DNA from: Lachnospiraceae bacterium
GTDB taxonomy: Bacteria > Bacillota > Clostridia > Lachnospirales > Lachnospiraceae
DNA length: 33,021 bases
Reading direction: 5' to 3'
Assembly (NCBI GenBank): GCA_017441825.1
Contig: JAFRVD010000090.1
Location: 1 to 33,021 of the forward strand
Positions 1 through 33,021 of the stretch are shown here, in pieces (positions within the stretch are counted from its first letter, which is position 1; every line of letters begins with the position of its first letter). Position numbers and translations under genes: made by a program. A model generated the notes under the pieces. That model ran no database searches. It had not been told where the DNA came from and saw only the letters and a list, made by a program, of their open reading frames with translations.

Positions 1-267
1 TATTTCCCGGAAGGCACGTGGTACACGATCCCCTACCGCAGCCTGCAGCCGAAGAACGCGGACAATCTGCTGGTGGCAGGACGCTGCATCTCTTCCACGC
101 ACGAAGCGCAGGCGAGTTACCGCATTATGCCCATCGTGACCACGCTGGGGCAGGCGGCAGGAACCGTCGCCGCGCTGGCTGCGAAAGCAGGAAGGGGAGT
201 GAAGGAGATCGACGTCCGGGAGCTCCAGGAGACGCTTGTAAAGTACGGCGCGTTTATCGGAATATAA
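1..267 (+). CDS. FAD-dependent oxidoreductase, C-terminal end (5' end outside window)
   Basis: The window opens inside this gene; frame 1 is open from the first base to TAA at 265-267, giving the last 88 residues. The segment NLLVAGRCISSTHEA followed by QAAGTVAALA resembles the final FAD-binding stretch of the FAD_oxidored family, where the flavin-contacting helix closes the Rossmann fold near the C-terminus. Family members are flavoproteins, often of unknown substrate, common in Firmicutes and Bacteroidetes carbohydrate loci. The N-terminal dinucleotide-binding motif and any catalytic residues lie upstream of the window. A strong hairpin terminator follows 28 bases after the stop, so transcription ends here. 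Family assignment is fairly sure; substrate unknown. Confidence 0.75.
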   Translation, partial: YFPEGTWYTIPYRSLQPKNADNLLVAGRCISSTHEAQASYRIMPIVTTLGQAAGTVAALAAKAGRGVKEIDVRELQETLVKYGAFIGI

Positions 268-294
268 ACCAGGCAGGGCTTCTGCCGGAAAGTG

Positions 295-322
295 AAAGGC
301 GGTCCCGAGGGACCGCCTTTTT
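295..322 (+). terminator. Rho-independent terminator after the FAD oxidoreductase
   Basis: An 11-bp stem (AAAGGCGGTCC at 295-305 with GGACCGCCTTT at 310-320) closes a CGAG loop and runs into five T's at 318-322. It sits between two convergent genes. The reverse side has only TTT followed by C, so it is a better terminator for the plus strand. Confidence 0.85.
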
Positions 323-343
323 GTATGGGAAGAAGAACAGGGA

Positions 344-1678
344 TCAGATCCGGAGCTCCTCCATGCGCTCATTCCTCTTTTCCGTGTAATGAGCGCCTTT
401 CTTCAGCGTTTCAATGAGATCGATCAGGAAGTCCCGGATCTCGTCGCAGTCCGGATGCGCCATCCTTCTGTAGGCTTCGATCTTCGCGGTGGGCGGGTAA
501 GCCATGGGCACGAGCTCTCCGCCTTCCAGGAGGTTCGCGGCAAACTCGCAGGCCTCCAGGAGCTCCATAGCGTCCCCGGAGTGGTCCCGGCGGGCGTTCC
601 TGCGGGTCCCGCGGAGCGCCTTGTCCGCGTAGAAGATCGCGCGTTCCACGTAGTTTTCCTGTTCGACGTCCGAACGGATGGCGGTCTCCTTGCGGTTCCG
701 GTAGAAGCCTAAAATGGCTGCGGCGATGGACGGATCGCGCACGGTGCCGTCCGGATAGACCACGCCGTGTACCCGGTTCCAGCCGTCTTCGCCGATCATG
801 AGTTCGAACAGGAACCAACCCACATGGTATTCTTCGTGGAGTTCGATTGCCATGTCGTACGGATTTGCGCGTCCGATGCAGCACATCTCGTTATCCACTA
901 CCGGCTTATTGTATTTTTTCCCGAGCTCGAGTGCCATCTCCAGCACCTGGCGAAGGCGTGCCCTGGTAGCCGAATAGTCGTGGAAGACGATCACGTCCAC
1001 GAGCTCCGCCGTACGGCTCGGCTCTGTCTCCCAGATAAAGATATTACCGACGCCGATGTCATGGTCCGGATCCTTGGATTTCACATATTTGCAGAAGTGC
1101 CGGATGAATTCCCACGTCTTTTCCTGCTTTTCACGGAGCTCCTTCATGTCGGGGACTGCGGGACGGAAATCCTGGACGAACTTCGGCTCTTCGTCGTACC
1201 AGGTCACGAATTCGTCGGTATAGCCCGGCTCGTTCGAGATATCCCAGAAGAGCAGTCCCGGCTCTTCGCCGATGGCGCCTAAAAGCCTGTCAAAGTATTC
1301 CTCGCCGGCCTTCCAGCTTTCCGGCGTGCGGATCGTCTTACGCAGCGGACGGAGCGTCTCGCCTTCCACCTTCTCGAATTCCTCTTCGAACGGGAAGAAG
1401 AATGCGCCGAAATAGACGATCGGGTTGGTCGCGACGCCGTGCTTCCAGGCCGTCCCAATGAAGTCCTTTACGTCCGCAAGAAACTTGTCCGGATCCTTTT
1501 TGTATACCATGTAGGGGAGAAAGATCCGTACGCAGTTCAGCCTGAGCCGTTCCGCGTAGCCCATGTCCCGCTCCACGATATCATGATGATAGTTTTCCCA
1601 GAAATCCCGGTCGTTCCCGGCGTCCGACTGCGTGTAGTTGAAGCCACGTAATGATGAATAATCGACTGTTCTTTTCAT
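344..1678 (-). CDS. Clan GH-A (GH5-like) glycoside hydrolase, cytoplasmic
   Basis: The 444-residue protein looks like a single TIM-barrel glycosidase of clan GH-A. It begins with RGFNYTQSD, has LRLNCVRIF (beta strand 2), the acid/base motif WDISNEP with Glu150, and a likely nucleophile Glu264 in KPVVDNEM, spaced as in GH5-like retaining enzymes. No signal peptide is present, so it probably acts on imported oligosaccharides. The ATG at 1678 has AGGAGGG a few bases upstream and overlaps the stop of the gamma-carbonic anhydrase-like gene as ATGA, suggesting translational coupling. The C-terminal ~100 residues (from about 345) are helical and charged and are not part of the usual barrel. Exact family (GH5 or an unclassified GH-A member) and substrate cannot be fixed from sequence alone. 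Confidence 0.7.
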   Translation of the reverse strand: MKRTVDYSSLRGFNYTQSDAGNDRDFWENYHHDIVERDMGYAERLRLNCVRIFLPYMVYKKDPDKFLADVKDFIGTAWKHGVATNPIVYFGAFFFPFEEEFEKVEGETLRPLRKTIRTPESWKAGEEYFDRLLGAIGEEPGLLFWDISNEPGYTDEFVTWYDEEPKFVQDFRPAVPDMKELREKQEKTWEFIRHFCKYVKSKDPDHDIGVGNIFIWETEPSRTAELVDVIVFHDYSATRARLRQVLEMALELGKKYNKPVVDNEMCCIGRANPYDMAIELHEEYHVGWFLFELMIGEDGWNRVHGVVYPDGTVRDPSIAAAILGFYRNRKETAIRSDVEQENYVERAIFYADKALRGTRRNARRDHSGDAMELLEACEFAANLLEGGELVPMAYPPTAKIEAYRRMAHPDCDEIRDFLIDLIETLKKGAHYTEKRNERMEELRI

Positions 1679-2196
1679 GTGCCCTCCTGTGTGTTCTTTT
1701 TATACTCTTCCGCAAGCCGTACATAATGCGCCGCGGCTTTTTTCAGGCCTTCCGCTTCCTCCGGGGTCAGCGGCCGAACGGCTTTTGCCGGACTCCCGAG
1801 GATCAGCCATCCTTCCTCGAATATCTTGCCGCCGGTCAAAAGCGCCCCTGCGCCTACCACGCAGCCCTTCCCGATGACCGCGCCGTTCAGGACGACCGCT
1901 CCCATACCGATAAGGCTCCCGTCCCCGACCGTGCACCCGTGCAGGACAGCGCCGTGGCCCACAGTGACGCCTTTTCCGACCGTGAGCGGGAATTCTTCGT
2001 CCGCATGAAGGACGCAGCTGTCCTGGATATTGCTTTCTTCACCCACAGTGATGGTATTGCTGTCTCCGCGGAGGACCGCGCCGAACCAGACGGAGCTGTT
2101 TTTCTTCAGGACGACGTCGCCGATCACGGAAGCATTCTCCGCGATGAACGCGGCGCCTTCGGTATCCGGTGTGATGTTATTGTAACTCAGAATCAT
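1675..2196 (-). CDS. Gamma-class carbonic anhydrase-like hexapeptide-repeat protein
   Basis: 173-residue left-handed beta-helix protein of the YrdA/PaaY/CamH group. It shows hexapeptide repeats (for example VIGDVVL, TVGKGVTVGHGAVLHG, VIGKGCVVGAGALL), the WFGAVLRGD segment, and three histidines in the metal-ligand pattern (His64, His81, His86). The family forms trimers with a metal at subunit interfaces; some members hydrate CO2, others have only been shown to bind metal. The ATG at 2196 was chosen because GGAGGCGG lies just upstream and a TTGACT/TACACT promoter places the transcript start near 2224, excluding the longer in-frame opening that begins at 2259. It overlaps the downstream glycosidase by four bases. 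Confidence 0.88.
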   Translation of the reverse strand: MILSYNNITPDTEGAAFIAENASVIGDVVLKKNSSVWFGAVLRGDSNTITVGEESNIQDSCVLHADEEFPLTVGKGVTVGHGAVLHGCTVGDGSLIGMGAVVLNGAVIGKGCVVGAGALLTGGKIFEEGWLILGSPAKAVRPLTPEEAEGLKKAAAHYVRLAEEYKKNTQEGT

Positions 2197-2230
2197 GGAC
2201 CGCCTCCGCCGGACATAATATGCTAAGTCC

Positions 2231-2259
2231 AGTGTATCGGGGGACAGGCGGAAAGTCAA
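2231..2259 (-). promoter_or_regulatory. Sigma-A-type promoter for the carbonic anhydrase/GH-A pair
   Basis: Read on the minus strand, TTGACT (2254-2259) is separated by 17 bases from TACACT (2231-2236). Initiation would fall near 2224, about 28 bases ahead of the ATG at 2196. Confidence 0.6.
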
Positions 2260-2289
2260 GCCGGAAGGCCGGAAGAAAGCGAAAATGCA

Positions 2290-2319
2290 TTGGCGGAAAG
2301 GCGGACGATATGGTACTAT
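2290..2319 (+). promoter_or_regulatory. Extended -10 promoter for the FruK-type kinase
   Basis: TTGGCG (2290-2295), 18-base spacer, then TACTAT (2314-2319) preceded by TG one base upstream (2311-2312), the extended -10 arrangement. The start codon follows at 2365. Confidence 0.5.
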
Positions 2320-2364
2320 AGCTAAGAGCAGTTAACATAAGACATAAGTGAGAGGAAAACACGA

Positions 2365-3267
2365 ATGATCTATACAGTAACACTGAATCCGTCGCTCGAT
2401 TATTTCGCGATGACCGGAAGCATTTCGGAAGGGCACACGAACAGGACGCATGATGAGTACATCGTGCCCGGCGGAAAGGGACTGAACGTTTCCATGGTCC
2501 TTGCGAGACTTGGGACACCGTCCACGGCCATCGCCTTTACGGCGGGCTTTACCGGCGCGGAGCTTACGAGGCTCCTTAAGGAAGAAGCGGTCGAAACGGA
2601 GACGATCGACACCGGGACCGGCTTTACCAGGATCAACGTCAAGATCAACAACGGCCGGATCACGGAATTCAACGGAGCAGGGATCGTGCTTTCAGCGGAA
2701 TTGACGGAAGCCCTGAAAATACGGCTTTCCGGTCTTTCCGCCGATGACCTCCTCGTCCTCTCCGGCGCCGTCCCGAGCGGCGCGGACCGCACGCTTTACC
2801 GCGATCTCATGGCCGCGTCCAAAGCTCCGGCAGTCCTCGACACCTTCGGCGAAGCCCTGACCGAAGCCCTTCCTGAAAGACCGTTCCTTATAAAGCCGAA
2901 CGAAGAGGAGATCGAAGGCCTGGCCGGGCGCCCTGTTGAGACGGAAGAGGATCTTCGTGAAGAAATGATAAAGCTTCAGGAGCGCGGCGCGAGGAACGTG
3001 ATGGTCTCCATGGGGCCGCGCGGTGCGGCACTGCTTACGGAAACCGGTTCCTACTTCAGGTGCGGCGTGCCCGGGGTCCCTGCCGGCCGGCCGTTCAACA
3101 CAGTGGCCGCAGGGGATTCCATGATCGCGGGCTTTATCCACGAATACATGAGAACCGGGGACTATGAAAAAGCGCTCCGTTTCGCCGTTGCCACAGGTAC
3201 GGCTGCCGCATATTCGGAGTGGCTGCCGGACAGGGCGTTTATAGAATTCCTGATAGCGGAAAAATAA
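2365..3267 (+). CDS. fruK: 1-phosphofructokinase family sugar-phosphate kinase (PfkB/ribokinase fold)
   Basis: 300 residues, the normal length for FruK/LacC kinases, which phosphorylate fructose-1-phosphate or tagatose-6-phosphate with ATP in the cytoplasm. The start MIYTVTLNPSLDY is typical of FruK; PGGKGLNVS (35-43) is the substrate-binding PfkB signature 1; the C-terminal ATP/anion-hole motif reads NTVAAGDSM with the catalytic base Asp251, where most relatives have GAGDS. The ATG at 2365 has GAGAGG upstream. No fructose PTS permease or DeoR-type regulator, the usual fru-operon partners, is adjacent, so the substrate (fructose-1-P or tagatose-6-P) is uncertain. Its own promoter and flanking unrelated genes suggest a monocistronic unit. 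Confidence 0.85.
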   Translation: MIYTVTLNPSLDYFAMTGSISEGHTNRTHDEYIVPGGKGLNVSMVLARLGTPSTAIAFTAGFTGAELTRLLKEEAVETETIDTGTGFTRINVKINNGRITEFNGAGIVLSAELTEALKIRLSGLSADDLLVLSGAVPSGADRTLYRDLMAASKAPAVLDTFGEALTEALPERPFLIKPNEEEIEGLAGRPVETEEDLREEMIKLQERGARNVMVSMGPRGAALLTETGSYFRCGVPGVPAGRPFNTVAAGDSMIAGFIHEYMRTGDYEKALRFAVATGTAAAYSEWLPDRAFIEFLIAEK

Positions 3268-3273
3268 AAGCTA

Positions 3274-3282
3274 TGCTACAAT
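3274..3282 (+). promoter_or_regulatory. Extended -10 element upstream of the YwaF-like gene
   Basis: TGCTACAAT: TG at 3274-3275, one base, TACAAT at 3277-3282. No good -35 hexamer is seen, as is common for extended -10 promoters. The start codon is at 3330. Confidence 0.45.
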
Positions 3283-3329
3283 CCACTTGAGAAACAAACG
3301 TCGGCGGAAACGTCCGGGAAAGGTTTTTT

Positions 3330-4091
3330 ATGGATATCCGGTTTTCTGAAACGCCGGCGATGTTCGGCACCCTGCATTTTCTGATCCTCGCAGCGGTCCT
3401 TTTCCTCTCAGTGATCCTTGTGTTTGTATTCAGGGAAAGAGAGGAGAAGACTCTGATCCGGGGAATCGGTCTCATGGGGATCATCATGCTCCTTATGGAG
3501 GTGTGGAAGCAGTGGTTTGTCGCGAAGTACGTATATCCTGACATCCGGTCCATGTGGTACTTCCCGTGGCAATTGTGCAGCATGTCCATGTACGTATCCG
3601 CGCTTGTGCCGGTGCTCCGCGGCAAGGCGCAGGACACCGCTCTCGTGTTCCTTGCGACGTACGGCGTGATCGCGGCGGTTTTCGCGCTGGCAGTCCCCGC
3701 GGACATGATGCGGCCGCAGATCCTCCTGTTCATCCACGGATTTTTGTATCACGCGATCATGCTTGCGGAAAGCATCGCCGCGCTGTTCATACTGAGGCGA
3801 AGGGCGCCGCTTCAGTTTCTCCCGGCTACCGTCCTGTTCCTTGTGATGGCAGTGATTGCAGAGATCATCAACGTGATCAGCCCGCACATAGTGGGGGAAA
3901 ACGGCCTGAACGCCAACATGTTCAACATCACGCCGCTTTATCCGTCCACGCAGCCGGTCTTTCATGAGATCGCCGTAAGGTTCGGCATCTGGCCGGAGAT
4001 CATCCTTTATCTCGGACTGATCATACTGGGGAGCTTCGGACTGTACCTTCTGGTTAAGCGTTTTACCGGAAGAGCCGGCAGAAGCAATTAA
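3330..4091 (+). CDS. YwaF/TMEM164-like (TIGR02206-type) integral membrane protein
   Basis: 253 residues with about seven hydrophobic helices (starting near residues 15, 45, 75, 105, 130, 155 and 220). The segment WYFPWQLCSMSMY (76-88) matches the signature region of the TIGR02206/YwaF family, related to eukaryotic TMEM164, where a short motif before an invariant Cys is conserved. The C-terminal half with YPSTQPVFHEI and a final helix fits too. Bacterial members have no established function. An AAAGG ribosome site and an extended -10 element precede the ATG at 3330. It stands alone between a kinase and a GH2 gene; no operon partner is evident. Confidence 0.7.
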   Translation: MDIRFSETPAMFGTLHFLILAAVLFLSVILVFVFREREEKTLIRGIGLMGIIMLLMEVWKQWFVAKYVYPDIRSMWYFPWQLCSMSMYVSALVPVLRGKAQDTALVFLATYGVIAAVFALAVPADMMRPQILLFIHGFLYHAIMLAESIAALFILRRRAPLQFLPATVLFLVMAVIAEIINVISPHIVGENGLNANMFNITPLYPSTQPVFHEIAVRFGIWPEIILYLGLIILGSFGLYLLVKRFTGRAGRSN

Positions 4092-4157
4092 GCAGCAGAA
4101 CATCACATTTGAAAATAATAAAGAGATAACATATATAAACAGAAAGGAGTGCAGCAC

Positions 4158-6662
4158 ATGCGCAGCATCAGCATCAACAAGGGCTGGTCCTTCGGACCCG
4201 GCCAGTACAGCGTCATGCAGATGGCGGGCCGGACGGAGCGGACCGTCGACCTGCCCCACGATTACATGATCGAGTCAGACGTTTTCCCTGAAGCGCCTGC
4301 GGGCCCGGCCAGCGGCTATTTTACGGCAGGCGTCGCGCATTACCGGAAGAGTATCATGATCCCCGCGAAATGGGAGGGCGAACGTGTGGTGCTCCGCGCG
4401 GACGGCATCATGATGAACGCTACGGTGGAAGTGAACGGCAGCAAGGCGGCCCTTCAGCACTACGGGTACGCGCCGTTTTCAGTGGACCTCACGCCTTATA
4501 TCTATTTCGGTCAGGAGAACTATATCCTCATCACGGTCAATCCGTCCATGCAGCCGAACTCCCGCTGGTATTCCGGCGCGGGCATCTTCCGCGGACTGAC
4601 TCTTCAGCATGTACCGAAGCTTCATATTTCCGACGACGGCATCTTCGTTTATACAAAGGAGCTCGAGTATGACGCAGAAGGGAACGCCGTTGCGGCATAC
4701 CTCCTTGCGGAAGTGGACGTTGAAAACCACACGGATAAGAACGAAATAGCGGAAATCACTCTCTCCCTGATCCCGGAAGGCTCCCCGGAGCCCGTGCTTA
4801 CAAGGACCGCAAGGATCCAGGTGAACCCCGGGAAAAACGAGACGGCATACATGGCGATGACGCTCGACTGTCCGGCGCTCTGGGACTCGGAGCATCCGAA
4901 CCTCTACCGCGCGGAAGCATCCGTTAAGCCGTACGCGGAATACCGTACGCACATGATCCCGGCAGCGGAAGCTACGGAGGATAAAACGGATGTCCTCTTC
5001 GGTGTCCGCGAGATCCGCTGGGACGTACGCCGCGGCCTTCGGATCAACGGAAAGTCAGTCAAGCTCCGCGGCGGCTGCCTCCACCACGACAACGGCCTTT
5101 TAGGCGCCGTGTCTCTCTATGACGCGGAAGTGAGGAAGCTTTCGGCCCTGAAATCCATCGGCTTCAACGCCATCCGCACGACCCACAACCCGCCTTCCGC
5201 AGCGTTTATTGAAGCCTGCGACCGCTTAGGCGTCTACGTCTTTGACGAAGCGTTCGACGCGTGGGGCATGGGCAAGCAGCCCGGCGATTACAACCAGTAC
5301 TTTGCGACGGACTGGCAGAAGGACCTCACGGCTTTCGTACGGCGCGACCGCGTCCATCCTTCGGTCATCATCTGGTCCACGGGCAATGAGATCACTGAGC
5401 GCGCCGGTCTCGGAAACGGCTACACGATCCAGACTCAGCTTGCAACGACCATCAAGGCGCTGGATCCCTCGCGCCCTGTCTCGAACGGCATCTGCTCCTT
5501 CTGGAACGGCCTGGACGACTATATGATGATGGATATTTGGAAACTGATGAAGCAGCGCGAATCCAGGGAGATCCAGAACACCGATTTCAGCGGTGAAGAG
5601 GACAGGACCTGGGAGGAGTACACGGAGGCCTATACGAACGGGCTCGATATTGTGGGCTATAACTACCTCGAGCACAAGTACGCGTACAACCACGACAGGT
5701 GGCCGGACCGCGTGATCCTTGGATCTGAGAACTTCCCGAAGGAGATCGGCCTGCATTGGCCGATGATCGAAAAGACGCCGTACGTCATCGGCGATTTTAC
5801 GTGGACTGCCGGAGACTACATCGGCGAAGCGGGCATCGGCAAGAGCGTGTTCGTGGATCCGGAGGCCGGGATGGGCGCCCTTGCGCTTTCATCTCACACG
5901 TCGGCCTACCCCTGGCGGCTTGCGAACGACGCGGACATCGACATCACGCACAACATCCTGCCGCAGGGCGTATACCGCGGGATCGTCTGGCACAATGACA
6001 GGACCGCTGTGTTCTCCTACGACCCGGACACCTTCGGCAAGACGGAGATCTTAAGCAACTGGGGCTTTACGGACGTCCGTCCGTACTGGAGATGGGACGG
6101 CAGGGAAGGGAAGCCCGTGAAAATCGCGGTGTTTGCGGAAGCGGACGAAGCGGAGGTGTTTGTGAACGGGAAGTCCCTCGGCCGGAAGAAGGCCGGAGAA
6201 TCCGAAGCCTGCGGTATGCCGTTCACCTTTGTCTTCGATGCGGTCTATGAGCCCGGAACGGTGGAAGCCGTATCTTTCCGGGACGGGAAGGAGCTTTCGA
6301 GAGACCTGATCAGGACCCACGGAGACCCGGCAGCGCTCCGGCTTGAGCCTGAAAAGGCCTGCGCGGACCATGAAAACGCGCTCCTTTACGTGCCGGTCTC
6401 GGTACTCGATCCCGACGGAGCCCTGGTCCCCACGGGGGAGGTCCCGCTTACGGCAGAGGTCTCCGGAGAGGGCTGGGTGCTTGCGGGCTTCGGCTCCGGC
6501 AACCCCGTGACGGAAGAGAACTACACGAAGGGTGAAGCGAAGAGCTTCCGCGGACGCGCACTTGCGGTCTTAAGGAAATGCGGGGAGTCGAAGGACGCGG
6601 TCCTCACCGTGAAGGCGGGAGAGGGGTGCGGAATCGGGACGGTGCAGGTCACACTCCCGTAA
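4158..6662 (+). CDS. Glycoside hydrolase family 2 enzyme (beta-galactosidase-like), cytoplasmic
   Basis: 834 residues. Domains in order: jelly-roll sugar-binding domain (about 1-160, with LPHDY and RWYSGAGIFR), immunoglobulin-like domain (about 165-280), TIM barrel (about 285-590), and C-terminal Ig-like DUF4982-type regions (about 640-830, FVNGKSLGRKKAG). Acid/base Glu411 lies in STGNEITE and nucleophile Glu524 in ILGSENFP; TTHNPPS is the usual GH2 barrel motif. No signal peptide, so it works on imported beta-linked sugars. ATG at 4158 is preceded at 8 bases by AAAGGAG (4143-4149); a GTG at 4149 overlaps that site and is not used. Beta-galactosidase is the default guess for this architecture, but beta-glucuronidase, mannosidase or other exo-activities are possible. 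Confidence 0.88.
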   Translation: MRSISINKGWSFGPGQYSVMQMAGRTERTVDLPHDYMIESDVFPEAPAGPASGYFTAGVAHYRKSIMIPAKWEGERVVLRADGIMMNATVEVNGSKAALQHYGYAPFSVDLTPYIYFGQENYILITVNPSMQPNSRWYSGAGIFRGLTLQHVPKLHISDDGIFVYTKELEYDAEGNAVAAYLLAEVDVENHTDKNEIAEITLSLIPEGSPEPVLTRTARIQVNPGKNETAYMAMTLDCPALWDSEHPNLYRAEASVKPYAEYRTHMIPAAEATEDKTDVLFGVREIRWDVRRGLRINGKSVKLRGGCLHHDNGLLGAVSLYDAEVRKLSALKSIGFNAIRTTHNPPSAAFIEACDRLGVYVFDEAFDAWGMGKQPGDYNQYFATDWQKDLTAFVRRDRVHPSVIIWSTGNEITERAGLGNGYTIQTQLATTIKALDPSRPVSNGICSFWNGLDDYMMMDIWKLMKQRESREIQNTDFSGEEDRTWEEYTEAYTNGLDIVGYNYLEHKYAYNHDRWPDRVILGSENFPKEIGLHWPMIEKTPYVIGDFTWTAGDYIGEAGIGKSVFVDPEAGMGALALSSHTSAYPWRLANDADIDITHNILPQGVYRGIVWHNDRTAVFSYDPDTFGKTEILSNWGFTDVRPYWRWDGREGKPVKIAVFAEADEAEVFVNGKSLGRKKAGESEACGMPFTFVFDAVYEPGTVEAVSFRDGKELSRDLIRTHGDPAALRLEPEKACADHENALLYVPVSVLDPDGALVPTGEVPLTAEVSGEGWVLAGFGSGNPVTEENYTKGEAKSFRGRALAVLRKCGESKDAVLTVKAGEGCGIGTVQVTLP

Positions 6663-6724
6663 CCATCAGAGAAAAGTAAATACTGAACCCGGGCCTTTTT
6701 ACAGGTTTCCGGGGCGGATTCCGG

Positions 6725-6760
6725 AAAGCCGGGCGGGGAGAAATCTCCGCCCGGCTTTTC
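6725..6760 (+). terminator. Rho-independent terminator after GH2
   Basis: AAAGCCGGGCGG (6725-6736) pairs with CCGCCCGGCTTT (6747-6758), with an internal GGAGAAATCT loop that can extend the stem, followed by TTTTC. It lies about 60 bases past the GH2 stop. Confidence 0.8.
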
Positions 6761-6809
6761 TGCACGCAGCGGCGTGTCCCGGTTCCTGACGGAAAATCAT
6801 GTTATTTCG

Positions 6810-6838
6810 TTGATTTTCCGGTCCAAAAAGATTAAAAT
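6810..6838 (+). promoter_or_regulatory. Sigma-A-type promoter for the ABC/envelope block
   Basis: TTGATT (6810-6815), 17-base spacer, TAAAAT (6833-6838). It comes directly after the GH2 terminator and about 55 bases before the first start codon of the ABC ATPase gene. Confidence 0.6.
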
Positions 6839-6891
6839 AGTCGAGTGAATTCAGTATCATGTATTGCTGATCTGAATAACTGAAAGCATAG

Positions 6892-7665
6892 ATGTTTACT
6901 ATAATTGAACATAAGTATAATACTCGGCAAAAATCATACGTGGACCCTATGGAAAGTGTGAAAAAGAAGATCCTGGAAGCCAGAGATCTTGTGAAAACAT
7001 ACGGGACCGGAGAAGGCGCGGTGCATGCGCTGTCCTCCGTCTCTCTCGATATTTATGACGGGGAAATGCTCGCGATCTTAGGCAGCTCCGGCAGCGGGAA
7101 GAGTACGCTCCTCAACATGCTGGGCGGGATGGACAGGCCGGATTCGGGTGCCATTCTTACGGACGGGCATGACCTCACGAAGTACAGGGACCGGGAACTG
7201 ACCCGCTACCGGAAGAAGGAGGTGGGCTTCGTGTTCCAGTCCTTCAACTTGATCGCGGAGCTGACCGTACGGGAAAACGTGGAGATGACGGCGGACAAGT
7301 CTCAAGGGAAATATGTAACGGATCAGGCACTCGCGATCGTAGGCCTCTCGCACAAATCAGGAAGCTATCCCACGCAGTTGTCCGGCGGAGAGCAGCAGCG
7401 CGTATCCATCGCGAGAGCGCTCGCTAAAAGCCCGCGCCTTCTTCTGTGCGACGAACCGACCGGTGCGCTGGACTATGAGACCGGCAAGCAGATCCTTGCG
7501 GAGCTCGACAAGCTCGTGAGGCAGCAGGGGAAGACGGTGGTCATCGTCACCCATACGCAGGAGATCGGTAAAATGGCGGATCGTGTGATCCGCATGCGGA
7601 ACGGGAAGATCACCTCTGAGGAGATCAATGAGACGCGTCTCGGCATAGAGGATATCGAGTGGTGA
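6892..7665 (+). CDS. ABC transporter ATP-binding protein, MacB/LolD (FtsE-like) family
   Basis: 257 residues. It carries Walker [10 protein letters not shown] (64-72), Q-loop [11 protein letters not shown] signature LSGGEQQR (163-170), Walker [13 protein letters not shown] and the switch-region His in IVTHTQ. This profile is that of the ATPases that pair with FtsX-fold permeases (MacB, LolD, YtrE, BceA), which transmit mechanical force rather than move a substrate through the membrane. The stop is 4 bases before the permease start, so they form one operon. The start is uncertain: ATG 6892 and ATG 6949 both have weak ribosome sites, and the homologous region begins near residue 26, so the shorter form (MESVKKK) is equally possible. 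Confidence 0.9.
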
Positions 7666-7669
7666 ACTG

Positions 7670-10600
7670 ATGAAAAAGATGTATTTTCCCATCATTCGAA
7701 AATACTGGAAGCTCTTTCTTGCCACCATGCTGATCACGGCGATCGGCTGCGCCTTTACGGACGGTCTGGCCGGCTCTTACGCGATCCTCGAAGACGCGCT
7801 CATAAGCTTCGTCAGGAACTACAACTACCCGGACGCGCTGATCACGACGGAGGTCACGGACAGGAGCAGGCTTTCCGCCATCCGCGAAGTGCCGGGTGTG
7901 CGCGCCGTGAACACGCGCCTTTGCGGAGATACAGTACTTCAGTCAGCCGACGGGAGATATCTTTCCATCCGCGCGTTTTCCGTTAACGACGATGACATCG
8001 AGCGCTTCCGCGTCTTCGAATCCGCGGAAGGAAACGGCCTTTATGAAATGGACGTCGAACACGACTTTGCAGAAGGAAACGGCATCCATGCGGGAGACGT
8101 CCTCCTGATGAAGGCAGCCGATGAGTGGAAGGAGATCTTCGTCCGGGCCATCGTCAGCTGCCCGGAGACTATCACGGTCCAGCCGACCAACGACTCCTGG
8201 GACCTGAACGCGGACTTCGGCTACGTCTATGCCTCCGTGCACGTTCTGGAAGCGGAGTACGATCAGAAATACCGGGAAGCGAAGGAGGAACTCGACGAAA
8301 AAAGCGAGGAGCTGGACGCCGCGAAGGAGGACGCGAATTCAGAGCTTGACGACGCGAGGCACCAGCTTGACGAAGCAGAGGAGACCCTGAAGGAAAAGGA
8401 AAAGCTTCTCGTGGATTCTGAGATGGAGGCCGAAAAGAAGCGAGCGGAGCTTATCAGGACACGCGGGGAGCTCATCGCAAAAAGTACGGAGCTCACGAAC
8501 AAAAGGGCACAGCTCGTATCCGGACAGGCGCAGGCGGAAGCCGGCTTAAGCGAACTTACCGGGAAGAAGGCGCTCTTAGCGGAAGCTTCGAACGGCCTCG
8601 TTACGATCGATACGCAGCTTGAGACGGTTGCGTCCCGGGAGGAGGCGCTTATGGGCCGCGACGTTCAGACCGCGGTTAACGCCCTCCGGCAGGTCCCGGC
8701 GGATACAGAGATCAATGAGGTCCTGTCCGCTGTCTCACGGATACAGACTGCCATCAACTCTGCGGAAGCGTACGGCTTTTATTATGACGTGAACGATTCA
8801 CTCCGGGACGTAGTCGCAGGTCTTAATACCTTTATGGCCGGCGTCCGGAGCGACGCGGCATACCTCGTCTCGTCGGAAGCGGTCTCCGTGATCCTCCGGA
8901 TCGAAAACGGTGAGACCGGGATCGGGGAGACCCCGGAATACGCAAACGTGGCCGCCGTGGTCTCACGCTATGTACGGTTTAACGGTCCGGAGGAGCTCCC
9001 CGCGGCATATGCGCAGGCGCTTTCTGCAATCGGAAACCTGACATCAGTCATAACGGACGCCCAGCTGGACCTTGCAGTGGCGCAGCTCTCGGGCTTTGAC
9101 ATGACCCAGACGGTCCGGGAGGTCTCCGCCCGTGTCGAAAACGCCACGGCGGCCGCAGTGCAGCTCGAATCGACAATGGGCGTCACCTTTACGACCACCG
9201 GCGAGCTCCTTGCAGCCTACGATTCCGCTGTTTCCGAGCTTGCTTCGGGGCGTACGGCGCTTGACAGCTCCAGGTCGGAGATCGTGAACGCGTTGGCCGC
9301 GCAGGGGCTCACGGAAAACGATATCCCAGGGACGCTCGCGCTTATCGACACGAACATCGCAGCACTGGAGAGTACTCTTAACGATATCCGGACAGGCATC
9401 CCTGAGATCGACGAAGGCCTCCGGCAAATTGAGGATGGTCTCCTTGAGATCGGGAACGGTATCGAAGAAATCGACAAGCAGCTTGCGGACGCCAGGGAGC
9501 AGATCGAGGAAGCACGCGAAGAGCTCGAAAATAATGAGACGGCTTATCAGGAAAACGTGTCGGACGCGCTTCTTGAATTCGCATCTCTCGATGAGGAGCT
9601 TGCGAAGGCATACGAAGCGCTCGCGGACGGGCAGGGGTACGGCGACCTCTGCAACCAGTTCCTTTTGTGGTTTGACGAAGACGCGGACCCGGAGAATGTG
9701 CTCTGCGAGGTCAGAGCGGCTATCCCGGACGTTTTAGTGAAAAGCGACTATACTTATGCGCGGTCGCCTGTCAAAAAAAGAATCGACGACAATCTGGAGC
9801 CCTTATACGCCATGTCCGTGTTCATTCCCGGCATCTATTTCGCGACGCTTCTCTTCATCGTGTTCCTGTTCATGTCGCTCATTGTACGCCAGTGCCGGCG
9901 GGAGATCGGCATCCTGCGCGCCCTGGGCTTTTCTGTGGGCAGCATCCGCGGCCTGTTTTCCGCCATTAACCTCGGTATAATGGTCTGTGCGGCTGTTCTG
10001 GGCTTTGGGCTCGGAGTGATCCTCGCCTGGTTTGCAGGGGGCAAATACGCGGATTTCTTTTCACTCATGGAATACAGCATGAAGATCGACTGGGTGAGAA
10101 CTCTGCAGGCCTCCGCTCTTGCGGTCCTGGTCGGTCAGGTCTCGACCGTCATGAGTACGGCCGTCGTCGCAAGGATCAGCCCGGCGGAAGCCATGTCCCG
10201 GCCGGCGCCTGCAACGGGGACCGGCGGACCAGCTGGCAGGCTCACACGGCGGCTTCGGCCCATGACCGCCTTCAGCATCACGACGATGTTCCGCAATCCG
10301 GTGCGCTTTATCTTTTCCGCGATCTCCATTGCGGCTACCGTCATGCTGATCTACAGCGGCCTTGCGTTCCTTTCGGCCAAGGAACGGATCCTCACGGACA
10401 CGTTCGGGGACCGCATCCGCTACGATGCACAGGTCTTTTTCAGTAAGCCGCTCACGGAGGAGACGCTGTCCGAAATACGCGCGCTCGACTATGTCTCGGA
10501 CGTCCAGGAGCTGCCGTATTACCAGATGGATATTTCGTTCGGCGGGAAGTCGGAGGCTGCGCTCATTAACGCCGTGGAGCCTGGGACGGAGCTACTGGGC

Positions 10601-11353
10601 GTGTATACCCGGGACGGGGAGGCGCTTTCACTGGACCTTCCCGGGGACGGGATCCTCATGGAGGAGCACGTCGCGAAGGCATTAGGCGTATCCGTGGGCG
10701 ATGAGGTCCTCGTGGACGGAAGGGTGCCCTTACGCGTGACGGATATCGGCTTCCAGTGCGTGAGCCAGAACCAGTATATCTCCATGGAAGGCGCGGAAGC
10801 TTTGGGCGATGAAACGATCGGCGGGCTGATCCTGAGGATCAGTCCTGAAAACGAGCAGAAGCTCCTTGCGGTCCTCTCGGAAAGAGACGACTACCTGTAC
10901 GCGGTCTTTACACGCCTGTCCTATGAGGGCATGAAGAAGCTGCTCAGGTCGTTCGACTTTGCGGCCTGGCTCATTGTTCTGTTTGCAGTGGGAGTGGGGG
11001 TCATCGTCGTTCTGAACACGTCCCGGACGAACATCCTGGAAAAGAAGAAGGAGCTGTGTGTACTCAGGACGCTGGGCTTCCAGCGTTCCGAGATTTCACG
11101 GAGCTGGTTCTCCCAGTGTATCCTGCAGTTTATCCTTGCGATGGCTCTCGGCTTCCCGGCAGGGCGGCTGGTTGCGGAGGTCGGGCTCAGGGAGATGAGC
11201 GGCCCGACGCGGGAGTACGTGTACACGAATTCCCCGCGGGAGCTCCTGATCACCGGGGCGATCGTGTTCGCCTACATCCTGCTCAGCCATTTTGCGGCGA
11301 TGCATGACATGAAGGGTTGGGATATAGTTGAAAGTGTGAAAGAAAAAGAGTAA
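7670..11353 (+). CDS. Large FtsX-family ABC permease with extracytoplasmic coiled coils
   Basis: 1227 residues, far longer than MacB (about 650). One N-terminal helix (about 12-33) leads to a large outside region of roughly 670 residues holding two strongly predicted coiled coils (about 195-330 and 515-655, heptads rich in Glu/Leu/Ala/Lys). An FtsX domain with three helices follows (about 710-830, with RREIGILRALGF), then another helix near 880, a second outside domain, and a second FtsX domain (about 1095-1215, KKELCVLRTLGFQ). Two FtsX copies in one chain suggest that a single polypeptide supplies both permease halves. Related Firmicute proteins are annotated only as putative ABC permeases. 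The coiled coil recalls FtsX-PcsB type activation of wall enzymes, but this is inference. Confidence 0.88.
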   Translation: MKKMYFPIIRKYWKLFLATMLITAIGCAFTDGLAGSYAILEDALISFVRNYNYPDALITTEVTDRSRLSAIREVPGVRAVNTRLCGDTVLQSADGRYLSIRAFSVNDDDIERFRVFESAEGNGLYEMDVEHDFAEGNGIHAGDVLLMKAADEWKEIFVRAIVSCPETITVQPTNDSWDLNADFGYVYASVHVLEAEYDQKYREAKEELDEKSEELDAAKEDANSELDDARHQLDEAEETLKEKEKLLVDSEMEAEKKRAELIRTRGELIAKSTELTNKRAQLVSGQAQAEAGLSELTGKKALLAEASNGLVTIDTQLETVASREEALMGRDVQTAVNALRQVPADTEINEVLSAVSRIQTAINSAEAYGFYYDVNDSLRDVVAGLNTFMAGVRSDAAYLVSSEAVSVILRIENGETGIGETPEYANVAAVVSRYVRFNGPEELPAAYAQALSAIGNLTSVITDAQLDLAVAQLSGFDMTQTVREVSARVENATAAAVQLESTMGVTFTTTGELLAAYDSAVSELASGRTALDSSRSEIVNALAAQGLTENDIPGTLALIDTNIAALESTLNDIRTGIPEIDEGLRQIEDGLLEIGNGIEEIDKQLADAREQIEEAREELENNETAYQENVSDALLEFASLDEELAKAYEALADGQGYGDLCNQFLLWFDEDADPENVLCEVRAAIPDVLVKSDYTYARSPVKKRIDDNLEPLYAMSVFIPGIYFATLLFIVFLFMSLIVRQCRREIGILRALGFSVGSIRGLFSAINLGIMVCAAVLGFGLGVILAWFAGGKYADFFSLMEYSMKIDWVRTLQASALAVLVGQVSTVMSTAVVARISPAEAMSRPAPATGTGGPAGRLTRRLRPMTAFSITTMFRNPVRFIFSAISIAATVMLIYSGLAFLSAKERILTDTFGDRIRYDAQVFFSKPLTEETLSEIRALDYVSDVQELPYYQMDISFGGKSEAALINAVEPGTELLGVYTRDGEALSLDLPGDGILMEEHVAKALGVSVGDEVLVDGRVPLRVTDIGFQCVSQNQYISMEGAEALGDETIGGLILRISPENEQKLLAVLSERDDYLYAVFTRLSYEGMKKLLRSFDFAAWLIVLFAVGVGVIVVLNTSRTNILEKKKELCVLRTLGFQRSEISRSWFSQCILQFILAMALGFPAGRLVAEVGLREMSGPTREYVYTNSPRELLITGAIVFAYILLSHFAAMHDMKGWDIVESVKEKE

Positions 11354-11356
11354 AAT
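11328..11356 (+). promoter_or_regulatory. Promoter inside the 3' end of the permease gene
   Basis: TTGAAA (11328-11333), 17 bases, TAAAAT (11351-11356). It overlaps the last codons of the permease and would start a transcript near 11363, about 70 bases before the ATG of the acidic secreted protein, allowing expression apart from the transporter. Confidence 0.55.
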
Positions 11357-11431
11357 ATATGCATGACGCGTACAGAGCGGAAAACTGTGCGCAGCATGTA
11401 CAACCAACTTTTTATAGGAGGTTACGTAAAA

Positions 11432-12991
11432 ATGAAGAAACTGCTGGCATTTATACTGATCTTCTGCCTGGTTTCAGGAATGACGGTGTATGCTGCCGAG
11501 GACATGGACGCTGAAGGCGACGCGCAGGCCACGGTGTTTGAAAACCGCGCGGGCGGATATAAGCTGACCGGGATCGTGAGCGATACCGGGGACAGTCTCG
11601 GGATCGTCTCCGCGGCGCTCGACCTGGGTGTGGATTTTTACCTGGTCCTCGATGAGGACGGCACGGGCTACATGAGCTTCCTGGAAGCGAACATTCCGCT
11701 CTCCTGGGAAGATGATCGCCTTATCTTCGGGGAGAAGGATGACGCGGATGATGCGGATCCTGACGACGATGATGATGACGAGTATGATGAGGATGATGAG
11801 GACGACGATGACTCCTTTGCGATTCCCTACGAGTACGCTGGCGGGCTTCTGAAGATCCGCACGGAAGCGTATTCCATGGATTTCATCCGCATGACCGATG
11901 ATGAATTTGAAGACTATAAGGAAAACGGCGGCACGGGCCTGGGCAGCCTTGCCGGCATGCTTGTGCAGAACCTGCTTGGCAATACGGGAATCGGCGACCT
12001 GATCGAGACGCTTGTCTTTGAACTGGCGTTAGGCTCTATGGGGCCTTCCGAAGTCGTCCCGATCCCGGAGGGCGAGCCTTCCGAGGGGCCTGTTACGGGC
12101 ATTGTGGAAGGCATGGAAATCACGATCCTGGGTGCCGATCTTGTGCGCGGGCAGAAGTATACCTGGTCAGCCGTCCCGGACGAAGAGGATGAAGCTGAAG
12201 CCGAGGACGACGATGACGATGATGAGGATGATGAGGACGAGGGAGATGCCGAGGGGGATGAAGAAGCCATCGACGAAGACGACGTCTGGCTTATCGTCTT
12301 CTACTACGACGTCACGAATCTCCTGGATGAGCCCTCTTCTTCCTGGTGGTTCAGCCTGGACGCCGATAACGACTGGGACGACGAATTCCTGGACTGGGGA
12401 GTTCTGGACATTCCGGAAGAGAACAACAACAGCCTGAACGTCGCTCCCGGAAGGACCGTCCGCTGTGCGACCGGCTTTGAATGCGACCCCGAGGACGGTG
12501 TGGTCGGCTTCCGGATCAGCTCTTATCATGATGAATCCAGCCTGCTTTATTACGCGGACCCCATGAACCTGTCCGGCGCACCGGAGCCCTTCGTTTACGA
12601 TGCGGATCCTTCGATCCCCGAGTATCTCACGGAGGTTCCGGAAGAGGCCGAAGACATTTGTGTTGAAAAGGCGGAGTTCTTCACGAATGAAGAAGGAACC
12701 GACTGCGTCCGCTTCTGGTTTACATTCAAAAATACCACCGATGCTGCCTGCACGTTTGTTGACGTCCACAACTGGTATGCAATGCAGGACGGTATTGAAG
12801 TGAACTGGATCCGCGGCAGTGAGATCGAAGAAGAAGAGAACTGCTGGGCGGAAGTTGAGCCCGGCGAGGAGCTCTCCTGCGCCACTTCCTTCAGGATCCG
12901 GACGGCGAGCCCGGTGGTCATCGTGTTCACCGTAGAGGAAGAAGACGGGACGGAGGTCCCTGTGACGGCATGGGTCGGAGAGGCCGAGTAA
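11432..12991 (+). CDS. Secreted acidic protein with two poly-Asp/Glu tracts, unknown function
   Basis: 519 residues from the ATG at 11432, which has AGGAGG at 11416-11421; the frame is open further upstream but without a ribosome site. The N-terminus MKKLLAFILIFCLVSGMTVYA is a clear cleavable signal peptide (AYA-type site, no lipobox Cys). The mature part has an N-terminal beta-rich domain interrupted by an acidic run, a middle helix, then one or two domains with alternating strands (VWLIVFYYDVTN, CVRFWFTFKNTT) that resemble DUF5067-like Ig-fold domains of Firmicute surface proteins. That comparison is tentative. The acidic runs suggest cation binding or a highly hydrated surface. Its place between the FtsX permease and M14 peptidase suggests an envelope role. 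Confidence 0.75.
   Translation: MKKLLAFILIFCLVSGMTVYAAEDMDAEGDAQATVFENRAGGYKLTGIVSDTGDSLGIVSAALDLGVDFYLVLDEDGTGYMSFLEANIPLSWEDDRLIFGEKDDADDADPDDDDDDEYDEDDEDDDDSFAIPYEYAGGLLKIRTEAYSMDFIRMTDDEFEDYKENGGTGLGSLAGMLVQNLLGNTGIGDLIETLVFELALGSMGPSEVVPIPEGEPSEGPVTGIVEGMEITILGADLVRGQKYTWSAVPDEEDEAEAEDDDDDDEDDEDEGDAEGDEEAIDEDDVWLIVFYYDVTNLLDEPSSSWWFSLDADNDWDDEFLDWGVLDIPEENNNSLNVAPGRTVRCATGFECDPEDGVVGFRISSYHDESSLLYYADPMNLSGAPEPFVYDADPSIPEYLTEVPEEAEDICVEKAEFFTNEEGTDCVRFWFTFKNTTDAACTFVDVHNWYAMQDGIEVNWIRGSEIEEEENCWAEVEPGEELSCATSFRIRTASPVVIVFTVEEEDGTEVPVTAWVGEAE
11738..11812 (+). repeat. Low-complexity GAT/GAC/GAG tract encoding poly-acidic segment 1
   Basis: About 25 codons, almost all Asp with a few Glu, Ala, Pro and Tyr, with runs of GAC/GAT such as GACGACGATGATGATGAC. 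Codons alternate GAT and GAC rather than forming one pure triplet array. Confidence 0.8.
12179..12283 (+). repeat. Low-complexity tract encoding poly-acidic segment 2
   Basis: About 35 codons of Asp and Glu with scattered Ala and Gly, again mixed GAT/GAC/GAG codons. It interrupts what looks like a beta-sheet domain between TWSAVP and VWLIVFYYDV. Confidence 0.8.
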
Positions 12992-13026
12992 TAAAGTCCG
13001 CCCGGGATCAATAATACGCGAGGTAT

Positions 13027-14274
13027 ATGAAGAAAAATACCTGGAAATATGTACTTGTTGCCCTCTTAGGCGCGGCGGTCATAGGCGCGACGCTCCTGAT
13101 ATCCGGGACCGTTTCACGGGACCCGCATAAAGAAAGCCCACCGCCGGAAACCGCCGTGTCAGAAGAGGAGAGGGAAGAAAGCCTGAGTACGGAACGGGAA
13201 GTGTGGACGGTGGTCTCCGAGACCCCGGAAGATTCTCAGGAAGTGACGGAAGAACCGGAGAGTTCTTTAGAGGAGACCGGCGATGAGCCGGCTGCGGAAA
13301 CCGGCGAGTCCATCGTGCTCCGCGCGCCGGAAGCCGTGATCAATACTTCCACGACCCTCTACACCTACGATATGATGCAGGACGACCTCAGGTATCTTGC
13401 CGCAGCCTATACGCACTTAGTCAGTCTGCGAAGCGCGGGAACAACTGAGGACGGCAGGGATCTTTCCTATGTGATCTTCGGAAATCCGAACGCTCCCCGC
13501 CAGATCTATATCTGCGCGGCGACCCACGCCAGGGAGTACATGACGACGCAGCTCGTGATGAGACAGCTGGCGTTTTACTGCACGGAATATGAGACCGGGA
13601 GCTATAACGGAAGGTCCTTCAGGGACATCTTTGAAAACACCTGTTTTTATGTGGAACCTATGGTGAATCCGGACGGGGTAACGATCTCCCAGTTCGGTGA
13701 AGCGGGTCTCAGAAGAGAGGATCTTCGCGTTAATCTGCAGTCGATCTTCCGGTCGGACCTTGCGGGCGGTTTTGCCGAGACTTCGGATTATGCCGCCTAT
13801 CTGGTCCGCTGGAAGGCGAATGCTGTGGGCGTGGATATCAACCGGAACTATTCTCCCGGCTGGGAGACTGTGGCGGAGAGACCGGTCCCTTCAAGTACAT
13901 TCTTTAAGGGAGCGGCTCCCGGCTCGGAGCGGGAGACGAAGGCGCAGATGGCCATTATAGAGAGCATGACGAATCCACTCGCGGCCATCAGCTATCACTC
14001 CTACGGCGACCTCGTCTACTGGCAGTACGGGCAGCCTGAGCCGCTTTGGTCAGAGAACCAGGCGCTGGCGCAGCACATCTCCAATATGACGGGCCAGTAC
14101 CTTGCCGGCTACTCAAACGAGGCGGGCTTTTCAAACTGGTGCGTCATAGAGAAGCACATCAAGTCCGTCACAGTCGAGACCGGAACGGTTCCGGCGCCGC
14201 TGCCACTCACGCAGTTCGCGGAGCTGTGGGAGGAGCATCGGTATATGTGGGCGATGCTTGCGACGGTGTATTGA
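13027..14274 (+). CDS. Membrane-anchored M14 family zinc carboxypeptidase
   Basis: 415 residues. A hydrophobic helix (7-27) without an obvious cleavage site probably anchors the protein; residues 30-100 are an acidic Glu/Pro/Thr-rich linker; the catalytic domain spans about 110-415. Zinc ligands appear as His167 and Glu170 in THAREYMT and His324 in SYHSYGD; the catalytic Glu384 lies in VTVETGT and the substrate-binding pair is in DINRNYSPGW. This fits the M14 carboxypeptidase fold; Firmicute members in this branch include gamma-D-glutamyl-diaminopimelate peptidases acting on peptidoglycan stem peptides, but protein substrates are also possible. ATG 13027 has GCGAGG close upstream, and the gene follows the acidic protein by 35 bases, indicating one transcript. 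Confidence 0.85.
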   Translation: MKKNTWKYVLVALLGAAVIGATLLISGTVSRDPHKESPPPETAVSEEEREESLSTEREVWTVVSETPEDSQEVTEEPESSLEETGDEPAAETGESIVLRAPEAVINTSTTLYTYDMMQDDLRYLAAAYTHLVSLRSAGTTEDGRDLSYVIFGNPNAPRQIYICAATHAREYMTTQLVMRQLAFYCTEYETGSYNGRSFRDIFENTCFYVEPMVNPDGVTISQFGEAGLRREDLRVNLQSIFRSDLAGGFAETSDYAAYLVRWKANAVGVDINRNYSPGWETVAERPVPSSTFFKGAAPGSERETKAQMAIIESMTNPLAAISYHSYGDLVYWQYGQPEPLWSENQALAQHISNMTGQYLAGYSNEAGFSNWCVIEKHIKSVTVETGTVPAPLPLTQFAELWEEHRYMWAMLATVY

Positions 14275-14292
14275 GAGGGCGAAAATATAAGA

Positions 14293-14336
14293 AAAAGGCG
14301 GCTGTGATCCTTTGACCCGGGTCACAGCCGCCTTTT
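14293..14336. terminator. Bidirectional Rho-independent terminator
   Basis: GGCGGCTGTGA (14297-14307) pairs with TCACAGCCGCC (14322-14332), flanked by AAAA on the left and TTTT on the right. Both strands therefore end in a T run, and the element separates the convergent M14 and URO-D genes. Confidence 0.85.
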
Positions 14337-14410
14337 ATAATGCGCCTATGGGGTGCTGCCAATATACGGTAGGCGGCCTGCCCTCCTCGGAGGGCTATTG
14401 GACGCGCTCG

Positions 14411-15658
14411 TCAGTATTTCCCAAACGTCCTGACCGTGTCGAACATCGCTTCCACGTTTTCGTCCTTTGCGTAGTCCATGCCGTAGGCGGTTTCGAACAC
14501 GAAGCCGCCGCCGGGCGCGCAGATGTCCAAAAGGCGCTTGCATTCATCGATGACCTGCTGCTTCGTACCGTAGTTTAAAAGATAGGGTGAGAAGCCGCCG
14601 CCAATGCACGCGACCTTCCCGAGTTTGCTCTTTGCAGCGGCCATATCCACCTGCTCAAAGTGGTAGAACACCTTGCCTACCGGCACCTCCGCGAGGCAGT
14701 CCAGCCGCGAATTGTACTTGCCCTCGGTGAAGATGTAGGGGATCTTATCAGCTTCAATGATCGCCTCGATGATCTTCTGCAGATGGCTCCAGTAGTATTC
14801 GCGGTAGTGTTCGTCGCTCATAAAGCCGTCCATGCCTTTGTGGAGCGCCATGAATACGAGCTTCCCGTCGTCGCGCCCCTTGGACGCCTTGATCATATCA
14901 ATAGTCTGTTCAAAAGTCGCGTCGATGTATCGCCGCACCTCTTCCGGATTCGCGTAGAGGTCCTCGAGAGACAGCAGCGTGCCGCGCAGGAAGTCGCTGT
15001 AGCTGTCAAACGGGACGGCGGCGCCCATCGCCGCGCGGATGATGGGGTAGCCCATGTCCTCGATCTTTTTGTTGAAGGCTGCCTTCTTCTCATAGAGGGC
15101 CTTGTAGCCTTCGTCGATCTCCCAGAGCTTTTTGATCATTTCCCGCATCTCCGGCTTCGACACAGCGCTCGCGAGCCCTAAAGTGCCGCGGCCCAGCCGA
15201 AAGCTTTCGAGCGGCTTAAGAAGTCTCGAATTCCGCGGAAGCTCCTTATGCACGCGCCAGGTCACGTGGTCGTTGAAGAACTCGTCAAATTCCTCGTCCA
15301 GAAGGATCGGGAATTCAATGAACTGCTGGATCGAATTGTCGCCGATTGGATTTCCCGGCATGCCGGACCACGTCATATTCGTGGGGTCCTGCAGCTCCAT
15401 GAGCCGGCCCTCCGCCACATAGTTCGTGAGTGCAGTCCCGTTGTCCGGGTCGAAATCCTCAAGGTATTTGATCATGGCCTGAGAAGCCTTCTCCATCGTT
15501 TCGTCATAGATGACCTCGGTCATGGTGTAGCCCGCGTGCAGATACGGGTAGATGGCCGGGGACGGGGTGATGGGGACCCGGTCCGGCTCCTTCAGCGCTA
15601 CCGCATCCCGGATCCGTTTCCACTTTGCGTCAAATTTCGCTTTATTTTCAGGTGTCAT
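14411..15658 (-). CDS. Uroporphyrinogen decarboxylase (URO-D) fold family protein
   Basis: 415 residues from ATG 15658, which follows AAAGGAGG by about 7 bases; upstream in-frame codons (to 15730) are low-complexity Lys/Glu and have no ribosome site. Recognisable parts are LKEPDRVPI near the N-terminus, a long helical middle, IEADKIPYIFTEG, FHFEQVDMAAAKSKLG and the C-terminal CIGGGFSP with APGGGFVFET, as in the URO-D/MtaA-like group. True HemE works in haem synthesis; many anaerobe paralogues are corrinoid methyltransferases with an HxC...C zinc site. Here the expected zinc Cys after His is absent (HFEQ), so it is probably neither HemE nor a standard MtaA/MtbA. No corrinoid protein is adjacent. 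Function unknown. Confidence 0.75.
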   Translation of the reverse strand: MTPENKAKFDAKWKRIRDAVALKEPDRVPITPSPAIYPYLHAGYTMTEVIYDETMEKASQAMIKYLEDFDPDNGTALTNYVAEGRLMELQDPTNMTWSGMPGNPIGDNSIQQFIEFPILLDEEFDEFFNDHVTWRVHKELPRNSRLLKPLESFRLGRGTLGLASAVSKPEMREMIKKLWEIDEGYKALYEKKAAFNKKIEDMGYPIIRAAMGAAVPFDSYSDFLRGTLLSLEDLYANPEEVRRYIDATFEQTIDMIKASKGRDDGKLVFMALHKGMDGFMSDEHYREYYWSHLQKIIEAIIEADKIPYIFTEGKYNSRLDCLAEVPVGKVFYHFEQVDMAAAKSKLGKVACIGGGFSPYLLNYGTKQQVIDECKRLLDICAPGGGFVFETAYGMDYAKDENVEAMFDTVRTFGKY

Positions 15659-15718
15659 ATCAGGCCTCCTTTTTTCTTTACCGTTCTTTTCGTCTTTTTT
15701 TTCGTATCTGTCAGCTCC

Positions 15719-15746
15719 AGTATACGACACTTTACGAAAGAATCAA
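15719..15746 (-). promoter_or_regulatory. Promoter for the URO-D-fold gene
   Basis: On the minus strand TTGATT (15741-15746), 16 bases, TATACT (15719-15724). Leader about 55 bases to the ATG at 15658. Confidence 0.55.
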
Positions 15747-15776
15747 CGTATTTTCACACGGATCACTGAATTCCTG

Positions 15777-15805
15777 CTGACAATTGCCGGAGTCTATCGT
15801 ATAAT
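15777..15805 (+). promoter_or_regulatory. Promoter for the MFS/GH51 operon
   Basis: CTGACA (15777-15782), 17 bases, TATAAT (15800-15805): one mismatch from consensus. The leader is about 95 bases and carries a GC-rich self-complementary stretch (GCCGGGCCGGCCGGC, 15882-15896) directly before the ribosome site. Confidence 0.65.
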
Positions 15806-15909
15806 TTGGGTACATGTAAAAGCAGATCTCTCTGTTTCAGAGGGGGTTTGTCACATTCAGGGATTCCGACGCATAAAAGAAGCCGGGCCGGCCGGCAGAG
15901 GTGAAGCTT

Positions 15910-17115
15910 TTGTCATACGTTAAAAAACTTCGCGGGAGCTATCAGCACACCATTTACGCAAGTTATTTAGGCTACATTACGCAGGCTGTGGTGAACATGC
16001 TGCCGCCGCTTTTATTCCTGATCTTCCAGGACAGCTTTTCCTTAAGTCTTGCGGAGATCACGTCGCTCGTGACCATCAACTTCTGCGTGCAGATCGCAGT
16101 AGACTTAATCGCCGGGAAGATCTCGGACAGGATCGGCTACCGGAAGCTTGCGGTGTTCGCGCATTTTATCGCCGCCGTGGGGCTCACGGGCTTTGCGTGG
16201 ATCCCCTTTGTGCTTCCGAGCCCGTATATCGGCCTCCTGGTCTGTATCGTGCTGGACGCGATAGGCGGAGGCCTCGATGAAGTACTGATCAGCCCGATCG
16301 TGGAAGCGTGTCCGGACGGCAAGAACAAGAAGACGGCGATGGCGCTCCTGCACTCGTTTTACTGCTGGGGCGTGGTGGGCGTCGTACTGCTGACTACCCT
16401 GTTCCTGAAGGCCTTCGGGAAGGAAAGCTGGCGGATCGCGTGTCTCCTCTGGGGCATCGTGCCGCTTCTCGATATGTTCATGTTCATGCTGGTGCCCATC
16501 CATGCGCTGAGTGAAGGCCAGGAGGGCATGGGCTACCGGGACCTCGTAAAGAGCGGGACGTTCTGGCTTCTGATCGTTTTAATGATCACGGCCGGCGCGT
16601 CCGAGCAGGCGATGTCCCAATGGGCCTCCGCCTTTGCGGAGAAGGGCTTAGGCGTCACGAAGGTCATGGGGGACCTCCTGGGTCCCTGCATGTTCGCGAT
16701 CCTCATGGGCACGTCCCGGGTGATCTACGCAAAGATCGCGCCGAGGATCGACACGCTGAAGTACGCGATGCTCTGCGGCGGCCTTTGTATTATTTCGTAT
16801 CTTCTTGCGGCGTTTTCGCCGTGGCCCATTCTGTCGCTTCTTGGCTGCGCACTCTGCGGGCTTTCTGTAGGCATCTTCTGGCCGGGCTTCTTTTCAACCG
16901 CCGCGGTGAAGCTGCCGAAGGGCGGGACCGCGCTCTTCGCACTGCTCGCGTTTGCGGGAGACATCGGCTGCTCCGGCGGACCGACTCTCGTTGGCCTCGT
17001 CTCCGGCGCACATTCAGATGATTTGAAAACAGGGCTCTTCGCGGCCATCGTATTCCCCGTGGTGCTTATAATCGCGAGCGCGGCGCTCGGGAAAAGGAAG
17101 GCGGAGGAATTCTGA
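15910..17115 (+). CDS. Major facilitator superfamily transporter
   Basis: About 401 residues with twelve hydrophobic helices in two six-helix halves. The loop between helices 2 and 3, GKISDRIGYRKLA, is the classic MFS motif A, and the second half begins near LVKSGTFWLLIV. The closest pattern is the sugar/fucose-permease-like branch, but the substrate cannot be read from sequence. The start is unusual: AGAGGTG at 15896-15902 is properly spaced for TTG at 15910 (MSYVKKLRG) and too close for the GTG at 15901, which would add three residues. It is followed after 25 bases by the truncated hydrolase and then GH51, so an arabinose-containing oligosaccharide or pentose is a reasonable substrate guess. 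Confidence 0.88.
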   Translation: MSYVKKLRGSYQHTIYASYLGYITQAVVNMLPPLLFLIFQDSFSLSLAEITSLVTINFCVQIAVDLIAGKISDRIGYRKLAVFAHFIAAVGLTGFAWIPFVLPSPYIGLLVCIVLDAIGGGLDEVLISPIVEACPDGKNKKTAMALLHSFYCWGVVGVVLLTTLFLKAFGKESWRIACLLWGIVPLLDMFMFMLVPIHALSEGQEGMGYRDLVKSGTFWLLIVLMITAGASEQAMSQWASAFAEKGLGVTKVMGDLLGPCMFAILMGTSRVIYAKIAPRIDTLKYAMLCGGLCIISYLLAAFSPWPILSLLGCALCGLSVGIFWPGFFSTAAVKLPKGGTALFALLAFAGDIGCSGGPTLVGLVSGAHSDDLKTGLFAAIVFPVVLIIASAALGKRKAEEF

Positions 17116-17140
17116 CAAAAGGAAACAGGAGGATCATATT

Positions 17141-17530
17141 ATGCCATACTGCACAGTCGAACCTCAGGTTCATCTTTACTATGAGGAATACGGCGAAGGG
17201 GAGCGATACCTCCTTTCGACGCAGATCGGGCACGGAAGGGAAACGCTGGAAAAGGAGCTCGCGAAGCGGGGCTTCCACGTCTTCCTTCTGACAAACCGGG
17301 GCTTCGGGCGGTCCACTCACATCTATGAGAAGCTCTCCGGCAGCTGGTACGACATGTGGGCCGACGACGTCGTCCGTTTTGCGGACTGCATGGGCATCAG
17401 TACGTTTTCCTACAGCGGCTTCGGCCATGCGCTCGACATTTACGAGGACATGGCAGACGAGGCCGTCCGGTTCTATGAGAACTGGAAGCATACCGGACGC
17501 TTCTACGCGCCGGTGGACCCGGGCGAATAA
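17141..17530 (+). CDS. Truncated alpha/beta hydrolase fold protein, probably non-catalytic
   Basis: 129 residues with a perfect AGGAGG upstream of ATG 17141. The first ~95 residues follow the N-terminal half of an alpha/beta hydrolase: LYYEEYGEG, a strand-turn FLLTNRGFGRS, and WYDMWADDVVRFADCMGI ending in FSYSGFGH, where the nucleophile elbow (usually G-x-S-x-G) should be. After this the chain jumps to a short helical tail (ADEAVRFYENW) and ends. The cap and the catalytic Asp and His are missing; the normal length is about 270-300 residues. An internal deletion fusing the N-terminal half to the extreme C-terminus would explain it. It lies between the MFS and GH51 genes in an apparent operon and keeps its translation signals. 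Confidence 0.6.
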   Translation: MPYCTVEPQVHLYYEEYGEGERYLLSTQIGHGRETLEKELAKRGFHVFLLTNRGFGRSTHIYEKLSGSWYDMWADDVVRFADCMGISTFSYSGFGHALDIYEDMADEAVRFYENWKHTGRFYAPVDPGE

Positions 17531-17579
17531 CTGATTACTAAAGCATACTGGATCAGGCGTAAAAAAGGAGGAGCATGAC

Positions 17580-19100
17580 ATGAATCCGGCATATCCAATA
17601 GCAGCAGTCGCTATAGACCCCCAAAGAGCCCTCTTTAAGAGAGATCCCATGATCTACGGGCATTTTCTCGAGCATTTCGGCCGGCAGATCTACGGGGGCG
17701 TTTTCGCACCCGGACACCCGCTTTCCGATGAAGACGGCTTCAGGACGGATGTGATCCGGGCACTTAAGGACATCGACACGCCGGTCATCCGCTGGCCGGG
17801 CGGCTGCTTCGTTTCTGCGTACCACTGGAAGAAGGGCGTGGGAGAAGAGAGAGTTCCGGCTTATGACAAAGCCTGGCGTGTGGAGGACCCGAATACATTC
17901 GGGACCGATGAATACATTTCGCTCTGCAAAAAGATCGGCTGCGCGCCGTATATCTGCACGAACGCGGGGTCGGGGACTCCGGAAGAGATGAGCGACTGGG
18001 TGGAGTACTGCAACCTCCCGAAGGAAGGCGAATTTGCACGGCTTCGGAAAGCAGGCGGCCACGAGGAGCCGTACAGCGTCCGCTACTGGTCTGTGGGCAA
18101 TGAAAACTATTATCCGGGAGAGATCGGGAGCAAGACCCATGACGAGTGGGGCCGGTTTGTGTGCGAATCCGCGAAGATGATGCGGCGGGTGGACCCTGGC
18201 ATAGAACTCTCTGCGGCGGCCATCGCAGACATCGACTGGAACGTGCGCCTCCTGAAGGAAGCCGGTCCGTATTTAAAATGGATCTCCATCCACGGCTACT
18301 GGGATCCGCTCTGGCAGAGGAACGAGCCCGCCGGCTACACGGAGTGCATGGCGAAGACCACGGACCTCGACCGGGACGTACGGAAGGTCCGCGGACTTTT
18401 AGAAGCTTTCGGGCTCGAGAAGCAGATCCGGATCGCCTACGATGAATGGAACCTGCGCGGTTGGCACCACCCGAACGTGGACACGGCGCCTTTGGGCAGT
18501 ACGGAGTTCATTAAGGCCCGGGAAAAGAGCGGCATCAATTCGACTTACTCGATGGCGGACGCGGTCTTTACGGCCTGCTTCCTCAATATGCTGCTCAAAA
18601 ACAGCGACATCGTGGGCATGGCGAACTTCGCGCCGGCAGTCAACACCCGCGGCGTGATCTACACGTACGACGATGGCATCGTCCTCCGCCCGACGTACCA
18701 CGTCTTCCGCATGTATACGAAGCTCATGGGCGACGAAGTCATCGACAGCTTTGAGACCGGAGTACCGGTCATAAGCATGGCCGACAGGGATGGGAACAGC
18801 ATCCCGGTGGCGCTCATCGACATGGCTGCAACGCGGCGTACGGAAGACGGTACCATCGCGCTGTCCCTTGTCAACAAGCATCCGGACCAGGAACTCACAG
18901 TGAAGATTAAGATGCCCGCGGGATATGCTCCTGAAAAAGTGATGACGCTTTCCGGAAGCAGTCCGGACGACTATAACGACGTGGACAGGAACAGTGTGGT
19001 CCCGTATGAAAATCCTGAGGCGCTCAGTGAGGACGGGCAGGAGCTCACTGTGACGCTTCCCGCGCATTCGGTGAACATCGTGTGCCTCGGGAAGGCGTAA
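17580..19100 (+). CDS. Alpha-L-arabinofuranosidase, glycoside hydrolase family 51
   Basis: 506 residues, the standard GH51 length. It removes terminal alpha-L-arabinofuranosyl groups from arabinoxylan or arabinan oligosaccharides. The acid/base Glu175 is in YWSVGNENYYPGEIG and nucleophile Glu289 in IAYDEWNL; RWPGGCFVSAYHWKKGVG, MADAVFTACFLN and the C-terminal beta-sandwich (about 390-505, ending HSVNIV) are all family features. No signal peptide, so it is cytoplasmic. ATG at 17580 has AAAAAAGGAGG upstream; another ATG six bases earlier is out of frame and stops at once. It is probably the main metabolic gene of the MFS-led operon. Confidence 0.95.
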   Translation: MNPAYPIAAVAIDPQRALFKRDPMIYGHFLEHFGRQIYGGVFAPGHPLSDEDGFRTDVIRALKDIDTPVIRWPGGCFVSAYHWKKGVGEERVPAYDKAWRVEDPNTFGTDEYISLCKKIGCAPYICTNAGSGTPEEMSDWVEYCNLPKEGEFARLRKAGGHEEPYSVRYWSVGNENYYPGEIGSKTHDEWGRFVCESAKMMRRVDPGIELSAAAIADIDWNVRLLKEAGPYLKWISIHGYWDPLWQRNEPAGYTECMAKTTDLDRDVRKVRGLLEAFGLEKQIRIAYDEWNLRGWHHPNVDTAPLGSTEFIKAREKSGINSTYSMADAVFTACFLNMLLKNSDIVGMANFAPAVNTRGVIYTYDDGIVLRPTYHVFRMYTKLMGDEVIDSFETGVPVISMADRDGNSIPVALIDMAATRRTEDGTIALSLVNKHPDQELTVKIKMPAGYAPEKVMTLSGSSPDDYNDVDRNSVVPYENPEALSEDGQELTVTLPAHSVNIVCLGKA

Positions 19101-19160
19101 CAGGGCTTGACAGGGAGTAACAGGTGCCCGGAGAAGTTTATTGACAGAAGGAGAACGGCC

Positions 19161-19649
19161 ATGGCAGACGCACGGGCGGGGACGCCGGAAAAAACGAATG
19201 TGATGCGGCTTTTGGAAGGCTTTAAGATACCGTATGTGAGCCATACGTATGAGCCGGACCCCACGAAGTCCGGCGAAGAGATCGCCGGGATCCTCGGGGA
19301 GGACCCGGACCGCGTCTTCAAGACGCTCGTGACCCGCGGAAAAAGCGGACAGTACTACGTCTTTGTCATCCCCGTCAATGAGGAGCTGGAGCTTAAAAAG
19401 GCCGCGAAAACGGCCGGGGAGAAGTCAATCGAAATGATCCGCCAGAAGGAGCTCCTGCCGCTGACCGGCTACGTCCACGGCGGGTGCTCGCCCATCGGCA
19501 TGAAGAAGACGTTTCCGGTCTTTATCCAGGAGACCGCCGTCCTGTTCGACACGATCTGTGTCAGCGCGGGAAAGGTCGGCTTCCAGGTGGAGCTTGCGCC
19601 GGACGCACTCCTTGCGGCCGCGGGCGCATCCTTTGCGGACGTGGTGTAA
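19161..19649 (+). CDS. ybaK: Cys-tRNA(Pro)/aminoacyl-tRNA deacylase, YbaK/EbsC family
   Basis: 162 residues. YbaK hydrolyses mischarged Cys-tRNA(Pro) in the cytoplasm as a trans-editing factor. The family lysine appears in VFKTLV (Lys54), followed by YVFVIPVN, the GYVHGGCSPIGMKK loop (G-x-S-P-x-G) and the closing hydrophobic strands. ATG 19161 is preceded by AAGGAG; the upstream in-frame TTG at 19107 overlaps the end of the spacer after GH51 and has no ribosome site. It sits in the arabinofuranosidase operon without a metabolic reason, as is common for this housekeeping gene. Confidence 0.9.
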   Translation: MADARAGTPEKTNVMRLLEGFKIPYVSHTYEPDPTKSGEEIAGILGEDPDRVFKTLVTRGKSGQYYVFVIPVNEELELKKAAKTAGEKSIEMIRQKELLPLTGYVHGGCSPIGMKKTFPVFIQETAVLFDTICVSAGKVGFQVELAPDALLAAAGASFADVV

Positions 19650-19678
19650 CAGCGTATAAAAAGGGGGAATAAAGAAAG

Positions 19679-20242
19679 ATGAAGCAGGTCATTTTACTGG
19701 GGGATTCCGTCAGGATGCAGTATCAGAAGCCGGTGGCGGAGAAGCTTGCCGACATCGCCGAGGTGCACGGCCCGGAGGAAAACGGACGCTGGAGCGGCTA
19801 TGTTTTGAATTCCTTGAGGTTCTGGCTGCCGCAGATGCCGTCCCCGGATGTCGTGCAGTGGAACGCCGGGCTCTGGGACATGGGCGACGATTACCACGAA
19901 GGCCGGCACTTTTACCCGCCGGAGCTCTATGAAGAGACCTGTCACAGGATCTGCCGGAATCTCCGCAAGGTGACGGAAAAGCCGGACCTCCGCATCGTCA
20001 TCGCCACCACCACGCCGTCCTTCTACGAAGACCATAAGGACGTCGTCCTTTATAATGAGATCCTGAAGAAGGTGGCGGCGGAGGAGAATGCGGCGGTGAA
20101 CGATCTGTATTCCGTGGTCGCGCCGCATAAGGAAGAGATGATCTGTCCGGACCGGCTGCACATGGGGCCCGAGGGGGTAGAAGCGCTTGCGGAGCAGACT
20201 GCGGCGTTTTTACGGAGGATCCTGACAGAGGACCTTGCCTGA
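19679..20242 (+). CDS. SGNH/GDSL-type hydrolase (esterase-like)
   Basis: 187 residues. The four SGNH blocks are visible: block I ILLGDSVRM with Ser10, a Gly in block II, Asn62 in WNAGLWDM (block III) and Asp158/His161 in CPDRLHMGPEG (block V). Enzymes of this fold release acetyl or other ester groups, often from xylan or peptidoglycan. There is no signal peptide, so a cytoplasmic role such as deacetylating imported xylo-oligosaccharides is plausible in this context. It is last in the operon, ahead of a strong terminator. Confidence 0.8.
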   Translation: MKQVILLGDSVRMQYQKPVAEKLADIAEVHGPEENGRWSGYVLNSLRFWLPQMPSPDVVQWNAGLWDMGDDYHEGRHFYPPELYEETCHRICRNLRKVTEKPDLRIVIATTTPSFYEDHKDVVLYNEILKKVAAEENAAVNDLYSVVAPHKEEMICPDRLHMGPEGVEALAEQTAAFLRRILTEDLA

Positions 20243-20254
20243 TCTGTATAAACT

Positions 20255-20291
20255 AACAGGCGCCGGGACGAGATGTCCCGGCGCCTGTTTT
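20255..20291. terminator. Bidirectional Rho-independent terminator
   Basis: A 15-bp perfect stem, AACAGGCGCCGGGAC (20255-20269) with GTCCCGGCGCCTGTT (20275-20289), loop GAGAT, T run 20288-20291. It separates the SGNH gene from the convergent aldo/keto reductase; the minus side is poorer in T. Confidence 0.85.
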
Positions 20292-20327
20292 GTCTGCGCA
20301 CCACGGGCGAGCACTAACGAAAAAGCC

Positions 20328-21449
20328 TTATCCTTCCAGCATTTCAACGGCAGTCTTCAGCCGTTCGATGATATCGATGTGCTGCGGGCACGCCGCTTCG
20401 CACTGGCCGCACTGGATGCAGTCGGAGGCTTTGCCGCCGCCGTTGGTGTTCCAGCCGTAGCTGCTCTTTGCCGCGTCCAGGTGGTTGTAGATGTACACCT
20501 TGTTCATCGCTTCAAAGATCCCCGGAATGTTGATCTGCATAGGGCAGCCCTTCGTGCAGTACTGGCAGGCAGTGCAGGGGATGCGCGGGATCGCGTCCAG
20601 CGTTTCCCGGGCCTTGTCAATGACCTTGTACTCCTCTTCAGACAGGGGTTTGAAGTCCTTCATGGTCTTCAGGTTGTCTTTCATCTGGTCGACCGTGCTC
20701 ATGCCGCTCAGCGCGACCACAAGGCCTTCAAGGGATGCCGCGAAACGGATCGCCCAGGACGGCAGGGAAGCGTCCGGATCGGCCGCTTTGAAGACGTCGG
20801 CAACCACGTCAGGCAGGTTTGCAAGTGAGCCGCCCTTCACGGGCTCCATGATGATCACGGGCTTGCCGTGCTTACGGGCCGTTTCATAGCAAAGGCGGGA
20901 CTGGACCTTCGGATCGTCCCAGTCCGCGTAGTTGATCTGGAGCTGGACGAATTCGACTTCCGGATGCAGGTCCAGGATCTTATCGAGCTTGTCTGCGGAA
21001 TCATGGAAGGAGAAGCCCAGATGCTTGATGAGCCCTTCCTCTTTCCGGGCCTTCGCGAAATCCCAGATGCCGAAACGGTCGAAGGTCTCCGTACGCGTGT
21101 CGCCCAGGTTGTGCAGCAGGTAGAAATCGAAATAGCCTGCGCCCGTGCGCTCAAGCGACGTATAGAACATCTGCTGCGCTTCTTCGGCGGTCTTGGGGCC
21201 GGCCCAGGCGGGGAGCTTGGTCGCAAGCTGGAAGCTTTCACGGGGATAGCGGTCCACCAGAGCGGTCTTGATGGCCATCTCGGATTTTCCGCCGATGTAC
21301 CCGTACGCCGTGTCAAAATACGTGAAGCCGGCGCCCAGGAAAAGATCGACCATCTCCTTGACCTGTTCGATATCGACTTCTTCACCGAGCATGGGCAGGC
21401 GCATCAGGCCAAAACCGAGCTTCGGGATCTGTTCTCCTAAATAACTCAT
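20328..21449 (-). CDS. Aldo/keto reductase with C-terminal ferredoxin-type 4Fe-4S domain
   Basis: 373 residues. The barrel (about 1-285) has the AKR tetrad: Asp46, Tyr51 (FDTAYGYIGG), Lys78 (LATKLP) and His113 (YLLHN). The C-terminal 90 residues carry two Cys clusters, C292-x2-C295-x2-C298-x3-C302P and C344-x2-C347-x2-C350-x3-C354P, the pattern of two 4Fe-4S clusters. Such fusions are common in anaerobes and probably couple carbonyl reduction to ferredoxin rather than only NADPH. ATG 21449 has AAAGGAC at about 9 bases and a near-consensus promoter upstream; the in-frame extension to 21614 lies across the promoter and is discarded. It is divergent from another redox flavoprotein. Confidence 0.92.
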   Translation of the reverse strand: MSYLGEQIPKLGFGLMRLPMLGEEVDIEQVKEMVDLFLGAGFTYFDTAYGYIGGKSEMAIKTALVDRYPRESFQLATKLPAWAGPKTAEEAQQMFYTSLERTGAGYFDFYLLHNLGDTRTETFDRFGIWDFAKARKEEGLIKHLGFSFHDSADKLDKILDLHPEVEFVQLQINYADWDDPKVQSRLCYETARKHGKPVIIMEPVKGGSLANLPDVVADVFKAADPDASLPSWAIRFAASLEGLVVALSGMSTVDQMKDNLKTMKDFKPLSEEEYKVIDKARETLDAIPRIPCTACQYCTKGCPMQINIPGIFEAMNKVYIYNHLDAAKSSYGWNTNGGGKASDCIQCGQCEAACPQHIDIIERLKTAVEMLEG

Positions 21450-21497
21450 AGTAACCGTCCTTTCCTGATCGTGGAGTTGATACTCAGTATTAAAATT

Positions 21498-21526
21498 ATT
21501 ATAAGCTGATGCGGAAGTGATGGCAA
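21498..21526 (-). promoter_or_regulatory. Promoter for the aldo/keto reductase
   Basis: Minus strand TTGCCA (21521-21526), exactly 17 bases, TATAAT (21498-21503). Confidence 0.7.
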
Positions 21527-21558
21527 TCGGAAAAAAGTGCTGTGAAAATGTATTATTA

Positions 21559-21587
21559 TGGACGGCAGGCCATATGTGTGGTATAAA
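21559..21587 (+). promoter_or_regulatory. Extended -10 promoter for the OYE/FadH-like gene
   Basis: TGGACG (21559-21564), 17 bases, TATAAA (21582-21587) with TG at 21579-21580. It lies about 33 bases from the divergent promoter, so one regulator could act on both. Confidence 0.55.
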
Positions 21588-21642
21588 AGAGATGACTGTA
21601 AATGAGAGCACCAACGAAAAATCTGATCAGAAGAGGTAGAAT

Positions 21643-23637
21643 ATGAAATATCAGAAGCTTTTTACCCCTGTCAAGGTTGGCAGCGTCACCTTGAAAAACC
21701 GTTTCGCGATGGCTCCCATGGGCTGTCTCGGACTTTCGGATGCCGAAGGCGGCTGGAACCAGCGCGGCATCGACTACTATACCGAGCGGGCGAAGGGCGG
21801 CACCGGCCTCATTATTACGGGCGTGACGTTCTCGGACCAGCAGGTGGAGCCGCAGAACCAGGCCATCATCCCGGTATCGACCTACAATTCCGTGCATTTC
21901 ACGAGGACCTCCAAGGAGATGACGGAACGCGTGCACGCGTACGGCGCGAAGATCTTCCTGCAGATGTCCGCAGGCTTCGGGCGTGTGACCATACCGACGA
22001 ACCTCGGTGAATTCCCGCCCGTGGCGCCTTCCGAGATCCCTCACCGCTGGCTTGACAAAATGTGCCGGGCCCTGACGAAGGAGGAGATCCGCTGCATCGT
22101 GAAGTCGATGGGCGACGGCGCCTATAACGCCTACAGAGCCGGCTTTGACGGCGTGCAGATCCATGCGGTGCACGAGGGCTACCTCATGGACCAGTTCGCC
22201 ATTTCCATGTTTAATCTCCGGACGGACGAATACGGCGGATCCCTTGAGAACAGGCTCAGGTTCGCGCGGGAGGTGCTTGACGAGATCAAGTCCCGCTGCG
22301 GCAAAGACTTCCCCGTAACGCTCCGCTTCAGCGTGAAGTCCATGATCAAGGACTGGAGGTCCGGCGCGCTGCCGGGAGAAGAGTTCGAGGAGAAGGGCAG
22401 GGACATCGAGGAAGGCCTCGAGGCTGCGAAGCTCCTTGCGAAATACGGCTACGACGCGCTCGATACGGACGTGGGCACCTACGACGCCTGGTGGTGGAAC
22501 CATCCGCCGATGTATCAGGAAAAGGGCCTTTACCGCAAGTACTGCAAAATGGTCAAGGAAGTGGTGGACGTGCCCGTATTCTGCGCAGGCAGGATGGATA
22601 ACCCCGACATGGCCCTTGAAGCGATCGAGACCGGCGTCTGCGACGTGATCGACCTCGGACGGCCGCTTCTTGCGGATCCGGACTACGTGAACAAGCTGCG
22701 CTCCGGCAGGACGGCGGAGATCCGCCCCTGCATTTCCTGCCATGAAGGCTGCATGGGCCGTATCGCCGAATATTCGCTCATCAACTGCGCCGTGAACCCG
22801 CAGGCTGCAAGAGAGCGCTTCACGCGCTACGAGCCGGTCTATAGCAAAAAGAAGGTGCTGATCGTAGGCGGCGGCGTGGCAGGCTGTGAAGCCGCGCGTG
22901 TTCTTGCGATCCGCGGACACGAGCCGGTGCTTTATGAAAAGTCGGGAAGGCTCGGCGGAAACCTGATCCCCGGCGGCGCGCCGGATTTCAAGGAAGACGA
23001 CCTTGCCCTGGCTGCATGGTACGCGAACGAGATGACTCGTCTCAACGTGGAGGTCCATCTGAACACGGAGGTCGACGCCGATTTCGTGAGAAACAGCGGC
23101 TTTGACGCCGTGATCGTCGCGACCGGCTCCACGCCGAAGCGGTTCTCCCTGGGCGACGATGACAAGGTCTACACCGCGTCGGAAGTGCTGCTTAAGGAAA
23201 AGGACCCCGGCGATGCCACCGTTGTGGTGGGCGGCGGACTGGTCGGATGCGAGCTCGCTCTGGACCTTGCGCACCACGGGAAGAAAGTGACGATCGTCGA
23301 AGCGCTCCCCGCCATTATGGCGGTGAACGGGCCCCTGTGCCATTCGAACAAGGATATGCTGGCGGCTCTGATCCCCTTTAACGGGATCGAGACCATCTGC
23401 AGCGCGAAGGTGAAGGGCTACCGTGACGGCGTGCTCTCTTATGAGCTTTCCGACGGAGGCGCACACGAGATCCCGTGTGACAGCGTGATCCTCGCCGTAG
23501 GCTATAAAGAAGACAATACACTTTACCACGAAGTGGAATTCGACGTGCCCGAGATCTATCTCCTGGGCGACGCGAAGAAAGTGAACAACATCATGTACGC
23601 GATCTGGGACGCGTTTGAAGTCGCGAATCACATTTAA
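21643..23637 (+). CDS. NADH:flavin oxidoreductase, FadH/BaiH (old yellow enzyme) family
   Basis: 664 residues, the usual length. The FMN TIM barrel (about 1-345) includes QIHAVHEGYLMDQF and DEYGGSLENR; a 4Fe-4S site follows with Cys363, Cys366, Cys370 and Cys382; then an FAD-binding Rossmann motif VLIVGGGVAGCEAA (about 405-419) and an NAD(P) motif VVVGGGLVGCELALDL (about 526-541). Family members reduce enoyl-CoA, 2,4-dienoyl-CoA, bile acid or enoate double bonds. The acid residue normally Tyr in FadH or BaiH cannot be confirmed here. AGAGGT precedes ATG 21643. Substrate unknown. Confidence 0.92.
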   Translation: MKYQKLFTPVKVGSVTLKNRFAMAPMGCLGLSDAEGGWNQRGIDYYTERAKGGTGLIITGVTFSDQQVEPQNQAIIPVSTYNSVHFTRTSKEMTERVHAYGAKIFLQMSAGFGRVTIPTNLGEFPPVAPSEIPHRWLDKMCRALTKEEIRCIVKSMGDGAYNAYRAGFDGVQIHAVHEGYLMDQFAISMFNLRTDEYGGSLENRLRFAREVLDEIKSRCGKDFPVTLRFSVKSMIKDWRSGALPGEEFEEKGRDIEEGLEAAKLLAKYGYDALDTDVGTYDAWWWNHPPMYQEKGLYRKYCKMVKEVVDVPVFCAGRMDNPDMALEAIETGVCDVIDLGRPLLADPDYVNKLRSGRTAEIRPCISCHEGCMGRIAEYSLINCAVNPQAARERFTRYEPVYSKKKVLIVGGGVAGCEAARVLAIRGHEPVLYEKSGRLGGNLIPGGAPDFKEDDLALAAWYANEMTRLNVEVHLNTEVDADFVRNSGFDAVIVATGSTPKRFSLGDDDKVYTASEVLLKEKDPGDATVVVGGGLVGCELALDLAHHGKKVTIVEALPAIMAVNGPLCHSNKDMLAALIPFNGIETICSAKVKGYRDGVLSYELSDGGAHEIPCDSVILAVGYKEDNTLYHEVEFDVPEIYLLGDAKKVNNIMYAIWDAFEVANHI

Positions 23638-23681
23638 GACTACGCGGTCACGAAGAAGATCGATCGAGGGAGGATTCAACC

Positions 23682-24656
23682 ATGACACCGAAAAAGAAGA
23701 GCAACGTAAGTGTTATCATTTCTGCAGCGGCCATTGTGCTCGTGATCGCATTTGTCGCGCTTGCCGGCTCCGGCGTGTTCTCCAAGAACAAGCTGGATGA
23801 CAAGAAGGATACCGGTAAGAAGACAGAGGCTGAAGCCCAGGAAGACGCTGAAGATGAGGGCGAGGATGCGGCTGAGGCTGAAGAAAAGCCGGCAAAGGAA
23901 GAAGCTGCTGATGCTCAGGCTGACGAAGAGGAAGAAGCCGCAGAGGCTGAACCGGGTGAGTTTACCTATAATGTAACGGACGACGGAGTTGAGATCACCG
24001 GGATGGCTTCCGAGGAAGGCAAAAGCATTGTGATCCCGGATGAGATCGACGGAAAGCCGGTCACGTCCATAGGCGAAGGCGCGTTCAGAGGAAGCAAGGC
24101 TGTCAGCATCACGATCCCGGACAGTGTTACGGTGATCGGGAATCTGGCGTTCCGTGAGTGCCCCAACCTGAAGGAGATCACGATCCCCGCAAGCTGCGTA
24201 TCGATCGGCGACCACGCCTTCAATAAGTGTACGGCGCTTACCAGCATCACGCTGCCGGAGGGTCTGAAGTCCATCGGCATCGGCGCTTTGTATCAGTGCA
24301 AGAATCTGACCAGCCTGACGCTTCCGGATAGTCTGGAAACGATCGGCGCGCGCGCCATCTTCTCGTGCAAGAAGCTGACGGAGCTTGTCATTCCGGACGG
24401 CGTGAAAGCGATCAGCGACTATTTATGCGCAGACTGCAGCGGCTTAACCTCCGTTACGCTTCCGAGCGCAGCGGAATCAATCGGAAAGCAGGCGTTCAAG
24501 GGCTGTTCAAGCCTTGAATCCATCGAGATCCCGGAGAGCGTCACATCGATCAGCAAGGATTCGTTTAAGGGCTGCGACAAGCTGACGGCTAAGGTCGCCG
24601 CAGGCAGCTATGCGGAAGACTTCTGCAAGACGAATGAGATCGCGTTTGAGAACTGA
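23682..24656 (+). CDS. Membrane-anchored BspA-like leucine-rich repeat protein
   Basis: 324 residues. An uncleaved-looking hydrophobic segment (about 9-30, VSVIISAAAIVLVIAFVALAG) after a Lys-rich start suggests an N-terminal anchor with the rest outside. Residues 38-93 are an Ala/Glu/Asp/Lys-rich spacer. From about 125 to 310 come eight repeats of roughly 23 residues of the LRR_5 (Treponema/BspA) type, following the pattern ..IG..AF..C..L..ITIP... . Such proteins mediate adhesion or surface interaction. GGGAGG lies ahead of ATG 23682, and the gene starts 44 bases after the flavoprotein stop. A terminator follows. Confidence 0.88.
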   Translation: MTPKKKSNVSVIISAAAIVLVIAFVALAGSGVFSKNKLDDKKDTGKKTEAEAQEDAEDEGEDAAEAEEKPAKEEAADAQADEEEEAAEAEPGEFTYNVTDDGVEITGMASEEGKSIVIPDEIDGKPVTSIGEGAFRGSKAVSITIPDSVTVIGNLAFRECPNLKEITIPASCVSIGDHAFNKCTALTSITLPEGLKSIGIGALYQCKNLTSLTLPDSLETIGARAIFSCKKLTELVIPDGVKAISDYLCADCSGLTSVTLPSAAESIGKQAFKGCSSLESIEIPESVTSISKDSFKGCDKLTAKVAAGSYAEDFCKTNEIAFEN

Positions 24657-24683
24657 CGGAGGCTTGAAATTTCAACAAATAAG

Positions 24684-24714
24684 CGGGGAAGCTGTGAATG
24701 CAGCTTCCCCGTTT
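24684..24714 (+). terminator. Rho-independent terminator after the LRR gene
   Basis: CGGGGAAGCTG (24684-24694) pairs perfectly with CAGCTTCCCCG (24701-24711), loop TGAATG, then only TTTC, a short T tract. Only about 25 bases separate it from the xylanase start, and no promoter is seen between, so readthrough may feed that gene. Confidence 0.6.
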
Positions 24715-24737
24715 CAAGTCAGCCAAGGGGGCAATTT

Positions 24738-25853
24738 ATGGATAAGGCAGTATTATGCATTATATGCATTTTCGCAATGCTCATTACCGGGTGTGCAGCA
24801 GCCGGTACCGAGAAGAGTACTGACAGGACATTGAAAGATGTTTTTGCCGAACACGGGATGAAGATCGGCACCTGTGTCAGCTCGGCGACGGTCAGCTGCA
24901 AGACAGTGTCGGAGATCCTGTCAAGCCAGTTCAACAGCCTTACCCTGGAGAATGCCATGAAGCCGGACAGCACGTTAAGCCAGGCCAGGAGCAAGGAAGC
25001 CGGGAAGCCGGTGGTTGAATTCAACGAGGAGGTGCTTTCTGTCCTTGAATGGGCTAAGAATAACAACTGCTCCATGAGAGGACATACGCTTGTATGGTAC
25101 AGCCAGACTCCGGACTGGATCTTCCGTGAAGGGTTCGAAAAGACCGGCGATTTTGTGGGACGTGAAGAGATGCTTTCCAGAATGGAAGCCTTCATCAGCG
25201 GCACCTTCGCCAAGCTGGAAGAGCTGGGGTATATCGATCTTTTCTATGCCTTTGACGTTGTGAATGAAGCCTGGATGGAAGACGGCACAATGCGTCAAAA
25301 CCACTGGTCCGAGACCATCGGCGATGACTATCTCTGGTATGCGTTCTACTATGCGGATAAATACGCCCCGGAGAGCATTGACCTTTACTATAACGACTAT
25401 AACGAGCAGTATAAGGTGGATACACTGCTAAAGTTTGTGGATACACTCAAAGATGAGAACGGAAGAAGCTTAATCGACGGCATCGGCCTGCAGGCGCATC
25501 TTTATACGTCCGACAGTCTTAACAGCTATTTCTATGGCGTCGATAAACTGGCAGAGACGGGGCTTAAGATCCAGCTGACCGAACTGGACATCTGTCTTGG
25601 TAAATACATGAGCCCGCTTCAGGCAACCGATGAGAATCTCAAGAAGCAGGGACAGTTCTGCTATGAGCTGATTAACGGACTGTTCGAGCGGGTGGATTCA
25701 GGCAAACTCAAGATGGACGCCCTTACCTTCTGGGGCTTCTGGGACGGCATATCATGGAGAAAAGAATACAGTCCGACGCTCTATGGGACTGACCTGTTAC
25801 CCAAGTACTCCTACTTCGGTGCGCTTCAGGAAAAGGACAAAGCGGGTTATTGA
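24738..25853 (+). CDS. Lipoprotein endo-1,4-beta-xylanase, glycoside hydrolase family 10
   Basis: 371 residues. The signal peptide ends in the lipobox LITGC (Cys19), so the mature enzyme is lipid-anchored on the outer face of the membrane. The GH10 barrel follows: NSLTLENAMKPD, MRGHTLVWYSQTP, acid/base Glu177 in DVVNEAW and nucleophile Glu282 in LTELDI, with the C-terminal TFWGFWDGISW. It cuts internal xylan linkages at the cell surface and supplies oligosaccharides to the cytoplasmic GH51 and GH2 enzymes. ATG 24738 has AAGGGGG upstream. It has no carbohydrate-binding module. Confidence 0.95.
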   Translation: MDKAVLCIICIFAMLITGCAAAGTEKSTDRTLKDVFAEHGMKIGTCVSSATVSCKTVSEILSSQFNSLTLENAMKPDSTLSQARSKEAGKPVVEFNEEVLSVLEWAKNNNCSMRGHTLVWYSQTPDWIFREGFEKTGDFVGREEMLSRMEAFISGTFAKLEELGYIDLFYAFDVVNEAWMEDGTMRQNHWSETIGDDYLWYAFYYADKYAPESIDLYYNDYNEQYKVDTLLKFVDTLKDENGRSLIDGIGLQAHLYTSDSLNSYFYGVDKLAETGLKIQLTELDICLGKYMSPLQATDENLKKQGQFCYELINGLFERVDSGKLKMDALTFWGFWDGISWRKEYSPTLYGTDLLPKYSYFGALQEKDKAGY

Positions 25854-25892
25854 TCTTTTCGCCTGCAGAGTCCATAAGAAAAAGGGGATAAA

Positions 25893-27079
25893 ATGAAAAA
25901 CAGATTGTTCACAATGCTGCTGGTACTGGTACTGTTCTTCGGAATTCCGGCACAGGCATGGGTCGTTTATGCCGAAGAGTCTGATGATGAGACATTGTCT
26001 CAGACCCTGGACGGAACCGATACCGCTTCCCTCCCGGAGGTCGGGGAGCTGGTGAATGGTTTTGAAGCGCTTGAAATTCGTGATTTTCCGGCGATAAACG
26101 CCTCTGTCGTACGTTTCGTGCATGAGAAGACAGGGGCAGTACTGTACTATATTGCGAACGATGATATTAACCGTGTGTTTGACCTGACGTTCAGGACAAA
26201 GGCACCGGATGATCCTCTTACCATCGAAGGTACCGTCTACTCCGAGATGATGGGAAAAAGGTCTGTGGAACGGAGCTCCTATCTGAATGAATGCGGCCAA
26301 TTGATTGACTTTTCCTGGAACGACCAGGCAGAGCTCATCACTGCCCTGAGCCTCCGGGATGACCATTTCCAGGGATATCAGGGACATCAGATCCGCGTAT
26401 TCGATGGGAAGTGCCAGGCGCTTTTCCGTGCGCTCCCGGGCGATCAGGAACTCGTGGTCCGTGCGGAAAGCGAGGGACTGGCCCGGCAAGTATCCGCATC
26501 CGCGCGACCCGGCCTGAAATCCCGTCAGTCGCTGAGGAGGACGTCCGCTTTGTTAACGGCTGGCAGTTGTCCCCCCTCTTCCCGGAGACATTGACTGACG
26601 AGATGCTGATGCGCCGTCATATGACAAAGCGCTGGAAAACCGTCGATACCCTCGGAACCCCCGCGCTGTACGAGGGCCACGAATATAAGCGGTCGGCGGA
26701 CAGCCCCGTGAACTATGCCTATTATATCCGCACCACGATTCCCGCTATGAGCGCTGACCTCGCGAAGATCCTGGCGCTCCGCTTTATCGGGATCGACGGC
26801 AAAGCCATGGTATATATTCGCGGCAATGGAAAATGTGCCGTAAAAGAGCATTCCGGTGATTCGCCCTGGTTCGGCCACTACCGCCCGGAGATGATCGTCC
26901 CCGCGGAAGACTTCCGGCCCAGTGACGAAGTGGAGATCTGGGTCATCCTGCGCAACGTCGGGCGTGTCAGCGGTATCGGCTGGCCCGTTCACTGGATGTA
27001 TACCACAAAAGAAGCCATTCAGGCACTGGATGAAAAGACCGCCCGGGAATGGGAATATCACAAATTCAGGTACGAATAA
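25893..27079 (+). pseudogene. Composite pseudogene: M16 peptidase N-terminus joined to a GH2 C-terminus, frameshifted
   Basis: A signal peptide start (MKNRLFTMLLVLVLFFG) leads into M16C/PreP-like sequence: GFEALEIRDFPAINA, NDDINRVFDLTFRT. At about 26211 it jumps from APDD straight to DPLTIEGTVYSEM, the segment normally about 100 residues later, so the zinc motif HxxEH is gone. Near 26255-26280 the homology changes to the C-terminal Ig-like part of a GH2 enzyme (HFQGYQGHQIRVFDGKCQAL, VVRAESEG). At 26481-26484 the GH2 reading slips: the first frame becomes low-complexity and stops at 26594, while the +2 frame continues with ASIRIRA, RFVNGWQLSPLF and a galactose-binding-like end to 27079. Restoring one C in the CCC run would rejoin it. 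Confidence 0.75.
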
Positions 27080-27126
27080 TATCCATAGAGATACAAATGT
27101 TCATGAAAAACGACGGGAGAAATCAA

Positions 27127-28344
27127 ATGGCAGAAAGAGACGAGATACGGCTGGGTGTGATCGGTGTCGGAAATATGGGATCCGGGCATCTGAAATATGT
27201 GGCGGACGGACTCTGTCCATCTGTCCGGATCACCGCGGTATGTGACGTGCGTGAAGAGCGATTGGAAATAGCGAAAAAGCTGCAGCCCCGGGCAGTCCCC
27301 TTTACGGATGCTGTTCAGCTGATGGACAGCGGGCTCGCGGAAGCAGTCCTGATCGCGGCGCCGCACTATCTGCACCCGGTCTACGCTAAAGAAGCCTTCG
27401 CCCGCGGTCTGCACGTGCTTACGGAAAAGCCGGCAGGGGTGACAGTTCCTGCAGTCCGGGAAATGAATGAAGCGGCCCGGGCTTCCGGGAAGAAATTCGC
27501 CATCATGTTCAATCAGCGAACGAATCCGCTGTTTATTAAGGCTCATGATATCGTGCAGAACGGCCTGCTGGGTGAGCCCAAGCGTTTCGTCTGGATCATT
27601 ACCAACTGGTACCGGACCCAGGCCTATTATGATTCCGGCTCCTGGAGGGCAAGCTGGAGCGGAGAAGGCGGCGGGGTGCTCCTGAATCAGGCGCCACACA
27701 ACCTCGATATCTGGCAATGGATATTCGGTGTGCCGAACCGGGTCCATGCATCGGTGGACTTCGGGAAATATCATCACATCAGCGTAGACGATGACGCGAC
27801 CATCATTGGTGAATATGATAATGGTGCCAGAGCCGCCTTCATCACGACTACCGGCGAATGTCCAGGTACAAACCGGCTGGAGATCTCTGGAGATCTGGGC
27901 AAACTGGTGCTGGAAAACGGCACTTTGAAGTGGTGGAAGCTCACCCGGCCGGAACGGGAGATCTGCTTTACCGAAAAAGTCGGCGCTTATCAGGCAGAGC
28001 TTCAATATGAAGAGTTCACCGCGGATGAGCCCGACGGACACCCGATCCTTCTGGAGGATTTCGCCCGGGCGATCCTGGAGGACAGGGAGCCCTGCGTCCC
28101 GGGTTATGAGGGGATCAAGGCGCTTTCCATCAGTAACGCCGCTTATTTATCCGCGTGGACCAGCCGGACCGTGACGCCGGGTACCGAGGAAGACTTGTTT
28201 GAAGAGCTCCTGGAGGAGCATCGGAGGGCAGAACTGGCGCGTGCTGCTGCGGATCCCGCGAAGGCTGAAGCGGCAGGTGCTGTAAAGGATAAGATCCCGG
28301 AAGAGATCAATGAATTAAAAAAGCGCTGGCAGGTCCGCTGGTAA
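27127..28344 (+). CDS. Gfo/Idh/MocA family NAD(P)-dependent oxidoreductase
   Basis: 405 residues. The N-terminal Rossmann fold has GVIGVGNMGSGHL (GxGxxG), and EKPAGVT carries the family lysine; the second domain contains GGGVLLNQAPHNLDIWQW, which holds the His/Asp typical of sugar or inositol dehydrogenases. ATG 27127 is preceded by GGGAG at about 7 bases; earlier in-frame ATGs are inside the end of the pseudogene and have no ribosome site. The last 60 residues are a charged helix that extends past the usual domain. It may oxidise a sugar or cyclitol freed by the neighbouring glycosidases; substrate unknown. Confidence 0.9.
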   Translation: MAERDEIRLGVIGVGNMGSGHLKYVADGLCPSVRITAVCDVREERLEIAKKLQPRAVPFTDAVQLMDSGLAEAVLIAAPHYLHPVYAKEAFARGLHVLTEKPAGVTVPAVREMNEAARASGKKFAIMFNQRTNPLFIKAHDIVQNGLLGEPKRFVWIITNWYRTQAYYDSGSWRASWSGEGGGVLLNQAPHNLDIWQWIFGVPNRVHASVDFGKYHHISVDDDATIIGEYDNGARAAFITTTGECPGTNRLEISGDLGKLVLENGTLKWWKLTRPEREICFTEKVGAYQAELQYEEFTADEPDGHPILLEDFARAILEDREPCVPGYEGIKALSISNAAYLSAWTSRTVTPGTEEDLFEELLEEHRRAELARAAADPAKAEAAGAVKDKIPEEINELKKRWQVRW

Positions 28345-28446
28345 CAGTCGGTATCGGTAAAGAAAATGCGCAAGGATACATAGGTATGACAGGCGGATGA
28401 ACCTGCGCACCCCGGTTTATGAATCCAATACATAACCATATTGCAT

Positions 28447-28475
28447 GAGGACCGGCATGTGCCGGTCCTCTTTCT
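28447..28475 (+). terminator. Rho-independent terminator after the dehydrogenase
   Basis: GAGGACCGGC (28447-28456), loop ATGT, GCCGGTCCTC (28461-28470), followed by TTTCTGTT. Confidence 0.75.
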
Positions 28476-28560
28476 GTTCCTATCTGTATGAGAGGATTTT
28501 TAAAATCTCCAATCCCGCCCGCATAAATACTACACTTTGTACCTCTTCACTTCATATTCA

Positions 28561-30084
28561 TTATTTCAGATTCAGGCGAAACGTCGGTGCAACATCCTTA
28601 TAAATGTCGATCAGCTCGTCGTCGTGATGGTTGACGCAGCGGCATTCCTTATCGATGATCATGGTCCAGTTATCGTCCGCATTTACCTTCTTCCACTCGG
28701 GAAGGTATTCACAGTTCGGATCCCCGGTCTTCACATAATTCAGGACCATCGTGCTTAAGGTACTTGCATACTTCTGGCCGTTCTCAGCATCATTTAGGAC
28801 CAGGACCTTATCCTCGTTCATAAAGATATAGCCGACCTCACCGCCGTGCCAGATCGGGATCCTTCCGTTTTCCGGAACCGTATATGCAGCCAGGAAAAGA
28901 TAGACATTTTCACAGCCTGCGGCTACGTGCGTCTTCGCGGACTGCATCGCACCGATCCTGCAGCGGGAATCCAGCCATGCAAGGTCGATCAGATCATGAT
29001 CCGGATAGGCTTCCTTAAAGAGCTTCATGAGGTCATCGGCGCACTCACCAAAGCGTTTTCTGAAATACTCCGCCTTGTCTTCTTCGGTCATAGCTGCCTT
29101 TTCCTCTTCCGTCGGCACATTGACCGGGAATTCGCCGAATACAGAACCATATATGATGGGCTTATCTTTTGAGAAGGGCTGAAGAGATGTCAGCGCCGGG
29201 AAACCGGGGAAGAAATCGTTCTGGACCGGAGAGAACACCAGCGGATTCGCGACCTTCTTGCAGGCGTTCACCAGTTCCTGGTAAGGGATATCATATATTT
29301 TTTCGATATTCTCCTTTGTTATGCCCAGCTCATCCATCATCGCTTTTGCAGTCTTAATGCTGTTTTCTCTGTTGTCAGCAGGAGAGCCGGTACGCCCGCG
29401 GGCGCCGCTCAGGCAGATACCGCGCTGGAAATAAGGCACAGCTTCCTCTATCTGATACAGGCACTGAACTTTTCCGCCGCCGCCAGAATGACCGCAGATC
29501 GTGACGTTTTCCGGGTCTCCGCCAAAAGCAGCAATGTTCTCGTGGATCCACTTCATGGCTGCAACCAGGTCCCATATACCTGCATTGGCGGAATTTTTGA
29601 ATTCCTCTCCGTATTCTTCAAGATTCAGATAGCCCACCACATTCAGTCTGTGATTAATGGAAACAAAAAGAACGTCTCCGTAATGAGCCATATTGAAGCC
29701 GTCGAAGGAGATCTCTTCAAACGCATTGCCGCCAAAGAATCCGCCGCCGTGGATCCATACAAATACTGGCTTCTTCTCACCTTCTTCAGTCTTCGGAGCC
29801 CAGATATTCAGATTTTGGCAGTCTTCACTCTGCTTTTCGAGCATATGAAGTCCTCTGTAGTAGAAGAACGGATTTACTTCCATCGCCTGCATGGCAACCG
29901 GTCCGTGCTGGTATGCATTTTTGATGCCTTCCCAGGGTTCGATCTCTTCAGGCAGATGAAAACGTTTGGCATGCGCGTACTGAACACCCATGAAAATATT
30001 CACGTCACCGTAAGTAACACCGCGGAGCAGACCCTGTTTTGTCTGTACGACCGGTCTCTTGTCTTCAAAAACGAATTTATTCAT
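28561..30084 (-). CDS. Type B carboxylesterase/lipase family protein
   Basis: 507 residues, typical for the family. The oxyanion-hole motif is IHGGGFFGG (111-119); the nucleophile elbow is ICGHSGGGG with Ser200 (usually GESAG, here GHSGG); likely acid Glu318 in GSVFGEF and His413 in IWHGGE complete the triad. No signal peptide, so it hydrolyses small carboxyl esters in the cytoplasm; an acetyl or feruloyl oligosaccharide role is possible but not shown. AAAGGAGG lies directly before ATG 30084. It reads toward the dehydrogenase and is the last gene with the GC-rich composition. Confidence 0.9.
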   Translation of the reverse strand: MNKFVFEDKRPVVQTKQGLLRGVTYGDVNIFMGVQYAHAKRFHLPEEIEPWEGIKNAYQHGPVAMQAMEVNPFFYYRGLHMLEKQSEDCQNLNIWAPKTEEGEKKPVFVWIHGGGFFGGNAFEEISFDGFNMAHYGDVLFVSINHRLNVVGYLNLEEYGEEFKNSANAGIWDLVAAMKWIHENIAAFGGDPENVTICGHSGGGGKVQCLYQIEEAVPYFQRGICLSGARGRTGSPADNRENSIKTAKAMMDELGITKENIEKIYDIPYQELVNACKKVANPLVFSPVQNDFFPGFPALTSLQPFSKDKPIIYGSVFGEFPVNVPTEEEKAAMTEEDKAEYFRKRFGECADDLMKLFKEAYPDHDLIDLAWLDSRCRIGAMQSAKTHVAAGCENVYLFLAAYTVPENGRIPIWHGGEVGYIFMNEDKVLVLNDAENGQKYASTLSTMVLNYVKTGDPNCEYLPEWKKVNADDNWTMIIDKECRCVNHHDDELIDIYKDVAPTFRLNLK

Positions 30085-30542
30085 TCATATCCTCCTTTAC
30101 AAAACTTCTGCTGAACTGCAAACGATACAGATCACTGTCACCTATAACAGCGTTTTCATATTCTTTGACGTCATTATATCTGAAGCTTTCCGAATATGCT
30201 ATTAATAATATGGCATTGTATGACGATTTTCTATTCCGGAAGAATACTATTCTTCTTTTTCCTGCAATGGAATTGAATGGACGATCCTTTCCTAAATGAC
30301 ATTGAATAATGCCGACGTGCTGATATCGGGTGCAGTTAGAATAAACGGTGTGACCTGGTCGGGCTCGGCTTTATTCTTTCCGACCGGGGAAAATGAAACA
30401 GATCTCTCATTAGAAAATCCACTCGTTTTTATTCGTATTTTTTGATTTTTAATCCTAATGCAAGCCGATTTTTGTAGATTACATTATATTTTTATGATAG
30501 AATTGTTCAACAAAACCTCAGGATAGTGATATCTTTGAACAA
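30085..30542. other. 458-base intergenic region at the composition boundary
   Basis: No convincing gene. The first part holds the carboxylesterase leader and control region; from about 30300 the sequence becomes strongly AT-rich. All three forward frames were read for an N-terminal Cas12a start (a YSLSKTLRFE-like motif) and for a CRISPR repeat, and neither was found. An open stretch in the Cas12a frame starts after TAG at 30498-30500. Confidence 0.6.
30173..30178 (-). promoter_or_regulatory. Possible -10 element for the carboxylesterase
   Basis: Consensus TATAAT on the minus strand at 30173-30178, without a good -35. Next to it is the 8-bp palindrome TGACGTCA (30166-30173), possibly an operator, possibly chance. 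Confidence 0.35.
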
Positions 30543-31262
30543 TTGTTTGAAAAACAGATGGTCCGCAATTTTATTCTGGATGGCGCAGAAGAAGATGTGA
30601 AAGAAAGCATTGCACGTTTTTCGGAATTCACTACTTATTTTGTGAATTTTCATCAGAATAGAAGGAATATGTACTCGCCTGAAGCCCAGGCAACCGCGAT
30701 TTCTAACCGATGTGTTAATGAAAATCTACCTAGGTTCCTGGACAATGCACGTAATTACGCTGTTATTTCCGGGAAACTGGAAAAGGAACTGGAAATGCTG
30801 AATGCTGATATGTCAGGGTTTAGTGATTTTACGGTGTCTGACCGGTTTTCTTTGGATTATTTTGCGTATGTCCTTCCTCAATCCGGGATCGATGATTACA
30901 ACAGGATTCTTGGTGGTTATAGCACAGAAGATGGGACGAAAATCAAGGGGCTGAACGAATATATTAATCTGTATAATCAGACTGCAGAAAGAAATGATCG
31001 GATCCCTTTGTTGAAGGTGCTATATAAACAGATATTGAGTGATAGAGATACGGTGTCCTTTATTCCGGAATCTTTTGGCAGTGATCAGGAACTCCTTGAT
31101 GCTTTATACGCATACCTAAAAGATAAGGATTCAGCCAAAACAGCAGATATTGCAGTGGCGATTGGCTTAGGTATTACCAGAACGAAAGAGCTAATTTATG
31201 ATATGCCAGATGTCGAAGCATTGGGAGGAAATCGGAACAGAACATATCGTTTAAAACAATAA
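30543..31262 (+). CDS. Cas12a (Cpf1) REC-lobe fragment fused to a winged-helix-like tail; probable remnant
   Basis: 239 residues if started at TTG 30543 (ATG at 30558 is the other choice); neither has a clear ribosome site, and the frame is open from 30501 with Cas12a-like DIFEQLFEK continuing upstream of the start. Residues 1-191 follow the REC1 region of Cas12a: FTTYF (29-33), FHQNRRNMYS (36-45), NENLPRFLDN (59-68), SGIDDYNRILGGY (114-126), KIKGLNEYINLYNQ (133-146) and LYKQILSDR (160-168). This matches roughly residues 115-305 of the Lachnospiraceae enzyme as I recall it, so about 110 N-terminal residues and all of REC2, PI, WED, RuvC and Nuc are missing. Residues 192-239 (TADIAVAIG, TRTKELI, GGNRNRTYRLK) look like the wHTH end of ATP-binding/AlbA_2-type regulators. 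No nuclease activity is possible. Confidence 0.8.
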   Translation: MFEKQMVRNFILDGAEEDVKESIARFSEFTTYFVNFHQNRRNMYSPEAQATAISNRCVNENLPRFLDNARNYAVISGKLEKELEMLNADMSGFSDFTVSDRFSLDYFAYVLPQSGIDDYNRILGGYSTEDGTKIKGLNEYINLYNQTAERNDRIPLLKVLYKQILSDRDTVSFIPESFGSDQELLDALYAYLKDKDSAKTADIAVAIGLGITRTKELIYDMPDVEALGGNRNRTYRLKQ

Positions 31263-31291
31263 ACCACTATTTGTGAGAAAGGGTAAATCAA

Positions 31292-31660
31292 ATGTTGTTT
31301 AACTCGAAAGAAAAGAAAATAAAGAAATACCTCGTGAACCGAACAGAAGATCCAACAGCTTTTGACAGCTTACTTATGGATTATGTGGATGGAAGCTTCA
31401 GATCATATTTTGAAGAATTGGGCATGACCAGGATCGAGCTGCATATAGATTGGAGTGAAGAATATAAGTGCATTGAATTGCAGGGTCGTTACAAATGTAA
31501 TTATGTTGATATTCAAGTTCAGGAATCAGAGCAAAATGCAGAGTTTGGAATAGCTGTCGATCCTGATGAACCGGACATAGAGGAAGATCATGAGCTTGAA
31601 TCAAAAGAATTTTTCTATTCATTTTGCAGAACTGCAATAATGAATGCAAAGAATGAATGA
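31292..31660 (+). CDS. Hypothetical protein, possibly immunity-type
   Basis: 122 residues, not recognised. ATG 31292 has AAAGGG at a good distance. The protein is acidic, with a Lys-rich start, a helix (FDSLLMDYVDGSFRSYFEEL), two beta strands (RIELHIDW, CIELQGRYKCNYVDIQV) and an acidic C-terminal helix. No signal peptide or membrane helix. The small size, AT-rich codons and neighbours resemble the single-domain immunity or orphan genes of toxin/immunity islands, but no family match can be claimed. Confidence 0.6.
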   Translation: MLFNSKEKKIKKYLVNRTEDPTAFDSLLMDYVDGSFRSYFEELGMTRIELHIDWSEEYKCIELQGRYKCNYVDIQVQESEQNAEFGIAVDPDEPDIEEDHELESKEFFYSFCRTAIMNAKNE

Positions 31661-31748
31661 AGAATGATGCGATAACCAGTAATATGATCAAAAGAAATGA
31701 AATATAGTGATGATTATTACATAAATGGATGATCTATGTGATTGAACC

Positions 31749-32129
31749 ATGGACAAAAATGAATTTAAGGAATTTTGTAATAAAGAATTCGCGAAAAGAG
31801 GATTTAAAAGTGTAAAAAGCATGTATTACCTGGCAGGCAAGGATCTTCTATGCGGAATCCAACTTCAGAAATCCAATTTTGGTGCTGTGTATTACGTTAA
31901 TTACTACTTTTTTCTCGGAAACTTCAGCGATATAAGAGTATATCCATCGCATTACGAAAGTGATATAGATCAAAGATTTTTGGTAATGTCAAAGACTCAA
32001 ACAGTTCATAGGAAGCACTTTGTTACTGCTCAAATCGAGTTTGAAGAATATACCGAGGAAGAATTACAGCCTTATTTTGATAAAGAGTTTGAGGAGAGAA
32101 TCCTGCCTCCAGTTTATAAGGGAAAATGA
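31749..32129 (+). CDS. DUF4304-like hypothetical protein
   Basis: 126 residues. The pattern of a helix (FKEFCNKEFAKRGF), the strand pair YYLAGKDLLCGIQLQKSNFGAVYYVNYYFFLG and a later helix EEELQPYFDKEF recalls DUF4304, a small cytoplasmic family often encoded near polymorphic toxin immunity genes. ATG 31749 has only a weak ribosome site. The call rests on the IQLQKS...YYVNYYFFLG block and is tentative. Confidence 0.6.
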   Translation: MDKNEFKEFCNKEFAKRGFKSVKSMYYLAGKDLLCGIQLQKSNFGAVYYVNYYFFLGNFSDIRVYPSHYESDIDQRFLVMSKTQTVHRKHFVTAQIEFEEYTEEELQPYFDKEFEERILPPVYKGK

Positions 32130-32162
32130 TATATACTTGATCATCTGGAAAGGTTGTATTTT

Positions 32163-32266
32163 GTGTATTTGAATAAAGAAGAAGTAATCAAAAAACTGCA
32201 GTCGTAATTAATCTAAATGATATGTGGGCAGATGAAATCAGGGAAGAAGTCGAACAAATATTATAA
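32163..32266 (+). pseudogene. Short frame-broken gene remnant
   Basis: GTG 32163, after GGAAAGG, opens MYLNKEEVIKKLQS and stops at 32207. The other frame, overlapping from about 32201, continues VVINLNDMWADEIREEVEQIL and stops at 32266. Together they read as one short helical protein broken by a single-base shift. Origin unknown. Confidence 0.35.
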
Positions 32267-32314
32267 TCAGTAAAGGGATGCAATGATAGTCGGAAAGTCT
32301 CGAGAGGCATAGGA

Positions 32315-32779
32315 ATGTACGGAATTGTTCTAAATGAAAAACATCCGACCTATCCTGTGGATGTTTTTATGTGTATTGAGAAAGAAGTTAAGGCATTAAA
32401 TTGGCTTATTTCAAATGTCGAGTGCTATGGTAATGACAATTATCATTTTCCATTCGAAGATAGTGATAAGGTGCTTATCAGTGGACAAGAATTATTTGAT
32501 TTGCTTCAGGATCACGCCAGAATCCAGTTCGTATGGGGATTGTTTCAAGGATATACCTCAAGTGTTGACCCATTTGAAATAATGAGTAAACCGGAAATTG
32601 ATATCCAATCATTAGATTTATTTACAGCGAAAACCATTCGTCATATTGATCCCGATTCAGTTTTGGAAATAGTAGCATTTGACAGTTCTGAAACATATAT
32701 TCTGACAGATAGTTTTGCTGTAATAAACAAGCTCGCCTGCAAATACAAAAAGGCGAATATATTGGATGGAAGGAATTAA
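32315..32779 (+). CDS. Hypothetical protein, DUF2691-like
   Basis: 154 residues. ATG 32315 follows AGAGG and ATAGGA. The order of elements (an N-terminal strand MYGIVLNEK, an F/LNWLISNVE segment, a helical FDLLQDHARIQFVWGLFQGY, and the C-terminal VLEIVAFDSSETYILTD followed by a helix) resembles DUF2691, a Firmicute family of unknown function. Soluble, acidic. It lies 3 bases before the HAD gene, suggesting a shared transcript. Confidence 0.55.
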   Translation: MYGIVLNEKHPTYPVDVFMCIEKEVKALNWLISNVECYGNDNYHFPFEDSDKVLISGQELFDLLQDHARIQFVWGLFQGYTSSVDPFEIMSKPEIDIQSLDLFTAKTIRHIDPDSVLEIVAFDSSETYILTDSFAVINKLACKYKKANILDGRN

Positions 32780-32782
32780 CAG

Positions 32783-33021
32783 ATGATCGTATCTTTTGAT
32801 CTGGACGACACTTTATTTGTTTCGCCCTCCAGGTTCAAAACCGAAGAAGAGTTAGGCTTTCCCTGGAATAAAATATATAAGGAAAGACTGAGATATGGCA
32901 CCAAAGCGCTGATCGAAAAGCTGCATAATCATGGGATACAGGTATGGATATATACTACTTCATTTAGATCTGAAAGATATATCCGAAGGCTTTTCAGGCA
33001 TTATGGCATAAAACTTGACCA
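32783..33021 (+). CDS. HAD-superfamily hydrolase, N-terminal part (continues beyond window)
   Basis: 79 complete codons before the window ends. ATG 32783 is preceded by AAGGAA. The start MIVSFDLDDTLF holds the HAD motif I DxDxT with the nucleophile and proton-donor aspartates, and IQVWIYTTSFRSERYI carries motif II (Thr/Ser). HAD enzymes are mostly phosphatases. Short HAD proteins of this type appear beside immunity-type genes in Firmicutes, but the partner is not known. Confidence 0.85.
   Translation, partial: MIVSFDLDDTLFVSPSRFKTEEELGFPWNKIYKERLRYGTKALIEKLHNHGIQVWIYTTSFRSERYIRRLFRHYGIKLD

What the first reader, a model, noticed from the sequence alone, without database searches (positions are those of the whole stretch)
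30501..31262. A nuclease-free Cas12a REC-lobe piece fused in frame to a winged-helix-like tail
About 190 codons read as a collinear, uninterrupted segment of Cas12a REC1 with its most conserved blocks (FHQNRRNMYS, NENLPRFLDN, KIKGLNEYINLYNQ, LYKQILSDR), then switch without a stop to about 48 codons resembling the DNA-binding tail of an ATP-binding/AlbA_2-type regulator. No cas1, cas2, cas4, RuvC or repeat array is in view. The simplest reading is a recombination scar. But the frame is still open across both parts, so it could be a repurposed guide-RNA- or DNA-binding protein, or a regulator of a complete type V system elsewhere in the genome.
Basis: partly seen in the sequence, partly recalled or inferred. 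Interest (0 to 1): 0.9.

Follow-up and report, generated by a model that had tools for sequence, protein, structure and literature searches.

The report
Orphan Cas12a fragment with foreign tail
A bacterial genome carries a small open piece of the CRISPR enzyme Cas12a joined in frame to the DNA-binding-like end of another protein; it is most likely a recent leftover of broken genes, though a small repurposed protein is not excluded.

Summary
A 253-codon frame (30501-31262) holds a collinear REC1 segment of Cas12a (PF18501, E 1.5e-52; Cas12a profile positions 114-328 of 1288), then passes in frame, at about 31104-31120, into the C-terminal winged-helix-like tail of SLFN_AlbA_2/HATPase_c_4 proteins (68 bits over 51 residues). 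The rest of Cas12a is absent locally. The 82%-complete genome gave no other cas12a, no cas1, no AlbA_2 gene and no match to one Cas12a-repeat pattern. The frame lies in a 35-39% GC segment; the rest of the contig is 49-61%. The fusion was found nowhere else: 80 loci from 84,980 species genomes, 1,932 overlapping genome-searches, and phage, plasmid and viral collections. All other clear REC1 matches lie in long Cas12a frames. The piece is well preserved (43 of 44 near-invariant positions, no stop); if neutral, it has drifted less than about 3% per site. So it is either a young scar or under selection. A weak start signal, no relatives and no type V system favour a young scar (0.62). A repurposed protein remains possible (about 0.27), with published analogues in type I systems.

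The parts
30501..31262 (+). Chimeric open frame, 253 codons stop to stop; usual in-frame start candidates TTG 30543 (239 aa) and ATG 30558 (234 aa)
30525..31118 (+). Cas12a REC1 segment plus a short stretch beyond the Pfam REC1 end (TIGR04330 positions 114-328; PF18501 positions 65-250)
31104..31120 (+). Junction zone where the two homologies overlap; falls in one predicted helix (model residues 181-194)
   Evidence: helix
31104..31256 (+). C-terminal winged-helix-like tail of SLFN_AlbA_2/HATPase_c_4-type proteins, matched to the end of the tail profile
   Evidence: weak sequence support for a winged helix
30501..30544 (.). Inverted repeat AATTGTTCAA / TTGAACAATT at the 5' edge of the frame; not significant (at least one 10-nt repeat of this kind in 63 of 300 random sequences; two or more, as observed in the segment, in 24 of 300)
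30085..33021 (.). AT-rich segment between the esterase start and the contig end (kilobase bins 0.35-0.39 GC); of the 30 kilobase bins to its left, 26 are 0.54-0.61 and 4 are 0.49-0.53
28561..30084 (-). Host-side flank: carboxylesterase-family gene (PF00135, E 2.5e-74) with relatives across the genus

Best explanation
A young chimeric gene scar. A cas12a gene of the Ruminococcus bromii/Clostridiales type and an SLFN_AlbA_2-type gene, probably neighbours in an AT-rich defence island of another bacterium, were joined in frame by a deletion that removed more than 900 codons of Cas12a and most of the AlbA_2 protein. A second break removed about the first 115 codons of Cas12a together with its start. 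The remnant came into this genome on an AT-rich segment. It has not yet collected stops because it is recent, and it probably makes little or no protein. Shown: the two homologies, the in-frame joint, the missing ends, the deviating composition, and that the fusion was not found elsewhere in what was searched. Inferred: the order of events, the donor island, the transfer, and lack of function.
For: Profiles of Cas12a's first 140 residues, of residues 320-480 and of residues 900-1250 find nothing convincing in 28000-33021 (best 4.8 bits, E 0.01, lying inside the REC1 piece itself), and tblastn with 10 Cas12a proteins finds only the REC1 piece below E 0.05. No usual start before TTG 30543; the starts pair weakly with the anti-Shine-Dalgarno sequence (TTG 30543 -4.9, ATG 30558 -1.8 kcal/mol; 20 window frames range from -1.6 to -12.2). 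No sigma-70-type match upstream on the + strand (the scan found fewer sites than shuffles do, so it says little). No match in the 14 other genus members (only 4 genomes of that search are at least 90% complete and at most 5% contaminated). Clear REC1 matches elsewhere all lie in long frames. No relative in viral contigs or phages; in plasmids one Butyrivibrio Cas12a. No AlbA_2, cas1 or second cas12a in the genome. Preservation fits a scar with under about 3% neutral drift per site. The genus genome with the closest esterase has a TetR-family gene and a Lon-type protease gene beside it instead.
Against: The REC1 part keeps 43 of 44 near-invariant positions with no stop, the tail keeps nearly all of its conserved pattern, and the joint is in frame. 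Neither part has a match elsewhere in the genus, so the fusion may be older than its arrival here. Codon-position GC of the REC1 part resembles the three complete genes that follow (not the HAD-like gene cut by the contig end) and differs from the flat pattern of 30085-30497. Five of the 20 window frames have start signals weaker than TTG 30543.
Confidence: 0.62

Rival explanations
1. A repurposed protein of a mobile element that interferes with type V-A immunity in recipient cells: the REC1 fragment acts as a dominant-negative piece, binding guide or target nucleic acid or Cas12a itself. The tail may or may not add DNA binding.
For: Strong conservation of REC1 and tail despite a long branch (0.91 against 0.23-0.49 for its four clade mates). 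AlphaFold gives a confident core over model residues 61-160 (ten-residue means 90-98). Precedent: AcrIB4 is 38% identical to the Cas8b C-terminal domain and AcrIB3 mimics Cas5 (review PMC13131331, passages seen).
Against: No relative of the fusion anywhere searched; no phage or plasmid relatives; no target system found in this genome; weak start signal. Seven of the 83 other rows have longer end branches, so the long branch is not special.
Confidence: 0.2
2. A domesticated nucleic-acid-binding regulator unrelated to CRISPR: REC1 serves as a helical binding or dimerisation scaffold and the tail as DNA-binding unit, regulating the neighbouring AT-rich genes.
For: Short gap to the next gene at 31292, which has a good ribosome-binding site (-9.3); coding-like codon-position GC. 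The tail profile reaches the C-terminus of 3lmm (E 0.026) and several small winged-helix chains, only weakly.
Against: No conservation of the arrangement in any genome searched; no confident structure for the tail; the candidate operator palindrome is not significant. The only strong hit, 8vd6 at 1.1e-10, sums five repeats each of E 4-5 and is no support.
Confidence: 0.07
3. An assembly artefact: the contig is chimeric, either between the high-GC part and the AT-rich part or at the joint itself.
For: The window is a whole contig of a draft assembly in 94 contigs, 81.6% complete; GC falls near 30000 and the contig ends 3 kb later.
Against: The two parts of the frame share their GC content (0.397 and 0.392), and the joint is in frame within one helix; an artefact inside the frame would have to hit that by chance. 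This does not speak against a chimera near 30000.
Confidence: 0.09

Closest known systems
Cas12a (type V-A effector), REC1 domain
   Same: Collinear homology over profile positions 114-328; groups with R. bromii and Clostridiales Cas12a, support 96/91; keeps 43 of 44 near-invariant positions
   Different: No N-terminus, no region after REC1, no C-terminal part found nearby; no typical repeat or cas1 found in the genome
SLFN_AlbA_2 / HATPase_c_4 proteins (regulator role recalled)
   Same: C-terminal about 51 residues, 38-51% identical, matched to the profile end
   Different: No AlbA_2 or HATPase_c_4 domain in the frame and no basic repeat linker
Cas-homologous anti-CRISPRs AcrIB3 and AcrIB4 (review PMC13131331, passages seen; the original paper was not held)
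   Same: A Cas-like piece working outside its system
   Different: Those act on type I-B systems and were tested; here no activity, phage context or target system is shown
AcrIIA15, inhibitor plus DNA-binding repressor in one chain (PMC10901769, abstract and outline seen)
   Same: Possible two-part logic: CRISPR-directed part plus DNA-binding part
   Different: No sequence relation tested or claimed; there the DNA-binding part is N-terminal

Membership tests
Cas12a | REC1 domain | tested here: met
   PF18501 E 1.5e-52, positions 65-250 of 250; the first 64 positions are missing
Cas12a | Full-length profile match above the curated cut-off (300 bits) | tested here: not met
   178.2 bits, positions 114-328 of 1288
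Cas12a | RuvC nuclease and the remaining lobes | tested here: not met
   Profiles of residues 1-140, 320-480 and 900-1250 and tblastn with 10 Cas12a proteins find nothing convincing beyond REC1 in 28000-33021
Cas12a | CRISPR array and adaptation genes | tested here: not met
   No match to one exact repeat pattern and no cas1 in an 81.6%-complete genome; no Rfam match in the window
SLFN_AlbA_2/HATPase_c_4 protein | AlbA_2 domain | tested here: not met
   Absent from the frame and not found in the genome
SLFN_AlbA_2/HATPase_c_4 protein | C-terminal winged-helix-like tail | tested here: met
   68.3 bits over 51 residues by sequence; the fold itself was not confirmed
Anti-CRISPR (Cas-homologous kind) | Inhibition of a CRISPR effector | not testable with these tools
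   needs an interference assay
Anti-CRISPR (Cas-homologous kind) | Mobile-element or phage location | tested here: inconclusive
   AT-rich segment of deviating composition but no phage or plasmid relatives

The most novel reading that the evidence does not exclude
A mobile-element protein built from a fragment of a type V effector, with both activities in one chain: Cas12a REC1 as dominant-negative inhibitor and the winged-helix tail as its own repressor. This strict form is part of the first rival.
Probability: 0.12. Interest if true: 0.85.

Novelty: new member of a known kind. Interest (0 to 1): 0.38.

Why it matters
If it is a scar, it records a lost type V-A gene and shows how deletions can make in-frame chimeras of defence-type genes. 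If the frame is used, it would carry the Cas-fragment logic known from type I systems over to Cas12a, and would show what an isolated REC1 piece can bind.

Tried and rejected
Looked for missing Cas12a parts around the frame with region profiles and tblastn: none convincing. Read the inverted repeat at 30501/30535 as an operator: not significant. Looked for a Cas12a-type repeat in the genome and in the window with 3 mismatches (19 matches against 15.5 expected): nothing. Stand-alone REC1 elsewhere: in 391, 398 and 397 genomes (overlapping samples) the matches besides this frame and long Cas12a frames were two weak ones below the cut-off (L132, 365-aa frame; L140, 2398-aa frame), not followed. 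A match with six stops (L148) lies antisense to a 397-aa frame that reads like an AI-2E-type transporter (from reading only) and was set aside as chance. G077 (23% identity, 601-aa frame) is weak and was not followed. Structure of the tail: no confident model in either job. Foldseek lists Cas12a chains in the 50 rows shown, but with rmsd 10-15, so only the core is supported. In print: no Cas12a fragment fused to a winged helix was seen in the rows listed by searches (15 of 43 papers; 20 of 28; 12 of 259; 10 of 17; 2 of 2); the library is partial.

Full report
What is there. The window is a whole contig (G000:C69) of an assembly of 2.6 Mb in 94 contigs, 81.6% complete. The family is probably Lachnospiraceae: the Cas12a of G193, same family, has the same match figures as that of a record titled Lachnospiraceae (L005 and L097). 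This is an inference, and titles disagree: G188 of the same family has the figures of a record titled Bacteroidales (L004 and L053). The frame 30501-31262 has 253 codons and no stop. Its first about 200 residues are Cas12a REC1: PF18501 at 1.5e-52 and TIGR04330 positions 114-328 of 1288; the 15 PADLOC models matched are all Cas12a. Its last 51 residues match the C-terminal tail of SLFN_AlbA_2/HATPase_c_4 proteins at 68.3 bits; 4 of 4 long tail-bearing proteins tested carry both domains. The two homologies overlap at frame residues 202-214; the joint is most likely at 202-206, inside a predicted helix. The Cas12a side runs past the end of the Pfam REC1 match (frame residue 178).

Surroundings. 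Of the 30 kilobase bins left of 30000, 26 have GC 0.54-0.61 and 4 have 0.49-0.53; the three bins to the right have 0.35-0.39. The REC1 part is 0.397, the tail 0.392, the following genes 0.344-0.384 and the non-coding stretch upstream 0.361. Downstream lie a 122-aa and a 154-aa frame without a usable family match in Pfam, NCBIfam, PADLOC or PHROGs, a DUF4304 protein, and a HAD-like start cut by the contig end. The flank at 28561-30084 is a carboxylesterase-family gene. The genus genome with the closest esterase (G075, 70% identical) has a TetR-family gene and a Lon-type protease gene beside it; only the esterase stretch aligns by DNA.

Is the fusion found elsewhere? Genus: 1 of 15, itself. Family: 26 of 397 genomes match, namely itself, 7 long Cas12a frames, 17 tail matches and one weak match. 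Order: 13 of 334, namely itself, 4 long Cas12a frames, 7 tails and one chance match. REC1 family: 2 of 391, 4 of 398 and 9 of 397; besides this frame and two weak matches, all lie in frames of 1117-1280 aa. These samples overlap; they add to 1,932 genome-searches. In genome contigs (84,980 species; candidates found by exact peptides) 80 of 81 relatives were kept. Together with the 7 family loci, all 87 Cas12a matches lie in frames of 491 aa or more, several cut by the end of the stretch held; the shortest not so cut are 602 and 615 aa (L081, L090). Records very near the window's own genome may be left out of that collection. Viral contigs and phages gave none; plasmids gave one Butyrivibrio Cas12a.

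Dead or alive? In a leave-one-out test on 84 REC1 rows the fragment keeps 43 of 44 positions conserved at 90% (rank 47 from the lowest), 55 of 61 at 80% (rank 16) and 62 of 78 at 70% (rank 12); its profile score is 237 bits against a median of 280, rank 12 from the lowest. So it is at the divergent end of the family but not decayed at the core. In the tree it groups with four Bacillota Cas12a (96/91), R. bromii as sister (95/69). Its branch is 0.91 against 0.23-0.49 for those four; the median end branch is 0.28 and seven other rows have longer ones (bootstrap not settled). Random mutation of the frame keeps all 43 positions and makes no stop with probability 0.11 at 2% per site, 0.03 at 3% and 0.003 at 5%. 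The truncation is therefore recent or has been under selection. The simulation cannot separate these, ignores indels, and the frame was noticed because it is open, which favours intact cases. Start signals are weak, but 5 of 20 window frames (starts not curated) are weaker. No + strand sigma-70-type match lies upstream, in a scan that found 7 sites against 11.5 in shuffles.

System context. The genome has no second cas12a match at E<=10, no cas1, no match to the repeat pattern and no AlbA_2. With 18% of the genome missing, these absences are suggestive only. AlphaFold with 79 REC1 relatives gives ten-residue means of pLDDT 90-98 over residues 61-160, 57-84 over the first 50 and 42-73 after 190. 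Foldseek finds Cas12a chains, but the whole fragment superposes poorly, rmsd 10-15.

Verdict. The simplest account that fits is a young scar carrying pieces of two defence-type genes. Function is not excluded; the closest published logic is that of Cas-homologous anti-CRISPRs (AcrIB3, AcrIB4) and of inhibitor-repressor chains (AcrIIA15), as listed under Closest known systems. Nothing measured here shows activity.

Noticed in passing
window 28561-30084; G000 contigs C36, C85, C28 and others: The carboxylesterase beside the frame belongs to a large set of relatives: 22 matches in this genome and up to 33 in genus members.
   Followed up: no
L010-L012, L014-L016, L018, L019, L023: Many tail-bearing proteins carry a repeated KKQAIKTSDKKQAIKT-like linker before the tail, and some tails lie in short frames (66 aa in L013, 89 aa in L023), which could mean repeat-length (phase) variation or decay.
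   Followed up: no
L081, L090: Two Cas12a matches lie in frames of only 602 and 615 aa not cut by a sequence end, so those genes may be split or broken.
   Followed up: no
window 31292-33021: Small AT-rich genes in a row before the contig end, one with DUF4304 and two without a usable family match.
   Followed up: partly
L132 (G918), L140 (G351): Weak REC1-profile matches below the cut-off in a 365-aa and a 2398-aa frame.
   Followed up: no
L010:187-1680: The AlbA_2-type protein also matches a PADLOC pAgo model at 1.9e-9 over residues 36-350, unexplained.
   Followed up: no
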